NCBI RefSeq assembly: GCF_014117445.1
Contig: NZ_CP059851.1
Coordinates: 992,001 to 1,056,000 of the forward strand
Length of the DNA stretch: 64,000 nucleotides
Direction of reading: 5' to 3'
Source of the DNA: Sandaracinobacteroides saxicola
GTDB lineage: Bacteria; Pseudomonadota; Alphaproteobacteria; Sphingomonadales; Sphingomonadaceae
Below the pieces are notes generated by a model, which worked only from the letters and a program-made list of their open reading frames with translations, searched no databases and was not told where the DNA came from. This document shows positions 1 through 64,000 of the stretch, one piece after another. Numbering within the stretch: the stretch's first letter is position 1; every line of letters begins with the position of its first letter. Both the position numbers and the translations under genes were made by a program.

Positions 1-2
1 TG

Positions 3-131
3 TTGCACGACAGCGGCACGGAGGCCGGCGCCGCGGTGGTCGACATCGACCTGGCGCAGGTGGCGGACATCCGCGCCCGCATCCCGGCGCTGGCGCACGC
101 GCGAAGCCTGCCGACGGTGGCGCGCTGGTGA
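3..131 (+). CDS. Carbon-nitrogen hydrolase (nitrilase superfamily), C-terminal fragment
   Basis: Only the last 42 codons lie in the window; the reading frame enters at base 3 and ends at TGA 129-131. The visible tail contains VVDIDLAQVADIRARIPAL followed by a short SLPTVARW end, which is how Nit/amidase-type hydrolases close: a beta strand presenting the acylated product to the next subunit, then a helix with an R-x-x-I-P-x-L pattern. The catalytic Glu-Lys-Cys residues lie upstream of the window. The stop overlaps the GTG start of the DUF1178 gene (GTGA), so the two are translationally coupled. Family is likely; substrate cannot be judged. Confidence 0.75.
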   Translation: MHDSGTEAGAAVVDIDLAQVADIRARIPALAHARSLPTVARW

Positions 132-592
132 TCGTGTTCGACCTGAAATGCGGGCAGGCCCATGTGTTCGAGGCCTGGTTCGGCAGCAGCGACGATTATG
201 CCGCGCAACAGGCGCGCGGGCTGGTCAGCTGCCCCATCTGCGGCGACGCCCGGATCGAAAAGGCGCTGATGGCGCCCGCGGTCGCCGCCAAGGGCAACCG
301 GCTGGCCAGTTGCGACAATGCGGCGAGCAAGGCGCGGTTGGCCGAACTGGCGCGGCAGCAGGCCCGGATCGAGGCCGATTTCACCTGGGTCGGCCGCGAC
401 TTCGCCCGCCAGGCCCGCGACCTGCACGAGGCGCCGGCAAACGATGCGCCCCCCGCTGAAGCCGTTCCGAAACCCCCACCGCCAAAGGGCATCTACGGCG
501 AAGCCACCCTCTCCGAAGCCCGCGCCCTGGTGGCCGACGGCGTGCCGATCGCGCCGCTGCCGTTCAGGAGCCGACGCAGCGCGGATGCGTGA
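128..592 (+). CDS. DUF1178 family protein
   Basis: A 154-residue protein beginning MIVFDLKC, with a cysteine cluster (C8, then CPIC near residue 36) followed by an IEKALMAPAV segment. This layout is typical of the DUF1178 family, which looks like a small zinc-ribbon-type protein but has no established function. The C-terminal part is proline rich and then ends with a conserved-looking YGEATLSEARALVADGVPIAPLPF block. The GTG start at 128 overlaps the nitrilase stop. The nitrilase/DUF1178 adjacency is common in alphaproteobacteria, which supports both calls; the role remains unknown. Confidence 0.85.
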   Translation: MIVFDLKCGQAHVFEAWFGSSDDYAAQQARGLVSCPICGDARIEKALMAPAVAAKGNRLASCDNAASKARLAELARQQARIEADFTWVGRDFARQARDLHEAPANDAPPAEAVPKPPPPKGIYGEATLSEARALVADGVPIAPLPFRSRRSADA

Positions 593-599
593 GGGGCGG

Positions 600-634
600 T
601 TGCCCATGCCAGGATCGTCTATTACACTGTAATA
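600..634 (+). promoter_or_regulatory. Promoter with overlapping palindromic operator before parD
   Basis: TTGCCC at 600-605 is separated by exactly 17 bases from TACACT at 623-628, a good sigma-70-like pair. The -10 box lies inside the perfect 15-bp palindrome TATTACACTGTAATA at 620-634, about 20 bases before the antitoxin start. A palindrome over the -10 box is what is expected for autorepression by a ribbon-helix-helix antitoxin. The assignment is inference from position and symmetry. Confidence 0.55.
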
Positions 635-653
635 CAGGTGTGGAGCGTGTCGG

Positions 654-899
654 ATGAGCCAGCGGGAAGGATTGGCGAGTGTGAGCCTGGGGTCGGCCAA
701 GGCCATCGGGCAGCGGCTTGTTGCCGAGGGACGGTTCGACAATCTGTCGGAGGCGTGCCGTGCGGGGCTGCGAAGGCTCGAGCAGGATGAGCGCGTTGTG
801 GACCGCCTCGTCGCCCTTGGCGCGGCAGGCATGGCCAGCGGCATCGATGACGGCTTTGACATCGATGCCTTCGTCGACGCCATGCCCGCTGAATCGTGA
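654..899 (+). CDS. parD: ParD-like antitoxin (type II toxin-antitoxin)
   Basis: An 81-residue protein with an N-terminal strand (ASVSLGSAKAIGQRLVAEGRFDNLSEACRAGLRRLE) that matches the ribbon-helix-helix pattern of ParD/CopG antitoxins, followed by an acidic tail (GIDDGFDIDAFVDAM) suited to wrapping a ParE toxin. It would bind DNA as a dimer to repress its own operon and neutralise the toxin. The stop overlaps the GTG start of the next gene by four bases (896-899), the classic antitoxin-toxin arrangement. The palindrome at 620-634 is the probable operator. Confidence 0.85.
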   Translation: MSQREGLASVSLGSAKAIGQRLVAEGRFDNLSEACRAGLRRLEQDERVVDRLVALGAAGMASGIDDGFDIDAFVDAMPAES

Positions 900-1189
900 G
901 GCTGGCCTGGTCGAACGTTGCCCGGCAGGAACTGGAAGAAGTTCGGCGCTATTCGACGCAGACCTGGGGCGCCCCTGTCGCCCGTCGCTACCTTGAAGAT
1001 GTCCGCGATGCCGCCAAGGCCGCGGCCGAACGCCCGGAACGCGCACGGCCGTTGCGCGATGATTTTCGGATCCTGCGCGTTCGCTCCCACTATCTGATCC
1101 TGCACATCAACCCGAGCCTGCGGCGCGTCACGATCGCCCGCATCCTGCATGTGGCCATGGATATCGAACGGCATTTGCCAAAGGATTGA
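896..1189 (+). CDS. parE: ParE/RelE superfamily toxin
   Basis: A 97-residue basic protein with the pattern WSNVARQELEEVRRYSTQTWG, then RPLRDDFRILRVRSHYLILHI, and finally VTIARILHVAMDIERHL. These blocks match the ParE fold: two N-terminal helices, a beta sheet with an R-x-x-x-Y-x-I strand, and the I-x-R-I-L-H motif near the end. ParE toxins usually poison DNA gyrase, though RelE-like relatives cleave mRNA; the sequence alone does not decide. The GTG start overlaps the antitoxin stop. It is the last high-GC gene before an AT-richer segment. Confidence 0.85.
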   Translation: MRLAWSNVARQELEEVRRYSTQTWGAPVARRYLEDVRDAAKAAAERPERARPLRDDFRILRVRSHYLILHINPSLRRVTIARILHVAMDIERHLPKD

Positions 1190-1527
1190 CATGGCGTGGG
1201 TGCGTTATGAACCGGCGGACCTCGGGCCTCGAAGCTGGACATTCGCGAGCCAGTTCATATCTCCCAAAAGCTACCATTCGTTTGATGGCGCAAAATGAAC
1301 CAGTTCGGCCGTCTTCTGCCAGTTTGGTTCATAGCATCACAGTTAGGAAATCTGACATTTGGACGAACCAATGGCTCAGTCAGGAGCCGCTGACATAGCC
1401 GCCGTTCCAGGAAGCAAAGAAGCCTCGTAACGTGCACCCTTTGATTGTTCACGGTATTGGGTTGCACTTGGCGGCACCTCGTGATTGAGTTTGCATTCTG
1501 GGGCTTGAAAATCGGTGGCGGGGCGTC
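1190..1527 (+). other. 338-bp non-coding region with short inverted repeats upstream of the reverse transcriptase
   Basis: No credible gene is seen. The stretch is less GC rich than the ParDE genes. It holds a series of related short inverted repeats: TATGAAC (1206-1212) with GTTCATA (1253-1259), ATGAACCA (1295-1302) with TGGTTCAT (1325-1332), and TTGGTTC (1324-1330) with GAACCAA (1365-1371). The last two pairs share an arm and so could form alternative hairpins. Several defence reverse transcriptases depend on a structured RNA encoded next to the gene, so this region is a candidate for such an RNA. No convincing promoter was found. Confidence 0.4.
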
Positions 1528-3141
1528 ATGAAAGATCGGTGGGGACTAATACAGCGTGGACTTTTCCCAGAAACATTGCCACCTTGTTACACATCGATAG
1601 ACCTGAAACGTGCATTCTCTGGCTTGGTGCGAACACTCAAGACAAAGGAGCTGCACAAGGGTCGGCAATCCGATTACGTGCGATACAATGGTACGAAACA
1701 TGACGGCAGCCGACGTTACTTTGGAACGCCAAATCCTATTTCCTATTTCTATGTTGCTAATTTCATAGCTAATCATTGGGTCGAATTCGAAGCAAGATTC
1801 AACAGTTCGCCGTTCTCGGTCAGTACGCCGAGAATTGGCAAGCCAACCGATGATCGGCCTGTGATCATACCCTCACTTTCCGAGCTGACAACGGTCGCCT
1901 CGAAAAAGCTCGGGCGATCCGCTTTCATTCTCAAGACTGATATTGCTCAGTTTTTCCCTAGCATCTATACGCACGCAATTGCTTGGTCGGCACACGGCGT
2001 TGACATTGCGAAGGCAGACACAAGCCCTACCTCAGTAACTAACTATTTTAACCAGCTCGATTTCTTCGTGCGCAACTGCCAACTCGCAGAGACTCGCGGC
2101 GTGTTGGTGGGTCCTGACGCATTTCGCCTCGTTAGTGAGTATATCGCATCTGGGCTTGACAGCGAAATTTTTGCCGACACGGGTGGACACATCATCGGCG
2201 CGGCGCGCCACGTCGATGACTATTACATCGGCCTTGGCAGCGAGATTGCTGCCCTCGCGACGCTCTCGGTCTTGCGCGATAAGCTTCAGCGCTACAGCCT
2301 TCATATAAATGATGCGAAGACTAAAACTATGCTCAGCACCGAGCCGCTGAATGATATCTGGGCGCAGAGTCTGCGAAGGGAGTCACGGGAGGTGGGGGGC
2401 TATTTCCGCCAAACTGATGACATCATCTTGTTTTTGGATCGCTCGCTCGATCTTGCTAAGCAGCTCTACACCGACAGCCCCATCAAAATCGCCCTGCGGA
2501 CGATGGACAAAATCAAGCTTTATAACCTTTCCGATTGGGAGGTTGTCGAACCGTACTTGCAGCGTGCGCTTTTTCACCACTCACACTCTATCGACTACAT
2601 CGCGTTACTCGTGGCTAAGCGCGTCTCTATTGGTAAGCAAATAGATCGTGAGGGATGGAGGGCTGCTGCTTACGATTTGATTGCGCGACACCTTCCGCTA
2701 AACCATCATCATGAAGTCGTATGGTTAGTCTGGATGCTCCTTGTTTCGCGTCTCGCATTGTCCGACCAGCTCGTTGATGCTCTATCGCAAAATGATAACG
2801 CACACGTTCAAGCCTTGGTTGTTGCTGCATATCTCGATGGCCTTGTTGATCGACGGCCACCCATCCGCCTTGGGGCGCGATTGGCCACCACTGATAATCG
2901 GTGGCTTCTAAACCTTGTGGCACGGGCAAGGGGTTACAGTGGCGCCGCATTCAGCGGCGCGCTAGCTGGTGAGTTTCAGCACATAGCCGACAAGCATGTG
3001 AAGTTGATCGACTTCAAAGCCCATATGAAGTCAGTCCAGCTGGGAAACGTGCAGGCCATCAGCCGCACCCGGTACGGTTACGACAACGATGATGAGGAGG
3101 AAGACGGGGACAATTGGGACGATATTAATGAAGTATTTTAG
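1528..3141 (+). CDS. Reverse transcriptase of the Abi/UG (defence-associated) type
   Basis: A 537-residue RNA-directed DNA polymerase. The polymerase core shows SRRYFGTPNPISYFYVA (about 61-77), motif A with LKTDIAQFFPSIYTH (136-149, catalytic D138), a motif-B-like RGVLVGPDAF (190-199) and motif C HVDDYY (228-233, D230 and D231). The FFPSIYTH block recalls the Abi and unknown-group (UG) reverse transcriptases, including DRT defence systems, more than group II intron or retron enzymes; no maturase or endonuclease domain is seen. Residues from about 300 onward are helical with no recognised enzyme motif, perhaps an alpha-repeat domain, and the last 20 are very acidic. Codon use is AT richer than both flanks, suggesting recent transfer. 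The exact class is unresolved. Confidence 0.85.
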   Translation: MKDRWGLIQRGLFPETLPPCYTSIDLKRAFSGLVRTLKTKELHKGRQSDYVRYNGTKHDGSRRYFGTPNPISYFYVANFIANHWVEFEARFNSSPFSVSTPRIGKPTDDRPVIIPSLSELTTVASKKLGRSAFILKTDIAQFFPSIYTHAIAWSAHGVDIAKADTSPTSVTNYFNQLDFFVRNCQLAETRGVLVGPDAFRLVSEYIASGLDSEIFADTGGHIIGAARHVDDYYIGLGSEIAALATLSVLRDKLQRYSLHINDAKTKTMLSTEPLNDIWAQSLRRESREVGGYFRQTDDIILFLDRSLDLAKQLYTDSPIKIALRTMDKIKLYNLSDWEVVEPYLQRALFHHSHSIDYIALLVAKRVSIGKQIDREGWRAAAYDLIARHLPLNHHHEVVWLVWMLLVSRLALSDQLVDALSQNDNAHVQALVVAAYLDGLVDRRPPIRLGARLATTDNRWLLNLVARARGYSGAAFSGALAGEFQHIADKHVKLIDFKAHMKSVQLGNVQAISRTRYGYDNDDEEEDGDNWDDINEVF

Positions 3142-3156
3142 TCGATTAACGGCATT

Positions 3157-3360
3157 ATGACTAACCCACAGGACCTTAAACAAAAAGTCGGCTATATTCC
3201 AAATTTGTTCGCGAGTTCTGGAATACCAGCAATGTCCGATATTGCGGATACGGTCGATGCTCGGGCTGACATCTGCTTTCGGGAAATCCGCGAAACGTTT
3301 GAACGACTGAAATGGACATACGCAGGCCAAGTTGTAACGTCCAACATGCGGACGGCATAG
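3157..3360 (+). CDS. Small uncharacterised protein downstream of the reverse transcriptase
   Basis: A 67-codon frame starting with ATG 15 bases after the reverse transcriptase stop, on the same strand and with the same low GC content. The predicted product begins MTNPQDLKQKVGYIPNLF and contains a helical, charged middle (EIRETFERLKW). No family is recognised, and no strong ribosome binding site precedes it. It could be an accessory protein of the island, the remnant of a larger gene, or chance. Confidence 0.35.
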   Translation: MTNPQDLKQKVGYIPNLFASSGIPAMSDIADTVDARADICFREIRETFERLKWTYAGQVVTSNMRTA

Positions 3361-3471
3361 TGTAGGGCGTCCTCAAAAGCCATTTTTTGCTCTCCACCCT
3401 AAATCAGCAATGAAAAGCAAGCCCATCGCAATCTTGCACCCGCGCCCCCACTCGCGCAAAAGGACACCCGT

Positions 3472-3548
3472 GGTCCCGTAGCTCAGCCGGATAGAGCGCC
3501 CGTTTCCTAAACAGGAGGCCGCAGGTTCGAGTCCTGCCGGGATCACCA
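3472..3548 (+). tRNA. tRNA-Arg (anticodon CCT)
   Basis: A 77-base cloverleaf including an encoded CCA end. Acceptor arms GGTCCCG and CGGGATC pair with one G-T wobble; the D stem is GCTC/GAGC; the T stem is GCAGG/CCTGC with loop TTCGAGT. The anticodon loop TTCCTAA places CCT at positions 34-36, reading AGG codons. The anticodon stem CCCGT/ACAGG contains a C29-A41 mismatch. It marks the downstream limit of the AT-richer island, although the island lies on its 5' side rather than at the 3' end normally used by integrases. Confidence 0.95.
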
Positions 3549-3724
3549 CCTTGACCGACTCGGGCCGCCTCCCCTATGGCGCGCGGCATGAACCGTTATC
3601 GCCCCAGGCTGCAGACCAACGTCACAATGTGACGGGCGCCTTGCTGCGCCCTTTCCACAGGGTGCAGCGCTGCCGGGGAAACGGCCTCCCAATCTCAGAG
3701 GCTCCACAGGTTCACACAGCGCCA

Positions 3725-3751
3725 CCCTGTTTCACCACCGAACGAACAGGG
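3725..3751 (+). promoter_or_regulatory. Hairpin overlapping the rtcB ribosome binding site
   Basis: CCCTGTT at 3725-3731 pairs perfectly with AACAGGG at 3745-3751, and the right arm runs into the AGGGAGA ribosome binding site of rtcB. Such a hairpin could limit initiation. The rest of the 211-bp gap after the tRNA shows no gene. Functional meaning is inferred only from position. Confidence 0.3.
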
Positions 3752-3759
3752 AGACCATC

Positions 3760-4980
<1,221 letters not shown>

Positions 4981-4982
4981 CA

Positions 4983-5040
4983 GCGCATCGCGGAAAAGTG
5001 GGAACCGGTTTTCCGCATCACGATGCGCGCCAACAAAAAG
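4983..5040 (+). repeat. Dispersed palindromic repeat (GGAAAAGTG / CGGTTTTCC type), copy 1
   Basis: Immediately after rtcB is a nested palindrome: outer arms GCGCATCG and CGATGCGC, inner arms CGGAAAA and TTTTCCG around GTGGGAACCGG. It is followed by CCAACAAAAAG. The same design recurs at 42676-42720, also directly after a stop codon and followed by ACAACAAAAAG. It may act as an mRNA-stabilising or terminating hairpin; similar palindromes are common behind alphaproteobacterial genes. Confidence 0.7.
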
Positions 5041-5052
5041 CAGGGATCGGCA

Positions 5053-6006
5053 TCACGCCATCAGGTCGATGTCGGTCCCCGCGCCCGCCGCGCGGGCGCG
5101 GGTGAGGAGGAGGGTGGCGGCGGCGAGGTCCTGCGCGGAGACGCCGAGCGATTTGTAGAGGGTGATGTCGGTGTCGTTACGTCGGCCGGTGGCGCGGCCG
5201 GCGGCGACGGCGCCGATCTCGGCGAGGATATGGTCCTCGCCCACCAGCCCGGCGGCCATGGCGCGCTTCAGCTCGCCGGCGGCGGCGAGCGCGGCAGGGC
5301 GGTAGTCCACCACGAAGCGCGCCGCGGCGACGGCGGCTTCGTCGATCTCGGCATGCTCGGCAACCGCGCTGCCCACCAGCGTCAGATGCTGGCCGGGGCG
5401 CAGCCAGGCGCCGCGCACCAGCGGCTCGCGCGCGGCGGTGGCGGTGACGATGATGTCGGCCCGCGCGACGGCGGTTTCCAGGTCGGTCACGGCCTCGGCC
5501 TCCTCGCTTGCGGCGAAGGCGGCGGCGCGGGCGGCATCGCGTGCCCACACCAGCGCCCGCTGCACCCGACGTGTGGCCCGCAGCGCCCGCAGGTGCCAGC
5601 GCGCCTGCTCGCCGGCGCCGACCAGTAGCACGCTCTCCGCATCCGCCCGCGCCAGCAGGTCGGTCGCCATCGCACTGGTCGCCGCGGTGCGGATCGCGGT
5701 CAGGCTGCCGCCCTCGATGATCGCCACGGGAAGGCCGTCGGCGGCATCGAACAGCAGCACCATGCCGACATGACTGCCGTGCACGCTGTCCGCCGCTCGC
5801 GGGAATTTCGCCACCAGCTTGACGCCGAACGCCTCCCCCAGCACGCCGGGCATGGTGGTGAACTTGCCTGCACCGACCGCCACGAACTGCCGCAGCGGCA
5901 TGGTGGCGCGGCCTTCGGACACCGCGATCATCGCGTCGCGCATGGCCTCGGCGCAGTCCGCCAGCGGCAGCAGGCGCTCGACGTCGCTGCGGGTGAGCAG
6001 CAGCAT
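5053..6006 (-). CDS. Ornithine cyclodeaminase / mu-crystallin family protein
   Basis: A 317-residue NAD(P)-dependent enzyme of the OCD/mu-crystallin family. The start MLLLTRSDVERLLPLADC leads to the K-x-x-x-x-P-region and then a Rossmann core with VLLVGAGEQARWHLRAL (about 122-138) and the VTATAAREPLVRGAWLRPGQHL segment. Members act on ornithine, proline-like imines, alanine or other 2-amino acids; the substrate cannot be assigned. It is the last gene of a three-gene minus-strand operon with a cupin and an alpha/beta hydrolase, and its start touches the cupin stop. The operon lies under one copy of the duplicated element at 7309-7356, so it probably belongs to the LysR-controlled catabolic set. 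Confidence 0.88.
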   Translation of the reverse strand: MLLLTRSDVERLLPLADCAEAMRDAMIAVSEGRATMPLRQFVAVGAGKFTTMPGVLGEAFGVKLVAKFPRAADSVHGSHVGMVLLFDAADGLPVAIIEGGSLTAIRTAATSAMATDLLARADAESVLLVGAGEQARWHLRALRATRRVQRALVWARDAARAAAFAASEEAEAVTDLETAVARADIIVTATAAREPLVRGAWLRPGQHLTLVGSAVAEHAEIDEAAVAAARFVVDYRPAALAAAGELKRAMAAGLVGEDHILAEIGAVAAGRATGRRNDTDITLYKSLGVSAQDLAAATLLLTRARAAGAGTDIDLMA

Positions 6007-6506
6007 CAGCGGGGTTTGGGCGCTACAAAGCGCATCCGCGCCTGTACCTCGGCCACATCATCCGGGCGCGCGAACGGCTCCGGCATCGCCTCACCGGGCA
6101 GGCGTGGGCGGCCGATGGCGGAGAACCAGTCCTCCAGGCCGGGCGGCATGAACACCCAGAACAGGGTCATGTCGGTGGTACCGTCATTCTCCAGCAGGTG
6201 CCGGGCGTGGCGGCCGAACAGGATGGTGGAACCGGGGCCGACACGATGCTCGGCATCCTCGATCTGGCAACGCCCGCTGCCGCTGATGATGTGGATCAGC
6301 TCATGATTGCGCTCATGGCCATGCTCGCGGACGTGGCAGCCGGGCGGCAGGGTCTGGGTGCCGCAGGAAAAGCCGTCGTACGGGCTGTTCGTCGGATCGA
6401 GCAGCACCTCGACGAACCCGCGCGAGGGCAGCGGCTGCCAGAAACCGCGGCCCTCGCCCGGCTGGATCACCGTGCCCCACCGCCCGAACGGGGTTTCGTC
6501 GGTCAT
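6006..6506 (-). CDS. Cupin domain protein
   Basis: A 166-residue single-domain cupin. Metal-binding motif 1 is visible as CHVREHGHERNHELIHIISG (H-x-H followed by E and H) and motif 2 as GPGSTILFGRHARHLLEN. The first part contains TNSPYDGFSCGTQTLPPG, the lead into the barrel. Cupins of this form are often dioxygenases, isomerases or small-molecule sensors; nothing in the sequence decides. Both ends overlap the neighbouring genes by a few bases, so it is translated with the hydrolase upstream and the cyclodeaminase downstream and likely acts on the same compound. Confidence 0.85.
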   Translation of the reverse strand: MTDETPFGRWGTVIQPGEGRGFWQPLPSRGFVEVLLDPTNSPYDGFSCGTQTLPPGCHVREHGHERNHELIHIISGSGRCQIEDAEHRVGPGSTILFGRHARHLLENDGTTDMTLFWVFMPPGLEDWFSAIGRPRLPGEAMPEPFARPDDVAEVQARMRFVAPKPR

Positions 6507-7291
6507 GCCAGAAACCCTCGCGCCGCCGCGGCCCAGGCATCGGGCACGGTCGCCGGCGCGAAATGGTTGCCGGAGTCGAGGATGCTCAGCCGCGCGCGCG
6601 GGATCAGCGCCGCCAGCTCCTCGGACAGCGGCAGCGGCGTGATGGCGTCGTCCTGTGCGCAGATCACGCCGCAGGGCGCGGTGATGTCGGGCAGCGCGGC
6701 GCGCAGGTCGTGCGCGGTCACCGCGTCCATGCGCTGCAATTCGATCTCCACGCCATGGAAGGCAGCCGCGCGGTTGGCGATGTCGGCGGCTTGCGCGGGC
6801 CAGCCCGCGGCATTGTGCCAGCCGGGATTGCCCAGCATGGCACCCTGGGTCAGATAGGCGGCCGGGCCGAGGGTGCGCAGCACATCCTTGCGCAGCGCGA
6901 ACAGGTCGGTGAAATAGGGCGTCGGCCCGGCCCAGCTGGCGCTCAGAAGAAGCCGGGTCACCCGCTCCGGCGCCTGCACGGCGAGATGCTGCGCGATAGC
7001 GCCGCCCAGCGAATGGCCAACGATATCAAGGCGTTCGATGCGCAGCGCATCCAGCAGCCGCAGCGCGTCTTCCGCCAGCACGCGCACGGTCTGCGTCACG
7101 TCCGAGGGGATCGAATCGCCGCGGGCGCGGTGGTCGAAACTGATGCAGTCCCGGTTCGCAAAGCGCGCGAACTGCGGCGCCCAGAAGTCCGCGCGACCAC
7201 CCAGCCCGACCAGGAACAGCAGCGGCGCGCCTTCGCCATGCCGCACGACATGCAGCGCGGTGTCGCCGACAGTTACCAGCTCGCCCTTCAT
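6503..7291 (-). CDS. Alpha/beta hydrolase
   Basis: A 262-residue alpha/beta hydrolase. It carries the oxyanion segment FLVGLGGRADFW, the nucleophile elbow IVGHSLGGAIAQH (Ser about residue 95), ICAQDDAITP before the acid residue, and the final DSGNHFAPATVPDAW with the catalytic His. The resemblance is to 3-oxoadipate enol-lactonase-like and carboxylesterase members. I chose the ATG at 7291 rather than the upstream GTG at 7300 because GAAGG sits eight bases before it. It is the first gene of the operon that continues into the cupin and cyclodeaminase genes and is divergent from the LysR gene. Confidence 0.88.
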   Translation of the reverse strand: MKGELVTVGDTALHVVRHGEGAPLLFLVGLGGRADFWAPQFARFANRDCISFDHRARGDSIPSDVTQTVRVLAEDALRLLDALRIERLDIVGHSLGGAIAQHLAVQAPERVTRLLLSASWAGPTPYFTDLFALRKDVLRTLGPAAYLTQGAMLGNPGWHNAAGWPAQAADIANRAAAFHGVEIELQRMDAVTAHDLRAALPDITAPCGVICAQDDAITPLPLSEELAALIPRARLSILDSGNHFAPATVPDAWAAAARGFLA

Positions 7292-7308
7292 GCCGCGCAC
7301 CTTCGTTC

Positions 7309-7356
7309 GCGTTGCGATAACTTCAACTGCCGATGATGGCCTTATCCATGCACGGC
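7309..7356 (-). promoter_or_regulatory. Duplicated 48-bp regulatory element, copy A
   Basis: Read on the minus strand this stretch contains GTGCATGGATAAG, then ATCGG, then TTGAAGTTAT followed by GCA and CGC, with the same spacing as the plus-strand element at 8272-8319. It lies just upstream of the hydrolase-cupin-cyclodeaminase operon, in the intergenic region shared with the LysR gene. About three quarters of the positions agree between copies. A binding site for the adjacent LysR protein is the natural reading, but this is inference. Confidence 0.55.
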
Positions 7357-7371
7357 GTCTATGGTTCGGGC

Positions 7372-8286
7372 ATGGAAATCCGCCACCTTCGCCATTTCGT
7401 CGCGGTCGTCGATGCCGGCAACCTGTCCAAGGCCGCGGAGCGCGCCTTCATCAGCCAGCCGGCGCTGACCCGCAGCATCAGGAATCTGGAGGACATCGTC
7501 GGCGCGCCGCTGCTGGAACGGCGGCCGCGCGGCGTGGTGCCGACGCCGGCGGGGGACACGCTCTATGCCCATGCCCGGCTGGTGCTTAACGAATGCGCGC
7601 GGGCGAAGGCGGAGGTGAAGGCGGTGCAGGGCGGCGCGCGCGGGCAGATTTCCATCGGCATCGCGGCGATGTTCGCCGAGCATGTGGTGGACGATGCGAT
7701 CGTGCGGCTGTGCCGGGCCCAAGCGCCGGTGTCGATCCAGGTGACGCAGGGCTTCTTCGAGGAGATGCTGACGGCGTTGCAGGCCGGCGTGCTGGACGCG
7801 GTGTTCTGCAACCTGCCCAGCCTGACGCTGCCGGACGATGTCACGGTCGAGCCGTTGCTGGACATTCCGGCGAGCATCTGGGCCGGGACGGGCACGACGC
7901 TGCCATCGCGGGGCATCACACGGGAGGATCTGGCGCGGCAGCCCTGGGCGGTGGTGGACCAGACGCACATGGAGCTGTTCATGGAGCGCTTCTTTGGCGA
8001 CGCCGGCCTGCCGGCGCCGCGGCCGTTGCTGCGGACGAATAGCATCGGCTTGATCCGCAAGTTGATTTACCGTGATGCCTTCCTGACGCTGCTGCCCGAT
8101 CATCTGATGGCGGCGCAGGAGGAAGAGGGCTTCGCCCGGCGGATCCTGGTGGAAGGGGTGCCGATCGTCCGGCGCGCCGGGCTGATCCGGCGCGCGACCA
8201 TGCCGAACCGGCCGGCGCTGGAGGCGTTCTGCGAGGAGCTGCGCGCCGCCTGTGGGCGCAGCGGCATGCATGCGGTGCATGGATAA
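7372..8286 (+). CDS. LysR-family transcriptional regulator
   Basis: A 304-residue regulator from the ATG at 7372 (MEIRHLRHFVAVVDAGNLSKAAE), with the canonical N-terminal winged helix (FISQPALTRSIRNLEDIVGAPLLERRPRGVVPTPAG split over about residues 28-64) and a periplasmic-binding-protein-like effector domain after it. An in-frame start 39 bases upstream exists, but the domain boundary favours 7372. It is divergent from the hydrolase operon and followed by the PhyH/GMC genes; nearly identical elements stand in front of both, and the second overlaps its own stop codon. It probably controls both units in response to the degraded compound, which is unknown. Confidence 0.93.
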   Translation: MEIRHLRHFVAVVDAGNLSKAAERAFISQPALTRSIRNLEDIVGAPLLERRPRGVVPTPAGDTLYAHARLVLNECARAKAEVKAVQGGARGQISIGIAAMFAEHVVDDAIVRLCRAQAPVSIQVTQGFFEEMLTALQAGVLDAVFCNLPSLTLPDDVTVEPLLDIPASIWAGTGTTLPSRGITREDLARQPWAVVDQTHMELFMERFFGDAGLPAPRPLLRTNSIGLIRKLIYRDAFLTLLPDHLMAAQEEEGFARRILVEGVPIVRRAGLIRRATMPNRPALEAFCEELRAACGRSGMHAVHG

Positions 8287-8319
8287 GCGGAAAATCGGTA
8301 TTTGAAGTTATGGCAGCGC
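8272..8319 (+). promoter_or_regulatory. Duplicated 48-bp regulatory element, copy B
   Basis: GTGCATGGATAAG, ATCGG and TTGAAGTTAT appear here on the plus strand in the same order and spacing as on the minus strand at 7309-7356. The element begins inside the last codons of the LysR gene (the TAA at 8284-8286 is part of it) and ends about 35 bases before the PhyH start. Orientation relative to the controlled gene is the same in both copies. Confidence 0.55.
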
Positions 8320-8354
8320 CGGGCAAGGGAATGTCACCCTGCCGGAGACCAGCG

Positions 8355-9368
8355 ATGCCCTTCAACCGCCATCCCCTGCGCCCGATCACCGAGGCCGATG
8401 CCGAAACCTATGCCCGCGACGGCGTGGTCTGCCTGCGCCAGGTGTTCGATCCCGAATGGCTTGCCTCCATGGAAGGGCCGGCGCGGCGACTGCTCATTGA
8501 CAAGGCGGATTTCGGCCTGTTGCCGAACAACCCGGGCCGTTACATGGCGCGCACCATTCCTGAATTCCGGCGCTTTGTGTTCGAAAGCCCGGTGGGCGAG
8601 GCGGCGGCGAAGGCGCTGGGCAGCAGGACGGCGCGTTTTTTCTTTGACGAGATTTTCGCCAAGAAGCCGCAATCGACCGACAAGACCATCTGGCACACCG
8701 ACCGCATGGGCTGGCCGGTGACGCCGGACACGACGATGGTGCCGAGCCTGTGGATCCCGCTGACACCGATCACCAGGGCGAACAGCCTGGAGGTGATCGC
8801 CGGCACGCATAGCACGCCGGTGGATTACTGGCTGTTCAGCCCGAATGCGCGCAAGATGGTGCGGCCCGAGGGCCGGGCAAACCATCCCGATGGCGAGGCG
8901 CTGCGCACCCACCCGGACTATGCCGACCGTTTCCTGACCTGGGACATGCAGCCCGGCGACATGCTGGTGGTGCACCCCTGGGCGCTGCACTACAGCCATG
9001 GCAATCCAACGGACGACTGGCGCATCGCCCTGTCGGTCCGCGTGTTCGGCGACGATGTGCGCTGGTCGCCGCGGCCGGATTGCCTGAACATCGCCGGCGT
9101 CAGTTTCGACGAGATGATCGAGGGTGATGCCCCCGACGGCGACCTGTTCCCGCTGCTGTGGAGCGCGGACGGCGCGCGCGACGATGACAGCCGCTATCCG
9201 CGTGCCTTCGCGACCCGTTGGCAGGCGCGGCGGCGCGACGATGTGAATGATTATGCCGGCTTCACGCGGTTGCAGGAGGCCGACAAGGCAGCCAGCGCAT
9301 GTTCCGATCCGGTGACGTCACCGGCATCGGAAACCCATGCGCTGAAATTTCAACAAGCTTCGGCGTGA
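8355..9368 (+). CDS. Phytanoyl-CoA dioxygenase (PhyH) family protein
   Basis: A 337-residue Fe(II)/2-oxoglutarate-type oxygenase. The N-terminal YARDGVVCLRQVFDPEWL is the usual PhyH opening; the iron ligands are readable as H-x-D in IWHTDRMGW and the distal His in PWALHYSHGNPTDDWRIALS, where the downstream Arg would bind 2-oxoglutarate. It should hydroxylate an unidentified substrate. I chose ATG 8355 because the earlier in-frame start would leave a nonsense-like leader overlapping the regulatory element. Its stop overlaps the GTG start of the GMC oxidoreductase, suggesting that the hydroxylated product is next oxidised by that enzyme. Confidence 0.88.
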   Translation: MPFNRHPLRPITEADAETYARDGVVCLRQVFDPEWLASMEGPARRLLIDKADFGLLPNNPGRYMARTIPEFRRFVFESPVGEAAAKALGSRTARFFFDEIFAKKPQSTDKTIWHTDRMGWPVTPDTTMVPSLWIPLTPITRANSLEVIAGTHSTPVDYWLFSPNARKMVRPEGRANHPDGEALRTHPDYADRFLTWDMQPGDMLVVHPWALHYSHGNPTDDWRIALSVRVFGDDVRWSPRPDCLNIAGVSFDEMIEGDAPDGDLFPLLWSADGARDDDSRYPRAFATRWQARRRDDVNDYAGFTRLQEADKAASACSDPVTSPASETHALKFQQASA

Positions 9369-10948
9369 CATTCGACCATATTATCGTCGGCGCCGGCTCG
9401 GCGGGGTGCGCGCTGGCGGCGCGGCTGTCGGAAAACCCGGCGCGGCGCGTGCTGCTGCTGGAGGCGGGCGGTGGTGACAGGTCGCCCATCCTGACGGTGC
9501 CGGCAGGCATCGTGCGGGCGATTGGGAACCCGCGTTACGACTGGGCGCATCTCGCCGAACCCGATGCCTCGCGCGGGGGCAAGGTGGACCTGTGGCCGGC
9601 GGGAAAGGTGCTGGGCGGGTCCTCCAGCATCAATGGCATGCTGTGGGTGCGCGGCAACCATGGCGATTTCGACCGCTGGCAGGCGGCCGGCAATCCGGGT
9701 TGGGGCTGGGCGGATGTGGCGCCGTTGTTCCGCCGCATGGAGGATTATGCCGGCGACGGCGACTGCCAGTGGCGCGGGCGGCTGGGGCCGCAGCGGGTGG
9801 AGGGGTTGCGCACGACGCACCCGATGGCACGCGATTTCATCGCCGCGGCAGTGGCAGCCGGTTTACCCTTGAACCCGGATTACAATGGTGAAACGCAGGA
9901 TGGCGTGGCGGCGCCGCAGGTCAGCCAGCAGCGGGGCAGCCGGTTCAGCGCGGCGAGCGCCTATCTGGCCGCGGCGCGGCGGCGGCCGAACCTGCGCATC
10001 GTGACCCGCGCCGAGGTGCGGCGGGTGACGTTCGGCGGGAGATGGGTGACCGGTGTGGAATGGCAGCGCCATGGCCGGGTGGAGCGCGCCGCCGCACCAG
10101 AGGTGACGCTGTGCGCCGGGGCGCTGGCGACGCCGAAGCTGCTGATGCTGTCGGGCATCGGCGACGCGGCGCATCTGGGCGAGCATGGGATTGCGGTGCT
10201 GCACCACAGCCCGCAGGTGGGGCGCAACCTGGCGGAGCATCCCAATGCCAACATGAGCTGGGACGTGCGGCCGCGCACCTACAATGTGGAGATCAACGGC
10301 GCGCGGGCACCCTTCCATGCGCTGAACTGGCTGTTGTTCCGGCGCGGGCCGGCGACCAGCCCCTATCCGCACGCGGTGGCCTTCTTCCGCACGGCGCCGG
10401 ACCTGAAGGTGCCGGACATCCAGCTGATGTTCGGGCCGTTCGCCTTCGCCTTCTCGCCGGAAGGTGTGGTGCCTTATCGCAAGCCGGCGGTGACGGTGGT
10501 GGCGGCGTTGAACGATCCGCGCACGCGGGGGCGGTTGACGCTGCGCTCCGCAGACCCTGCCGCGCCACCGGTGATTGCGCACGCGCTGCTGGCGGAGGAA
10601 GCGGATGTGGCGCGGCTGACGCTCGCCTGCCGGCGGGTGCGGACGATTTTCGAGCAGGCGGCGTTGCGCGCCGACGTGATCGCGGAGCGGCTGCCGGGTG
10701 CGGGGGTGGAGCGCGACGATGAATGGGCGGACTATCTGAGGGCGACGACCTTCCTGGGCTATCACCCCTGCGGCACGGCGATCATGGGGCCGGAGGGGGT
10801 GGTCGATGCGCGGTTGCGGGTGCGCGGGGTCGAGGGCCTGCGGGTGGCGGATGCCAGCATCATGCCGAGCCCGGTGAGCGGCAACACCAACGCCGCGAGC
10901 ATGATGATCGGCGAGAAGGCGGCCGACCTGATTGCGGAACAGGGGTAG
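9365..10948 (+). CDS. GMC family FAD-dependent oxidoreductase (choline dehydrogenase-like)
   Basis: A 527-residue flavoprotein of the glucose-methanol-choline family. It shows the FAD-binding IIVGAGSAGCALAARLSE at the start, GGSSSINGMLWVRGN as the first GMC signature, a second signature around CAGALATPKLLMLSGIG, and the C-terminal HPCGTAIMG and NTNAASMMIGEKAADLI with the active-site His and Asn. Such enzymes oxidise alcohols to aldehydes or ketones. The GTG at 9365 overlaps the dioxygenase TGA; the frame stays open upstream to 9299 but the FAD motif begins immediately after 9365. Substrate is unknown. Confidence 0.92.
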   Translation: MTFDHIIVGAGSAGCALAARLSENPARRVLLLEAGGGDRSPILTVPAGIVRAIGNPRYDWAHLAEPDASRGGKVDLWPAGKVLGGSSSINGMLWVRGNHGDFDRWQAAGNPGWGWADVAPLFRRMEDYAGDGDCQWRGRLGPQRVEGLRTTHPMARDFIAAAVAAGLPLNPDYNGETQDGVAAPQVSQQRGSRFSAASAYLAAARRRPNLRIVTRAEVRRVTFGGRWVTGVEWQRHGRVERAAAPEVTLCAGALATPKLLMLSGIGDAAHLGEHGIAVLHHSPQVGRNLAEHPNANMSWDVRPRTYNVEINGARAPFHALNWLLFRRGPATSPYPHAVAFFRTAPDLKVPDIQLMFGPFAFAFSPEGVVPYRKPAVTVVAALNDPRTRGRLTLRSADPAAPPVIAHALLAEEADVARLTLACRRVRTIFEQAALRADVIAERLPGAGVERDDEWADYLRATTFLGYHPCGTAIMGPEGVVDARLRVRGVEGLRVADASIMPSPVSGNTNAASMMIGEKAADLIAEQG

Positions 10949-10951
10949 CGG

Positions 10952-11776
10952 TCAGGCGTAGCGGGCCATGGCGGCGAGCCATGCCGGCGCGCCGATGGTG
11001 GCGGCGACGTCGGCGGTGATGGCGGGCGCGCGCCCATCGGCAAGCGCGGCGAGCGCCGCGGCGTTGGCGGCGACATGGGCGCGGATCAGCGTGGCGGGGA
11101 ACAGCAGCAGGGTGAAGCCGGCGGCGTGCGCCTCCGGGACGGTGGCGAAGGGCGACCGCCCGCCCTCCATCAGGTTGTGGACGAGGGGCAGGCGCGGGCC
11201 GAAGGTTTTGGCGAGATGCGCGAGTTCGGCGGCGTCGGACAGGCCCTCCACGAACAGCAGGTCGGCGCCGGCCTCCACATAGGCGTGCGCACGGTCGAGG
11301 GTTTCGGCGAAGGGGCGGGTGGCGGGCGCGTCGGTGCGGGCGGAGACCAAAATGCTCGCCGCGTCCTTGGCGGCGCGGATGCGGCCGACCATGTCGGCGA
11401 CGGAGACCAGCGGGCGGGAGGCGAGGGCGTCGACGGGTTTCAGCGGCGCCTGATCCTCGAGCTGCATGACGGCGGCGCCGGCGCGGGCGTAGGCGCGGGC
11501 GGTGCGGGCGACATGGGCGGCATTGCCGAAGCCGCTGTCGGCGTCGGCGATCAGCGGTGTGCCCACCCGGTCGGCGATGCGGGCGATGGCGTCGGCCATC
11601 TCGGGCAGGGTGAGCAGGCCGACATCCGGGCGCGCCAGGCGGCTGAAGGCGATGCCGGAGCCGCCGACGAAGAGCGCGCGGAAACCGGCGGCCTCCGCCT
11701 GCACCGCGGACAGCGCGTCGTGCACGCCGGGGGCGACCAGCGGTCGACCGTCGAACAGTGTCGGGAAATGCGTCAT
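10952..11776 (-). CDS. Isocitrate lyase / PEP mutase superfamily enzyme
   Basis: A 274-residue (beta/alpha)8 enzyme of the ICL/PEPM superfamily. LFVGGSGIAFSRLARPDVGLLT and IADADSGFGNAAHVARTARAYARAGAAVMQLEDQ give the Mg-binding Asp residues. The K-[KR]-C-G-H gating loop expected after LEDQ in isocitrate and methylisocitrate lyases is missing; the segment reads APLKPVDALASRPLVS. That argues against a true isocitrate lyase and for an oxaloacetate decarboxylase-like, phosphonate or other 2-oxo-acid C-C or C-P enzyme. The start overlaps the stop of the MFS gene by four bases (ATGA). It faces the GMC gene tail to tail, three bases apart. Confidence 0.85.
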   Translation of the reverse strand: MTHFPTLFDGRPLVAPGVHDALSAVQAEAAGFRALFVGGSGIAFSRLARPDVGLLTLPEMADAIARIADRVGTPLIADADSGFGNAAHVARTARAYARAGAAVMQLEDQAPLKPVDALASRPLVSVADMVGRIRAAKDAASILVSARTDAPATRPFAETLDRAHAYVEAGADLLFVEGLSDAAELAHLAKTFGPRLPLVHNLMEGGRSPFATVPEAHAAGFTLLLFPATLIRAHVAANAAALAALADGRAPAITADVAATIGAPAWLAAMARYA

Positions 11777-13089
11777 GCGCTGTGCCGGGCGAAGGCGGGG
11801 CGGCCCAGCAGCAGCGCGGCGGCCCCGGCGAGCATGGCGAGCGGCACGACGATGGCGATGGAATCCGGAAGGCGCATCGGGTCGGCAAAGGCGCGATCGG
11901 TGAGCAGCGCGACCGAGGTCGGCCCGCCGCCGCCGCCGACCAGGTTGGCGAGCAGCATGTAGAGCGCCATCAGCTGGGCGCGCAGCCGGTTGGGCGCGAT
12001 GAGGGCGAGCGCCGACGGGCCGGCACCGAAGGGCATGGCGCCGAGCGTGACTGCGGGCGCGAGCAGCCACAGCGCTGCCGCGCCATCGACGCGGGTGAAG
12101 GCGAAGGCGAAGGGCGCGGCCAGCAGCGCCGCGCCGGCGCAGACGAGGAGCGGCGCGTCGGTTCGACCTTTGGCACGCAGCCAGTCCGCGAGCGCGCCGC
12201 CGGCGAGGACGCCGCCGGTGGAGCCGATCATCACCAGAAGCCCGAAGGCGCGGCCGATCTCGCCGGGGGTCCAGCCGTGGATGCGGATGAACAGCGTGGG
12301 TGCCCAGGCGTTGAGCGCGAACTGCGCCGCGCCGAGCAGCGGCAGGCCGACGAGCAGCGGCACGATGGCGCCGGGGTGGGCGCGCATCCAGGCCCAGGCG
12401 GCGCTGGCGGGGAGACGGTCGTCGCCGGCGCTGATCCGGCGCGGGGGCTCGGGCAGCAGCAGCATGGCGAGCGCGAAGGCAAGGGCAGGGAGCGCCGCCA
12501 GCATGAAGGCGGCGCGCCAGTCGGCGACCGCGCCAATCAGCGGCAGGGTGATGGTGCCGGCGCGGTCCAGCGCGTCGAGCACGCCGCCGATGATGATGAG
12601 GGCGAGGCCGGAGCCGACGAAGCTGCACCCGATGAAGAGCGCGATGGCGCGGCCGACCCAGCGGGGATCGACGGCGTCGCCGATGAGCGAGACTCCGGCG
12701 GGGGTCAGCGTCGCCTCGCCAACACCGACCGCCAGACGCGCGAGGAAGAGGGTGGCGAAGCCCAGTGCCAGCCCGGAGCCGAAGGTGGCGAGGCCGAACA
12801 GCAGTGCGCCGCCGGCGATCACGGCCGTCCGGCTGCCGCTGTCCGCCATGCGGCCGAGCGGCACGGCGGCGAGCGCGTAGAAGAGGGTGAGGGCGAGCCC
12901 CTGCAGCAGGCTGATCTGAACGTCCGACAGGCCGAGGTCGGCCTTCACCGGTTCCACCAGCAGGTTGAGCACCTGCCGGTCCAGCATGGAAATGACCTGG
13001 CCGACGCAGAGCAGCAGCACGACCAACCAGCCGAAGGCGGCGGAAGGGGGGCGGGGCTGCATCGCCACGCTGTGCCTGCTTGTTGCCAT
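11773..13089 (-). CDS. Major facilitator superfamily transporter
   Basis: A 438-residue membrane protein with about twelve hydrophobic segments. LPLIGAVADWR in the middle and the early segment VISMLDRQVLNLLVEPVKADLGLSDVQISLLQG, together with PLGRMADSGSRT (the MFS loop 2-3 motif), resemble the anion:cation symporter and spinster-like carriers common in sphingomonads for aromatic or organic acids. Start chosen at ATG 13089; an ATG 27 bases further in (13062) is also possible. It is co-translated with the ICL/PEPM enzyme downstream, so it likely imports the compound that the surrounding catabolic genes degrade. Confidence 0.9.
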   Translation of the reverse strand: MATSRHSVAMQPRPPSAAFGWLVVLLLCVGQVISMLDRQVLNLLVEPVKADLGLSDVQISLLQGLALTLFYALAAVPLGRMADSGSRTAVIAGGALLFGLATFGSGLALGFATLFLARLAVGVGEATLTPAGVSLIGDAVDPRWVGRAIALFIGCSFVGSGLALIIIGGVLDALDRAGTITLPLIGAVADWRAAFMLAALPALAFALAMLLLPEPPRRISAGDDRLPASAAWAWMRAHPGAIVPLLVGLPLLGAAQFALNAWAPTLFIRIHGWTPGEIGRAFGLLVMIGSTGGVLAGGALADWLRAKGRTDAPLLVCAGAALLAAPFAFAFTRVDGAAALWLLAPAVTLGAMPFGAGPSALALIAPNRLRAQLMALYMLLANLVGGGGGPTSVALLTDRAFADPMRLPDSIAIVVPLAMLAGAAALLLGRPAFARHSA

Positions 13090-13263
13090 ACGCGCCACTG
13101 TCATTTGCGAAGGTTGCGATGCATGGCGGGTATGGCGACGAACCGCCCCCTGTTTTGGCGCGGCGGATGCGGTATGCTGCGTGCATGACATTCCTGTTAT
13201 CCGCCCTGGGGGTCCTGTTGCTGGTCGGCTTGTGCTGGCTGCTGGGGTTCCGGGAGGAGGCGA

Positions 13264-14142
13264 ATGAGCCTGCCCGATCCGGTGGCGCTGGCGGTGCCGG
13301 TGTTCGTGCTGCTGATCGTGGCGGAGATGGTGGCGATCCGCCTGGGGGCGAAGGGGCGCTATTACTGGCGCGATGCCGGAAGCTCGCTGGCGCTGGGGTT
13401 CGGCAACACGCTGGCCTCGGCGCTGTTCGGCGGGCTGGTGGTGGGAATGATGGTCTGGCTTTCGCAGTGGCGGCTGTTCGAGGTGCCGGTGACCTGGTGG
13501 AGCCTCGCGCTGCTCGTGCTGCTGGACGACCTGCTTTACTATGTGTTCCATCGCAGCGCGCATCGGGTGCGGTGGTTCTGGGCCAGCCATGTCATCCACC
13601 ATTCCAGCCGGCACTATAATTTGTCGACGGCGCTGCGGCAGACCTGGACCGGGTTTTTCAGCCTGTCCTTCCTGTTCCGGCTGCCGCTGGTGCTGATCGG
13701 CTTTCCGGTGGAATGGGTGATCTTCGTGGGCGCGGTGAACCTGGTCTATCAGTTCTGGATCCACACCGAGGTGGTGGGGCGGCTGCCGCGCTGGGTGGAG
13801 GCGGTGATGAACACGCCGTCGCACCACCGGGTGCACCATGCCACCAACCCGCGCTATCTCGACCGCAACTATGCCGGGATGTTCATCGTCTGGGACCGGC
13901 TGTTCGGCACGTTCGAGCCGGAGCGGGATGACGAGAAACCGCGTTATGGCATCATCCGTAATCTGAGCGGCCACAACCCGCTGTGGGCAGCGGTGCATGA
14001 GTGGGTGGCGATCGCCCGCGACCTGCGCGCGGCCCGATCGGCGGCGGAGGTGTGGCGGCTGGTGGCGGGGCCGCCGGGATGGAAGAGCGGCGAGACGGCG
14101 GACGCACTGCGGGCGGCGTGGATCCGGCAAGGGAAGGGATAG
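13264..14142 (+). CDS. Sterol desaturase / fatty acid hydroxylase family protein
   Basis: A 292-residue integral membrane di-iron enzyme. The three histidine boxes are plain: FHRSAHR, HVIHHSSRHYN, and PSHHRVHHATN, embedded between hydrophobic segments. Family members hydroxylate or desaturate lipids, sterols or carotenoids; the long loop with QTWTGFF and FWIHTEVVGRLP is typical of bacterial fatty-acid-hydroxylase-like enzymes. The stop is three bases before the GTG of the DUF3089 gene, so they form an operon that also includes ruvX. Confidence 0.92.
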   Translation: MSLPDPVALAVPVFVLLIVAEMVAIRLGAKGRYYWRDAGSSLALGFGNTLASALFGGLVVGMMVWLSQWRLFEVPVTWWSLALLVLLDDLLYYVFHRSAHRVRWFWASHVIHHSSRHYNLSTALRQTWTGFFSLSFLFRLPLVLIGFPVEWVIFVGAVNLVYQFWIHTEVVGRLPRWVEAVMNTPSHHRVHHATNPRYLDRNYAGMFIVWDRLFGTFEPERDDEKPRYGIIRNLSGHNPLWAAVHEWVAIARDLRAARSAAEVWRLVAGPPGWKSGETADALRAAWIRQGKG

Positions 14143-14145
14143 CGC

Positions 14146-15255
14146 GTGGCACGGCGGTTTCTGTGGATTTTTGCGGTCATCATCCTGCTGATCATCGCCA
14201 TCGGGGTGGTATGGCAGCTGGCGGGGGACCGGCTGTTGCGGGCGGCGATGGTGCCGGGCGTGCGCTTTGCCGAGAGCGCGCAGGCGCCGGCGCCGGACTA
14301 TGCCAGGCCGGCGGCCTGGCTGGCGCGGCCCGGGCTGGCGAGCGACCCGACGCGCTGGACGCCGGCGGATTACCGGCCGGCACCGAAGCCAGCGGCGGCG
14401 ACCTTCTTTGTGAACGGCACGGCCTTTTTCGGCCGCGACCGCTGGAACGCGCCGCTGGACGATGCCGGCACCAACGAGCGGCTGGCGAAGTTCGCGCGGG
14501 CGCAGGGCAGCATCTTCAACGGGGTCTCGGCGGTGTGGGTGCCGCGATACCGGCAGGCGACGTTCGGCAGTTTTCTGGTGCAGCAGCCGAATGCGGACGC
14601 GGAGGCGGCGCTGGACTTCGCCTATGGCGACGTGCTGCGGGCGTTCGATGCCTTTGTGGCGGCGCAGGCGCCGGGGACGCCGATCATCCTGGCGGGGCAC
14701 AGCCAGGGGGCGCTGCACCTGCTGCGGCTGCTCAGGGAGCGGGTGGCGGGGCAGCCGCTGGCGAAGCGCCTCGTCGCGGTTTACGCGGTGGGATGGCCGG
14801 TTTCGGTCAGCACCGACCTTTCGGCGCTGGGGTTGCCCGGCTGCACGCGGCGGGAGCAGGCGGGGTGCGTGCTGAGCTGGCAGAGCTGGGCGGCGGATGG
14901 CGATCCGGCGCCGCTGCTGGCGGTGTATGATGCCGGCACCGGATTCGACGGTCGGCCGCGGCGGGGGACGGCGGCGCTGTGCGTCAATCCGCTGACCGGC
15001 GGCGGCGGCGCGGCGAAGGCGGAGACGAACATCGGCACGCTGGTGGGCGACGGCCTGGTGGCGAAGCGGGTGGGCGCGGCATGCGATAAAAGGGGCCTGC
15101 TGATCCTGACGCCGGACCTGCCCGACCTGGGGCCCTATGTGCTGCCGGGGGGCAACTGGCATACCTATGACATGCACCTGTTCTGGGCCAACCTGCGGGC
15201 GGATGTGGAGGCGCGGCTGGGGGTGTTCGGCGGGGCTTCGGCGGGCGCGCGGTGA
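14146..15255 (+). CDS. DUF3089 domain protein (membrane-anchored alpha/beta-hydrolase-like)
   Basis: A 369-residue protein with an N-terminal membrane anchor ([21 protein letters not shown]) followed by a DUF3089 domain. The serine hydrolase elbow [16 protein letters not shown] is clear near residue 185, and the [19 protein letters not shown] and [15 protein letters not shown] blocks are family features. The catalytic site is predicted to face the periplasm. Substrate unknown; co-occurrence with a lipid hydroxylase hints at lipid chemistry. The GTG start at 14146 follows the previous stop closely, and the stop overlaps the GTG of ruvX. Confidence 0.88.
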
Positions 15256-15731
15256 TCACCACCGACGCGGACGCTTTTGCCGCCGCGCTGCCGGTGGCGG
15301 GGCGGCTGGCGGGGCTGGACGTGGGGACGAAGACCATCGGGCTGGCGACGAGCGACGCGACGCGGGGGTTCGCGACGGCGCGGGAGACGCTGGCTCGCGG
15401 GGCGAAGTTCGCCGCCGACCTGGCGGCGCTGCGCGCCTTTGCCGCGCGGGAGGCGCTGGTGGGGCTGGTGGTGGGGCTGCCGCTGAGCATGGACGGGCGG
15501 GATTCGCCGCAGACGCAGCGGGTGCGGGCGTTCGCGCGCAACTGCGCGCCGCTGGGGCTACCGATCCTGTTGTGGGACGAGCGGTGGAGCACCGCGGCGG
15601 TGGAACGGGCGATGATCGCCGCGGACGTCAGCCGGGCGAAGCGGGCGGCGAAGGTGGACAGCCTGGCGGCGGCGCACATCCTGGAAGGGGCGCTGGCGCG
15701 GCTGCGGGCGGCGCGGCTGGGGGAATGTTGA
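15252..15731 (+). CDS. ruvX: Putative Holliday junction resolvase RuvX (YqgF)
   Basis: A 159-residue RNase H-fold protein. The hallmark strand [17 protein letters not shown] with the catalytic Asp is near residue 21, [23 protein letters not shown] follows, and [15 protein letters not shown] and [11 protein letters not shown] carry the remaining acidic residues. YqgF-type proteins are implicated in 16S rRNA 5'-end maturation and anti-termination as well as Holliday junction processing. It overlaps the DUF3089 stop by four bases and is the last gene of that operon. Confidence 0.92.
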
Positions 15732-15738
15732 CAGCGGG

Positions 15739-15772
15739 TGCTATTTGCGATTGATAGGGATTCGCAATAGCA
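15739..15772 (+). promoter_or_regulatory. Fur-like palindrome upstream of the TonB receptor
   Basis: TGCTATTTGCGA (15739-15750) and TCGCAATAGCA (15762-15772) are inverted repeats differing by one bulged base, twelve bases before the receptor start. The TTGCGA-N-TCGCAA core resembles alphaproteobacterial Fur/Irr boxes, which fits an iron-siderophore receptor. Because it lies directly after ruvX, a terminator hairpin is the alternative. Confidence 0.5.
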
Positions 15773-15783
15773 GGACATGAGCA

Positions 15784-17865
15784 TTGAAAATCCATGGGGT
15801 GACGGCCGTGCTGGCGCTGGTGCTGGCAGGCGGCGGGGTTCGGGCGCAGGGGGTGGCGGAAGCGGCGGAGGCGGGCGGCGAGATCGTGGTGACCGGGGTG
15901 CGCGAGCATTATCGCGTGCGGGAGACGCGGGCCGCGAAGATCGATGCGCCGCTGCGCGACATTCCGCAGACCATCGACAGCGTCAGCGGCGAGCTGCTGC
16001 GCGACCAGCGGGCGCTGTCGATCCAGGACGCGCTGAAGAATGTGCCGGGGGTGGGCTTCTCCTCTGGCGATGGCCAGCGCGACCAGGTGACGCTGAGGGG
16101 ATTCAGCGCCATTGCCGACCAATATGTCGACGGCTTCCGCGATGATTCACTGTATTTCCGTGACCTGTCGAATATCGAGCGGGTGGAAGTGATCAAGGGA
16201 CCGGCGGCGGTGCTTTATGGCCGAGGATCGTCGGGCGGGCTGATCAACCGGGTGCGCAAGCTGCCGGGGACGCACGGCGGCCAGGTGGCGGCAAGTGTGG
16301 GCAGTTTCGATGCCTGGCGGCTGGAGGGGGATGTCGGCGCGGCGGGAGACGGGGTCGCCGGGCGGCTGACCGGGGCGATCGAGCGCGGCGACAGTTACCG
16401 AGACCAGCAGTTCATCCGGCGCGGCGCGGTGGCGCCATCGCTGCGGGTGGGCGATGAGCGCACGGCCTTGCTGGTGCAGGCGGACTGGCTGGACGATGAG
16501 CGGGTGACGGATTTCGGCATCCCGGCGTTCCGGGGCCGGCCGGTCGCGGTGCCGCGCGGCACCTATTATGGCGCGGCGAACGCGCGCGATGTCGATACCA
16601 GCCGGGCCAAGGTGTGGTCGGCGAGCGCGGTGCTGACGCACGAGTTCGCCGGCGGCTGGCGCCTGCGCAACGGCTTTCGCACCTATGACTATCGGCTGGC
16701 GCGCAACAACACGCTGCCCGGCAGCGTCAACGAGGTGGCGCAAACGGTGAGCCTGAACCGCAGCAACCTGCGGCGCGAGGAGACGGGGTGGTTCAACCAG
16801 AGCGAGCTGAGCGGCGATGTAATGCTGGGTGGCATGACGCACCGGCTGCTGCTGGGGGTGGAGGTGGCGCACCAGGTGAAGGACATCGTCAGCCGCACGA
16901 AGAACGGGATCGCGGTGGTGGACCTGTTCGCGCCGGTCAATCCGGTGCTGCCGCTGGTGCTGAACGTGGCGCCGGCGAACGACAACCGGGCGCGGTTCGC
17001 GACGCTGGGGTTGTATGTGCAGGATCTGGTGACGCTGACGCCACGGCTGAAGGCGATGCTGGGGCTGCGGTTCGACCGGTTCCGGCAGACGACGCAGCAG
17101 CGGCTGCCGGGTCAGGCGAACCTGGCGCGGACCGACCGCAACTGGAGCCCGCGCGCCGGGCTGGTGTGGCAGCCGGACGGGCAGCAGAGCTGGTATGTCA
17201 GCTGGAGCCGGTCCTTCCAGCCCTCGGGCGAGAATGGGGCGATCGCGGTGAGCAATGCCGACATCGCGCCGGAGATCACGCAGAATTACGAGGTGGGCGG
17301 CAAGTTCGAGTTTTTGGGTGGGCGGCTGGGGGCGACGGTGGCGCTGTTCCGCCTGCAGCGCGACAACATCAAGTCCACCGATCCGGTGACCTTGAAGCTG
17401 ATCCCGATCGGCACGCAGCGCACCAATGGCGTGGAGGCGAGCGTGACCGGCAGCCTGGGGGACGGGTTCCAGCTGGTGGCGGGCTATGCCTGGCTGGACG
17501 CGCGGGTGGTGAAATCGATCGCGGTGGACGCCGGGCAACCGGTGCAGGGCAAGCGGGCGACGATCACCCCGGAGCATAGCGGCAATCTGTGGCTGACCAA
17601 GGATTTCGGCGCGCGCTGGGGGTTGGGGGTGGGCGCTAATGCAGTCGGCAGCCGTTTCGCCAATCCGGGGAATACGGTGGTGCTGCCCGGCTATGTCACC
17701 GCGGACGCGCTGGGCTGGGTGCAGCTGGGGCGGGTGCGGGTGCAGGCCAATGTGCGCAACATCTTCGACCGGGGGTACATTGTGGCGGGGCATGGCACCA
17801 ACGCCAATCTGAACCTGCCCGGCGGGCCGCGGACGGTGCTGGTGACGGCGCGGGTGGGGTGGTGA
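15784..17865 (+). CDS. TonB-dependent siderophore receptor
   Basis: A 693-residue outer-membrane receptor. A signal peptide (MKIHGVTAVLALVLAGGGVRAQ) is followed by a TonB-box-like EIVVTGVREHY, a plug domain with DIPQTIDSVSGELLRDQ, IQDALKNVPGVGF, RGFSAIADQYVDGFRDD and IERVEVIKGPAAVLYGRG, and a beta barrel ending in ARVGW with the terminal aromatic residue. The plug resembles catecholate/ferrichrome receptors of the Fiu/FhuA type. The start is a TTG at 15784; GTG at 15799 would shorten the signal peptide. The Fur-like palindrome at 15739 suggests iron control. It would import ferric siderophores with TonB energy. Confidence 0.92.
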   Translation: MKIHGVTAVLALVLAGGGVRAQGVAEAAEAGGEIVVTGVREHYRVRETRAAKIDAPLRDIPQTIDSVSGELLRDQRALSIQDALKNVPGVGFSSGDGQRDQVTLRGFSAIADQYVDGFRDDSLYFRDLSNIERVEVIKGPAAVLYGRGSSGGLINRVRKLPGTHGGQVAASVGSFDAWRLEGDVGAAGDGVAGRLTGAIERGDSYRDQQFIRRGAVAPSLRVGDERTALLVQADWLDDERVTDFGIPAFRGRPVAVPRGTYYGAANARDVDTSRAKVWSASAVLTHEFAGGWRLRNGFRTYDYRLARNNTLPGSVNEVAQTVSLNRSNLRREETGWFNQSELSGDVMLGGMTHRLLLGVEVAHQVKDIVSRTKNGIAVVDLFAPVNPVLPLVLNVAPANDNRARFATLGLYVQDLVTLTPRLKAMLGLRFDRFRQTTQQRLPGQANLARTDRNWSPRAGLVWQPDGQQSWYVSWSRSFQPSGENGAIAVSNADIAPEITQNYEVGGKFEFLGGRLGATVALFRLQRDNIKSTDPVTLKLIPIGTQRTNGVEASVTGSLGDGFQLVAGYAWLDARVVKSIAVDAGQPVQGKRATITPEHSGNLWLTKDFGARWGLGVGANAVGSRFANPGNTVVLPGYVTADALGWVQLGRVRVQANVRNIFDRGYIVAGHGTNANLNLPGGPRTVLVTARVGW

Positions 17866-17876
17866 GGCGACGGGAT

Positions 17877-18200
17877 TCAGGCGGCGAGGGCTGAGCCGCG
17901 GCGCGGGGTGACGGAGATATTGATGCGGACGTCGCGGTTCAGCCGGTCGAGGATGCGCATCAGCCGGTCGATGGTGAAACGGTCCAGCCTGACCTGCCGG
18001 ATGCGGGAGAAGTCGGCGGCGGCAATGCCGGTGCGGGCTTCGGCGTCGCGAACGGTCAGGCGCTCCGTGTCCAGGGTCTTGATGATCTCGGCGGCCAGGA
18101 TGGCGCGAAGCTGACGCAGGCTGGAATCGGCGAGGCCGAGATCGGCGAACAGGTTGCCGGTGCCGCGCAGCAGCTCGGAATCAGACGAGGGGTCGGTCAT
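17877..18200 (-). CDS. HTH-domain antitoxin (XRE/HigA-like)
   Basis: A 107-residue protein with a helix-turn-helix centred on ERLTVRDAEARTGIAAADFSRIRQVRLDRFTIDRLMRIL (about 50-88), ending in a basic strand RDVRINISVTPRRG. This is the form of XRE-type antitoxins paired with phage Gp49-like toxins. Its ATG overlaps the toxin stop by four bases. The toxin comes first, the reverse of most toxin-antitoxin operons but normal for HigBA-like pairs. It probably represses the operon promoter at 18553-18581. Confidence 0.88.
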   Translation of the reverse strand: MTDPSSDSELLRGTGNLFADLGLADSSLRQLRAILAAEIIKTLDTERLTVRDAEARTGIAAADFSRIRQVRLDRFTIDRLMRILDRLNRDVRINISVTPRRGSALAA

Positions 18201-18547
18201 GTCAGCATCTCCTTGAGGCGCTTGATCCGGTCGCGGATGAGATCGATTTCGTGACGGGGTGTTGCGATGCCTTGCGTGGATTTCTTCTGGAAGGCATGGA
18301 TGACCCAGATGTCGTCGCCAAGCTGAAGCGCGTAAACGATCCTGAAGGCATCGCCGCGTTCCCGAAGGACCAATTCCCATACCCCAGAACCAAGTCCGAC
18401 GAGCGGCTTGGCGATATCCGGGCTTCCACCATCGGCGACGACCGTCAGGGCATCCAGTGCACGGCTGATCGCGCGAGGTGGAAATTCTTCGAACTCCTTC
18501 CGTGCCGACTTGAGCCAAGAGACCGGGCGACGGGTTGGACGGAGCAT
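18197..18547 (-). CDS. RelE/HigB-like toxin (phage Gp49-like family)
   Basis: A 116-residue basic protein. VSWLKSARKEFEEFPPRAISRALDAL, KPLVGLGSGVWELVLRERGDAFRIVYAL and DDIWVIHAFQKKSTQGIATPRHEIDLIRDRI are the family blocks; the W-E-L-R-x-x-x-x-x-R-I-x-Y sheet and the H-A-F-x-K-K-(S/T) motif are diagnostic of Gp49/HigB toxins, which act as ribosome-dependent or free mRNA endonucleases. A good promoter ends only a few bases before the ATG, so the mRNA may be leaderless. Confidence 0.88.
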   Translation of the reverse strand: MLRPTRRPVSWLKSARKEFEEFPPRAISRALDALTVVADGGSPDIAKPLVGLGSGVWELVLRERGDAFRIVYALQLGDDIWVIHAFQKKSTQGIATPRHEIDLIRDRIKRLKEMLT

Positions 18548-18552
18548 GATGG

Positions 18553-18581
18553 TGTGTAGTGATATCTGACAACAGCGTCAA
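18553..18581 (-). promoter_or_regulatory. Promoter of the Gp49-like toxin-antitoxin operon
   Basis: On the minus strand TTGACG (18576-18581) is followed by a 17-base spacer and TACACA (18553-18558). The -10 box ends five bases before the toxin ATG at 18547, placing the transcription start at or next to the A of ATG. A GATATC palindrome lies in the spacer and may be part of an operator. Confidence 0.5.
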
Positions 18582-18599
18582 GAGACGGCGGAGACGGCA

Positions 18600-20464
<1,865 letters not shown>

Positions 20465-20508
20465 TCATAGCGACGTGTTGTGACAGGGCAAGGGGGCATG
20501 CGGTGCCT

Positions 20509-20563
20509 GGCCCCCTCCGTCAGACTTCGCCTGCCACCTCCCCCACGCAAGGTGGGGGAGGAT
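20509..20563 (+). repeat. REP-like palindrome
   Basis: GGCCCCCTCCGTCAGACTTC leads into CGCCTGCCACCTCCCCCACG and ends GCAAGGTGGGGGAGGAT. Two hairpins are nested: CAG...CTG around a short loop and CCTCCCCCAC with GTGGGGGAGG. It is one of five related elements in this window and lies in the gap between guaB and the TPR gene. Confidence 0.7.
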
Positions 20564-20584
20564 CGTGCCTGGCGTCACAGGCGC

Positions 20585-21814
20585 TTATTTCTGGCGGGCC
20601 CAGATGGCCCAGAAGCGGGCGAGTTGTTCGCGGGGTTGGCCCTTGACCTCGGCGAGGGCCTTTTCGGCGCCGGCCTTGTCGCCGGATTGGGCGAGCGCCA
20701 TGCCGAGGCGGGTGTTGACGGCGTTGGTGTCGACGCCGCCCTTGGTCAGCGCCAGCGAATAGAGCGAGGCCGCCTTGGCGAAATTGCCGTAGCCGAGATA
20801 GGCGTCCGCGGTGGAGGCGGCGCTGCGGCCGTTCTTGGCGTTGGCGGCCTCTTTTTCGAGCGCGGGGAGCGAGGCCTTGTCGGCGGCGATCTTGGGGGTG
20901 ACCGAGGCCATCAGTTCCTTGACCGCGGGCTTGCTCGCCTGGAGCATGCCGCCGGCGATGCCGCCATCGAGCACCGCCTTGGCCTCCCCGGGCAGGCCGC
21001 GCAGGCTGGCGGTCTCGGCATATTCGACGAAATCACGTTCCCCGGCGAGGCCATTGGCGGCGCGGATCAGGCGCAGCACGTCGAGGTTGGTCTGGTCGTC
21101 GAGGCGCTGGCTTTCGCGGAAGATCACCAGCGCATCGCGCCAGTTGACCGGCTTGGGGAAGGCGGTGACCAGGGCTTCGCTGGCGAGCGTGGTTTCGGCG
21201 GGCAGCTTGCTGTCATAGGCGATGGCGAGCGCGCGGCGGTACCAGGCCTCGTTCGGCGCCTGACCGGCTTTCTGCGCGACATCGATGGCTTTCAGGAAGC
21301 TCTGCACCGATTCGCGGTTCTGGCCGGCGCGGCGTTGCAGTTCGGCGACCTGGATCATCAGCTCATAGTCGCCGGGCGTGAGCGCGAGCACCTGGTTGAA
21401 ATAGCCGAGCGCCTTGGGGAGGTCGTTGCCCTGCACCGCGAGCGCGCCGAGGTTGCGCAGGAACTTCGGCTGTTCGGCGGGGTCGACGCGGCCCGAGGCA
21501 AGCGCGCCCTGGATCGCCTCGGCCATGATGGCATTGTCCTTGAGGCCGATGCCGGCGTTGATCTTCATCATGTTGATCATGTAATTGTCGTCGGCGTTGC
21601 GGTTGGGCAGCGCTTCGGCTTCGCGCAGCTTGGCGAGAGCGCCGGCCTGATCCTGTGCCTGTTGCAGCTTCTGCGCCTCGGCCAGCAGCTTCTGCACCGG
21701 CTTGGAGAAGTTGTATTTGACCGCGGGGGCGGCGGCCTTCTTGTCCTGCGCGAGGGCCGGGGCGGTGATGGCGAGGGCGGCGGCGAGCGCCAGCAGCGAC
21801 AGGGACTTCATCAT
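20585..21814 (-). CDS. Periplasmic TPR-repeat protein, function unknown
   Basis: A 409-residue protein with a cleavable signal peptide (KSLSLLALAAALAITAPALAQ) and a series of helix pairs with TPR-like spacing, for example QPKFLRNLGALAVQGNDLPKALGYF, ELMIQVAELQRRAGQNRESV and ADAYLGYGNFAKAASLYSLAL near the C terminus. TPR arrays are protein-binding scaffolds. It should be exported. It stands alone between guaB and a hypothetical gene, with a small REP-like element behind it. Similar uncharacterised TPR proteins are frequent in sphingomonads; no specific role is supported. Confidence 0.8.
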   Translation of the reverse strand: MMKSLSLLALAAALAITAPALAQDKKAAAPAVKYNFSKPVQKLLAEAQKLQQAQDQAGALAKLREAEALPNRNADDNYMINMMKINAGIGLKDNAIMAEAIQGALASGRVDPAEQPKFLRNLGALAVQGNDLPKALGYFNQVLALTPGDYELMIQVAELQRRAGQNRESVQSFLKAIDVAQKAGQAPNEAWYRRALAIAYDSKLPAETTLASEALVTAFPKPVNWRDALVIFRESQRLDDQTNLDVLRLIRAANGLAGERDFVEYAETASLRGLPGEAKAVLDGGIAGGMLQASKPAVKELMASVTPKIAADKASLPALEKEAANAKNGRSAASTADAYLGYGNFAKAASLYSLALTKGGVDTNAVNTRLGMALAQSGDKAGAEKALAEVKGQPREQLARFWAIWARQK

Positions 21815-21923
21815 GTGCTCTCCTTATGCGGGCGAACCCTTATCGGTGAACCGCTAACGGGGTGGCCTGTTTGCGTCAATTGCGCTATGCGGTGCGATCT
21901 GAACGCGGGTTTAAGCGGACTGT

Positions 21924-22370
21924 TCAACTCGCGTAGCTGCCGTCGCCGAGCGAAAAGGGGTCGATGACATCGGCGTTGTGGAAGGCGCTGAGGAAGGCGC
22001 GGCATTCGGCGGCGGCGGCGGGGTGGGCGCGGTCGGCCCAGTCATGGAAGACGGTGAGCAGCTTCATCATGCGTTCGAAGCGGGCGCCGAGATATTCGTG
22101 CGGGTCGCCGGGGCGGGTGCCGAGGCGGAGGTCGGTGGCGAGCGCCGGGTCATCGACGGCGTCGGCATGGCGGCGGAACATCGCCGCGAGCGCCTCGCTG
22201 CCGTGGCGGCGGCGTTCCAGCGAGGCGGCGGCTTCGTTGACCAGCACCATCATCAGCGCGGCGATGGTGGCGGCGGTGCGCCCCTCGTAGGTGTCGCCGA
22301 GCGCGGGGAGCACCATGAGGGTCTGGCCAAGCGCCAGGGATTGCAGGACCTGTGCGCCGGTCAGGCTCAT
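21924..22370 (-). CDS. Uncharacterised helical protein
   Basis: A 148-residue protein beginning MSLTGAQVLQSLALGQTLM. It is mostly helical with no signal peptide; notable residues are a conserved-looking LGTRPGDPHEYLGARFERMMKLL segment. No family is recognised. It lies at the end of a minus-strand cluster headed by a hypothetical gene and an aminoglycoside-phosphotransferase-like gene, but is separated from them by a 175-bp stretch containing a 50-bp direct repeat. The frame is open further upstream through the repeats, giving an arginine-rich leader that I regard as non-coding. Confidence 0.65.
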   Translation of the reverse strand: MSLTGAQVLQSLALGQTLMVLPALGDTYEGRTAATIAALMMVLVNEAAASLERRRHGSEALAAMFRRHADAVDDPALATDLRLGTRPGDPHEYLGARFERMMKLLTVFHDWADRAHPAAAAECRAFLSAFHNADVIDPFSLGDGSYAS

Positions 22371-22390
22371 TGTTTTTTGCCGGCTGCGCC

Positions 22391-22515
22391 GGAGAAGGCG
22401 GCGCACAGGCGCCGGCGCGCGGTCGCGCTTGCGGCCTGCGAAGTCTTTGTGCCCGGCTGACGCCGGGAGAAGGCGGCGCACAGGCGCCGGCGCGCGGTCG
22501 CGCTTGCGGCCTGCG
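22391..22515 (+). repeat. Two direct copies of a 50-bp repeat (75-bp period)
   Basis: The 50 bases at 22391-22440, starting GGAGAAGGCGGCGCACAGGC, recur at 22466-22515 without a visible difference. The 25-bp spacer is AAGTCTTTGTGCCCGGCTG plus six bases. The unit contains GGCGCCGGCGC and so can fold. The whole lies in the 175-bp gap between the phosphotransferase and the downstream hypothetical gene. Confidence 0.85.
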
Positions 22516-22545
22516 GCCGGGCGGTTGCCTGATCGTGAAGGCAGG

Positions 22546-23532
22546 TCATGTGAACTCCTCCAGCATGCGCGCCAGCTGGGCGGCGTGAAAGCGGTAGGGG
22601 ATGAGGCCGGCATAGACCATCACCGGATCGACGGTCTTGAAGGTGGCGACCTCGTGCGCCGAGCGGATCCAGATGGCGAGGCCGACGAGGCCGGCGAACA
22701 TGCGCCACCAGGTCCAGTGGGTGGGGTCGAAGCGGTGGCCGCTGGCAGCCTCCCAGGCGGCGATGGCGGTGTCCTGCGGCAGCAGGGCGGCGACGCGGCT
22801 GTCGTTGTGCGCCCAGAGCGGGTCGAAGCACCAGGCGAGATCCTCGTGCGGGTCGCCGATGTGCGCCATCTCCCAGTCGAGGATGGCGAGGAGGCCGCGG
22901 TCGTCGACGAGGAAGTTGCCGGAGCGGAAATCGCCGTGGACGATGGCGGGCCGGGGCGGGTCCGGCGGGCAGCGGGCGGCGAGCCAGCGCAGGGCGGCCT
23001 GTGCGACGGGTTGCGCGCGGCTGCTGTGCGCCTCGATCTCCCGCCGCCAATGGGCGAGGCGGGCGGCGGGCCGGCCATCGGGGAGGATGGCGAGGTCGGC
23101 GGCGGTGGGGGAGAGGGCGTGCAGGCGGCCGAGCGCGGTGAAGAGTTGCGCGCCAGCGGTGTCGGCGATGTCGGCATAGGGATTTTTCTCGGAGACGAAC
23201 GCCGCGCGGCCGCCGGGGATTTCGCGCATCAGGAAGCCTGGCGCGCCGAAGCTGTCGGGGTCGGTGGCGAGCAGCAGCGGTTCGGGCACCGGCAGCCCGG
23301 CGGCGTGGGCGCGGGCGAGGACATGATATTCGACGGCGCGGTCGGTCTCGATCAGGCTGGAGGCGGGGTCGCGGCGCAGCACCAGGCCCTGCGTGGCGGT
23401 GGGGGTGGTGGCGTCGAAGCGGAAGGTCTCGCGAGCGGCGCCGCCGTGGAAGCGCTTCAGGCCGGTGACGGTGACGGGCGCTTGCCAGTGGCGGGTAAGG
23501 GCGGTGGCGAGGAGGGTCTCAAGCGGGTGCAA
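22546..23532 (-). CDS. Phosphotransferase family protein (APH/ACAD10-like kinase)
   Basis: A 328-residue aminoglycoside-phosphotransferase-fold kinase. AARETFRFD and LVLRRDP supply the nucleotide-binding Lys/Arg region; the catalytic loop is IVHGDFRSGNFLVDD and the metal-binding motif LAILDWEMAHIGDPHEDLAW. This HGDFR/DWE form is that of the ACAD10-like group, usually linked to acyl-CoA or choline-type metabolism rather than antibiotic resistance. The likely start is TTG 23532, overlapping the end of the upstream gene by 14 bases; no ATG fits the alignment of the first lobe. It is co-transcribed with the hypothetical gene before it. Confidence 0.87.
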   Translation of the reverse strand: MHPLETLLATALTRHWQAPVTVTGLKRFHGGAARETFRFDATTPTATQGLVLRRDPASSLIETDRAVEYHVLARAHAAGLPVPEPLLLATDPDSFGAPGFLMREIPGGRAAFVSEKNPYADIADTAGAQLFTALGRLHALSPTAADLAILPDGRPAARLAHWRREIEAHSSRAQPVAQAALRWLAARCPPDPPRPAIVHGDFRSGNFLVDDRGLLAILDWEMAHIGDPHEDLAWCFDPLWAHNDSRVAALLPQDTAIAAWEAASGHRFDPTHWTWWRMFAGLVGLAIWIRSAHEVATFKTVDPVMVYAGLIPYRFHAAQLARMLEEFT

Positions 23533-24610
23533 GGTCGAACAGCTCCCTGAAACCACTGGGGGCGTGCGGCCCGATGAACAATTGTTCGAGCACGCCGCGG
23601 CCGGCGTGGGTGGTGCCGTCGGGCAGGCGAAGCTCGGCGGCGACGAGCGCCTGGATGTGGGCATTGAGCGGGATGGCGGGATCGCCGGGGCCGAAACGCT
23701 CGGTGGCGAGGTGATGGTCGCCGCGCCAGGCGCCATGGCCATGTTTCGGATGGCCATAGCCGATGCCGTGCATGTGGAAATCGGCCTGCGGGGTGAGGCT
23801 GACCGTGACCGGGCCCTGCGGGGACAGGCCGGTGAGGGTGGCGGCGGCGACGCGGCGGGTGCCGGGGCGATAGGTGAAGGTGAAGGCGGGCTGCGCCAGC
23901 TTTGTTTCGGCACCGCTGGCGAGATCGACCAGCAGCGCGGAGCGGTTCCAGGGGGCGCCGGTTTCATCGTCGTTGGAGTGGAAATAGAGGCTGTGGTGCG
24001 GGAAGTTGAGCGGTGCCCAGGCCCAGAAGAATTGCGGCGGCACGGGCGGGACGACAGGCTGCGCGTCCGCCGAACCGATGGGGCGGATGCCCCAGCTGCG
24101 GTCGCGGGTGCCCTGCCAGCCGCCGACGTCGATCGGGGTGCCGTCGAGGGTGAGGGTGCCGGACCAGTCACCGTTGACGGTCATGCGGGTGACATCCATC
24201 AGCAGCCGGCTGCCCTGGCGGCGGGTGAAGCGGGGTTCTTCGATCGGCGCGTGGCGGCCGGTGAAGACGAGGTCGGCGGCGAGACCCTCGGTGTCGGCGA
24301 GCGTGAGGCCAAGGCGTTGCAGGGGTTCCAGCACGGCAACCGCGAGCGGACCGACGCGCGTGTCCATGCGTTCATGGTGGAGGATGCGGCTGGCGAAGAC
24401 CGAACGCTGCACGCCGTCGGCCATGACCGCGAAGGCGGCGTCGATCAGGTTGAGGTGGGGATAGACGCCGAGGGCGGCGGCGAAGAAATGCCGGCCGTCC
24501 GGCGACTGGCCGTTGAAGAAATAGCGGTCATAAAAGTTACGATCGCTGCCGGCGACGGCGATGGGTTCGGGGCGTTGGTGGATGGGATAGTCGTCGGCCC
24601 GGCTAAGCAT
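23519..24610 (-). CDS. Conserved hypothetical protein, beta-rich, paired with phosphotransferase
   Basis: A 363-residue protein without signal peptide, beginning MLSRADDYPIHQRPEPIAV. It is rich in predicted beta strands and aromatic residues (QFFWAWAPLNFPHHSLYFHSND) with a His/Gly-rich motif HMHGIGYGHPKHGHGAWRGD that might bind a metal. The overall look is of a lipocalin or carotenoid-hydratase-like fold, and proteins of this kind regularly sit next to ACAD10-like kinases in actinobacteria and sphingomonads; the assignment is from memory of context rather than from a defined motif. An in-frame ATG 21 bases upstream (24631) is an alternative start. Confidence 0.7.
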   Translation of the reverse strand: MLSRADDYPIHQRPEPIAVAGSDRNFYDRYFFNGQSPDGRHFFAAALGVYPHLNLIDAAFAVMADGVQRSVFASRILHHERMDTRVGPLAVAVLEPLQRLGLTLADTEGLAADLVFTGRHAPIEEPRFTRRQGSRLLMDVTRMTVNGDWSGTLTLDGTPIDVGGWQGTRDRSWGIRPIGSADAQPVVPPVPPQFFWAWAPLNFPHHSLYFHSNDDETGAPWNRSALLVDLASGAETKLAQPAFTFTYRPGTRRVAAATLTGLSPQGPVTVSLTPQADFHMHGIGYGHPKHGHGAWRGDHHLATERFGPGDPAIPLNAHIQALVAAELRLPDGTTHAGRGVLEQLFIGPHAPSGFRELFDLAPA

Positions 24611-24705
24611 CTGCGTACTGCCACTCCTCATTGGCAACGTGGCGGGCTTTGCGGCATTTCTCAAGCGGCTTTGCGTTACGCTGCGCGGGCGGCTATGGGG
24701 TGGGC

Positions 24706-25197
24706 ATGCGAACCCCCCGAAAGAAACAGGCCGCGCTGGCCGATGCGCGTGCCCGCCGGTCTGCCGCGCGGCTGGCCGCGGTGCAGGCGATCTATCAGCA
24801 TTGGACGGCGGCGACTCCGGTGGCGCGGCTGCTGCACGAGTTCCACGACCACCGGCTGGGGGCGGAGATCGAGGACGAACAGTATCTGGCGGCGGATGCG
24901 GCATTTTTCGACGATGTGGTGACGGGCGTGCTGCTGCGGCAGGACGAGCTGGATATGGCGATTGCCGAGCGGCTGGCCGAGGGCTGGACGCTGGGGCGGC
25001 TGGACCGGTTGATGCACGCCATCCTGGCGGCGGGTGCCTATGAGCTGGTGGCGCGGGCGGATGTGCCGCGCGGCGCGGTGGTGAACGAATATGTCGAGGT
25101 GGCGCGGGCCTTCTATCCGGCGAGCGAGGCGGGGTTCGTGAACGCGCTGCTCGACCGGTTGGGGAAGGCCGTGCGTCCGGAAGGGGTGGCGGCCTGA
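24706..25197 (+). CDS. nusB: Transcription antitermination factor NusB
   Basis: A 163-residue all-helical protein: RRSAARLAAVQAIYQHW at the start, DAAFFDDVVTGVLLRQDELD, LGRLDRLMHAILAAGAYEL and the closing VVNEYVEVARAFYPASEAGFVNALLDRL are the standard NusB blocks. With NusE (S10) it binds boxA RNA and supports rRNA antitermination. ATG 24706 was chosen because the family begins with a short basic arm (MRTPRKKQ). The gene heads a short operon with thiL, a very common order in alphaproteobacteria. Confidence 0.95.
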   Translation: MRTPRKKQAALADARARRSAARLAAVQAIYQHWTAATPVARLLHEFHDHRLGAEIEDEQYLAADAAFFDDVVTGVLLRQDELDMAIAERLAEGWTLGRLDRLMHAILAAGAYELVARADVPRGAVVNEYVEVARAFYPASEAGFVNALLDRLGKAVRPEGVAA

Positions 25198-25208
25198 ACG
25201 AGGCCGAT

Positions 25209-26144
25209 GTGATTGCCGCGCTGCGGGCGCTGGCGACCCACCCGGCGGCGCGGGGGCTGCGCGACGATGCGGCGGTGATCGACGTGCCGCTGGGCCGGCG
25301 GCTGGTGGCGACGCATGACGTGCTGGTGGAGGGGGTGCACTACACCCCCGCGTGCCCGGCGGGCGACGTGGCATGGAAGCTGGTGGCGACGAACCTCTCT
25401 GACCTGGCGGCGATGGGGGCGACGCCGCTGGGCATGCTGCTGGGGCTGACGCTGGCGCGGGAGGCGGTGTGGACGGCGGATTTCATCGCCGGGCTGGGGC
25501 GGGTGGCGGCGCTGTGGGACTGTCCGCTGCTGGGTGGGGATACGGTGAGCGGGCCGGCGGTGCTGGGGTTGACGGCGTTGGGGGCGGCGGCGGCGCCGCT
25601 TTCGCGGATGGGGGCGCGGGTTGGCGACGAGCTGTGGCTGAGCGGGACGGTTGGGGATGCCGGGCTGGGGCTGCGGATGGCGCTGGGCGAGATGGCGGTG
25701 GAGGGCGTGCTGCTGAAGCGATACCGCCGGCCGGTGCCGCGTCTGGGGCTGGGGGCGGCACTGGCGGGCGTGGCGAGCGCGGCGATGGATGTGAGCGACG
25801 GATTGTTGATCGACGCCGCGCGGCTGGGAGAGGCGAGCGGGGTGGGGGTGGCGATCGAGCTGGACGCCGTGCCGCTGTCCGACGCGGTGCGGGCGTTGTT
25901 GCCGGCGGGGGAGGCGGGCGTGCTGGCGGCGGCGGCGAGCGGGGATGATTATGAGCTGCTGTTCACGGCGGCGCCGGCGGCGGCCGGGGCGGTGCGGGCG
26001 GCGGGGGCGGCGGGCAAGGTGGCGGTGACGCGGATCGGGCGGGTGCTGGCGGGCGCGGGGTTGCGGTTGCGGGGCGCTGATGGCCCGGTGGCGCTGCCGG
26101 CGCGGCTGGGGTTCGAGCATGGGCGGGGTTGCAACGCCGGATAA
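25209..26144 (+). CDS. thiL: Thiamine-monophosphate kinase
   Basis: A 311-residue ThiL, which phosphorylates thiamine monophosphate to thiamine pyrophosphate. GLRDDAAVID and HDVLVEGVHY give the Mg-ATP site, LVATNLSDLAAMGATPLGML the dimer-forming strand, GGDTVSGPAVLGL and WLSGTVGDAGLG the remainder, and MDVSDGLLIDAARL and SGDDYELLFTA the C-terminal substrate lobe. The GTG at 25209 is the first acceptable start; the preceding codons (NEAD) also look like family sequence, so an unusual start slightly upstream cannot be excluded. It follows nusB by eleven bases. Confidence 0.95.
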   Translation: MIAALRALATHPAARGLRDDAAVIDVPLGRRLVATHDVLVEGVHYTPACPAGDVAWKLVATNLSDLAAMGATPLGMLLGLTLAREAVWTADFIAGLGRVAALWDCPLLGGDTVSGPAVLGLTALGAAAAPLSRMGARVGDELWLSGTVGDAGLGLRMALGEMAVEGVLLKRYRRPVPRLGLGAALAGVASAAMDVSDGLLIDAARLGEASGVGVAIELDAVPLSDAVRALLPAGEAGVLAAAASGDDYELLFTAAPAAAGAVRAAGAAGKVAVTRIGRVLAGAGLRLRGADGPVALPARLGFEHGRGCNAG

Positions 26145-26207
26145 CCTTTGCCACAAGCCGCACGCTTGAACGAAAGGGCGCGCCGGCAGGGTGTGCCATG
26201 AGGGGAC

Positions 26208-28313
26208 ATGATGGATTATATCTTGGTCGCGATTCTCTGCGGCGTCGCCGCGGTCGTTTATGGGATTGTCACGGCGCAGGTGGTGTTGAAGGCATCGCCG
26301 GGGAATGCGCGGATGCAGGAGATCGCGGCGGCGATCCAGGAGGGCGCGGGCGCCTATCTGCGCAAGCAATATGGCGCGATCGCGATTGTGGGCGTGGTGG
26401 CGCTGGTGATCGTGGCCTGGTTCTTTGGCCTCTATCCGGCGATCGGCTTCGTGCTGGGGGCGGTGCTGTCGGGCGCGACGGGGTTCATCGGCATGAATAT
26501 TTCGGTGCGGGCCAATGTGCGCACGGCCGAAGCGGCGCGGCAGGGGTTGCAGGCCGGGCTGACCATGGCGTTCCGCGCCGGGGCGGTGACGGGGATGCTG
26601 GTGGCGGGGTTGGCGCTGCTGGCGATCGCCGGCTATTACTGGGTGCTGACGAGCAGCATGGGACTGTCGCCGACCGACCGGATCGTGATCGACAGCCTGG
26701 TGTGCCTGGCGCTGGGCGCCTCCTTGATCTCCATCTTCGCACGGCTGGGCGGCGGCATCTTCACCAAGGCGGCCGACGTGGGCGCCGACCTGGTGGGCAA
26801 GGTGGAGGCCGGAATCCCCGAGGATGACCCCCGCAACCCGGCGGTGATCGCCGACAATGTGGGCGACAATGTGGGTGACTGCGCCGGGATGGCGGCCGAC
26901 CTGTTCGAGACCTATGTGGTGACCATCGGCGCCACCATGGTGCTGATCGCGCTGCTGGTGGGCGGCGCCTACCTTGGCCCGCTGATGACGCTGCCGCTGC
27001 TGGCGGGCGGGGTGTGCATCATCACGTCCATTCTGGGCACCTTCTTCGTCAAGCTGGGCGCGTCCAAGAACATCATGGGGGCGCTGTACAAGGGCTTCAT
27101 CGTGTCGGCGGTGGCGAGCGTGCCGGCGCTGTTCGTGGCGACGAAGCTGCTGTTCCCGGACATGGGGATGATCATCGGTGGCCAGGCGGCGGACGGGACG
27201 GGCGGGTTCACGGCGATGAACCTCTATGTCGCGATGCTGGTGGGGCTGGCGGTGACCGGCCTGATGGTGTGGATCACCGAATATTATACCGGCACCAATT
27301 ACCGCCCGGTGCAGTCCATCGCGGCGGCGAGCCAGACCGGGCATGGCACCAACATCATCCAGGGGCTGGCGATCAGCCTGGAATCGACGGCGCTGCCGAC
27401 GCTGGTGATCTGCGCCGGGATGATCGTGAGCTATCAGCTGGCGGGCGTGATCGGGATCGCGTTCGCGGCGACCTCGATGCTGGCGCTGGCTGGCATGGTG
27501 GTGGCGCTGGACGCCTATGGGCCGGTGACGGACAATGCCGGCGGGATTGCCGAGATGGCCGGGCTGGAGAGCGAGGTGCGGGAGCGCACCGACGCGCTGG
27601 ACGCGGTGGGCAACACGACGAAGGCGGTGACCAAGGGCTATGCCATCGGTTCGGCGGGACTGGCGGCGCTGGTGCTGTTCAACGCCTATACGACCGACCT
27701 GACGAAGTTCTTCAGCACCATCACGGTCGATTTCAGCCTGTCCAACCCCTATGTCATCGTCGGCCTGCTGCTGGGCGCGCTGCTGCCCTATATCTTCGGG
27801 GCGATGGGGATGACCGCGGTGGGGCGCGCCGCGGGCAGCGTGGTGACCGAGGTGCGGGAGCAGTTCCGCACCAATCCGGGGATCATGCTGGGCACGTCGA
27901 AGCCGGATTATGCGAAGACGGTGGGCCTGGTGACGCAGGCGGCGATCAAGGAGATGATCGTGCCGAGCCTGCTGCCGGTGCTGGCGCCGGTGGTGGTGTA
28001 TTTCGCCATCACCGCGGTGGCGGGGCAGGCGAACGGCTTTGCCGCGCTGGGCGCGCTGCTGATGGGTGTGATCGTCTCCGGTATTTTCGTGGCGATCTCC
28101 ATGACCAGCGGTGGCGGGGCGTGGGACAATGCCAAGAAATATATCGAGGATGGCCATTATGGCGGCAAGGGCAGCGAGGCGCACAAGGCCGCGGTGACCG
28201 GCGACACGGTGGGCGACCCGTACAAGGATACGGCGGGGCCGGCGGTGAATCCGATGATCAAGATCACGAATATCGTGGCGCTGCTGCTGCTGGCGGCGCT
28301 GGCGGCGGGCTGA
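26208..28313 (+). CDS. hppA: Membrane-bound proton-translocating pyrophosphatase
   Basis: A 701-residue membrane protein with about sixteen hydrophobic segments. Pyrophosphate-binding motifs are [11 protein letters not shown] and [44 protein letters not shown], and [11 protein letters not shown] complete the active site near the cytoplasmic face. [10 protein letters not shown] has Lys where K+-dependent enzymes carry Ala, so this is the K+-independent H+-pumping subtype by established subfamily rules. It couples PPi hydrolysis to proton export into the periplasm. A strong 13-bp hairpin follows the stop. Confidence 0.96.
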
Positions 28314-28318
28314 GGTGG

Positions 28319-28347
28319 CTGCAAATAGCGCAAGGCGCTATTTGCAG
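28319..28347 (+). terminator. Perfect 13-bp hairpin after hppA
   Basis: CTGCAAATAGCGC (28319-28331) and GCGCTATTTGCAG (28335-28347) pair perfectly around AAG, five bases after the hppA stop. There is no T run directly behind it, so it may protect the 3' end or act with the terminator at 28408. It is also the leading hairpin of the composite repeat cassette, and its counterpart at 41704-41733 has compensatory substitutions. Confidence 0.65.
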
Positions 28348-28407
28348 ACTCACCGAAGTCCCTGGCCGGCGTGCGGGCGGCTCGTGGCCGCCCGACACGT
28401 CCGACAC

Positions 28408-28440
28408 GCGGGCTTTGCCCGCGCTCTTTTTTCTTCTTTC
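28408..28440 (+). terminator. Intrinsic terminator in cassette copy 1
   Basis: GCGGGC and GCCCGC pair around TTT (28408-28422), and GCTCTTTTTTCTTCTTTC follows. The T-rich tract directly after a GC stem is the layout of a rho-independent terminator for transcripts leaving hppA. Confidence 0.7.
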
Positions 28441-28543
28441 TTCTTTCTTCTTTCTTCTTTCGCTCTCTTCGCCTCGCCTGCCGCCCGAGTTCGCGCGGCT
28501 TGGCCGCGCAGGGGCGGTGGTTCGGGGTTGGTGCGGAGGCGCT

Positions 28544-28595
28544 GGCCCCCTCCGTCAGGCTTTGCCTGACACCTCCCCCGCAAGCGGGGGAGGGG
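28544..28595 (+). repeat. REP-like palindrome
   Basis: GGCCCCCTCCGTCAGGCTTT continues into GCCTGACACCTCCCCCGC and AAGCGGGGGAGGGG: a TCAGGC/GCCTGA hairpin followed by a CCTCCCCCGC/GCGGGGGAGG hairpin. Its closest relative in the window is at 41916-41967. Confidence 0.75.
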
Positions 28596-28973
28596 CTTTG
28601 GCGCTGGAGCCGATAGTGTGGGGCCCCGGGTCAAGCCCGGGGTGACGGGGCCCCGGGTCGAGCCCGGGGTGACGGGGGGGTGTTGGTTTGTTGCGGGTAG
28701 GAAATCTGGAAGGTTTTGCGCAAAAAGTGACAGCCTGAATCAAGGGGTTAGCGGTTTCGGGGCGTTTTGGGCGGGTCGCGCGGGGTGGCTGTGCATCGGA
28801 TGCTGACTCGATAATGCCAATATGGTTAGCAGATGATGTCGCGTTTGGCAAGCGGTTTGCGTGCGGTGTCGCCGGACCGGGCCCAGTGGACGTCAATCCG
28901 GCGTTGTCATTCCAGATTATTTCTCATGGCACGGCTGCTTGTCGGCATGGGGGTTGTTGATTAGTCTTGTGCA

Positions 28974-30461
28974 ATGGGGCGTTTGCTGGCGTTGGTCCTG
29001 TTCTTGTGGGTGTCGGCGGGGCCGGTGCAGGCGCGCTGGCTGGTGGCGGAGACGGCCCATTTCCGCATTTACAGCGAGACCAGCGAGGCGCGCCTGCGGG
29101 TTCAGGCGGATGAACTGGAGGATTTTCACGCGCTGCTGGTGCTGGTGACCGGGCGGGAAACGCCGCCGCAGGCGCCGAAACTGGACATCTACATGGTCGG
29201 CGGACGCAGCGGATTGCGGATCATCGATCCTGATGCCAGCCCCGACACACTGGGATTCTATCGCCCAACCGACGCCGGGATCATCGCAGTGGGGTTGCGC
29301 AATGGCGTGGGCGACAGCGACTGGATGTCCGGACGCGAAGTGTTGCTGCATGAATATGCCCATCATTTCATGTTCGCCAACAGTGCATTGGCGATGCCGA
29401 AATGGTATGTGGAGGGTTTTGCCGAATATATGGCGACGGCGCGTTTCTGGCCGGAGAAGATCGAATATGGGTTGGCGAACACGTCGCGTGCCTATTCGCT
29501 GGGCAATGAGCTGGCGTTACCGATGGAAGCACTGTTGCGCGGCGATGTGCGAGCCGGTGCGCGGGGGGTTTTCTATGCGCAGAGCTGGATGTTGACGCAT
29601 TACCTGTTCCGGACGCCGGGGATGACGGAGAAGCTGCGGGATTATCTGCGTCGGCTGGCGCAGGGCGAGGACGCGGTGACCGCGTTCCAGGCGGCGGTGG
29701 ATCCCGATCTCAAGGGCTTTGCGCGGAAGGTGGAGCGATACTGGCAGGACGGGAAAATCCCGTTTGTGCGGATGACGCGCAAGCCGCGCCCGCCGGCGGC
29801 GGTGACCGTGACGGCGCTGCCGCCGCCGGCGGATGACATGCTGCTGCCGTTGGTGTCCCTGCAGTTGCCGCAGAGCAAGGAGACGGATGCCGCCAACCTG
29901 GCGCGGCTGCGGGCCGCGGCTGCGAAGTTTCCGGGGGATGCCTGGGCGGCGCGGGTGCTGGCGGTCGGCACCGCGGCGGGCGGTGAGGATGCGGTGGCGG
30001 CACCGTTGCTGGATGCGCAACTGACATTGACGCCGGATGATCCCTGGCTGCTGCGCTGGCGGGCGGCGATGTTCCGTGCCAACCGCCCGGATGCCTCGGC
30101 GGCGGCGGTCAGGCTGGCGCGGACGCTGCTGGTGCGGGCATTCAAGGCTGCACCGAACGACTGGCAGGTGCTGTCGGCCTATGCCGCGACCTTCCAGGGA
30201 CTGAATGTGCCCAAGAGCGTGGTGGATGTGCTGGACACGGCGAACCTGCTGGCCCCGCAGGCACCGGGGCTGGCATTCCGCGCGGGCCTGGTGCTGGCCC
30301 ACGCCGGGCGGCATGAGGATGCGGCGCGGGCCCTGGGGCCCTTGGTGAACAACCCGCACCGCGAGGCGCCCGAATGGATGCTGCGGCTGATGGCGGCGCT
30401 GCGGACGAAGGACGACGCCGCGGTGAAGGCGGCGATCGCCGCGGGGGGCGAGCGCCGGTGA
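28974..30461 (+). CDS. Secreted peptidase-MA-like protein with TPR-type C terminus
   Basis: A 495-residue protein with a signal peptide (MGRLLALVLFLWVSAGPVQA) and a gluzincin-type zinc site: VLLHEYAHHFMFANS, where HEYAH is H-E-x-x-H, followed by WYVEGFAEYMAT, whose Glu is the likely third ligand. The front part (WLVAETAHFRIYSETSEARLRVQADELEDFHALL) matches the DUF1570/peptidase MA lead-in. The last 200 residues are helical repeats resembling TPR. It probably works in the periplasm; the substrate is unknown. It follows the composite repeat and has no close partner. Confidence 0.85.
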   Translation: MGRLLALVLFLWVSAGPVQARWLVAETAHFRIYSETSEARLRVQADELEDFHALLVLVTGRETPPQAPKLDIYMVGGRSGLRIIDPDASPDTLGFYRPTDAGIIAVGLRNGVGDSDWMSGREVLLHEYAHHFMFANSALAMPKWYVEGFAEYMATARFWPEKIEYGLANTSRAYSLGNELALPMEALLRGDVRAGARGVFYAQSWMLTHYLFRTPGMTEKLRDYLRRLAQGEDAVTAFQAAVDPDLKGFARKVERYWQDGKIPFVRMTRKPRPPAAVTVTALPPPADDMLLPLVSLQLPQSKETDAANLARLRAAAAKFPGDAWAARVLAVGTAAGGEDAVAAPLLDAQLTLTPDDPWLLRWRAAMFRANRPDASAAAVRLARTLLVRAFKAAPNDWQVLSAYAATFQGLNVPKSVVDVLDTANLLAPQAPGLAFRAGLVLAHAGRHEDAARALGPLVNNPHREAPEWMLRLMAALRTKDDAAVKAAIAAGGERR

Positions 30462-30539
30462 ACATCGACCGGATGTTTGATGCCAGGATCTGATGGGGGA
30501 TTGTTCACGGGCGAGTGAAGGGATGCGCCATGGGCCTGT

Positions 30540-30974
30540 TTAGGTGGCGGCGCGGTGGGTGAGGGCTTCGGTGGCGAGCATGACCGTGCGGGGGATGGGT
30601 TGTTCGCCGGAGAGATAGTAGGCGACGGTGCGGCGAGACAGGCCCAGGGCTTCGGCGGCGCGGTCGAGCGTGAGGCTGGATTCGGTCATCCATTGGCGGA
30701 AGACGCTGGCCGACGTGATGGCGCCGCGCTGCTCGTCCGCCCAGCGGCGAAGCTGCGCGGCCCCGAAATCCGGGCCGGCGGGCCATTCGAGCGACCAGCC
30801 GTCTTCGCTGAGCGTGACGGCAGCGAAGCTGGCGGGATCGGCGAGGGGGGCAAGGCCGGGATGTGCGGCGATGACCGGGCCGAGGCTCACGGCAGCGGTC
30901 AGTCCGTCATCCCAACCCAGCATGAGCGACTGGGGACCGGTGACGGCGACGGCGGTGAGCTTGCCGAGGGTCAT
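30540..30974 (-). CDS. DUF2442 domain protein with C-terminal HTH
   Basis: A 144-residue protein. The first 75 residues fit DUF2442 (SLMLGWDDGLTAAVSLGPVIAAHPGLAPLADP, then LSEDGWSLEWPAGPDF), and the remainder is a helix-turn-helix (SLTLDRAAEALGLSRRTVAYYLSGEQPIPRTV). DUF2442 and DUF4160 genes typically form two-gene units that behave like toxin-antitoxin modules; the HTH would make this the autoregulator. Its ATG overlaps the stop of the DUF4160 gene by four bases. Confidence 0.85.
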   Translation of the reverse strand: MTLGKLTAVAVTGPQSLMLGWDDGLTAAVSLGPVIAAHPGLAPLADPASFAAVTLSEDGWSLEWPAGPDFGAAQLRRWADEQRGAITSASVFRQWMTESSLTLDRAAEALGLSRRTVAYYLSGEQPIPRTVMLATEALTHRAAT

Positions 30975-31237
30975 GCACTGTCTCCGCTGTAGAGCTGCCA
31001 GCGCTGCATCAGCAGCGCCTGATTTTCCTGTGCCCAGGCCATGGGTTCCCGCAGGTCGAGCTTTCCTGAAAGCATCATGACGTCCCGCGTGTCGATGCGA
31101 ACCTTGGCGGCGCCCTTCCGGCCGAGGATGTGGAAATGCGGCGGAGTGTGATCGGCGAAGAACAGCCGATGTCGTAGTTTCCGAAACGCATCAGGCGGGG
31201 CATGATTGTTGACAGTGCAAAGGTTGCACTCGATCAA
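30971..31237 (-). CDS. DUF4160 family protein, possibly frameshifted near its N terminus
   Basis: An 88-codon frame whose core RLFFADHTPPHFHILGRKGAAKVRI is the DUF4160 signature (PPHFH). The frame as read starts at a TTG overlapping the tesB stop, with an unconvincing leader. In the neighbouring frame, ATG at 31201-31203 begins MPRLMRFGNYD, which looks like the real family N terminus and would join the core after a single-base shift around 31160-31185. So the gene may be frameshifted, or the sequence may contain an indel. It is paired with the DUF2442/HTH gene. Confidence 0.7.
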   Translation of the reverse strand: MIECNLCTVNNHAPPDAFRKLRHRLFFADHTPPHFHILGRKGAAKVRIDTRDVMMLSGKLDLREPMAWAQENQALLMQRWQLYSGDSA

Positions 31238-32097
31238 CCCCGGTAGCGCATCAGGCCTTCCTGGGCGACGGTGGCGAGGAGGGTGCCTTCGCGGGTGAAC
31301 ACATGGGCGAGGTTGAAGCCGCGGGCGTGGGCGGCGACGGGGCTGGTCTGGGCGTAGAGCAGCCAGCCGTCGAGCGTGACCGGGCGGTGGAACCAGATGC
31401 TGTGGTCGAGGCTGGCGGTCTGGAATCGGGGGTCGGTCCAGTCGAGGCCATGCGGCAGGGTGCAGGTGTCGAGCAGCGTCATGTCGGTGGCATAGGCGAA
31501 GACACAGGCGTGGAGGGCAGGATCATCGGGGAGGTCGCCGTCGGCCCGGAACCAGTTCTGCTGCACCGGCGGCAGCTTTTCGACGACGCCCCATTGGCCG
31601 GGTTGCAGCGGGCGGAATTCGATGGGGCGGTCGCGGTTGTCCCAGGTGGTGCGCCAGGGTTCGGGGATGAGGTGGCGGTCCCGCGCGTGGAGCTGGGCGT
31701 GGTTCATCAGACCCTCCGGGCCGGCGACGGCGGGTATGGGGTCGGCATGCTCATGCCCGGGTTCGAGGCGGGCGAAGCTGCCGGTGAGCGAGAAGATGGT
31801 GCGGCCGTGCTGGATGGCGCTGACCCGCCGGGTGGTGAAGCTGGCGCCGTCACGCTCGCGCTCCACCCGGTAGAGGATGGGGATGTTGGGTTCGCCGGGG
31901 CGGATGAAATAGCTGTGCAGCGAGTGGACGGGGCGGTCGGCCGGCACGGTGCGCTGCGCCGCGGCGAGGGCCTGGGCCACGACCTGGCCGCCATAGACGC
32001 GAATCCAGCCCTCGTCTCCGTTGCGGCCGCGGTAGAGGTCGACTTCGAGCTCCTCGACATCGAGGAGGGTGAGGAGGCGGGCGAGGGCGGTGGGCAT
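31234..32097 (-). CDS. tesB: Acyl-CoA thioesterase II
   Basis: A 287-residue double-hotdog thioesterase that hydrolyses medium- and long-chain acyl-CoA. The first hotdog shows VYGGQVVAQALAAAQRTV and SLHSYFIRPGEPNIPILYRVERERDG; the second contains DMTLLDTCTLPHG, ASLDHSIWFHRPVTLDGWLLY with the catalytic Asp, and the closing GTLLATVAQEGLMR with Thr/Gln residues of the active site. Length and order match E. coli TesB. The stop overlaps the start of the DUF4160 reading frame. Confidence 0.95.
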   Translation of the reverse strand: MPTALARLLTLLDVEELEVDLYRGRNGDEGWIRVYGGQVVAQALAAAQRTVPADRPVHSLHSYFIRPGEPNIPILYRVERERDGASFTTRRVSAIQHGRTIFSLTGSFARLEPGHEHADPIPAVAGPEGLMNHAQLHARDRHLIPEPWRTTWDNRDRPIEFRPLQPGQWGVVEKLPPVQQNWFRADGDLPDDPALHACVFAYATDMTLLDTCTLPHGLDWTDPRFQTASLDHSIWFHRPVTLDGWLLYAQTSPVAAHARGFNLAHVFTREGTLLATVAQEGLMRYRG

Positions 32098-32171
32098 CGG
32101 CGGCGATTAACAAGGTGGGTTGCGGAAGGGAAGCCGCGCGGGGCATTGGGGAGCGGCATTGGGGGGACCGC

Positions 32172-32729
32172 ATGATCGAGGCGCTGCTGATATCGACGGG
32201 AACGGTGGCGCTGGCGGAGATGGGGGACAAGACGCAGCTGCTCGCCGTGCTGCTGGCGGCGCGGTTCCAGCGGCCCTGGCCGGTGATCGCGGGGATTTTC
32301 GTGGCGACGGTGGCGAACCATGCACTGGCCGCGCTGCTGGGGACGCTGGTGGCCGGCTGGCTGACCGACGAGGTGTTGCGCTGGGCGGTGGGGCTGGGGT
32401 TCCTGGCGACGGCGGTGTGGGCGCTGATCCCGGACAAGGATGAGGGGATGCCGAAGGCCGGAGCCGGGCTGGGCGCGTTCGCGGCGACGGTGGTGGCCTT
32501 CTTCATCCTGGAGATGGGGGACAAGACGCAGATCGCGACGGTGGCGCTGGCGGCGCGGTTCGAGGCGCCGGTCATGGTGACGCTGGGGACGACGCTGGGG
32601 ATGCTGCTGGCCAATGTGCCGGCGGTGATCTTTGCCGAGAAGCTGCTGAAGGTGATCCCGCTGAGGGCGATGCGGCTGGCGGCGGCGGCGGTGTTCGCGG
32701 TGCTGGGGGTATTTACATTGCTGCGCTGA
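32172..32729 (+). CDS. TMEM165/GDT1 family transporter (probable Mn2+ exporter)
   Basis: A 185-residue membrane protein with six hydrophobic segments arranged as two repeats, each carrying the family signature: AEMGDKTQLLAVLLAARF and LEMGDKTQIATVALAARF. The paired E-x-G-D-K-T motifs form the cation pathway. Bacterial homologues such as MneA export manganese; others move calcium. ATG 32172 follows a GGGGGGACC ribosome binding site and is preferred to the earlier start at 32115. No manganese riboswitch was seen upstream. Confidence 0.9.
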   Translation: MIEALLISTGTVALAEMGDKTQLLAVLLAARFQRPWPVIAGIFVATVANHALAALLGTLVAGWLTDEVLRWAVGLGFLATAVWALIPDKDEGMPKAGAGLGAFAATVVAFFILEMGDKTQIATVALAARFEAPVMVTLGTTLGMLLANVPAVIFAEKLLKVIPLRAMRLAAAAVFAVLGVFTLLR

Positions 32730-32742
32730 ACATGGCGGTGCT

Positions 32743-32808
32743 GGCCCGCTCCTCCACCCGACCACCCGACGTCAGTATTCTATGGGTGGTCGGGTGGGGG
32801 AGCGGGCC
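32743..32808 (+). terminator. Long 25-bp hairpin between the exporter gene and petA
   Basis: The arms 32743-32767 (GGCCCGCTCCTCCACCCGAC onward) and 32784-32808 pair over 25 positions with a single G-T wobble, leaving a 16-base loop containing GACGTCAGTATTCTAT. No T tract follows. It could end the upstream transcript, store 3'-end protection, or be an arm of a mobile palindrome. Confidence 0.6.
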
Positions 32809-32914
32809 GGTACCGACTCCGGCGTTAGCCGCGCAACAACAACCGTGACAGTTTGCCCATTGCGGAATCCGCGGGCGCGCGGCTAAAGCGCGGCATCAAC
32901 TTAGGGCTTTTTGC

Positions 32915-33463
32915 ATGGCTGATACCGCAGACGTGACCGAAGATGGCGTTCGGCGCCGGGATTTCATCTATGTGGCGACGGGGGCGTTCGGGGCCGTGGG
33001 CGCCGCGGCGGTGGTGTGGCCGCTGGTGAACCAGATGAACCCCAGCGCCGATGTGCGCGCGATGGCGACGACCGAGGTGGATATCTCGGGCATCGCGGCG
33101 GGCCAGGCGATCAAGGCGGTGTGGCAGGGAAAACCCGTGTTCCTGCGCCAGCTGACGCCGGCCGAGATCGCGACGGCGAACAAGGTGGCGGTGAGCGAGC
33201 TGCGCGACCCGCAGACGCTCGCCGAGCGGACGAAGCCGGGCAAGGAACAGTGGCTGATCACGCTGGGGGTGTGCACGCACCTGGGTTGCGTGCCGCTGGG
33301 GGCCGCGGAGGGCGAGAACAAGGGCGACTATGGCGGCTATTTCTGCCCGTGCCACGGCAGCCATTATGATACGGCGGCGCGCATCCGCAAGGGGCCGGCG
33401 CCGAAGAACCTGGAGGTCCCGCCGTTGACCTTCAAGACTGACACTCTGGTCGAGATCGGATGA
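32915..33463 (+). CDS. petA: Ubiquinol-cytochrome c reductase Rieske iron-sulfur subunit
   Basis: A 182-residue subunit of the bc1 complex. Its N-terminal membrane anchor contains [26 protein letters not shown], with the double-arginine-like RRRDF used for Tat export of Rieske proteins. The 2Fe-2S cluster is bound by [10 protein letters not shown] and CPCHGSHYD. It carries electrons from quinol to cytochrome c1 in the periplasm. First gene of petABC; cytochrome b begins four bases after its stop. Confidence 0.97.
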
Positions 33464-33467
33464 GGCG

Positions 33468-34769
33468 ATGAGCTTTCCCTGGGCCAAACATTATGAACCG
33501 ACGCATCCGCTGATGCAGTATATCGACAGCCGGCTGCCCTTGCCGCGGCTGGTGTACAATGCGGTGGGCGCCGGTTACCCGGTGCCGCGCAACATCAACT
33601 GGATGTATAATTTCGGCGTGCTGGCGGGCGTGGCGCTGATGATCCAGATCATCACCGGCGTGGTGCTGGCGATGCATTATGCCGCCGATTCGACGGTGGC
33701 GTTCGACAGTGTCGAACATATCATGCGCGACGTGAATTCGGGCTGGCTGCTGCGCTATGTCCACATGAACGGCGCCAGCTTCTTCTTCATCGTGGTGTAT
33801 CTGCACATTTTCCGCGGGTTGTACTACGGCAGCTACAAGGCGCCGCGCGAAGTGGTGTGGATGCTGGGCGTGGTGATCCTGCTGCTGATGATGGCGACGG
33901 CCTTCATGGGCTATGTGCTGGTCTGGGGGCAGATGAGCTTCTGGGGCGCGGCGGTGATCACCAACCTGTTCAGCGCCATCCCGCTGGTGGGCGATGCCAT
34001 CCACACCTGGCTGCTGGGGGGCTTCACGCCGGACAATGCGACGCTGAACCGCTTTTTCAGCCTGCACTTCCTTCTGCCCTTCGTGATCCTGGGGGTGGTG
34101 ATCCTGAAAATCTGGGCGCTGCACATTCCGGGCTCGACCAACCCGACCGGGGTGGACGTGCAGGGGCCGGCGGACACGCTGCCGTTCCACCCCTATTTCA
34201 CGGCGAAGGATTTCTTCGGGCTGTGCATCTATCTGCTGATCTTCAGCGTGGTGGTGTTCTTCCTGCCGAACGCGCTGGGGCATCCGGACAATTACATTCC
34301 GGCGAATCCGCTGTCGACGCCGACGCATATCGTGCCGGAATGGTATTTCTGGCCCTTCTATGCGATCCTGCGGGCGTTCACGATCGACGTGCTGTTCATT
34401 CCCGCCAAGCTGATGGGTGTGCTGGCGATGTTCGCCTCGATCATCCTGCTGCTGTTCCTGCCGTGGCTGGACACCAGCCGGGTGAAGTCCACCGCCTATC
34501 GCCCGATGTACCGGATCTGGTTCTGGGTGCTGTGCGTCGATGTGGTGATCCTGGCCTGGGTGGGCGGGGCACCGGCGGAAGAGCCCTATGTGCGGATCAG
34601 CCAGCTCGCGTCGGCCTATTATTTCGCGCATTTCCTGATCATCCTGCCGATCGTCTCGGCGATCGAGCGGCCTTTGCCGCTGCCGAACAGCATCGCGAAG
34701 GCCGTGCTGTCGAAAGGGAAGCGCAAGGATGTGATGGCCGCGGGCGCGGTGCCGGCACCGGCGGAATAA
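33468..34769 (+). CDS. petB: Cytochrome b of the bc1 complex
   Basis: A 433-residue membrane protein with eight predicted helices. Haem-ligand His pairs are visible in [12 protein letters not shown] and [12 protein letters not shown] (first pair positions) and in [10 protein letters not shown] and [13 protein letters not shown] (second). The quinol-site motif PEWYF occurs in [18 protein letters not shown], as expected. It forms the Q-cycle core with PetA and PetC. Confidence 0.97.
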
Positions 34770-34779
34770 GGAGCACGTG

Positions 34780-35583
34780 ATGGTTCGTCTTGTTGGCTTT
34801 GCCGCCGGCCTGTTTTTCGTTGTCGTGCTGCTGGTGTCGGCGCTGTTGCCGCGCGAGGCGCCGACGCCGGACATGGCGAAGCAGCTGCACAAATATCCGC
34901 ATGAGATCAGCTGGCATCAGGATGGGCCGTTCGGCACGTTCGACCGGGCGCAGCTGCAACGCGGCTTCCAGGTGTACAAGGAAGTCTGCTCGGCCTGCCA
35001 TGGCATCAAGCGGGTGGCGTTCCGCAACTTGCAGGACATCGGCTTTTCCGAGGCCGAGGTGAAGGCGATCGCCAAGGGTTATGAGGTGGACACGCTGGAC
35101 CCAGCGACCGGTGAACCGGCGAAACGGCCGGCGATCCCGTCCGACCGCTTCCCGCCGCCCTTCCCCAACGAGATCGCGGCGCGGGCGGCGAACAACAATG
35201 CCTATCCGCCCGACCTGTCGCTGATCGTGAAGGCGCGGCACGACGGGCTGGATTACCTGCATTCGCTGACCACCGGCTATGGCAAGGAGCCGCCGAAGGG
35301 TTGGGCGGTGCCGGAGGGGTTGTACTACAACCCTTACTTCCACAGCGTGAACATCGCCATGCCGCCGCCGCTGGTGGCGGATGACCAGGTGACCTATGCC
35401 GACGGCACCAAGGCGACCATCGACCAAATGAGCCGCGACGTGTCGGCCTTCCTGCACTGGGCCGCGGAGCCGGAGCTGGAGCGGCGCAAGCAGGCGGGGG
35501 TGATCACGATCGTCTTCCTGAGCATCCTGTCGCTGCTCGCCTTCCTGACCTATCGACGGGTGTGGGCAGGCACGGCTCACTAA
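34780..35583 (+). CDS. petC: Cytochrome c1
   Basis: A 267-residue protein with an N-terminal signal/anchor (VRLVGFAAGLFFVVVLLVSALL), the haem attachment site VCSACHGIKRV, and a C-terminal membrane helix (AGVITIVFLSILSLLAFLTYRRVWA). The distal Met ligand is probably in the NIAMPPPL segment. ATG 34780 is preferred over the GTG at 34777 because AAGGAG lies at a suitable distance. It completes the petABC operon and is followed eleven bases later by mtnP. Confidence 0.95.
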   Translation: MVRLVGFAAGLFFVVVLLVSALLPREAPTPDMAKQLHKYPHEISWHQDGPFGTFDRAQLQRGFQVYKEVCSACHGIKRVAFRNLQDIGFSEAEVKAIAKGYEVDTLDPATGEPAKRPAIPSDRFPPPFPNEIAARAANNNAYPPDLSLIVKARHDGLDYLHSLTTGYGKEPPKGWAVPEGLYYNPYFHSVNIAMPPPLVADDQVTYADGTKATIDQMSRDVSAFLHWAAEPELERRKQAGVITIVFLSILSLLAFLTYRRVWAGTAH

Positions 35584-35593
35584 GCCGCCGGTC

Positions 35594-36454
35594 GTGAAGC
35601 TGGGGATTATCGGCGGGAGCGGGCTCTATGCGATGCCCGCTCTCGCCGATGCCGTTTGGCGCAGGGTCGAGACGCCCTGGGGGGCGCCGTCCGACGCGCT
35701 GCTGGAAGGAAGCATCGGCGGTTTGCCGGTGGCGTTCCTGCCGCGGCATGGGCGCGGGCATCGGCTGCTGCCGGCGGAGGTGCCCTATCGCGCCAATATC
35801 GCCGCGTTGAAGATGGCCGGGTGCGGCATGGTGCTGGCGCTGTCGGCGTGTGGCAGTTTCCGGGAGGCCATGCCGCCGGGTTGCCTGGTGATCATCGACC
35901 AATATGTCGATCGCACCCATGGCCGGGCGAAGAGTTTCTTTGGCGAGGGCATCGTGGGGCATGTGAGCGCGGCGGAACCGGTGTGCCGTGATCTGGCGGA
36001 CCGGGTGGAGGCGGCGGCGCGCGCGGCGGGCGTGCGGCATGTGCGCGGCGGCACCTATCTGGCGATGGAGGGCCCGGCCTTTTCGAGCGCGGCGGAATCG
36101 CGGCTGCATCGGGCACAGGGGCTGGATGTGGTGGGGATGACCGGGCAGCCGGAGGCGAACCTGGCGCGGGAGGCGGAGCTGGCCTTCGCCGGCGTGGGGA
36201 TGGTGACCGATTTCGACGCCTGGAGCGAGGCCCATGTGACAACCGCCGAGGTGATGGCGGTGATGGCGGCGAATGTGGCGGCGGCGCAGGCGCTGGTGGT
36301 GGCGCTGGCCGACGTGCTGACGTGCGATCCGCTGCCGCTGCCGAGTGTCGAGGGGTGGGAGCGGGCACTGGACGGGGCGATCGTGACGGCGCGGGAGCAG
36401 TGGCCGGCGGCGACGGTGGCGCGGTTGCGCAGTGTGGCGGGGAGGGTGATGTGA
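35594..36454 (+). CDS. mtnP: S-methyl-5'-thioadenosine phosphorylase
   Basis: A 286-residue purine nucleoside phosphorylase-family enzyme that splits methylthioadenosine to adenine and methylthioribose-1-phosphate. GIIGGSGLYAMPAL opens the protein; FLPRHGRGHRLLPAEVPYRANI holds phosphate-binding residues; GTYLAMEGPAFSSAAESRLHR and DVVGMTGQPEANLAREAEL give the purine site; VTDFDAWSE is the base-recognition block of the MTA group. The adenine it releases is the substrate of the apt gene just downstream. GTG start at 35594. Confidence 0.94.
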   Translation: MKLGIIGGSGLYAMPALADAVWRRVETPWGAPSDALLEGSIGGLPVAFLPRHGRGHRLLPAEVPYRANIAALKMAGCGMVLALSACGSFREAMPPGCLVIIDQYVDRTHGRAKSFFGEGIVGHVSAAEPVCRDLADRVEAAARAAGVRHVRGGTYLAMEGPAFSSAAESRLHRAQGLDVVGMTGQPEANLAREAELAFAGVGMVTDFDAWSEAHVTTAEVMAVMAANVAAAQALVVALADVLTCDPLPLPSVEGWERALDGAIVTAREQWPAATVARLRSVAGRVM

Positions 36455-36493
36455 GGGAAATGAAGCGCGTGAGATGCCTTTTTCCCCGCTCGC

Positions 36494-36554
36494 TGGCCCC
36501 CTCCGCTCGAGTCCGCTTTGCGGCTCGAGTCGCTCCCCCGTGCCGGGGGAGAGG
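36494..36554 (+). repeat. REP-like palindrome between mtnP and apt
   Basis: GGCCCCCTCCGCTCGAGTCC leads to GCTTTGCGGCTCGAGTCGC and CTCCCCCGTGCCGGGGGAG. The CTCGAGTCCGC...GCGGCTCGAG hairpin is followed by CTCCCCCG/CGGGGGAG. It separates two genes of one pathway without an obvious T tract. Confidence 0.7.
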
Positions 36555-36608
36555 CGAGTTGTCCCTTTCTTCTCCGCTGCTTTTGGGATGGAGCGGGAGG
36601 GAGGGGAG

Positions 36609-37136
36609 ATGAGGGATTTGTCGGCGGCGATACGGACGATTCCGGATTTTCCGGCGCCGGGGATCCAGTTCCGGGACATCACCACGCTGCTGCTGGACGG
36701 GGCGGCTTTCGGGGCGTGCATCGAGCAGCTGGCGGCGGTGGTGGGGGAGGATTTCAACCTGGTGGCGGGGATCGAGGCGCGGGGGTTCGTGTTCGCCGCG
36801 GCGCTGGCGCACAGCCTGGGCAAGGGTGTGCTGCTGCTGCGCAAGCGCAACAAGCTGCCCGGCGCGACGCTGGGGGTGAATTATGCGCTGGAATATGGCC
36901 AGGACCGGATCGAAATGCATGCCGACGCGGTGGCGCCGGGGACGCGGGTGTTGTTGGTGGACGACCTGATTGCCACCGGGGGCACGGCGAAGGCAGGCGC
37001 GGCGCTGATCCGTCAGGCAGGCGGCGTGGTGGTTCGGGCGGCATTCGTGATCGACCTGCCCGACCTGGGTGGGGCGGACGCGCTGCGCGCCGATGGCGTC
37101 GAGGTGGTGGCGCTGGTGGCGTTCGCCGGGCACTGA
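36609..37136 (+). CDS. apt: Adenine phosphoribosyltransferase
   Basis: A 175-residue type I phosphoribosyltransferase. IRTIPDFPAPGIQFRDITTLL is the APT N terminus, GIEARGFVFAAALAHSLGKG the flexible-loop region, YALEYGQDRIEMHADAV the adenine site and VLLVDDLIATGGTAKAGAAL the PRPP-binding motif. ATG 36609 follows GAGGGAGGGGAG, an excellent ribosome binding site, so the longer open frame upstream is discarded. It salvages the adenine released by MtnP. Confidence 0.96.
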   Translation: MRDLSAAIRTIPDFPAPGIQFRDITTLLLDGAAFGACIEQLAAVVGEDFNLVAGIEARGFVFAAALAHSLGKGVLLLRKRNKLPGATLGVNYALEYGQDRIEMHADAVAPGTRVLLVDDLIATGGTAKAGAALIRQAGGVVVRAAFVIDLPDLGGADALRADGVEVVALVAFAGH

Positions 37137-37273
37137 ACGCGCGAAACCGTCGGCTCGACGGCGCGCCACGGCAAAATCCACGCCGGCTGCCACGCGGGCG
37201 ACAACGCGGACGTGGGACCGGAGCGCCGTGTCGCCATCCGGCGGCGCGCGATGAAGCGTTCGATAAGGATCAG

Positions 37274-38116
37274 ATGATGCGGTATGATTTTCTGTTGGTC
37301 GTGGCCGCGGCCGCGGCCGCGGCGGTGCCGGCACAGGCCGCCAACCAGCTGCTGTTCAGCAGCGGCGGGCCGGACGGGCGGATGGCGAGTGCCTCTGGGC
37401 CAGCACCGGGGGATGCGCGGGAGACCGAGACGGCGGATGACTTCGTGCTCGGCCGGGCGTCAAGGATTGCCGGCGGGCAGTTCACCGGGCTGGTGCCGCT
37501 GGGCGGCGCTTCGGTGCAGCAGGTGGAGATCGAATTCTACCGGGTGTTTCCCGGCGATTCGGCCAATCCGCCGTCCGGGCGCGTGCCGACGCGGGAGAAT
37601 TCGCCGGCGGACGAGGATTTCGCCGCTCGGGACAGCGCGGCGGGTGAGCTGAGCTATCGCGGCGCGCTGGGCAATGCGCCCTTCACCGTGGCCAATTCCG
37701 TGGTGACGGGCATCAACCCGCTGCCCGGCGTGTTCACCGGTGGCGAGGGCGCGGTGACGGGCCAGCTGCTGACGGTGGATTTCAGCTTCGCCGATCCGCT
37801 GCTGCTGGAAGCGGGGCATTATTTCTTCCGGCCGGAAGTGCGGTTGAGCGACGGCACCTTCCTGTGGCTGTCGGCGGCGAAGCCGATCGTGGCGCCGGGG
37901 ACGCCGTTCGTGCCAGACTTGCAGAGCTGGATCCGCGACAGCGGCCTGTCGCCGGACTGGCTGCGGATCGGGACGGACATCACCCGGGAGGCACCGTTCA
38001 ACGCCAGCTTCAGCCTGACCGGGTCGGCGGTGCCGGAGCCGGCAAGCTGGGCGATGATGATCATCGGCTTCGGCCTCGTCGGCGCCGCGCTGCGCCGAAA
38101 GGCAGCCATCGCCTGA
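37274..38116 (+). CDS. PEPxxWA-CTERM sorting domain protein
   Basis: A 280-residue secreted protein with a signal peptide (DFLLVVAAAAAAAVPAQA), a beta-rich body (ETETADDFVLGRASRIAGGQFTGL, FADPLLLEAGHYFFRPEV) and the C-terminal anchor VPEPASWAMMIIGFGLVGAA followed by LRRK. The PEP-CTERM/exosortase system is inferred to cut behind PEP and attach the protein to the surface or matrix. The function of the body is unknown. ATG 37274; the converging gene at 38161 encodes another protein of this class and a GC-rich hairpin lies between them. Confidence 0.88.
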   Translation: MMRYDFLLVVAAAAAAAVPAQAANQLLFSSGGPDGRMASASGPAPGDARETETADDFVLGRASRIAGGQFTGLVPLGGASVQQVEIEFYRVFPGDSANPPSGRVPTRENSPADEDFAARDSAAGELSYRGALGNAPFTVANSVVTGINPLPGVFTGGEGAVTGQLLTVDFSFADPLLLEAGHYFFRPEVRLSDGTFLWLSAAKPIVAPGTPFVPDLQSWIRDSGLSPDWLRIGTDITREAPFNASFSLTGSAVPEPASWAMMIIGFGLVGAALRRKAAIA

Positions 38117-38127
38117 ACGGAAACGAA

Positions 38128-38154
38128 GGGGCCGGCGCCCGATGCGCCGGCCCC
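38128..38154 (+). terminator. Hairpin between converging PEP-CTERM genes
   Basis: GGGGCCGGCGC (38128-38138) and GCGCCGGCCCC (38144-38154) pair perfectly around CCGAT. Placed between two convergent genes, it can end transcription from both sides, though T runs are absent. Confidence 0.65.
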
Positions 38155-38160
38155 GAACCG

Positions 38161-38787
38161 TCACGCACTCACCGCCACCATCGTCCGCCGCCGGCGCGTC
38201 GCCGCGCCCACCAGGCCGAATCCGGCGATCATCATCGCCCAGGTCGCGGGTTCGGGCACGGCGCCGGCGTAGCGGGCCTCGGCAAGGCCGGTCCAGGTGA
38301 AGCGGTCGCCATAGTTGTTGTTGAGGTCGACGCGGACATAGCGGGCCGTGCCGTCGAGCGCGAAGAGCTGGGCGGGTGCCGGCGCGCCGGTGGCCCTGGT
38401 CATCACGCCGGTGCCGGCGGCGGCGAAGCTGATCCCGTCGAGCGACGTGGAGAAAGCGATGTCGCGGGCGCCGCGGTCGAGGCCGAAATCGACATTATAT
38501 TGCCAGAGCTGGGCCTGCCGGAGGATGACGTTGACGCCGAGGTCGAAGATGAGGAAGGCGGGTTCGCCGGTGGTGTCGCTCATCCAGTGGTTGCGGAAAT
38601 CGCCATCGTGCAGCCCGCCGGACAGGCCGCTGCCGTTGATGAGGTTTTCCGGCAGGTAGAAGACGGGGAAGGTGCTGGACGCCTGGACCGCGACCGGCGT
38701 GATGACGGCGGCGGCGGTGGGGGTGGCGATGAGGGCCGCGGCGAGCGAAAAGGTTGCGACGGCGGCGCGGGAAAGGATGCTGGACAC
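38161..38787 (-). CDS. PEPxxWA-CTERM protein with discoidin-like domain
   Basis: A 208-residue exported protein: signal peptide (AAVATFSLAAALIATPTAAA), a central F5/8 type C-like beta sandwich (NLINGSGLSGG, EPAFLIFDLGVNVILRQAQLW, ARYVRVDLNNNYGDRF), and the anchor VPEPATWAMMIAGFGLVGAA with a basic end TRRRR. Discoidin domains bind carbohydrate or protein, so a role in surface or biofilm matrix is plausible. It converges on the other PEP-CTERM gene. Confidence 0.88.
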   Translation of the reverse strand: MSSILSRAAVATFSLAAALIATPTAAAVITPVAVQASSTFPVFYLPENLINGSGLSGGLHDGDFRNHWMSDTTGEPAFLIFDLGVNVILRQAQLWQYNVDFGLDRGARDIAFSTSLDGISFAAAGTGVMTRATGAPAPAQLFALDGTARYVRVDLNNNYGDRFTWTGLAEARYAGAVPEPATWAMMIAGFGLVGAATRRRRTMVAVSA

Positions 38788-38913
38788 GATACTCTGTCTC
38801 CTCTGTAATGGTACAGTCGTCTTGCCGGCCGGTCATGACGCCATTGTGACGGCGGCTTGAGCCTTTGATGACACAGGGAAATCTGTTTCGGCGCCGGTTC
38901 CCGCCGGGAGTGG

Positions 38914-39678
38914 TCAGATGCCGGCGTACCATTCGTAGCCGCGGTCTTCCCAGAAGCCGCCCTTGCCGCCGGCAAGGGCGGCGAAGCTGTCGACGAGGTC
39001 GATCCGCAGGATATATTTTGCCTGCTTGTAGCCGAGCTGCCGTTCGACGCGCAGGCGCAGCGGGGCGCCGTGCGGGATGCCCAGCGGCGCGCCGTTCATG
39101 CGGTGGGCCAATATGGTCTGCGGGTGGAAGGCGTCGATGAGGTCGATGCTCTCGTAATAGCGGTCGCCCTCTGACAGGCCGCCGCCGAGATTGTCGGCGC
39201 AGTGGAAGACGGCGTAGCGGGCATTGGGGAGGAGGCCGGCGCGGGCGAGCAGGGCGCCGAGCTGCGGCCCCTGCCATTCGGCGATGGCGGACCAGCCCTC
39301 CACGCAATCATGGCGGGTGATCTGGGCGCGTTGCGGCAGGGCGCGCAGGTCGGCGAGGCTGAGCGAGAGCGGGGTCTTGACGAGGCCGGTGACCTCCAGC
39401 CGCCAGTCCGGGAAGCCACGGGCGGCGTCGGCCTGGTAATCGATGTCGTCGACATTGATGCTGCCGTTGGCGCGGAAGTTGCGGCTGATGTCGGCGCGGT
39501 CGAACTCGGCGGCGAGCGCGGTGCGGCCGATGAGGAGGCGCTGTGCGGCCTTGGTGAGTTTCTCGGTGTGGCCGAGGAGGTCGACGGTGGCGGGCGCGGT
39601 GGCGAGGCGGTCGCAGCCGGCGACGAGGGTGGCGGCGCCGAGGCCGAGGAGGGCGCGGCGGGAGGTGGGGACGGTCAT
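38914..39678 (-). CDS. Sulfite-oxidase-like molybdopterin oxidoreductase
   Basis: A 254-residue molybdenum-cofactor enzyme of the SUOX/YedY fold. The N terminus TSRRALLGLGAATLVAGC has a twin-arginine-like start and a lipobox-like VAGC, so export by Tat is likely. The molybdenum-ligating Cys sits in RHDCVEGWSAIAEW; HPQTILAHRMNGAPLGIPHG and LGYKQAKYILRI are typical substrate/cofactor loops. It lacks a C-terminal dimerisation domain, as in YedY/MsrP types. Its start overlaps the stop of the cytochrome b gene, so the pair forms a membrane-linked reductase or dehydrogenase; the substrate is unknown. Confidence 0.87.
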   Translation of the reverse strand: MTVPTSRRALLGLGAATLVAGCDRLATAPATVDLLGHTEKLTKAAQRLLIGRTALAAEFDRADISRNFRANGSINVDDIDYQADAARGFPDWRLEVTGLVKTPLSLSLADLRALPQRAQITRHDCVEGWSAIAEWQGPQLGALLARAGLLPNARYAVFHCADNLGGGLSEGDRYYESIDLIDAFHPQTILAHRMNGAPLGIPHGAPLRLRVERQLGYKQAKYILRIDLVDSFAALAGGKGGFWEDRGYEWYAGI

Positions 39679-40463
39679 TGGGGCAGCCTGAAACGGCCGG
39701 TGATCATGCCGCGCATCTGGTTGAAGGGGCCGGACAGCAGGACCATGGCGAGGTGGACGAGGATGAAGGCGACGATGCCGGTCATGGCGAGGAAGTGGAG
39801 GGTGCGCGCGCTCTGCCGGCCGCCGACGAGGGCGGGCATCCAGGGTGCGGCGGCGTTCATGCCGGGGGACATGCAGAGGCCGGTGTAGATCATGAGGAGG
39901 AGCAGCAGGATGACGCCGAGATAGGCGAGTTTCTGCAGGATATGGTAGCGGGCGGCGTCCTCTCCCCTGGGAAAGCGGAGGCGGGCGTGCTGGACGATGT
40001 CGTGCCAGATGTGGCGGGGTGCCAGTTCGGCGCGGGCGGGGGTGAGTTCCCTGAGGTGGCGGTTGGCGAGGCTGAGGGCAAGGAAGGCGATGAGGCCGGC
40101 GACGAAGATCCAGGCGGTGAAGAAATGGATCTGGCGGGCAAGCGCGAGGTTGCGCGGGCCGGGCAGCGTGGCCCAGGCGGGGAAGGCGATCGCCGTCTGG
40201 CCCGGCGCGCTGACGCCGAGAACTCCGGTGGTGTCGAACTGGTGGCCGAGGACCTGGGTGATGCCCTGGAGCCGGCCGTTGCCGGCATCCGCCGAGCCGA
40301 TGAGGAGCAGCGAGGGGTCGCCATAGTTGCCGGCCTTGCCCCAGTGCAGCATCGGGTGGGCATTGAAGATTTGCAGCCCGGTCATGATGAGCAGGATGAC
40401 GGCGAGCGCGTTCACCCAGTGCCAGAGGCGGGTGGGGAGGCGGTGGCGCTTGATCAGGGTCAT
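39675..40463 (-). CDS. Cytochrome b561-type membrane subunit
   Basis: A 262-residue integral membrane protein from ATG 40463 (MTLIKRHRLPTRLWHWVNALAVILLIMTG). Haem-binding His candidates are in the first helix (LWHWVNA), in LARQIHFFTAWIFVAGL and in ARTLHFLAMTGIVAFILVHLAMVLL. It belongs with the cytochrome b subunits of thiosulfate reductase and formate dehydrogenase. It would pass quinone-pool electrons to or from the molybdoenzyme encoded by the overlapping downstream gene. The longer frame starting at 40505 is less likely. Confidence 0.9.
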   Translation of the reverse strand: MTLIKRHRLPTRLWHWVNALAVILLIMTGLQIFNAHPMLHWGKAGNYGDPSLLLIGSADAGNGRLQGITQVLGHQFDTTGVLGVSAPGQTAIAFPAWATLPGPRNLALARQIHFFTAWIFVAGLIAFLALSLANRHLRELTPARAELAPRHIWHDIVQHARLRFPRGEDAARYHILQKLAYLGVILLLLLMIYTGLCMSPGMNAAAPWMPALVGGRQSARTLHFLAMTGIVAFILVHLAMVLLSGPFNQMRGMITGRFRLPQ

Positions 40464-40550
40464 GCGGCTTCCTTCTTTTGGCAGGCTATCATGACGGCGG
40501 GACATGACAAGCTACGGACGTGGGGCGCGGGCGGTTGCAGGAGCGGCGGG

Positions 40551-41726
40551 ATGGCGGATGCGGACGGGGCCGGGGCGCGGGCGTGGGCGGCGCAGGACCT
40601 GCAGCGGCGGATGGTGGCGCGGGCGGCCGCGGGCACGACCGAGATGGCGGCGGCGCCGATGCGGGTGGCGGCGAGCGCCTATACCTGCCCCGAACGGTTC
40701 GAGCGGGAGCGAGTGGCGCTGTTCCGGCGGATGCCGCTGGTGGCGGGCCTGAGCCGCGACCTGCCGGCGCCGGGCGACGTGATGCGGTTCGAGGCGGCGG
40801 GGCCCTCGATCATCGTGGCGCGCGGGAAGGATGGCGTGGTGCGGGCGTTCCGCAACCTGTGTACGCATCGCGGGGCCAAGCTGCTGACGGGGGAGGAGGG
40901 GGTATGCGAGCACCGGGCGCGGCTGACCTGCCCGTTTCATGCCTGGACCTTCGACCTGGAGGGGCGGCTGGTGGGGCAGCCGGGGAAGGCAGGGTTCGAT
41001 GGCGGCGACGCCCTGTGGCCGGTGGCGTGCGAGGAGCGGCACGGGGTGATCTTCGTGCAGCCGGAGGGGGCGATGGACCTGGACGCGCATCTGGGCGAGC
41101 TGGAACCGGTGCTGGCGATGCTGGAGCTGGGCGGCGCCGAGCCGGTGAAGCGGGGGCATATCGATGCCGCGACCAACTGGAAATATGCGCTGGACACCTA
41201 TGGCGAGGGCTATCATTTCGCGTCCTTGCATCCGGGGAACATCGGCATCACCCACATTAGTGACGTGGCGGTGGTGGATGAGCTGGCGCCGTTCCATCAT
41301 CGGGTGAGCTTTCCCACGAAGGCGATGGCGGCGTTGCGGGGCGTGCCGGAAGCGGCATGGCCGGCGATGGATTATGGCGGCGTGCATTATCTGTTTCCGA
41401 ACACGGTGATCTTCGTGGGCGCGGTGGAGCCGGGGAAGACCTTCGTGCAGCTGTTCCGGCTGTTTCCGGAGAGCGTGGGGCAGATGCGGTGCCAGTTCGC
41501 GGTCTATGCGCCGGGGGGCGTGCGGGACGCGACGCACCGGGCCGAGGTGGCGATGGCCTATGACATGACCGAGGCGGTGGTGCGGACGGAGGATTACCGG
41601 GTGGCGGCGGAGGCGTTCGCCAATCTGCGCGAGGCGCCGGCGGGGTTCGAGCTGGTGCTGGGACGGAATGAGGGGGTGCTGCAACGCGCAGCGCGCAGCA
41701 TGGCTGCGATTAGCGCGCAGCGCTAA
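40551..41726 (+). CDS. Rieske non-haem iron aromatic ring-hydroxylating oxygenase, alpha subunit
   Basis: A 391-residue oxygenase component. The Rieske cluster site is LCTHRGAKLL and CPFHAWTFDLEG (C-x-H and C-x2-H). The mononuclear iron site is in NWKYALDTYGEGYHFASLHP, giving the two His ligands. The C-terminal domain, with GGVHYLFPNTVIFVGAVEPGKTFVQLF, fits terminal oxygenases acting on aromatic acids, quaternary amines or sterols. ATG 40551 has GCAGGAG upstream. Its last residues (SMAAISAQR) and stop codon lie in the leading hairpin of the repeat cassette that begins here, so the natural C terminus may have been altered. Confidence 0.9.
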   Translation: MADADGAGARAWAAQDLQRRMVARAAAGTTEMAAAPMRVAASAYTCPERFERERVALFRRMPLVAGLSRDLPAPGDVMRFEAAGPSIIVARGKDGVVRAFRNLCTHRGAKLLTGEEGVCEHRARLTCPFHAWTFDLEGRLVGQPGKAGFDGGDALWPVACEERHGVIFVQPEGAMDLDAHLGELEPVLAMLELGGAEPVKRGHIDAATNWKYALDTYGEGYHFASLHPGNIGITHISDVAVVDELAPFHHRVSFPTKAMAALRGVPEAAWPAMDYGGVHYLFPNTVIFVGAVEPGKTFVQLFRLFPESVGQMRCQFAVYAPGGVRDATHRAEVAMAYDMTEAVVRTEDYRVAAEAFANLREAPAGFELVLGRNEGVLQRAARSMAAISAQR

Positions 41727-41733
41727 CTCGCAG
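41704..41733 (+). terminator. Hairpin overlapping the Rieske oxygenase stop codon
   Basis: CTGCGATTAGCGC, loop GCA, then GCGCTAACTCGCAG pair over 13 positions with one bulged C. The TAA of the oxygenase gene is inside the right arm. Compared with 28319-28347, paired positions have changed on both sides (A-T to G-C and A-T to T-A), preserving the stem. Confidence 0.65.
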
Positions 41734-41789
41734 ACTCATGCAAGCGTGGCCGGCGTGCGGTTGGCCGGTGGCCAACCGACACGTCCGAC

Positions 41790-41827
41790 AGCGCGGCTTT
41801 GCCACGCTTCTTCTTTCTTTCTTTTGT
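41790..41827 (+). terminator. Intrinsic terminator in cassette copy 2
   Basis: AGCG-C-GGC and GCC-A-CGCT pair around TTT (41790-41808) with one C-A mismatch, and TCTTCTTTCTTTCTTTTGT follows. It corresponds to 28408-28440. Confidence 0.6.
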
Positions 41828-41915
41828 TCTTTCGCTCTCTCCGCCTCGCCCACCGCTCGAGTTCGCGCGGCTTGGCCGCGCAGGGGCGGTGGTTCGGGGT
41901 TGGTGTGGACGCGCT

Positions 41916-41967
41916 GGCCCCCTCCGTCAGACTTTGCCTGACACCTCCCCCGCAGGCGGGGGAGGGG
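41916..41967 (+). repeat. REP-like palindrome
   Basis: GGCCCCCTCCGTCAGACTTT, GCCTGACACCTCCCCCGC and AGGCGGGGGAGGGG; nearly identical to 28544-28595 and again just before a GCTTTG end. Confidence 0.75.
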
Positions 41968-42416
41968 CTTTGAAACTTGAGCTGATAGTGTGAGCGGAGT
42001 GTCGAATGGGCCCCGGGCCCCTGGTCGAGCCCGGGGTGACGGGGTGGGTGAGGCTGTTGGTTTGTTGCGGGTAGGAAATCTGGAAGGTTTGTCGCAAAAA
42101 GTGACAGCCTGAATCAAAGGGTTAGCGATTTCGGGGGCTTTGGGCGGGTCGCGGGCTGCCTGGCGCTGTTGTCGATGGACTCGGCTAATGCCAATATGGT
42201 TATCATGGGCGAGCGGCTTTGGCAAGTGTTTTCGGAGGGAGCGGTTGCGTGGGCGCGTGGCCTTGGGTAGATTGCGGCGCCCGCGGGTGTCGGGCTGGAG
42301 TGGTTATGCGCGAGATTGCGGGCGGTCGATAGCCTGAGGGGCTGAGGCGGGGTGGTGCGGGCGTCCGGTGGGCGCGTGCCGCCCTTGGCATGACCGACTA
42401 ATTTCGGATTTCATCG

Positions 42417-42674
42417 ATGAATATTTCGCGCTTTGAACAGCGCGTGCTGCATGAGCTTGCCAAGGGCGGGCGGATCGACGTGGTGCGGCTTTCCAACGGG
42501 AAGGTGGCCGCGGTGACATGCTTCACGCGCGAGGGGTTCGGTTTGGCGGATTGCACGCTGGCGGTGTTCAACCGGCTGTTGCGGCGGGGGTTGATCCACT
42601 CGGCCGGCGGGCGACCCTATGCGATCAGCCGGGAAGGGCGGCTGGCGGTGCGGGGGCAGCTGGACAACCGCTAG
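42417..42674 (+). CDS. yjhX: YjhX family protein (putative toxin)
   Basis: An 85-residue protein that agrees end to end with the YjhX/UPF0386 family: MNISRFEQRVLHELAKGG, VTCFTREGFGLADCTLAVF, LIHSAGGRPYAISREG and the terminal VRGQLDNR. In E. coli YjhX is paired with an antitoxin YjhQ; no acetyltransferase-like partner is seen next to this copy, so it stands alone. The mode of action is not established. Stop is followed at once by the palindrome at 42676. Confidence 0.92.
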   Translation: MNISRFEQRVLHELAKGGRIDVVRLSNGKVAAVTCFTREGFGLADCTLAVFNRLLRRGLIHSAGGRPYAISREGRLAVRGQLDNR

Positions 42675-42675
42675 A

Positions 42676-42720
42676 GTGCATTTCGGAAAAGTGCGAAGCG
42701 GTTTTCCGATAAAAATGCAC
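42676..42720 (+). repeat. Dispersed palindromic repeat (GGAAAAGTG / CGGTTTTCC type), copy 2
   Basis: GTGCATTT and AAATGCAC are outer arms, CGGAAAA and TTTTCCG inner arms around GTGCGAAGCGG, directly after the yjhX stop, followed by GACAACAAAAAG. It matches the element after rtcB in design and flanking sequence. Confidence 0.7.
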
Positions 42721-42735
42721 GACAACAAAAAGATA

Positions 42736-42774
42736 GACCCGCATTTTGATTCCATCAAAATGCAACAGGGTCTA
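42736..42774 (+). repeat. Inverted repeat following the palindrome
   Basis: GACCC and GGGTC flank GCATTTTGAT, TCC, ATCAAAATGC and AACA; the two ten-base arms are perfect complements. It extends the preceding element into a two-hairpin structure. The remainder of 42775-43014 contains GC-rich inverted repeats (for example 42861-42895) but no gene. Confidence 0.6.
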
Positions 42775-43014
42775 GGGTGGGGTGCTTGCGGGGACCGTGC
42801 CTTCCCGTGGCTTCGCGGCGGGCGTACAATTCCCTCACCCTCCCACGGCTTCGCCGCAGGCCTATCCCTCTTCCGTTCCACGGGAGAGGGATAGGGCTGT
42901 TGCTGCGGTGCAACAGGGGTGGGAAAGGCGTGGGCGGTGGGGGTGGCAGACTTCCAACTGTCATAATTCATCGCCATGCCGGCGCCAGACGAATCGTGCG
43001 CGGTATCGACCGTG

Positions 43015-43028
43015 TTTGTCCGGACAAA
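43015..43028 (+). promoter_or_regulatory. Palindromic operator before the Oar-like receptor
   Basis: TTTGTCCGGACAAA is a perfect 14-bp palindrome sixteen bases before the chosen start codon. TGTC-N-GACA symmetry is the type bound by GntR/FadR-class regulators. No regulator gene is next to it; the assignment is inference. Confidence 0.45.
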
Positions 43029-43044
43029 AACTGTAACAAGGGTG

Positions 43045-46000
43045 ATGGCGATGATGATGCGGTCTTTGCGGCTTGGCTGTGCGTTGGCGGTGTTGGCGGT
43101 GGCGGCGCCGGGGGTGCGGGCGCAGGACGTGACCGGCACGGTGCGCGGTGACGTGACCGACGAGAATGGCGCGCCGATCCCGAACGCCACGGTGACGGTG
43201 GTGCACACGCCGTCGGGCACCCGCAGCGTGGTGGCGACCGACCAGTCCGGCAGTTTCAGCGCGTCGAACCTGCGCATCGGCGGGCCGTTCGCGGTGACGG
43301 TGTCGGCGCAGGGGTTCGACACGGCGACGACGACGATCGCCAGCATCTCGCCGGGGCAGCCGCAGCGCATCGACGTCTTCCTGGCGGCCGTGGGGACGAC
43401 GATCGCGGTGACGGCGAACCGGCTGCGGTCCTCGATCGCGATCGCCAGCGGGCCGGCGACCAGCCTGAACGTGAACGACATCCAGGGCATCGCGACGATC
43501 AACCGCGACATCCGCGACCTGGCGCGGCGCGATCCGTTCGTGACGCTGGATCCGACCAACAGCCGGGCGATCAGCATCGCCGGGCAGAACAACCGGTTCA
43601 ACCGGGTGACCGTGGACGGCATCGCATTCGGCGATCCGTTCGGGCTGAACAACGGCGGTCTCGCCTCGATCCGCGGGCCGGTGCCGATCGACGCCATCGG
43701 CGAGTTCACGGTGGAAGTGGCGCCGGCGGACATCCAGCAGGGCGGCTTCCAGGGCGGGGCGATCAACACCGTGCTGAAATCCGGCGGCAACGAGTTCACC
43801 GGCAGCGCCTTCTACACCTATTCCGACGACGGTCTGGCGGGGAACAACACGCGCGGGCAGATCGTGGACCGCAAGTTCCGGTCGAACAACATGGGCGCGC
43901 AACTGACCGGGCCGCTGATCAAGGACAAGCTGTTCTTCGCGGTGACGTGGGAGCGGCTGCGCGCCGCGGTGCCGGCGTTCGTGGGGCTTCAGGGTGAGGG
44001 CTTTGCCAACAGCATTCCCGGCCTGACGCGCGCGACGGTGGACCAGATCAAGGGGATCGCCACCAGCCGGTACAAGTATGACACGCTGGACGTGGCGAAG
44101 AATGTGCCCGAGACCGACGACAAGGTGGTGGCGAAGATCGACTGGAACATCGCCGACGGGCATCGCGCGGCGGTCACCTACATCTACAACAAGGGCGACA
44201 TCCTGGCCGGGCAGACGCTGGCCTCGACGCTGGCCACCACCTCGCCGACCCTGTCGCTGCAATCGAACAACTATACCCAGGGCGAGATCAACCATTATGG
44301 GGTGTTCCAGCTGAACGACGAGTGGAGCGACGTCTTCTCCACCCAGGCGCGGGTGAGCTATAATGACTACAAGCGGTTGCAGGTGCCGTTCAACGGCCGG
44401 ACGCTGGGCCAGTTCACGGTGTGCACCGATCCCGTGTCCACGGGTTCGCTGACGAGCTGCACGGCGCCGGCCGGCAGCCCGCAGAACCCGCAGGTGGCGT
44501 TCGGACCGGACGTCAGCCGGCAGGCGAACGAGCTGCGGGTGAAATCGCTGGCGATCGAATTGCAGGCGCTGATCAAGAAGAATGATCACAGCGTGAAGAT
44601 CATCGCCGAACGGCGCAGCCAGGACATCGACAACCTGTTCGCGCAGAATGTCAGCGGCGACTTCTATTTCGACTCGATCGCCGACCTGCAGGCGGGCAAG
44701 GCGAACCGGCTGGTGCTGGCGGTGCCGGTGAACGGTGACATCGACAGCGTGCGGGGCAAGTTCAAGAACATCAACTGGACCTTCGGGGTGCAGGACGTGT
44801 GGGACGCGGCGGACGGGCTGACGCTGACCTACGGCTTCCGCTATGACCTCTATGAGACCGGCGACGTGCCGGCGCTCAATCCGAATTTCGTGGCGCGCTA
44901 TGGCTTTGCCAACAATTCGACACTGAACGGCCGGGGGATCTTCCAGCCGCGCTTCGGGCTGAACTGGCGTGCGAGCGACCGCTTCCGGGTGCGCGGCAGC
45001 CTGGGCGTCTATGCCGGCGGATCGCCGAACGTGTGGGTTTCCAACAGCTATTCCAACCCCGGCACGGCGCTCAACCAGACGACGATCCAGCGGACGGCGA
45101 GCGGGTTCACCGGCGTGGCGGACTTCGGCGGGCAGACGGCGAACCAGATCGGCTCGGCGTCCATGGACAATGTGCTGGGCGGGCAGGCGATCCCGGGCAT
45201 CCTGCAGCAGTTCATCCAGCGCGGGCTGTCGAGCCTGGCAGTGACCAACGCCATCGATCCGGCGTTCAAGATCCCGAACCAGACACGGGGCGCGCTGAGC
45301 TTCGACTATGCGGTGAATTTCGGCGAGACGCTGGGCGACGACTGGAATTTCGGCGCGGACGTTGTGTGGAGCAAGGTCAACCAGGGCATTGCCTGGACCG
45401 ACCTGCGTTCGGTGCGGAACACGGTGGGCAATGGTGTCCTGCCCGACGGGCGCCCGCGCTATCAGCAGACGGTGAACAATCTGGGGACGGGCGGCAGCAG
45501 CCTGGCTGACGGCAACCAGGACGTGCTGCTCTATAACACCAAGGCCGGTTACAGCTGGAACATCGTGGCGCGGATGCGCAAGAAGTGGGACAATGGCATC
45601 AGCATCGGCGCCAGCTACCTGTGGCAGCGGGCGAAGGATGTGAACAGCGGCACCAGCTCGGTGGCGCTGTCCAACTACTCGCAGACGGCGGCGGCGGATC
45701 CCAATTTTTCCGCTTATGGCACGAGCAACTACCAGATCGACAATTCGCTGAAGCTGTCGTTCGGCTATGAGACCGAGCTGTTCCGCGATGCCAAAACGCG
45801 GTTCGACCTGTTCTTCGAGAGCCGGGCGGGGCAGCGTTACAGCTTCACCTTCGCCGACACGACGCCGACGCGGTCGAGCGTGTTCGGGACGACGGGGACG
45901 AACAACCGTTACCTGATCTATGTGCCGAACGTGTCGAGCATCACGGCCGATCCGCGCGTCAGCTATAGCAGCCAGGCTTTCTTCAACGACTTCCAGAAGT

Positions 46001-46398
46001 TCGTGCAGAACAGCGAGCTGAACGCCTATCAGGGGCAGATCGCGCCGAAGAACCTGGGACGGGCACCGCGCTTCAACAAGCTGGACCTGCGGGTGAGCCA
46101 GGAAATTCCCTTCTTCTATGGCAGCAAGTTCGAGCTGTTCGGCGACATCGAGAATGTGCTGAACCTGCTGGACAAGGACTGGGGTTCGCTGCGTCAGGTG
46201 AGCTTCCCCTATTATGGCACGCTGGCGAACGTCAGCTGCGTGCAGACCGTGGGCGGCCTGCCCACCGTCAACCCGGGGCAGCCCTGCGCGCAATTTGTCT
46301 ATACCGGGCGGACCGGCGGCAATTTCAGCGCGCCGGCGCTGACCTTCGACAACATCAGCCTGTGGCAGATCCGTATCGGCGCGCGGTTCAAATTCTAG
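43045..46398 (+). CDS. Oar-like TonB-dependent receptor with carboxypeptidase-regulatory-like domain
   Basis: A 1117-residue outer-membrane protein. Signal peptide (SLRLGCALAVLAVAAPGVRAQ), then a CarboxypepD_reg-like domain (VTGTVRGDVTDENGAPIPNATVTV), a plug (RDLARRDPFVTLDPTNSRAISIAGQNNRFNRV and GGAINTVLKSGGNEFTGSAF), and a very long barrel ending in IRIGARFKF with the terminal Phe. This architecture is that of Oar/SusC-related receptors, common in sphingomonads and thought to import large polymers or peptides. ATG 43045 was chosen because the upstream frame contains the operator palindrome; AAGGG lies just before it. Confidence 0.92.
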   Translation: MAMMMRSLRLGCALAVLAVAAPGVRAQDVTGTVRGDVTDENGAPIPNATVTVVHTPSGTRSVVATDQSGSFSASNLRIGGPFAVTVSAQGFDTATTTIASISPGQPQRIDVFLAAVGTTIAVTANRLRSSIAIASGPATSLNVNDIQGIATINRDIRDLARRDPFVTLDPTNSRAISIAGQNNRFNRVTVDGIAFGDPFGLNNGGLASIRGPVPIDAIGEFTVEVAPADIQQGGFQGGAINTVLKSGGNEFTGSAFYTYSDDGLAGNNTRGQIVDRKFRSNNMGAQLTGPLIKDKLFFAVTWERLRAAVPAFVGLQGEGFANSIPGLTRATVDQIKGIATSRYKYDTLDVAKNVPETDDKVVAKIDWNIADGHRAAVTYIYNKGDILAGQTLASTLATTSPTLSLQSNNYTQGEINHYGVFQLNDEWSDVFSTQARVSYNDYKRLQVPFNGRTLGQFTVCTDPVSTGSLTSCTAPAGSPQNPQVAFGPDVSRQANELRVKSLAIELQALIKKNDHSVKIIAERRSQDIDNLFAQNVSGDFYFDSIADLQAGKANRLVLAVPVNGDIDSVRGKFKNINWTFGVQDVWDAADGLTLTYGFRYDLYETGDVPALNPNFVARYGFANNSTLNGRGIFQPRFGLNWRASDRFRVRGSLGVYAGGSPNVWVSNSYSNPGTALNQTTIQRTASGFTGVADFGGQTANQIGSASMDNVLGGQAIPGILQQFIQRGLSSLAVTNAIDPAFKIPNQTRGALSFDYAVNFGETLGDDWNFGADVVWSKVNQGIAWTDLRSVRNTVGNGVLPDGRPRYQQTVNNLGTGGSSLADGNQDVLLYNTKAGYSWNIVARMRKKWDNGISIGASYLWQRAKDVNSGTSSVALSNYSQTAAADPNFSAYGTSNYQIDNSLKLSFGYETELFRDAKTRFDLFFESRAGQRYSFTFADTTPTRSSVFGTTGTNNRYLIYVPNVSSITADPRVSYSSQAFFNDFQKFVQNSELNAYQGQIAPKNLGRAPRFNKLDLRVSQEIPFFYGSKFELFGDIENVLNLLDKDWGSLRQVSFPYYGTLANVSCVQTVGGLPTVNPGQPCAQFVYTGRTGGNFSAPALTFDNISLWQIRIGARFKF

Positions 46399-46419
46399 AC
46401 CTTGGGTTTCGTCACGCGG

Positions 46420-46449
46420 GGGCCGTTCGGGAGACCGGGCGGCCCTTTT
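46420..46449 (+). terminator. Rho-independent terminator after the Oar-like receptor
   Basis: GGGCCG and CGGCCC (46420-46425 and 46440-46445) enclose a GC-rich loop and are followed by TTTTG. It closes the receptor transcript before tRNA-Leu. Confidence 0.7.
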
Positions 46450-46495
46450 GCTTGAAATGGCGGCGCGGCGCGGCTAGCAGGGCGGGACAGGCCGT

Positions 46496-46580
46496 GCCCC
46501 TGTGGCGGAACTGGTAGACGCGCTCGACTCAAAATCGAGTGTCTTCGGATATGCCGGTTCGAGTCCGGCCGGGGGTACCA
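46496..46580 (+). tRNA. tRNA-Leu (anticodon CAA)
   Basis: An 85-base class II tRNA with encoded CCA. Acceptor arms GCCCCTG/CGGGGGT, anticodon stem CTCGA/TCGAG with loop CTCAAAA (anticodon CAA, reads UUG), a long variable arm GTCTTCGGATAT and T arm GCCGG-TTCGAGT-CCGGC. The SDR gene begins (tail first) ten bases after it. Confidence 0.96.
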
Positions 46581-46589
46581 AGCATTGCG

Positions 46590-47354
46590 CTATGCCGGGA
46601 TGATCTGGCGCTTGCGGACCAGGCTGGTGAGGAAGCGGCCGGCGGCTTTGGGCGTGGTGAGCCAGCGGATGCGCAGGTTGCCGGCGAGCACCTGGGTGAC
46701 GATCCAGGGGGCTACGGTTTCGACGCGGTCGGCGAGGATGTTGTAGAGCTTGCGTGATTTTTCCCAGCCCGCCGGGTCGGTCTCTCGGGCGGACAGCACG
46801 AGGTCGGTGACGACGATGCCGGGGCTGATGGTGCCGAGCCGCACGGGGCTGTCCTTCAGCTCTTTCTGCATCGACCTGGTGAAGTAGCCGAGGGCGCGCT
46901 TGGTGGTGCCGTAGAGGGTAAGGCCGGGGGCGGTCATGCCGTCGCTGCCGAAGCCCTCGAAGCTGTAGATGGTGCCGTGGCCTTGCACGGTCATGCCGGC
47001 GAGCGGGATGGTGGTGCCGAGGAAAAGGCCGTGGAGGTTGGTGCGGACGACAGCATCGATGTCGGCGTCGGTGTAGGCAGTGAACGGGATTTTCGGCCCG
47101 GTGATGCCGGCGTTGTTCACCCAGATGTCGACGGTGCCGAAGGCGGCCCGCGCCGCATCCCACAGCGCCTGCATGTCGGCGCGGTTGCCGACGTCCGCGG
47201 CGTGGTGGGGTTGGCCGAGGGCGGTGGCGGCGGCGGCGAGGGTGGCCGGGTCCCGGCCGGAGAGCATGACGCGGTGGCCGCGCCCGACAAAGGCCGTTGC
47301 CATGCCGAGGCCGATGCCGCGGCTGCTGCCGGTGATGACGATGTTCATGGGCAT
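46590..47354 (-). CDS. Short-chain dehydrogenase/reductase
   Basis: A 254-residue classical SDR. NAD(P)-binding ITGSSRGIGLGMATAF starts the Rossmann fold, DIWVNNAGIT is the NNAG motif, and the catalytic pair is Y-G-T-T-K in LYGTTKRALGYF, with Ser in the IYSFEGFG strand. GTISPGIVVTDLVL follows as expected. The C terminus (ILADRVETVAPWIVTQVLAG) is of the uncharacterised oxidoreductase type. Monocistronic and convergent with tRNA-Leu; substrate unknown. Confidence 0.9.
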   Translation of the reverse strand: MPMNIVITGSSRGIGLGMATAFVGRGHRVMLSGRDPATLAAAATALGQPHHAADVGNRADMQALWDAARAAFGTVDIWVNNAGITGPKIPFTAYTDADIDAVVRTNLHGLFLGTTIPLAGMTVQGHGTIYSFEGFGSDGMTAPGLTLYGTTKRALGYFTRSMQKELKDSPVRLGTISPGIVVTDLVLSARETDPAGWEKSRKLYNILADRVETVAPWIVTQVLAGNLRIRWLTTPKAAGRFLTSLVRKRQIIPA

Positions 47355-47505
47355 AATGTTGACCGGTTGGTCATGATTTGCAAGCGGCGGTTATCCGGAC
47401 AACGGACAGCCGCGCCTGTCGCGGGGAGGACGCCGCCGATTGACGCCGCGGGCCGGGATATGAGAGGATGAGACATCAGCATTCTTCATGGCGGGGGGAA
47501 GAGTG

Positions 47506-48306
47506 ATGTCAGGCAAGACATGGATGCAGCTGGCGTCGGCGGTGGCGGCAGCGATGGTCGTGGCCGGCTGCGAACCGGACGGGCTGGCCAAGGTGGACAG
47601 TGTGCGGATCATGCCGGCGCAGCTGACCTGCGGCGAGGCGAGGACGGTGACCGCGACAACAGTGGGCGCGGGTGCCGAGCAGGCACAGGTGGTTTTTTCG
47701 AACAATGGCCCGGTGACGCTGGCGACGCCGGCGACTGTGCAGGCCGCGGCGGCGGCGAGCGGGCGGGGCGGCGAGGCGCTGTTGGCGGTGACGGGCGGGG
47801 TGGTGGTGAAGCCGACGCAAGCGACGGTCAGCGCCGAGGTGAAGAACAGCGGGCAGAGCGCCATCACCGGCACTGTGACCGTGACCCCCTGCCCGGGCAC
47901 GGCCGGCCACACCGCGGGGACGGGGTGGGCAAAAGGGACGCGGGGCACGCCGGCCACGGGGGACCCGGTGGTGACGGTGACGCCGGTGGTGACGGGCAAA
48001 ACGCTGACCGCGCTGTCGGTGGCGGTGGCGGGCAGCGCCGGTGCCTATAAAATCCGCTCGATCGACCTTGTACAGGCGGCGGACATCGAGAAGCCCGGCG
48101 TGTCGCCGGCGGCGTCCGGTAGCGGATCGCTGCCGGCCGGTGTGTCGCCGGCGAAGGGCTGGTTTTATTCCTTCAATCCGTGCGTGGCGGCGCCGGTGCG
48201 GTTCAGCGGGCTGGCGCTGGCGAAGGCCAAGGGGCCGGTGACGTTGAAGGTGCGGCTGTGCGAAAGTGTGGAAGCCTCGGCGGAGGTCGAGGTGGAGGTG
48301 CCCTGA
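47506..48306 (+). CDS. Uncharacterised lipoprotein
   Basis: A 266-residue protein with a lipoprotein signal peptide (WMQLASAVAAAMVVAGC, lipobox VAGC). The mature part is low in complexity, rich in Ala, Thr, Val and Gly, with beta-sandwich character (VRIMPAQLTCGEARTVTATT, TVSAEVKNSGQSAITGTVTV). Four to six Cys suggest periplasmic disulfides. No family is recognised. ATG 47506 has GGGGGGAAGAG in front; an ATG 18 bases upstream also exists. The exonuclease gene follows 43 bases later. Confidence 0.7.
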   Translation: MSGKTWMQLASAVAAAMVVAGCEPDGLAKVDSVRIMPAQLTCGEARTVTATTVGAGAEQAQVVFSNNGPVTLATPATVQAAAAASGRGGEALLAVTGGVVVKPTQATVSAEVKNSGQSAITGTVTVTPCPGTAGHTAGTGWAKGTRGTPATGDPVVTVTPVVTGKTLTALSVAVAGSAGAYKIRSIDLVQAADIEKPGVSPAASGSGSLPAGVSPAKGWFYSFNPCVAAPVRFSGLALAKAKGPVTLKVRLCESVEASAEVEVEVP

Positions 48307-48349
48307 GGGCCGGGCTGTCATTGCCGTTCCGGCCGACTATATCGGGGAC

Positions 48350-49354
48350 ATGGAGATTGGCTGGCTGAAAGCGCTGCCGGAGGGCCTGTGGTTGCCGGGG
48401 CCGGACGTGTGGATCGATCCGTCGCGGCCGGTGGCGCGGGCGATCGTGACGCATGGCCATGCCGACCATGCCCGCAGCGGCCATGGTGCGGTATGGGCGA
48501 CGCCGGAGACGCTGGCGATCATGGACGCGCGCTATGGCGCGCAGGTGGCGAACCCGCTGGCCTATGGGGAGCGGACGGTGTTCGGCGACGTGGGCGTCAG
48601 CCTGCATCCGGCGGGGCATGTACTGGGGAGCGCACAGGTGCGGCTGGAATGCGGCGGCACGGTGGTGGTGGTGAGCGGCGACTACAAGCGGCGGCCGGAC
48701 CCGACCTGCGCGGCGTTCGAGGCGGTCGCCTGCGATGTGTTCGTGACCGAGGCGACCTTCGCGCTGCCGGTGTTCCGGCATCCGGATGACCGGGGTGAGG
48801 TGGCAAAGGCGCTGGCGCGGTTGCGGAGCGAGCCGGCGCGGTGCCTGCTGGTGGGGGCATATGCCTTGGGGAAGGCACAGCGGGTGATCGCGCTGATGCG
48901 TGAGCTGGGCTGGGATGCGCCGATTTACCTGCATGGCGCGATGGTGCGGCTGTGCGCGCTGTATCAATCGCTGGGGGTCGAGCTGGGCGAGCTGCGGCCG
49001 GCGGCGGGGGTGGCGATGGAGGCGCTGGCGGGTCAGGTGGTGCTGGCGCCGCCCTCTGCATTGAACGACCGCTGGAGCCGGCGGCTGCCGAGCCGCGAGG
49101 AGGGACCGATCACGGCGTTCGCCAGCGGCTGGATGCGGGTGCGGCAGCGGGCGAAGCAGAAGGGGGTGGAATGCCCGATCATCCTCTCGGACCATGCCGA
49201 CTGGGATGAGTTGACGGCGACGATCCGCGAGCTGGCGCCGAAGGAGGTGTGGGTGACGCACGGGCGCGACGATGCGCTGGTGCACTGGTGTGGTTTGCAC
49301 CAGATCCGGGCGCGGGCGCTGCATCTGGTGGGGCGGGAGGATGAGGATGAGTGA
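48350..49354 (+). CDS. Ligase-associated metallo-beta-lactamase-fold DNA exonuclease
   Basis: A 334-residue metallo-beta-lactamase/beta-CASP-like nuclease. The metal motif IVTHGHADHARSGH (H-x-H-x-D-H) is near residue 35; HPAGHVLGSAQVRL, VVVSGDYKRRPDPT and CDVFVTEATFALPVFRHP follow; LSDHADWDEL and EVWVTHGRDDALVHW provide late ligands. It belongs to the mRNA 3'-end-processing-exonuclease-like group that accompanies an ATP-dependent DNA ligase in bacterial repair clusters. The partner ligase lies 419 bases downstream. The usual further partners (an Lhr-type helicase and a metallophosphoesterase) are not in the window. Confidence 0.92.
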   Translation: MEIGWLKALPEGLWLPGPDVWIDPSRPVARAIVTHGHADHARSGHGAVWATPETLAIMDARYGAQVANPLAYGERTVFGDVGVSLHPAGHVLGSAQVRLECGGTVVVVSGDYKRRPDPTCAAFEAVACDVFVTEATFALPVFRHPDDRGEVAKALARLRSEPARCLLVGAYALGKAQRVIALMRELGWDAPIYLHGAMVRLCALYQSLGVELGELRPAAGVAMEALAGQVVLAPPSALNDRWSRRLPSREEGPITAFASGWMRVRQRAKQKGVECPIILSDHADWDELTATIRELAPKEVWVTHGRDDALVHWCGLHQIRARALHLVGREDEDE

Positions 49355-49498
49355 GAAACTGTCCGATAAATCGCCCAGGGCGGGCTGCAAACGCCGATTT
49401 TCTGCGCTTCGATGCTCACGCACCGTAAGTGCGCTGCGCTTCGATGCTCGAAAATCAGCGTTTTCGCCTCACCCTGAGCAATTTCTCGAACAGTTTCT
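49351..49498 (+). repeat. Nested inverted repeat after the exonuclease gene
   Basis: AGAAACTGT (49354-49362) pairs with ACAGTTTCT (49490-49498); inside, AAACGCCGATTTTC (49389-49402) pairs with GAAAATCAGCGTTT (49450-49463) at 13 of 14 positions; between these, CTGCGCTTCGATGCTC occurs twice as a direct repeat (49402-49417 and 49434-49449). No gene is seen. Together with the cassette at 49529 it fills the 419-bp gap before the ligase. Confidence 0.65.
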
Positions 49499-49609
49499 GC
49501 GGCCGGAGGCGGCGACAGTCTGGAGCAGGATTGCGCAGCAATCGTGCAAAGACCTTCGACTCGCCGCAGTCCCGGACGACGGGCGGGCAAGGCCCGAGCC
49601 GTCCGACGA

Positions 49610-49644
49610 GTCGGCTTTGCCGACCTTTTCTTCTTTTCTTTTTC
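49610..49644 (+). terminator. Intrinsic terminator in cassette copy 3
   Basis: GTCGGC and GCCGAC pair perfectly around TTT (49610-49624), followed by CTTTTCTTCTTTTCTTTTTC. It should stop most transcription from the exonuclease gene before the ligase gene. Confidence 0.65.
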
Positions 49645-49719
49645 CTGCACCGGACCCGGCGGCTTTGCCGCGGGCCGGGGTGCGGGTGGGGAATGCATCG
49701 CTTTGACGTCATCGGCATC

Positions 49720-49764
49720 ACCCCTCCGTCCGCTGCGCGGCCACCTCCCCTTGCAGGGGAGGAT
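49720..49764 (+). repeat. REP-like palindrome
   Basis: CCCCTCCGTCCGCTGCGCGG leads into CCACCTCCCC and TTGCAGGGGAGGAT. The final GGGGAGGATCGAGGG also serves as the ribosome-binding region of the ligase gene. Confidence 0.6.
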
Positions 49765-49773
49765 CGAGGGACG

Positions 49774-51354
49774 GTGAACAGTTTCGCGCAGTTTGCCGAG
49801 TTGCTTGACGCGCTGGTGGTGACGCCGGGGCGGAATGCCAAGTTGCGGCGGATCGGCGAGACGTTGCGGGCGATGGCGGAGCCGGACCGGGGGTGGGCGC
49901 TGGCGGCGCTGACCGGCGAGCTGGACCTGCCGGCGGTGCAGCCGAGCGTGTTGCGGGCGTTGATGGAGGAAGCGGTCGATCCGCTGCTGTTCCGGTTGAG
50001 CCGGGACTATGTGGGGGACCTGGCGGAGACGGTGAGCCTGTTGTGGCCGTACAGCGACCCGGAGCAGCCGCCGGGGCTGGACGCGATGGTGGGCATCCTG
50101 GCGCGGCTGGGGCGGGCGGAGGCGCCGGGGGTGGTGCGCAACCTGTTGTCGCGGCTGGACATCACCGGGCGCTGGGCGTTCATCAAGCTGGCGACCGGGG
50201 GCATGCGCGTGGGGGCGGGGGCGCGGCTGGCGAAGCTGGCGTTCGCGCAACAATGGGGCGTGGATGTGGGAGAGGTGGAGGAGCTGTGGCACGGGCTGAC
50301 CCCGCCCTATGCCGAGCTGTTCGCCTGGGGCGAGGGGCGCGGGCCGAAGCCCGACCTGTCGGCGCGGGCGCTGTTCCGGCCCTTCATGCTGGCGCACCCG
50401 CTGGAGGCGCCGGAGACACTGCATGTGCCGGACTGGCTGGCCGAGTGGAAATGGGACGGCATCCGGGTGCAGGTGGTGCGGGTGGGGGGCGAGGCGCGGC
50501 TGTTCAGCCGGACGGGGGATGACGTGTCCGGCAGTTTCCCGGATGCGATCGCAACGCTGGCGCGCGACCTGGTGCTGGACGGCGAGCTGATGGTGCGGGG
50601 CGCCGATGGCGGGCTGGGCAGTTTCAATGCGCTCCAGCAGCGGCTGGGGCGGAAGGCGCCGTCGGCGAAATTGATGGCGGAGGCGCCGGCGTTTGTGCGC
50701 GCCTATGACCTGTTGTTCGATGGGGCGGAGGATGTGCGCGCCTTGCCGCTGATGGAACGGCGGGCGCGGCTGCGGCAGGTGGTGGCGGGGCTGGACCCGC
50801 TGCGGTTCGACCTTTCCGAGGACCTGGAGGCGGCGACGCTGGATGAGCTGGCGGCGCTGCGGGCGGCGGCGCCCGATCCGCTGATCGAGGGGTTGATGCT
50901 GAAGCGGCGGGACAGCGCCTATGTCGCCGGGCGGCGGGCGGGGCTGTGGTACAAGTGGAAGCGGGCGGCGCTGACCGCGGATTGCGTGCTGATGTATGCG
51001 CAGCGGGGCAGCGGCAAGCGCAGCAGTTTCTACAGCGATTTCACCTTTGGCGCGTGGACGGAGGATGGCGGGCTGCTGCCCGTGGGCAAGGCCTATTTCG
51101 GGTTCACCGACGAGGAGCTGAAGTGGCTGGACAAGTTTGTGCGGGCCCATACCGTCGCGCGGTTCGGCCCGGTGCGGGAGGTGGCGAAGACGCTGGTGCT
51201 GGAAGTGGCGTTCGACAGCATCGGCGAGAGCAGCCGTCACAAGAGCGGGCTCGCCATGCGCTTTCCGCGGATCAGCCGCATCCGGACGGACAAGCCGGCG
51301 GCCGAGGCGGATACGGTCAAGGGGTTGCGGGCGATGGTGGCGGGACAGGCGTGA
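49774..51354 (+). CDS. ATP-dependent DNA ligase
   Basis: A 526-residue ligase of the bacterial type that accompanies an exonuclease gene. The N-terminal domain (residues 1-190) is helical; the adenylation motif is LAEWKWDGIRVQVV with the catalytic Lys (K-W-D-G); later nucleotidyltransferase motifs are LDGELMV, FVRAYDLLF, EGLMLKRRDSAYVAGRR and GLWYKWKR; an OB domain with PVGKAYFGFTDEEL and GLAMRFPRISRIRTDK ends it. GTG 49774 was chosen for its GGGGAGGATCGAGGG ribosome binding site. It joins DNA ends in repair, probably with the exonuclease at 48350. Confidence 0.95.
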   Translation: MNSFAQFAELLDALVVTPGRNAKLRRIGETLRAMAEPDRGWALAALTGELDLPAVQPSVLRALMEEAVDPLLFRLSRDYVGDLAETVSLLWPYSDPEQPPGLDAMVGILARLGRAEAPGVVRNLLSRLDITGRWAFIKLATGGMRVGAGARLAKLAFAQQWGVDVGEVEELWHGLTPPYAELFAWGEGRGPKPDLSARALFRPFMLAHPLEAPETLHVPDWLAEWKWDGIRVQVVRVGGEARLFSRTGDDVSGSFPDAIATLARDLVLDGELMVRGADGGLGSFNALQQRLGRKAPSAKLMAEAPAFVRAYDLLFDGAEDVRALPLMERRARLRQVVAGLDPLRFDLSEDLEAATLDELAALRAAAPDPLIEGLMLKRRDSAYVAGRRAGLWYKWKRAALTADCVLMYAQRGSGKRSSFYSDFTFGAWTEDGGLLPVGKAYFGFTDEELKWLDKFVRAHTVARFGPVREVAKTLVLEVAFDSIGESSRHKSGLAMRFPRISRIRTDKPAAEADTVKGLRAMVAGQA

Positions 51355-51390
51355 CTATGTTAGCCTGATCGGGCATGGAGGGGATGTCGG

Positions 51391-51867
51391 ATGCGGGGAT
51401 TTCTGCTTTTGGCGGCTGCGCTGGCGCTGTGCCCGGCGGTTCAGGCGCAACAGAATAGTGCCAAGGTCATTCCCGGGGCGCTGTTACAGCCGTCGATGCT
51501 GGCAAAGGTGGAGGTGAAGACGGCGGCGCTGCTGTCTCCGCAGGCGAGAATGGCCGAATTTCTGAAAAGTTGCCCCGAATGCCAGACTTTGGCGACGCCG
51601 ACGGGCAGCGTGCAGCTGGTGCCGACGGGCGGCACCTATGTGATGCAGCAGAAGGGCAATCCGTTCGGCAATGCCTGTGGGCCGGAGCTGACGACGGCGG
51701 AAATGGCCGGTTTTCGCAAGCGCGTGGAGGCGCTGGTGGGTGCCGCCACGGTGAAGTTGATCGCCGACAAGGCGGCGGGAACGACCTGCCCGCAGCAGCA
51801 GCTTTCGCAGGACCTGACCCGAATCCTGCTGGGCGATGATGTCGTGATCAGCCGGGGCAAGCCGTGA
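51391..51867 (+). CDS. Small secreted protein, function unknown
   Basis: A 158-residue protein with a signal peptide (FLLLAAALALCPAVQAQ). The mature part contains a C-x2-C (KSCPECQTL), a further Cys in FGNACGPEL and one in GTTCPQQQL, suited to disulfide bonds or metal binding. No family is recognised. Its stop overlaps the GTG start of the next gene, and both appear to make secreted or membrane proteins of one unit. Confidence 0.65.
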   Translation: MRGFLLLAAALALCPAVQAQQNSAKVIPGALLQPSMLAKVEVKTAALLSPQARMAEFLKSCPECQTLATPTGSVQLVPTGGTYVMQQKGNPFGNACGPELTTAEMAGFRKRVEALVGAATVKLIADKAAGTTCPQQQLSQDLTRILLGDDVVISRGKP

Positions 51868-52394
51868 GCCGCTGGCTGTTGCTGTTTCTGTTGTTGTGGC
51901 CGGTGGCAGCGTTTGCGGAAACCGCCGAGGAAGTGGCCAAGCGGCTGGGGGCGCCGGCAACGCATGCTTCGGAGGCAGCGGCCGATCCGTGCCTGGCGTT
52001 GGGCCCGGCGCCCAACCCGCGCGCGGAGTCCCTGTGCGCGTGGCAGTTCCAGGCGGCGATCGAGGCGCAGAAATATAATGCCGCGGTGCATCGCTATAAC
52101 GCGCGCATGTATGAGCGACACCAGTTCTGGACCGAGGCGGCGGCGGTGATGGTCTATGTGCTGACGACCTCCGGGCTGGTTTTCGCGGGCTTGCAGTTTT
52201 TCGGCTTCGGTGCGCGGCGGCGCAAAGGCGAGGCCGATCCGACGGCGACGACGTTCAAGTTCGGCGGGATGGCGGAGATTTCATCCCCGGTGCTGGGGCT
52301 GGTGGTGCTGACCATCAGCCTGGGCTTCTTCTACCTATATCTGACGCAGGTTTATACGATCCGGGAGACAGCGCCGGCGGTGGCGCGGCCATAG
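51864..52394 (+). CDS. Uncharacterised membrane protein with signal peptide
   Basis: A 176-residue protein: signal peptide (WLLLFLLLWPVAAFA), a periplasmic stretch with ADPCLALGPAPNPRAESLC and a charged helix (AQKYNAAVHRYNARMYERHQFW), then two membrane helices (AAVMVYVLTTSGLVFAGLQFF and VLGLVVLTISLGFFYLYL) separated by a short cytoplasmic loop. No family is recognised. It is translationally coupled to the preceding secreted-protein gene (GTG at 51864). Confidence 0.65.
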   Translation: MSRWLLLFLLLWPVAAFAETAEEVAKRLGAPATHASEAAADPCLALGPAPNPRAESLCAWQFQAAIEAQKYNAAVHRYNARMYERHQFWTEAAAVMVYVLTTSGLVFAGLQFFGFGARRRKGEADPTATTFKFGGMAEISSPVLGLVVLTISLGFFYLYLTQVYTIRETAPAVARP

Positions 52395-52491
52395 CGGCAT
52401 GCTGACGCGGTCGGTATTTTTGGGCTGTTGCGATTGGCACGGCTTGGCAGGCTGCGAAAATTAACTTTTCAGTTGATTGTGGGAGGGGCCC

Positions 52492-53592
52492 ATGCGGGCA
52501 TTGCTTACGGCGGTGGCGATGATGATGGCGGGCCAGGTAGCGGCCGAGCCGGGGCGGTTGTTGGTGAAGGTGCCGCTGGCGGGGGCGCCGGTGGGGGCGG
52601 AGGCTTGGCCCATCCGTTATGAGACGCACGACCGAGACGGCCGGCGGACGGAATCGACGGGGATGGTGATCGCGCCCAAGGGGGCGGCGCCGGCGGGCGG
52701 GCGGCCGGTGGTGGCGTGGACGCATGGCACGGTGGGGGTGGCGGAAGCCTGCTCGCCGTCGAAGCTCTACGGGCCGAAATCGATCCCCGGGCTGGCGGAC
52801 ATGATCGCCCGCGGCTGGGTGGTGGTGGCGACCGACTATCCGGGGCTGGGGACGCCGGGGCCGCACGCCTATCTGGTGGGCAGCGCGGCGGCGCGGGCGG
52901 CGCTCGATTCGGTGCGGGCGGCGGGGCGCATCCCGGCGGCGGGGGCGGGGACGCGCTTTGCCGTTTGGGGGCACAGCCAGGGCGGGCATGCGGCGCTGTG
53001 GACCGGGCAGCGGGCGCGCGCCGAGGCGCCGGAGCTGACGCTGGTGGGCGTGGCGGCGGCGTCTCCGCCGACCGACCTGGTGGCGAATTTCGGCGCGGCG
53101 GACCCGAAGGCGCGGGCGGTGCTGAGCGCCTTCGTGGCGACGAGCTGGGAGCGGGTCTATGGCCTGAAGCTGGGCGACCTGGGCAACCGCACCACGGCGG
53201 GGGTGATCCGCAGCTTCGGCAAGGCGTGCCAAGGCGAGGGCAGGTTCGGGACGAAGGTGGATGCGCTGCGGCTGATGGTGCGGCTGGGCGATGTGAACAT
53301 CGTCGACCGGCCGGCGTGGCGGGTGGTGGCGGCGGGCAACTCGCTGGGGCGGGAGCCGATCGGGGTGCCGCTGCTGGTGACGCAAGGGGCGGCGGATGAC
53401 CTGGTGCGGGCGGGCGTGACCGAGCGCTTCGTGGGCGAGAGCTGCAAGCGCGGGGAAGTGGTGCGCTATGTAAGCGTGGCAGGCGGCGACCATGCCGGCA
53501 ATGCGGTGGCGACGGCGGCGACGGCGGTCGCGTGGATGGCCGACCGGTTCAGCGGCGCGGCAGAGGCGGGGACGTGTCGGGCACCGCGATAG
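52492..53592 (+). CDS. Secreted lipase-like alpha/beta hydrolase
   Basis: A 366-residue protein with a short signal peptide (ALLTAVAMMMAGQVAA). The order VVAWTHGTVGVAEAC, GWVVVATDYPGLGTPGPHAYL, FAVWGHSQGGHAALW (nucleophile Ser), PLLVTQGAADDLV and VAGGDHAGNAV is that of the secretory lipase/LIP-like hydrolases. Probably cleaves esters or lipids in the periplasm or outside. ATG 52492 has GGGAGGG upstream. Its 3' end overlaps the convergent permease-like gene by 44 bases. Confidence 0.87.
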   Translation: MRALLTAVAMMMAGQVAAEPGRLLVKVPLAGAPVGAEAWPIRYETHDRDGRRTESTGMVIAPKGAAPAGGRPVVAWTHGTVGVAEACSPSKLYGPKSIPGLADMIARGWVVVATDYPGLGTPGPHAYLVGSAAARAALDSVRAAGRIPAAGAGTRFAVWGHSQGGHAALWTGQRARAEAPELTLVGVAAASPPTDLVANFGAADPKARAVLSAFVATSWERVYGLKLGDLGNRTTAGVIRSFGKACQGEGRFGTKVDALRLMVRLGDVNIVDRPAWRVVAAGNSLGREPIGVPLLVTQGAADDLVRAGVTERFVGESCKRGEVVRYVSVAGGDHAGNAVATAATAVAWMADRFSGAAEAGTCRAPR

Positions 53593-53980
53593 GCGGGGCG
53601 GGCGGATCGCTCAGGTCGGGGCGGGCGCGCTGCTCGGCTCGCAGGGTGCGGATGGTGGACTCGTCATCATCCTCGATGCCGATGAAGCGGTTTTCGGCCT
53701 TGTCCAGCGCGTGGATGATCTCGTCGAGCTTGGCGTGAAGGGCGGCGCTGTCCCGGTTCTGGGTATTCTGGATCAGGAACACCATCAGGAAGGTGATGAT
53801 GGTGGTGCCGGTGTTGATGACGAGCTGCCAGTTTTCCGAATAATGCAGCGGCGGGCCGAGCACGGCCCAGCCGAGGATGAGCAGGCAGCAAAGGCCGAAG
53901 GTGGCGGGCTTTCCGGCGACATGCGCGACCGAGGAGGCGGCGCGGCCGAAGCGATGTTCCAATGTCTGATGCTGGGTCAT
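53549..53980 (-). CDS. Low-affinity iron permease family protein
   Basis: A 143-residue protein with two membrane helices (PATFGLCCLLILGWAVLGP and WQLVINTGTTIITFLMVFLI) followed by NTQNRDSAALHAKLDEIIHALDKAENRFIGIEDD. The TGTTIITFLMVFLIQNTQNRD block is the mark of the bacterial low-affinity iron permease (Fet4-like) family, although transport has rarely been tested. It is overlapped by the TetR gene upstream (ATG 53980 over TGA 53977-53979) and converges on the hydrolase gene. Confidence 0.88.
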   Translation of the reverse strand: MTQHQTLEHRFGRAASSVAHVAGKPATFGLCCLLILGWAVLGPPLHYSENWQLVINTGTTIITFLMVFLIQNTQNRDSAALHAKLDEIIHALDKAENRFIGIEDDDESTIRTLRAEQRARPDLSDPPAPPIAVPDTSPPLPRR

Positions 53981-54657
53981 GGGGCCTCAACGTTCCGGGA
54001 GGGGAGAGTGTCCGGTGACATCGCGTTCACGGGGCGGTGGGCGACGCTTTCGAGCATAGCGCGGGCGAGCCGATGCATGGCGTCATCGATGAAGGCGGGT
54101 TCGATGGTGGCGATGACGCCGAGGCCTTCGCGCAGCGAGCCGATGAGGATGCCGAGTGCGGCGGGTTCGACGTCGGCGGCGATGTCGCCGCGGGCGCGGG
54201 CGGCGGCGATGCGGGCGATGAAGGTGGCGCGCACCCCGCTGTAGTGGGCGTGCAAAATGGCGTGGATGCGGGGGTTGCGGCTGGCCTCCGCGAACAGGTC
54301 GAAAGCGAGCGGGCCGGCGAGGAGGAGTTCGGGACCGAGGCCGCCGACATTGCCCAGCCCGCTGTTGTGGTCGGAAGCGGCGGGCGGGCCGATGGCGCTC
54401 TGGATCAGGTCCTCGAAACTGTGCAGGCGCTCGGCAAAGCCGCGGATGAGCGCGAGGTCGGTCTCTGCCATCGCCTCGATCAGCGCCTCTTTCGACGGGA
54501 ACCAGTGGTAGAGCGCGCCGGTGCCGATGCCGGCCGCCTTGCAGATGGAGGCCATGGTGGCGCCGTGCAGGCCGCGTTGTCGGAAGCAGGCGGCGGCGGC
54601 GCGCAGGATATGGGCGCGGCGGGCGGCTTCATGCTCGGCGGAACGGGGGCGGGGCAT
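53977..54657 (-). CDS. TetR/AcrR family transcriptional regulator
   Basis: A 226-residue repressor with the classical N-terminal HTH (RAHILRAAAACFRQRGLHGATMASICKAAGIGTGALYHWFPSKEALIEAM) and a helical ligand domain. It is divergent from the DevBCA-type efflux operon; the palindrome TGGAATGACTGTTCCA between them overlaps the operon promoter. The ligand is unknown but is probably a toxic compound or lipid exported by the pump. Confidence 0.93.
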   Translation of the reverse strand: MPRPRSAEHEAARRAHILRAAAACFRQRGLHGATMASICKAAGIGTGALYHWFPSKEALIEAMAETDLALIRGFAERLHSFEDLIQSAIGPPAASDHNSGLGNVGGLGPELLLAGPLAFDLFAEASRNPRIHAILHAHYSGVRATFIARIAAARARGDIAADVEPAALGILIGSLREGLGVIATIEPAFIDDAMHRLARAMLESVAHRPVNAMSPDTLPSRNVEAP

Positions 54658-54673
54658 GGGGACATTATGGCGC

Positions 54674-54718
54674 TTGACGGCAGCGGCGCAAGGGTTATTG
54701 GAATGACTGTTCCACTAA
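54674..54718 (+). promoter_or_regulatory. Efflux operon promoter with TetR-type operator
   Basis: TTGACG (54674-54679), 16-base spacer, TATTGG (54696-54701). The imperfect palindrome TTATTGGAATGACTGTTCCA with CTAA after it (54695-54718; perfect core TGGAA-N6-TTCCA at 54699-54714) covers the -10 box, so binding would block transcription. It is located between the TetR gene and the permease gene. Confidence 0.6.
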
Positions 54719-54730
54719 CGGAGTCGCCGC

Positions 54731-55867
54731 GTGCCCTGGATTGCCCTTCGGATGCTGACCGGCGACCGAGTCAAATATTTCGGGCTGATCTTTGGCATCG
54801 CCTTTTCGACCCTGCTGATCGCGCAGCAGGCGACGCTGTTCACCAACCTGATGCTGCGGGCGGCGGCCGGGGTGTTCGACGTGAGCACGGCGGACATCTG
54901 GGTGATGGACGCGAAGGCGGTGAACACCGAGGGGACGCTGGCGCTGCCGGCGACCGACCTGTTCCGGGTGCGCGGGGTGCCGGGCGTGGCCTGGGCAGTG
55001 CCGCACCTGCGCGAAGGCGGCAGCGTGCGGACGCCGGAGGGGCGGCTGGAGCGGGTGAGCGTGATCGGGGTGGACGACGCGACGCTGACCGGGCTGCCCA
55101 GCCGCATGGTCGAGGGGGTGCGGGAGGGGTTGTTCGAGCCGGGGGCGATCCTGGTGGACCCCATCGGCTTCAAGAAGATTTTTCCCGGCGAGGGCCCCAA
55201 GGTGGGGCGCGAGCTGGAGCTGAACGACCGCCGCGCGGTGGTGAAGGGGATCGTCGACGGCGCGCCGACCTTCACCGCGGGGGTGCTGTTCTATACGCGA
55301 TACAGCCAGGCGCTGGATTTCGTGCCGGGGACGCGCAACCGCATGACCTTCGTGCTGGCGAAGGCGAAGGCGGGCGAGGATGCCGCCGCGGTGGCGCGGC
55401 GGATCGAGGCCGTCACCGGCCTGAAGGCGCGGACGCGCAACGAATGGGCGTGGGACAATATCCTCTATGTGGCGACGAGCACGGGGATTCCGATCAATTT
55501 CGGCATCACCGTGCTTTTGGGGCTGATCGTGGGGATTGCCATCGTCGGCCTGACCTTCAGCCTGTTCATCCGTGACAACATCAAGCAGTTCGGCGCGCTG
55601 AAGGCGATCGGCGTGACCAATGGCGCCATCCGCGGCATGGTGCTGACGCAGGCGCTGTGGATCGCCGCCATCGGCTTTGGCATCGGCGCCGGGCTGACCG
55701 CGCTGTTCATCAGCGGCAGCAGCAATTCCGATGCCTTCAAGGGATTCTACCTGCCGTGGGAGATCATGGCGGGGACGGGCGTGGTGGTGTTCATCATGGT
55801 CATCCTGACCGGGTTCGTCGCCATCCGGGGCGTGCTGAAGCTCGAGCCGGCGGAGGTGTTCCGATGA
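54731..55867 (+). CDS. ABC transporter permease, DevC/MacB-like (FtsX domain)
   Basis: A 378-residue permease: one N-terminal helix (YFGLIFGIAFSTLLIAQQATL), a periplasmic domain of about 220 residues, and three C-terminal helices (FGITVLLGLIVGIAIVGLTF, ALWIAAIGFGIGAGLTALFI, ILTGFVAIRGVL) around the FtsX motif FGALKAIGVTNGAIRGMVL. This layout is that of DevC-type mechanotransmission exporters. GTG start. The stop overlaps the ATG of the ATPase gene. Confidence 0.92.
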   Translation: MPWIALRMLTGDRVKYFGLIFGIAFSTLLIAQQATLFTNLMLRAAAGVFDVSTADIWVMDAKAVNTEGTLALPATDLFRVRGVPGVAWAVPHLREGGSVRTPEGRLERVSVIGVDDATLTGLPSRMVEGVREGLFEPGAILVDPIGFKKIFPGEGPKVGRELELNDRRAVVKGIVDGAPTFTAGVLFYTRYSQALDFVPGTRNRMTFVLAKAKAGEDAAAVARRIEAVTGLKARTRNEWAWDNILYVATSTGIPINFGITVLLGLIVGIAIVGLTFSLFIRDNIKQFGALKAIGVTNGAIRGMVLTQALWIAAIGFGIGAGLTALFISGSSNSDAFKGFYLPWEIMAGTGVVVFIMVILTGFVAIRGVLKLEPAEVFR

Positions 55868-56577
55868 GCGCGGCGGCGATTGTCCTTGACGGCATCACCA
55901 AGGGCTTCGGCAGCGGCGAAACGCGGGTGGAGGTGCTGCACGGCATCTCGTCGCGGATCAACGCCGGGGAGCTGACCTATCTGGTGGGGGAATCGGGGTC
56001 TGGGAAGACGACGCTGATCTCGATCATCGCGGGCATCCTGTTTCCCGACAGCGGCGGCGTGGAGCTGTTCGGGACGCAGCTTTATGACCTGAGCAAGGAC
56101 GCGCTGGTGCGGTACCGGCTGGCGAACATCGGCTTCATCTTCCAGCAGTATAACCTGCTGCCGACGCTGAACGCGGCGGAGAATGCGGCGGTGCCGCTGA
56201 TCGCGGCCGGTGTGAAGCGCGCGGAAGCGGTGGAACGCGGCGCCGAGGTGCTGGGGCGGCTGGGCCTGGGGGCGCTGGCGAAGCGCATGCCGCGGCAGCT
56301 TTCGGGCGGGCAGCAGCAGCGGGTGGCGATCGCCCGGGCGCTGGTGCACGAGCCCCGCCTGATCGTGTGCGACGAGCCGACGGCGGCGCTGGATGCGGCC
56401 AGCGGCCGGCGCGTGATGGAGGTGTTGCGCGAAGTGGCGCTGGTGCCCGGGCGGGCGGTGCTGATCGTGACGCACGACAACCGCATCTTCCCGCTGGCCG
56501 ACCGCATCATCGGCATGGAGGACGGGCGCATCACGTCCGATGGCAAAGAGATTCCGGCAGAGGACATGCACGCATGA
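55864..56577 (+). CDS. ABC transporter ATP-binding protein, DevA/MacB-like
   Basis: A 237-residue ATPase with Walker A GESGSGKTT, Q-loop FIFQQYNLLPTLNAAENAAVP (the MacB/LolD/DevA type), signature LSGGQQQRVAIARAL, Walker B LIVCDEPTAALD and the switch His in LIVTHDNRIFP. It powers the permease encoded upstream. Overlaps both neighbours by four bases. Confidence 0.95.
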   Translation: MSAAAIVLDGITKGFGSGETRVEVLHGISSRINAGELTYLVGESGSGKTTLISIIAGILFPDSGGVELFGTQLYDLSKDALVRYRLANIGFIFQQYNLLPTLNAAENAAVPLIAAGVKRAEAVERGAEVLGRLGLGALAKRMPRQLSGGQQQRVAIARALVHEPRLIVCDEPTAALDAASGRRVMEVLREVALVPGRAVLIVTHDNRIFPLADRIIGMEDGRITSDGKEIPAEDMHA

Positions 56578-57557
56578 AGAGACCCAGTTTCGGGCGTTAC
56601 GGCCTGCCGATCATCGCTGTTGTGCTGCTGCTGGTGGCGCTGGTGATCATCCTGCGGGGGGCGCCGGACCGAAGCATGACGGAACCGGCCGCGCTGCCGC
56701 CGGTGGCGCCTCAGGCACAGGCGAAGAGCGGCAGCGTCTCCGGCGCCGGGGTGGTGGAGCCGTCGAGCGAGCTCATCCAGGTGACCGCGCTGGTGCCCGG
56801 GGTGGTGCGCGAGGTGCGCGTGGTGGCGGGCGACCGGGTGGTACCGGGGCAGGTGCTGATGACCATCGACGACCGCGACGTGGCGGCGCGGCTGCGGCAG
56901 GAGCGCGCCGGGCTGGACTATGCCCGGCGGGCGCTGGCGAGCGCCGAGGTGGAGGCGGGCAATGCGCGCCGGCAGGCGGCGTTGCTGGCCGGGGTGGCGG
57001 ATCCGCGCGCCGTGAGCGAGCAGGCGCGGATCGACCGGAAGGGCGCGCTGGAGGCGGCGGAGGCCCGCGTGGCGCTGGCGCGGGCGGATGTGGCGCGCGC
57101 GCAAGCCGCCGTGGCGGCGGCGCAGACGGAGATCGAGCGGCGGGTGATCCGGGCGCCGCGCGCGGCGGAGGTGCTCCAGGTGCGGACGCGGCCCGGGCAA
57201 TATGTGACGGCGGGGCCGCCGCCGGGGGGGAGCAGCGATCCGGCGATGACGCTGGGCGAGACCCGCCCGCTGCATGTGCGGATCGACGTGGACGAGACCG
57301 AGATTCCGCGCGTGCAGCAGGGGGCGCCGGCGATGGTGAGCGTGCGCGGCAATGCGCGCCAGCAGGTGCGGGCGACCTTCGTGCGCCTGGAGCCGCTGGT
57401 GGTGCCGAAGCGGAGCCTGACCAATGCCTCGACCGAGCGGGTGGATGTGCGGGTGTTGCAGGTGATCTATGCGTTGCCCGCGAACGCCGAGGGTTTTTTC
57501 ATCGGGCAGCAGGTGGACGCCTTCATTCCCGCCCGCCAGCCGGCGGCGGCGAAATGA
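56574..57557 (+). CDS. HlyD/DevB-like membrane fusion protein
   Basis: A 327-residue periplasmic adaptor: N-terminal anchor (YGLPIIAVVLLLVALVIILRG), biotinyl-lipoyl-like half motif with VTALVPGVVREVRVVAGDRVVPGQVLMTID, a coiled-coil hairpin (about 95-190) and the returning IRAPRAAEVLQVRTRPGQYV. It links the inner-membrane ABC complex to the outer-membrane channel encoded next. Overlaps the ATPase gene (ATGA). Confidence 0.92.
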   Translation: MKRPSFGRYGLPIIAVVLLLVALVIILRGAPDRSMTEPAALPPVAPQAQAKSGSVSGAGVVEPSSELIQVTALVPGVVREVRVVAGDRVVPGQVLMTIDDRDVAARLRQERAGLDYARRALASAEVEAGNARRQAALLAGVADPRAVSEQARIDRKGALEAAEARVALARADVARAQAAVAAAQTEIERRVIRAPRAAEVLQVRTRPGQYVTAGPPPGGSSDPAMTLGETRPLHVRIDVDETEIPRVQQGAPAMVSVRGNARQQVRATFVRLEPLVVPKRSLTNASTERVDVRVLQVIYALPANAEGFFIGQQVDAFIPARQPAAAK

Positions 57558-58942
57558 GGGTGCTGCTTGGCCTTGCGGCACTGTGCATGGCGGGCTGCGC
57601 GGGCGTCGGGGAGCTGAAGGGCCTGCCGGCGGGGACGGTGCCGGCGGCGTTCGGTGAGACGACGGTGGGGATGGACCGGGCGGCCTGGTGGGCGCGGTTG
57701 CGGGACCCGGCGCTGGAGGCGCTGGTGACGCAGGCGATGGCGGATGCGCCCGATGTGCAGGTGGCGCTGGCGCGGGTGATGCAGGCGCGCGCCGGGCTGG
57801 ATGCGGCGGGCGCGGCGCGGCTGCCGAACGTGAATGTCGACGCGACGGTGACGCAGCAGCGCACATCGCTGGACCAGTTTGGCTTCACCCTGCCGCCGGG
57901 CCAGCGGTTCGAGCGCGAGCGGACGACCTTCAATCCGGCGGTGAGCGCGAGTTATGAAGCCGACCTGTTCGGCCGGCTGGCGGCGGGATCGCGGGCGGCG
58001 CGGGCGAGGCTGGACGCGGCGACCGCCGATGCGGCGGCGACGCGGCTGACACTGGCGGGGGACATTGCCAAGGGCGTGTTCGCGGTGCGGACGCTGGACC
58101 TGAGGATCGCGGCGGCGCGGGACAGTGTGGCGCAGGCGGAGATGCTGGAGCGGCTGGCGCGCGACCGGGTGCAGGCGGGGCTGGTGAGCGCCAGCGAGGC
58201 CGCGAGCGCGGCGACGCTGACCGCGCAGGCGGCGGCGGTGGCGCCCGCGCTGGAATCGGCGCGCGCGGCGGAGGTGGCGGGGCTGAGCGTGCTGAGTGGC
58301 CTGGGCGTGGCGGAGGTGCGGCGGCTGCTGTCCGACGGGGCGGGGCTGCCGGTGGCGGATGCGCTGCCGGTGGTGGATGTGCCGAGCCTGCTGTTGCAGC
58401 GGCGGCCGGACGTGGCGGCGGCGGAGGCGCGGCTGCGCGCGGCGGACGGCGACCTGGCAGCGGCGGTGCGGGCGCGCTACCCCAGGTTGACCTTGACCGG
58501 GTCTTTGGGGTGGCTGGCGACGACGACGGCGGCGCTGTTCGATCCGGCGACGCTGGCGGCGAGCGTGGCGGGGACGCTGAGCGCGCCGCTGCTCGATTTC
58601 GGCCGGGCAACGGCGGAGGTGGACCGTAACCGCGGCGCGCGGGCGGAGGCACTGGCGGGCTATCGGCGGGCGGTGCTGCTGGCGATCGGCGACGTGGAGC
58701 AGCAGCTGGTGGCGGCACGGACGGCGCGGGAGCGGCAGGCGCGGCTGGCGGCGGCGGCGCAGGCGGCGGCGGATGCCGAGGGGCTGGCGGGGGCGCAGTT
58801 CCGCGGCGGGCTGACCAGCATGACCGACTGGCTGAACGCGCGACGGACGAAACTGGCGGCGCGTGATGCCGAGCTGGAGGCGCAGGGCGAGGCGCTGGAG
58901 CGGGCGCTGCTGCTGTGGCAGGCGGCGGGCGGTCAGGGCTAG
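57554..58942 (+). CDS. Outer-membrane efflux lipoprotein, TolC/NodT family
   Basis: A 462-residue outer-membrane factor with a lipoprotein signal ([13 protein letters not shown]). It contains the two homologous halves of TolC proteins: [30 protein letters not shown] and, in the second half, [26 protein letters not shown], plus [12 protein letters not shown], the NodT-type signature. It supplies the exit duct for the ABC pump; the four genes are contiguous with four-base overlaps, forming a complete trans-envelope system. Confidence 0.93.
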
Positions 58943-59067
58943 GGCGGTGTTTTCCGGCGGCCGGCCGGCGCGTGCCGCATTCCGCCGATGGCGACAATAG
59001 CGGGTGGAAAGGTGGCAAGGCCCGCTCCGGTCTTGCCACCTGCGCTGCCGGGCGCCAAGGCTGTGGC

Positions 59068-60141
59068 ATGAGCTTCAACAGTTTCGGCCATCTGTTCCGC
59101 TTTTCGACCTGGGGGGAATCGCATGGCCCGGCGCTGGGCGCGGTGGTGGACGGCTGCCCGCCGGGGCTGGCGCTGGGCGAGGCGGATATCCAGCCGTTTC
59201 TGGACCGGCGGCGGCCGGGGCAGAACCGCTTCACGACGCAGCGGCAGGAGCCGGATGTCGTGGAGATATTGAGCGGCGTGTATGAGGGGCGGACGACCGG
59301 GACGCCGATCAGCCTGGTGATCCGCAATGTCGACCAGCGGTCGAAGGATTATGGCGAGGTGGCGGCGAAGTACCGGCCAGGCCATGCCGACTATGCCTAT
59401 GACGCCAAATATGGCTTTCGCGATCCGCGCGGCGGCGGGCGGTCGAGCGCGCGGGAGACGGCGGCGCGGGTGGCGGCGGGTGCGGTGGCGCGCAAGGTGA
59501 TCGCAGGCGTCGGCATCAGCGGCTATCTGGTGGAGCTGGGCGGCGACGCCATCGACCGGGCGGCGTTCGATGCGGACGAAATTGGGCGCAACCCCTTTTT
59601 CTGCCCCGATGCCGCGGCGGCGGCGCGGTGGGAGGGGCTGCTGGATGGGGCGCGCAAGGCCGGGTCATCGCTGGGGGCGATCGTGGAGGTGACGGCGACG
59701 GGCGTGCCGGCGGGGTGGGGGGCGCCGGTCTATCACAAGCTGGACGGGCAGCTGGCGGCGGCGATGATGAGCATCAATGCGGTGAAGGGCGTGGAGGTGG
59801 GCGACGGGTTCGCGGCAGCGCGGCTGCGCGGCGAGGAGAATGCCGATGCGATGGCACCGGGGCCCGATGGCCGGCCGATGTTTGCCGCGAACCATGCCGG
59901 CGGGACGGCGGGCGGGATTTCGACCGGGCAGCCGATCGTGGTGCGGATGGCGCTGAAGCCGACGAGCAGCATCCTGACACCGGTGGCGACCATCGACCGG
60001 GCGGGGGCGGCGACCGAGATCGTCACCAAGGGGCGGCACGACCCGTGCGTGGGCATTCGCGCGGCGCCGGTGGCGGAGGCGATGATGGCGCTGGTGCTGG
60101 CGGACGCGATGCTGATGCACCGCGGGCAGACGGGTCGCTGA
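59068..60141 (+). CDS. aroC: Chorismate synthase
   Basis: A 357-residue FMN-dependent enzyme that makes chorismate from EPSP, the last shikimate step. Signatures: [68 protein letters not shown], and [27 protein letters not shown]. Start at ATG 59068 ([16 protein letters not shown]) is dictated by the conserved N terminus. It is monocistronic, convergent with the Tam41-like gene with only three bases between the stops. Confidence 0.97.
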
Positions 60142-60144
60142 GCC

Positions 60145-60957
60145 TTATCGGATCGCGCCTTGCAGCCACAATCTGGGCGCGAGGATCAGGCCGGCGAGCA
60201 TCGGCACGCGGCGCATCCAGGGGCGGATGATGACGGTGGCGCCGCTGTGGCGGCTGATCTTGTCGGCGAGATAGTCCAGGCCGCCGGTGTAGGTGAAGCT
60301 GGCCTTCAGCAGGCGCAGGACGCTGAACAGCTTGCCGCGGCGGCGCATGCGGCGCCACCAGCGGCGGGCGGTGGCGGCGGAGGGCAGAGGGACGGCGGGC
60401 GTGGCGGCGAAATGCATTGGGTCCGCGGCGATGATCGCGGACGCCCGCCCGCTGCTTTCGGCGCGCAGCTCGCAGCCATAGCTGCGGGCGAGGGCATTTT
60501 CCCAGACGGCGGAGGGGGGCGTGTCGGGCGGGAGCAGCGGCAGCGTGTGGGCGAGCAGCGTCCGTTGCGCATGGGCGAGGCCGGCGCGCAGCCAAGGCTC
60601 GAACGCGGGGGTGCAGCGGACGACCCGCACGGGCTGCGCCATCCGGGCGAGCAGGCTGATGTCGCGGGCGTGCGGGCCGCAATCGCGCTGGAAATGCCGG
60701 GTGGAAACGACGGCCACCTTGGCGCGCCGGCCGCCGGCGGTGAGGTGATAGACGTTGGGGGGCAGCAGGGCATTGGCCAGGGCCGCCAGCCGCGTGCGGT
60801 GCGCCTGGGGGTAGCCTGCGACGACGGCGTAGAAATCGGGGAGGCCGGACGATGGATCCCTGCGGTGCGCGGCGCCGTAGAAGATGACGGCCTGTGTCCC
60901 GGGAAAGCGCGCCGCGATGGCGTCGGCGAGCATGGTGATGGGCTCGGGCGCGGTCAT
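60145..60957 (-). CDS. Tam41-like protein (putative phosphatidate cytidylyltransferase)
   Basis: A 270-residue protein that resembles mitochondrial Tam41, the non-CdsA CDP-diacylglycerol synthase. Points of likeness: the nucleotidyltransferase start AVIFYGAAHRRDPSSGLPDFYAVV (G-x-x-x-D-F in place of G-S-x-x-D), NVYHL and KVAVVSTRHFQRDC (compare K-Y-G-V-V-S), ISLLARMAQPVRVV, and a C-terminal LRLLKASFTYTGGLDYLADKI resembling Tam41's T-x-K-G-x-x-T-A-G-x-x-K-S-I. This is from memory of the family, without alignment. It follows a diacylglycerol kinase gene with a four-base overlap, so kinase product (phosphatidate) would be its substrate. Confidence 0.65.
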   Translation of the reverse strand: MTAPEPITMLADAIAARFPGTQAVIFYGAAHRRDPSSGLPDFYAVVAGYPQAHRTRLAALANALLPPNVYHLTAGGRRAKVAVVSTRHFQRDCGPHARDISLLARMAQPVRVVRCTPAFEPWLRAGLAHAQRTLLAHTLPLLPPDTPPSAVWENALARSYGCELRAESSGRASAIIAADPMHFAATPAVPLPSAATARRWWRRMRRRGKLFSVLRLLKASFTYTGGLDYLADKISRHSGATVIIRPWMRRVPMLAGLILAPRLWLQGAIR

Positions 60958-61853
60958 GCCAGTTCGACGAAGCACAGGGGGGGCAGGGCGCGCAGGGTGA
61001 CGATGCCGTCGGGGCGCAGGCCGATATCTTCGCCATCGAGGACGAGAGGCGTGCTGTTGCCGTGCAGCGCCACGCGGCGGACATGGTCGAAGCCGACACC
61101 GGGGATGGGACGGGCGCCGAGCCGGCCGCGCAGGAAATCGCCGAGGCCGGTGGCGACGGTGCGGCGGTTGCGGGCGACGGTGATGAGCTGGAAGCCATCG
61201 CCCGGTGGCGGTGCCAGCGCCTGCCCGAACAGCAGGGATTTGAGCGCGGTTGCGATCAGGACGAGGAGATCGCGCCGGGCGGGTGGCGCGGCGTCGATGG
61301 CGACCGTCGCCGGGCTTTGGCAGTTGCCGACGAGCGCGCCGCCGATGGCGCGGGTGGCGGCAAGCGCATGGCTGAGGCCGTGCGGCAGGCCTCGGCGGTA
61401 GAGCGCCTGCCGGCACCAGAGGATGGATTCGGAGAGGCCGGCGCCGGCGGCGAACAGGCCGACGTCGGAGCGGTTGCCCTGCTCGACGATCAGCGGCGCG
61501 CGGGTGACGAGGCGGCCTTCCTCGCGCAGCAGGCGGTGCAGCAATTGATCGGGGGTGCCCGCCATGCCCAGGTCGCGGGCGATCAGGTTGGTCTCGCCGG
61601 CGGGCAGCACGGCGAGCGCGGGGGCGTCGCGCCAGCGGCCTTCGTGGTGGAGGGCGGTCAGCAGGCCCTGGACGCTGCCGTCGCCGCCGTTGACGATCAG
61701 CAGCCTGGCGTGTCGCAAGTCGTGCAGGGCCTGCGCCGCGTCGGCCATGCCGTCCAGTTCGACGGATCGCACGCCGTCGATGTTGGCCTGTAGTGTACCC
61801 GCCGATCGCGCGCGGTTCACGGCCGAGCGCCGGTTGGTGATGAGGCCGATCAC
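60954..61853 (-). CDS. Diacylglycerol kinase family lipid kinase
   Basis: A 299-residue DAGK-catalytic-fold protein. LLIVNGGDGSVQGLL is the GGDG ATP-binding motif, VLPAGETNLIARDLG the second conserved block, and GLFAAGAGLSESILW and PLVLDGEDIGLRPDG belong to the C-terminal lobe. Such enzymes (DgkB, YegS, BmrU) phosphorylate diacylglycerol, sphingoid bases or other lipids. Located between a DUF2141 gene and the Tam41-like gene with four-base overlaps on both sides. Confidence 0.92.
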   Translation of the reverse strand: MIGLITNRRSAVNRARSAGTLQANIDGVRSVELDGMADAAQALHDLRHARLLIVNGGDGSVQGLLTALHHEGRWRDAPALAVLPAGETNLIARDLGMAGTPDQLLHRLLREEGRLVTRAPLIVEQGNRSDVGLFAAGAGLSESILWCRQALYRRGLPHGLSHALAATRAIGGALVGNCQSPATVAIDAAPPARRDLLVLIATALKSLLFGQALAPPPGDGFQLITVARNRRTVATGLGDFLRGRLGARPIPGVGFDHVRRVALHGNSTPLVLDGEDIGLRPDGIVTLRALPPLCFVELA

Positions 61854-62332
61854 GGCGTGCCGCCACCCGCGACCGGCGCGATGCGCAGGCCCTGCAGATA
61901 GTTGAGCTGGACGGTAAGGCTGCTGTGGCCCGGCGGCAGGGTGAGGCTGACCTTGCTCACCGCTGGTTTGCCAAGGCGCAGCCGGGGGTTGCCGCCGAAC
62001 CCGACGCCGTCGCTGAAGGGGTCGAGCTTTCCGTTGCGGTTGCGGTCGTGCAGGACGGCGACGGCATAGGTGCCGGGCACCGGCACGGTGGCGCAGACGG
62101 TCATGCTGCCCTGGGGGGTCAGCGGGGTGTCGACACGGGTGACATATTTGCCGCTCACCAGAAACTCGCTCTCCAGCGCCCGGTAGAGCTGAACGCGCAG
62201 CTGCCCGGATCGGTCCTTGAAGCCATATACGGTGACGCTGACCGCCGATCCCCCGTCGGGCGCGGTGCAGGCCGACGCGGGAACGGACGCCAGAAGCAGG
62301 GCCAGCGCCAGCAGGGACGGGGGGTGTTTCAT
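61850..62332 (-). CDS. DUF2141 domain secreted protein
   Basis: A 160-residue protein with signal peptide (PSLLALALLLASVPASA) and a DUF2141 beta domain: SVTVYGFKDRSGQLRVQLY, VPGTYAVAVLHDRNRNGKLD and SDGVGFGGNPRLRLGKPAV. The DRNRNGKLD stretch looks like a calcium-binding loop. DUF2141 proteins are exported and uncharacterised. It heads the operon with the lipid kinase and Tam41-like genes; the start ATG 62332 is used because the signal peptide begins there. Confidence 0.88.
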   Translation of the reverse strand: MKHPPSLLALALLLASVPASACTAPDGGSAVSVTVYGFKDRSGQLRVQLYRALESEFLVSGKYVTRVDTPLTPQGSMTVCATVPVPGTYAVAVLHDRNRNGKLDPFSDGVGFGGNPRLRLGKPAVSKVSLTLPPGHSSLTVQLNYLQGLRIAPVAGGGTP

Positions 62333-62430
62333 GGAAAGCCTGTCATGCTTTGGCAGCATGTTGCGGCCAGAATCGGGCAGGGGCAGAGGGAATATGGATT
62401 TTCCCGCGAAAGCCGCTTACCACGGTGGCC

Positions 62431-63645
62431 ATGGCGTTCCTTACGCGGTTCGACCGCTATCTGTTCCGGTTGATCATCGTGCCGCTGTTCGCCACGCTGG
62501 TGATCGCGGCCATGCTGCTGCTGTTGGACAAGATGTTGAACCTGTTCAACTTCGTCATCTCGGAAGGCGGCCCGGTGGGCGTGGTGTGGCAGATGCTGGG
62601 CAATTTGCTGCCGGAATATCTGTCGCTGGGCATCCCGATCGGCGTGATGCTGGGGATTTTGCTCGCGTTCCGCCGGCTGGCGCTGTCGTCGGAACTGGAC
62701 GCGCTGCGCGCGGTGGGGATCGGCTATGGACGGCTGCTGCGCGTGCCCTATCTGTTCGCGCTGTTCTTCGCGCTGGTAAACCTGGGGATCGTGGGATTCC
62801 TGCAGCCGATCAGCCGCTACACCTATGAGGGGCTGCGCTATGAATTGCGCTCGGGCGCCTTGGGGGCCTCGATCAAGGTGGGGGCGTTCGCGCGACTCTC
62901 CGACCGGATGACGTTGCGGGTGGAGGAGAGTTTCAACAAGGGCGCCGACCTGCGCGGGGTGTTCGTGCGCGCCTCGGCCGTCGATGGCCGCAGCCTGGCG
63001 GTGAGCGCGGCGCGCGGGACCTTTCTGCGCACGGACGACCCCGATGTCATCATCCTGCGGCTGCGGGAAGGCACGCTGGTGCATGATGCGCCGGGATTCG
63101 GCGTGCCGCGCGTGTTGAGTTTCCTGCAGCATGACCTGCCCATCGACCTGCCGGCGATGGACAATTTCCGCGCGCGGGGTGGCCGCAACATGGAGCTGAC
63201 GGTGCCGGAGCTGTGGCGGTTCGGGCATGATCCGACGCTGACGGCGGAGGCGCGGAACAGCGCGCTCGCCTCCTTCCACCGGCGGGTGGTGCAGTGCGTG
63301 GTGATGTTCCTGCTGCCGCTGCTGGCGGTGGCGCTGGCGGTGCCGCCGAAGCGCAGCACCTCGGCATTGGGGGTGTTCCTGTCGGTGATCCTGCTGGTGA
63401 CCTATCACAAGCTGACCGAATATGGCGAGCGGATGGGGAGCATCGGCCGGGTCGACCCGCTGCTGGCGCAATGGGTGCCGTACGCGCTGTTCGCCGCGCT
63501 GAGCATCTGGCTCTACCATGTGCTGGCGCACAAGCCGGGGGGGCAGCCGATCGGGGCGCTGGACCGCGGGGTCGGCAAGCTGGCGGGGGCGGCAAAGCGG
63601 CTGTTCGCGCGGCCATGGCGCGATGACGCGCGGAGCGCGGGCTGA
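62431..63645 (+). CDS. lptF: LPS export ABC transporter permease LptF
   Basis: A 404-residue permease of the YjgP/YjgQ family. It starts FLTRFDRYLFRLIIVPLFATLVI, with PEYLSLGIPIGVMLGILLAFRRLALSSELDALRAVGIGYGRLL as the cytoplasmic coupling segment, a periplasmic jellyroll (about 135-265), and three C-terminal helices. With LptG and LptB2 it extracts LPS from the inner membrane. ATG 62431 matches the family start. Its stop overlaps the start of lptG (TGATG). Confidence 0.93.
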   Translation: MAFLTRFDRYLFRLIIVPLFATLVIAAMLLLLDKMLNLFNFVISEGGPVGVVWQMLGNLLPEYLSLGIPIGVMLGILLAFRRLALSSELDALRAVGIGYGRLLRVPYLFALFFALVNLGIVGFLQPISRYTYEGLRYELRSGALGASIKVGAFARLSDRMTLRVEESFNKGADLRGVFVRASAVDGRSLAVSAARGTFLRTDDPDVIILRLREGTLVHDAPGFGVPRVLSFLQHDLPIDLPAMDNFRARGGRNMELTVPELWRFGHDPTLTAEARNSALASFHRRVVQCVVMFLLPLLAVALAVPPKRSTSALGVFLSVILLVTYHKLTEYGERMGSIGRVDPLLAQWVPYALFAALSIWLYHVLAHKPGGQPIGALDRGVGKLAGAAKRLFARPWRDDARSAG

Positions 63646-64000
63646 TGCTGGCACGGCTGTTTCCGTCATCCACCCTCGCGCGATATACGGGGCTGATGTT
63701 CCTGTGGCGCAGCCTTGCCTTCCTGGCGGGCATCGTCATCATTTTGCAGACGCTCGACCTGCTGGGGGAATCGGGCGAGATCCTGAAGGTGGCGGGTAAT
63801 GGCGAGGCCGACCTGTGGCGTTATGTCAGCCTGCGGCTGCCGCAGCTGATCGCGCTGTTCCTGCCCTTCTGCGTGCTGCTGGGCACGCTGCTGACGCTGA
63901 TGACGCTCAACCAGAACAGCGAGATCGTGATCCTGAAGGCCGCGGGGATCAGCGCGCACCAGATCCTGGCGCCGCTGATCCTGGTGGCACTGGGGGTGGC
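63645..64000 (+). CDS. lptG: LPS export ABC transporter permease LptG, N-terminal part
   Basis: The first 118 codons are present; the window ends inside the gene. SSTLARYTGLMFLWRSLAFLAGIVIILQTLDLLGESGEIL is the first helix and linker, and LFLPFCVLLGTLLTLMTLNQNSEIVILKAAGISAHQIL the coupling helix shared with LptF. The start codon overlaps the lptF stop, the usual lptFG order. Confidence 0.9.
   Translation, partial: MLARLFPSSTLARYTGLMFLWRSLAFLAGIVIILQTLDLLGESGEILKVAGNGEADLWRYVSLRLPQLIALFLPFCVLLGTLLTLMTLNQNSEIVILKAAGISAHQILAPLILVALGV

Follow-up and report, generated by a model that had tools for sequence, protein, structure and literature searches.

A DUF1178 gene and a tRNA-Arg(CCT) gene (3472..3548, forward strand; called as a tRNA and matched by Rfam) are separated here by an insert of 2879 bp (593..3471), at a place where the gap is short in most relatives, and the tRNA forms the right border of the insert. 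Positions throughout are those of the window, the whole 64,000-nt stretch of DNA that was analysed, and residues are numbered on the 537-aa protein described below. The insert carries a parD-parE pair (654..1189, forward strand; Pfam ParD 1.3e-9, ParE 2.6e-12), a reverse transcriptase (RT) gene and a small ORF. The parD and parE frames overlap by 4 bases and the segment that holds them (593-1190) has 64% GC, between the host and RT values; the pair is a neighbour of the RT and not a part of the DRT6 system discussed here. Beside the tRNA-Arg, on the right, lies a gene for an RtcB-type RNA ligase (3760-4980, forward strand; Pfam 2e-124), and an ATP-dependent DNA ligase (Pfam DNA_ligase_A_M, A_C) is encoded at 49429-51354, also on the forward strand.

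The RT gene (1528..3141, forward strand, as are all the features within it) is an intact ORF that starts at ATG and encodes 537 aa. An earlier reading of this DNA from its letters alone, here called the sequence-only reading, had described a 537-residue RT with aspartates D138 and D230-D231, and that description holds, the frame being intact and all three catalytic residues invariant across 30/30 aligned sequences. Residues 1-276 (1528..2355) form the RT-like palm and fingers domain, its border at residue 276 placed by hand from the secondary structure of an AF2 model, and hhalign aligns residues 48-270 with AbiK. Motif A reads FFPSIYTH, and the stretch with its catalytic D138 (1939..1941) is TDIAQFFPSIYTH; motif B (R190-R200, 2095..2127) reads RGVLVGPDAFR, with an R190 that is specific to the clade defined below; and D230-D231 (2215..2220) lie in motif C, RHVDDYY. 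Both the motif A and the odd motif B (RGVLVGPDAF) of the sequence-only reading are as it gave them.

The AF2 model, built from 30 aligned proteins of the window and the loci (mean pLDDT 90.3, pTM 0.90), shows residues 277 to about 504 as helices, which constitute a C-terminal alpha-repeat domain (277-504, 2356..3039; pLDDT mostly >90). This is followed by the motif AISRTRYGYD (residues 510-519, 3055..3084), which contains the candidate priming tyrosines Y516 and Y518, and by an acidic tail (520-537, 3085..3138) that is D/E-rich in relatives also, disorder being predicted for residues 518-537 (pLDDT <50). The long helical C-terminal half with an acidic tail that had been proposed from the letters is therefore recovered in the model, and its helical domain matches that of the solved DRT6 protomer.

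Assignment to the DRT6 family

The sequence-only reading had recognised a defence-type RT of the Abi/UG (DRT) kind and left its class unnamed. On the evidence of profile, fold and tree, the product of ORF 1528-3141 almost certainly belongs to the DRT6 family, which we take to be the same as UG12. PADLOC scores it highest with the Drt6 profile (7.2e-141; 468.5 bits, covering profile positions 5-509 of 511), ahead of Drt4 (283 bits), UG30 (146), AbiK (113) and Drt3b (95). Pfam RVT_1 gives 27.2 bits, slightly below its cut-off of 29.6, and the NCBIfam Drt4 equivalog gives 179.5 bits and does not reach its cut-off of 450. Among solved structures the AF2 model best matches 9wy8 (Foldseek E 1.9e-26), entitled 'Cryo-EM structure of the hexameric DRT6', with which it aligns by VIA at Z 39.0 over 487 aa and 2.5 A, across both the RT-like and the alpha-helical repeat domains. 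DRT4 (Z 32), UG15 (29), AbiK (26) and Abi-P2 (24) are also matched, and the best RT outside the Abi/DRT group, among the matches listed, is a DGR enzyme at Z 15.7.

Other classes were considered and set aside. A retron RT is contradicted by the profiles (retron_St85 16.7 bits against a cut-off of 235, with no further retron model at E 0.1), as is a group II intron RT (13.9 bits against 300), and by fold the retron, DGR and group II chains match more weakly and mostly in part; placement among these enzymes, which the sequence-only reading had named as one outcome that would count against it, was not what we found. DRT4 is ruled out by the PADLOC profile, the NCBIfam cut-off and the tree.

Relatives and phylogenetic position

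Near relatives at 44-70% identity are present in several families of Alphaproteobacteria, in one cyanobacterium, in three Bacteroidota and on one viral contig. One IMG/VR contig carries a relative at 48% identity, and 184 plasmid and 2 phage records contain no place above 60% identity. Within the order, the Drt6 model finds something in 63/396 genomes at E 0.001, mostly weak matches, and those weaker matches that were scanned (L046, L049, L051, L053, L054, L057, L061 and L063) are Drt4, Drt3b or Drt8. Matches at E 1e-120 or better occur at 11 places, the window included, among which L040 alone joins the clade of the window protein.

A tree from which the C-terminal columns had been removed unites the window protein and 18 further rows in a single long-stemmed clade (100/100), which extends over three phyla, includes one row from a viral contig, and is split from three Drt4 rows at 100/100. 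This 19-row clade may be nested among the other Drt6 rows or be their sister, a branch that sets those other rows apart being present in 28% of bootstrap trees. PADLOC ranks Drt6 first for all 13 clade rows scanned (of 19), with 455-497 bits, and ranks the expected label first for 15/15 other Drt6, 3/3 Drt4, 4/4 Drt3b and 2/2 Drt8 rows and for the AbiK row. DRT6 is an already named and structurally solved defence family, of which this locus is an ordinary member; what is new here, as judged from the alignment, is a deep DRT6 subclade with an invariant C-terminal AIS..(R/K)YGYD motif and with residues of its own at the positions that most probably correspond to those by which DRT3b selects bases.

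The composition of the trees requires some explanation. A first quick tree put Drt3b inside Drt6 on long branches, and the tree was rebuilt minus the long rows and minus the columns from residue 500 onward. The first tree had already dropped L018 (broken frame), L047 and L048 (internal stop), L041 and L071 (own matches), the duplicates L068 (the L005 gene), L072 (equal to L070) and L019 (the L045 gene), and the partial or other-class matches L050, L052, L055-L060, L062 and L064; the rebuilt tree additionally lacks L074, L075, L077, two Drt8 and four Drt3b rows. The sequences used for L004, L040 and L066 lack part of the N-terminus, which in L004 leaves an alignment gap at residues 14-15, where its DNA continues as FPEVLPP. 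The frame of L066, a Drt6 relative in genome G774, runs far upstream and gives 728 aa from its first ATG, with an Arg/Gly-rich beginning; this start is probably wrong.

Acquisition of the insert

The RT gene has a GC content of 51.5%, with 53.7% in the sequence before it (1191-1527) and 47.5% after it (3142-3360), compared with 68.9% for 3549-64000. To the right of the island, 589 segments of the gene's own length (1614 bp), spaced at 100 bp, reach down to 61.8% at the lowest, so the dip at the gene lies outside the local range; GC3 is 0.57 in the RT, 0.86 in DUF1178 and 0.91 in RtcB. The GC-poor segment of the sequence-only reading is thus real, and its composition differs from that of its surroundings in the window (3549-64000) rather than equalling it. 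However, the RT gene has less GC than the remainder of its locus in 18/18 measurable loci (L002-L017, L065 and the window, with L040 and L068 left out), by 1 to 30 points and in loci ranging from 36% to 72% GC, and for this reason low GC is weak evidence of recent transfer.

Gene order provides the better evidence. Of the 21 other genomes of the same family that have a DUF1178 match, twenty were compared at that place (all but G023), and in 18 of these a tRNA-Arg(CCT) follows DUF1178 on the same strand within 0.9 kb. The distance from the end of the DUF1178 match to the tRNA is 39-187 bp in 16/20, and 558 and 878 bp in two; the two without a called tRNA are L095, in which the contig stops 1.0 kb further on, and L099, which retains a 38-base tRNA piece. 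These observations support acquisition of the RT gene within an insert that lies between DUF1178 and tRNA-Arg(CCT), and the break in synteny, together with the patchy distribution of the gene, is better evidence of transfer than low GC. The sequence-only reading had proposed a defence cassette acquired by transfer: the insertion stands, on synteny more than on GC, while 'cassette' is generous for a single gene accompanied by parDE and a small ORF.

Several other features of this region were seen. Where the gap measures 39-187 bp, as in 16 relatives, there is no space for parDE. The two longer intervals between DUF1178 and tRNA-Arg(CCT) belong to L098 and L107 (558 and 878 bp), and an ORF in that of L098 resembles a PEP-CTERM secreted protein, a label given by eye; the interval may be a variable site, to judge from these sequences. 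In L099 (G017:C1:1861500-1864400) the 38-base piece, which matches tRNA-Arg at 92%, adjoins DUF1178, and the tRNA gene there may be interrupted or split. The right neighbour of the tRNA differs too, since an 81% RtcB homologue in G003 lies about 290 kb from tRNA-Arg. With regard to the means of insertion, Pfam and NCBIfam scans of four ORFs of the insert found no integrase. Integration at tRNA genes usually targets the tRNA 3' end; this insert is 5' of the tRNA, and repeats within 600-4000 are short and unconvincing, so att-type integration was rejected.

A probable stand-alone gene

Nothing around the RT gene recurs with it. Flanking DNA of 20 loci, reaching at most 500 bp upstream of the gene and 600 bp downstream (blastn with word size 7 and E 0.01), shows no similarity, even between loci whose proteins are 70% identical, and the sole match, L005 with L068, is one locus present twice. 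A comparison of neighbouring ORFs within 4 kb (1068 stop-to-stop frames with a minimum of 60 aa, from 19 loci; E 1e-4) finds no partner gene that recurs in at least three of the 19 neighbourhoods; the sequence around the gene was shorter than this on one or both sides for L003, L005, L009, L013, L040 and the window. Matches between neighbouring ORFs link just three pairs of loci (L009-L014, L010-L012 and L014-L017), none of them with the window; a cruder ORF pass had also linked L006 to a gene of the window that lies 3.4 kb downstream, a match absent from the stop-to-stop set. L010 and L012, loci of an alphaproteobacterium and a cyanobacterium, both encode a long protein close to the RT (56% identity between the two over 661 aa), at 28-3012 after the RT in the former and about 1-3 kb before it in the latter. 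Promoter and terminator scans gave counts close to shuffle level. The small ORF of the insert (3157-3360, 67 aa) matches nothing in Pfam or NCBIfam at E 0.1 and is present in its own genome alone, 1/147 genomes of the order.

Other DRT enzymes, namely DRT2, DRT9 and DRT10, copy a cis-encoded ncRNA, and unassigned low-GC sequence does flank this gene on both sides, so that such an RNA might be sought in the 339 nt upstream or the 330 nt downstream. We consider an RNA-templated enzyme very unlikely. Rfam at gathering score returns nothing from 1-6000 except tRNA, the flanks are not conserved among the 20 loci, and the fold groups with the template-independent Abi, DRT4 and DRT6 enzymes; an ncRNA-templated class 2 system was rejected on the first two of these grounds. 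The results from flanks and neighbours fit ORF 1528-3141 as a putative stand-alone RT, that is, a single-gene system, with room for a fast-evolving RNA. This is also how the family is described elsewhere: one review has DRT4 and DRT6 organised as a single gene (PMC13213688), and another gives DRT6 as one RT (PMC13314766).

That the gene might be decayed or domesticated, and have no role in defence, is suggested by its company, for among six ORFs scanned there is the parDE pair but no other recognised defence gene adjoining, and the 67-aa ORF downstream, unmatched in 146 other genomes of the order, might be a remnant. We nevertheless regard decay or domestication as very improbable. The frame is full-length with every catalytic residue retained, dN is 0.23-0.34 against four relatives (dS is saturated, and dN alone is quoted), and the gene has a patchy spread over three phyla. 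A predicted role for ORF 1528-3141 in the defence of its host against phage is, on our estimate, quite probable.

The C-terminal motif and its proposed role in priming

Over the 19 clade rows the mean majority share is 0.93 in AISRTRYGYD, compared with 0.90 in motif C and 0.85 in motif A, and it falls to 0.33 in the ten residues before the motif and 0.29 in the eighteen after it. AIS and YGYD are present in 19/19 rows, and in the eight sequences compared the codons vary synonymously with the residues kept. L066, L067 and L069, which are Drt6 from outside the clade, have YD and an acidic tail aligned at Y518. Another 12 Drt6 rows remain, and in all of these but L077 at least one of the final four residues is Tyr (11/12), where composition predicts 14% per row (naive binomial 5e-9, which treats related rows as independent). 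The DRT6 chain of 9wy8 likewise ends in an acidic tail containing Tyr, the structural alignment stopping at its residue 495. Y518 itself sits within the low-confidence stretch of the AF2 model.

Precedents for protein priming come from several relatives. DRT3b, which is 667 residues long, attaches its DNA to Y666 in the C-terminal tail, and once this residue is changed (Y666F) the adduct, the synthesis of poly(CA) and defence are all lost (preprint PMC13174585); DRT9 probably primes on the C-terminal Y496/Y498 (PMC12483538). By analogy with these, a C-terminal tyrosine of the ORF 1528-3141 protein may be its primer, and we put the chances of this at about even. The position is not identical, for the priming tyrosine of DRT3b is penultimate, whereas 19 residues follow Y518. 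Nor can a C-terminal tyrosine prime for every DRT6, since L077, a clear Drt6 (454.7 bits against 352.8 for Drt4), lacks Tyr throughout its final 40 residues.

Priming could take place elsewhere in the protein, and L077 argues in this direction. AbiK and Abi-P2 carry out protein-primed, untemplated synthesis from Y44 and Y61 respectively, in a mobile loop near the fingers (PMC9508834), and a tyrosine of the N-terminus or the fingers, for example Y53, which precedes a conserved GTKHD, might serve DRT6 in the same way. Y53 is Tyr in 19/19 clade rows, and in a count over 17 clade rows Y53, Y73, Y147, Y233, Y332 and Y357 are each invariant (17/17). The YGYD motif could instead serve oligomerisation or regulation, either in the assembly of a trimer or hexamer or as a sensor that keeps the enzyme off until infection, and the C-terminal residues of DRT1 are structural and regulatory according to PMC13275509. 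The same source has DRT1 able to prime on serine, so the primer need not be a Tyr at all. We hold this set of alternatives to be possible and the less favoured course: position 53 is F or I in 8/15 other Drt6 rows, the segment around AbiK Tyr44 has no counterpart in the MAFFT alignment (a poorly aligned region; hhalign begins at AbiK 81), and the C-terminal Tyr pattern is common to DRT3b and DRT9. The literature searched, outside which lie the primary DRT4 and DRT6 papers, contains no statement on the DRT6 primer, and two reviews (PMC13213688 and PMC13314766) describe the product and mechanism of DRT6 as less resolved than those of DRT4, or as unresolved. A conserved motif at the opening of a disordered tail makes the question of DRT6 initiation a matter of two residues.

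The nucleotide pocket

In DRT3b, residues E22 and R241 select dA and dC (preprint PMC13174585). In the alignment R241 most probably corresponds to the motif B R200 of the present protein, a position that is Arg in 19/19 clade rows, 15/15 other Drt6, 4/4 Drt3b, 2/2 Drt8 and the AbiK row, and T, N or S in 3/3 DRT4 rows. Since AbiK has this Arg and yet makes random products (PMC9508834), the motif B Arg alone sets no sequence. E22 most probably corresponds to T16, in E15-T16 (1570..1575), an equivalence derived from PMC13174585 by alignment, and here the clade departs from the family: position 16 is T or V in 19/19 clade rows but E, D or N in 15/15 other Drt6, and the solved DRT6 has Q. R190 occurs in 19/19 clade rows and in none of the remaining rows (44 in all), and at position 199 the clade has F, Y or H, against S in 15/15 other Drt6.

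On these residues the 19-row clade is a candidate variant in base choice, and no more. A bolder proposal, which we think rather unlikely, is that the subclade would be a functional variant of DRT6 in which a pocket rebuilt at T/V16, R190 and F/Y/H199 but keeping the R241-like switch R200, combined with internal priming at a YGYD that an acidic tail follows, lets the protein set the composition or order of its DNA. Were this so, the DNA would be unlike both the random DNA of DRT4 and the poly(CA) of DRT3b, and there would be another protein that acts as a template; the pocket changes of the clade would also predict which bases get added.

Proposed mechanism

Our preferred explanation is that of a stand-alone DRT6 borne on an insert, which makes DNA without a template, primes on a C-terminal tyrosine and defends against phage; we give the whole of this a probability of about 0.6, and its parts differ in strength. 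By analogy with DRT4, DRT6, DRT3b, AbiK and DRT9, the helical domain would hold the protein together as a trimer or hexamer, and the oligomer would polymerise single-stranded DNA in the absence of a nucleic-acid template, template-independent synthesis being in itself a likely property of this protein. Synthesis would start on a tyrosine hydroxyl in AIS..(R/K)YGYD, with Y518 the first choice and Y516 the second, and the flexible tail would leave the priming tyrosine free to reach the active site. Upon infection by phage, DNA would accumulate and the infected cell would be arrested or killed. A trigger is described in two reviews, in which the phage protein ORF55 activates DRT4 and DRT6 (PMC13213688 and PMC13314766).

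Comparison with known systems

The closest known system is the DRT6 of 9wy8, with which the protein shares its best profile and fold over both the RT and helical domains and, at the level of the locus, the lack of a recurrent partner gene, although identity is only about 25%. From DRT6 at large it is distinguished by features specific to its clade, namely T/V16, R190, F/Y/H199 and the YGYD motif. DRT4/UG15 (9vdo, 9vdv and 9l9s) has the bilobal fold in common, at Z about 29-32, but forms a separate clade at 100/100; two reviews (PMC13213688 and PMC13314766) describe DRT4 as a single gene that carries out template-independent DNA synthesis. AbiK and Abi-P2 share the palm, fingers and helical domains, at Z 26 and 24, yet the AbiK profile scores a mere 113 bits. 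DRT3b/UG8, in contrast, is half of a two-RT system with DRT3a and an ncRNA, and the Drt3b profile gives 95 bits for the present protein; what DRT3b and DRT9 do have in common with it is the pattern of a C-terminal tyrosine.
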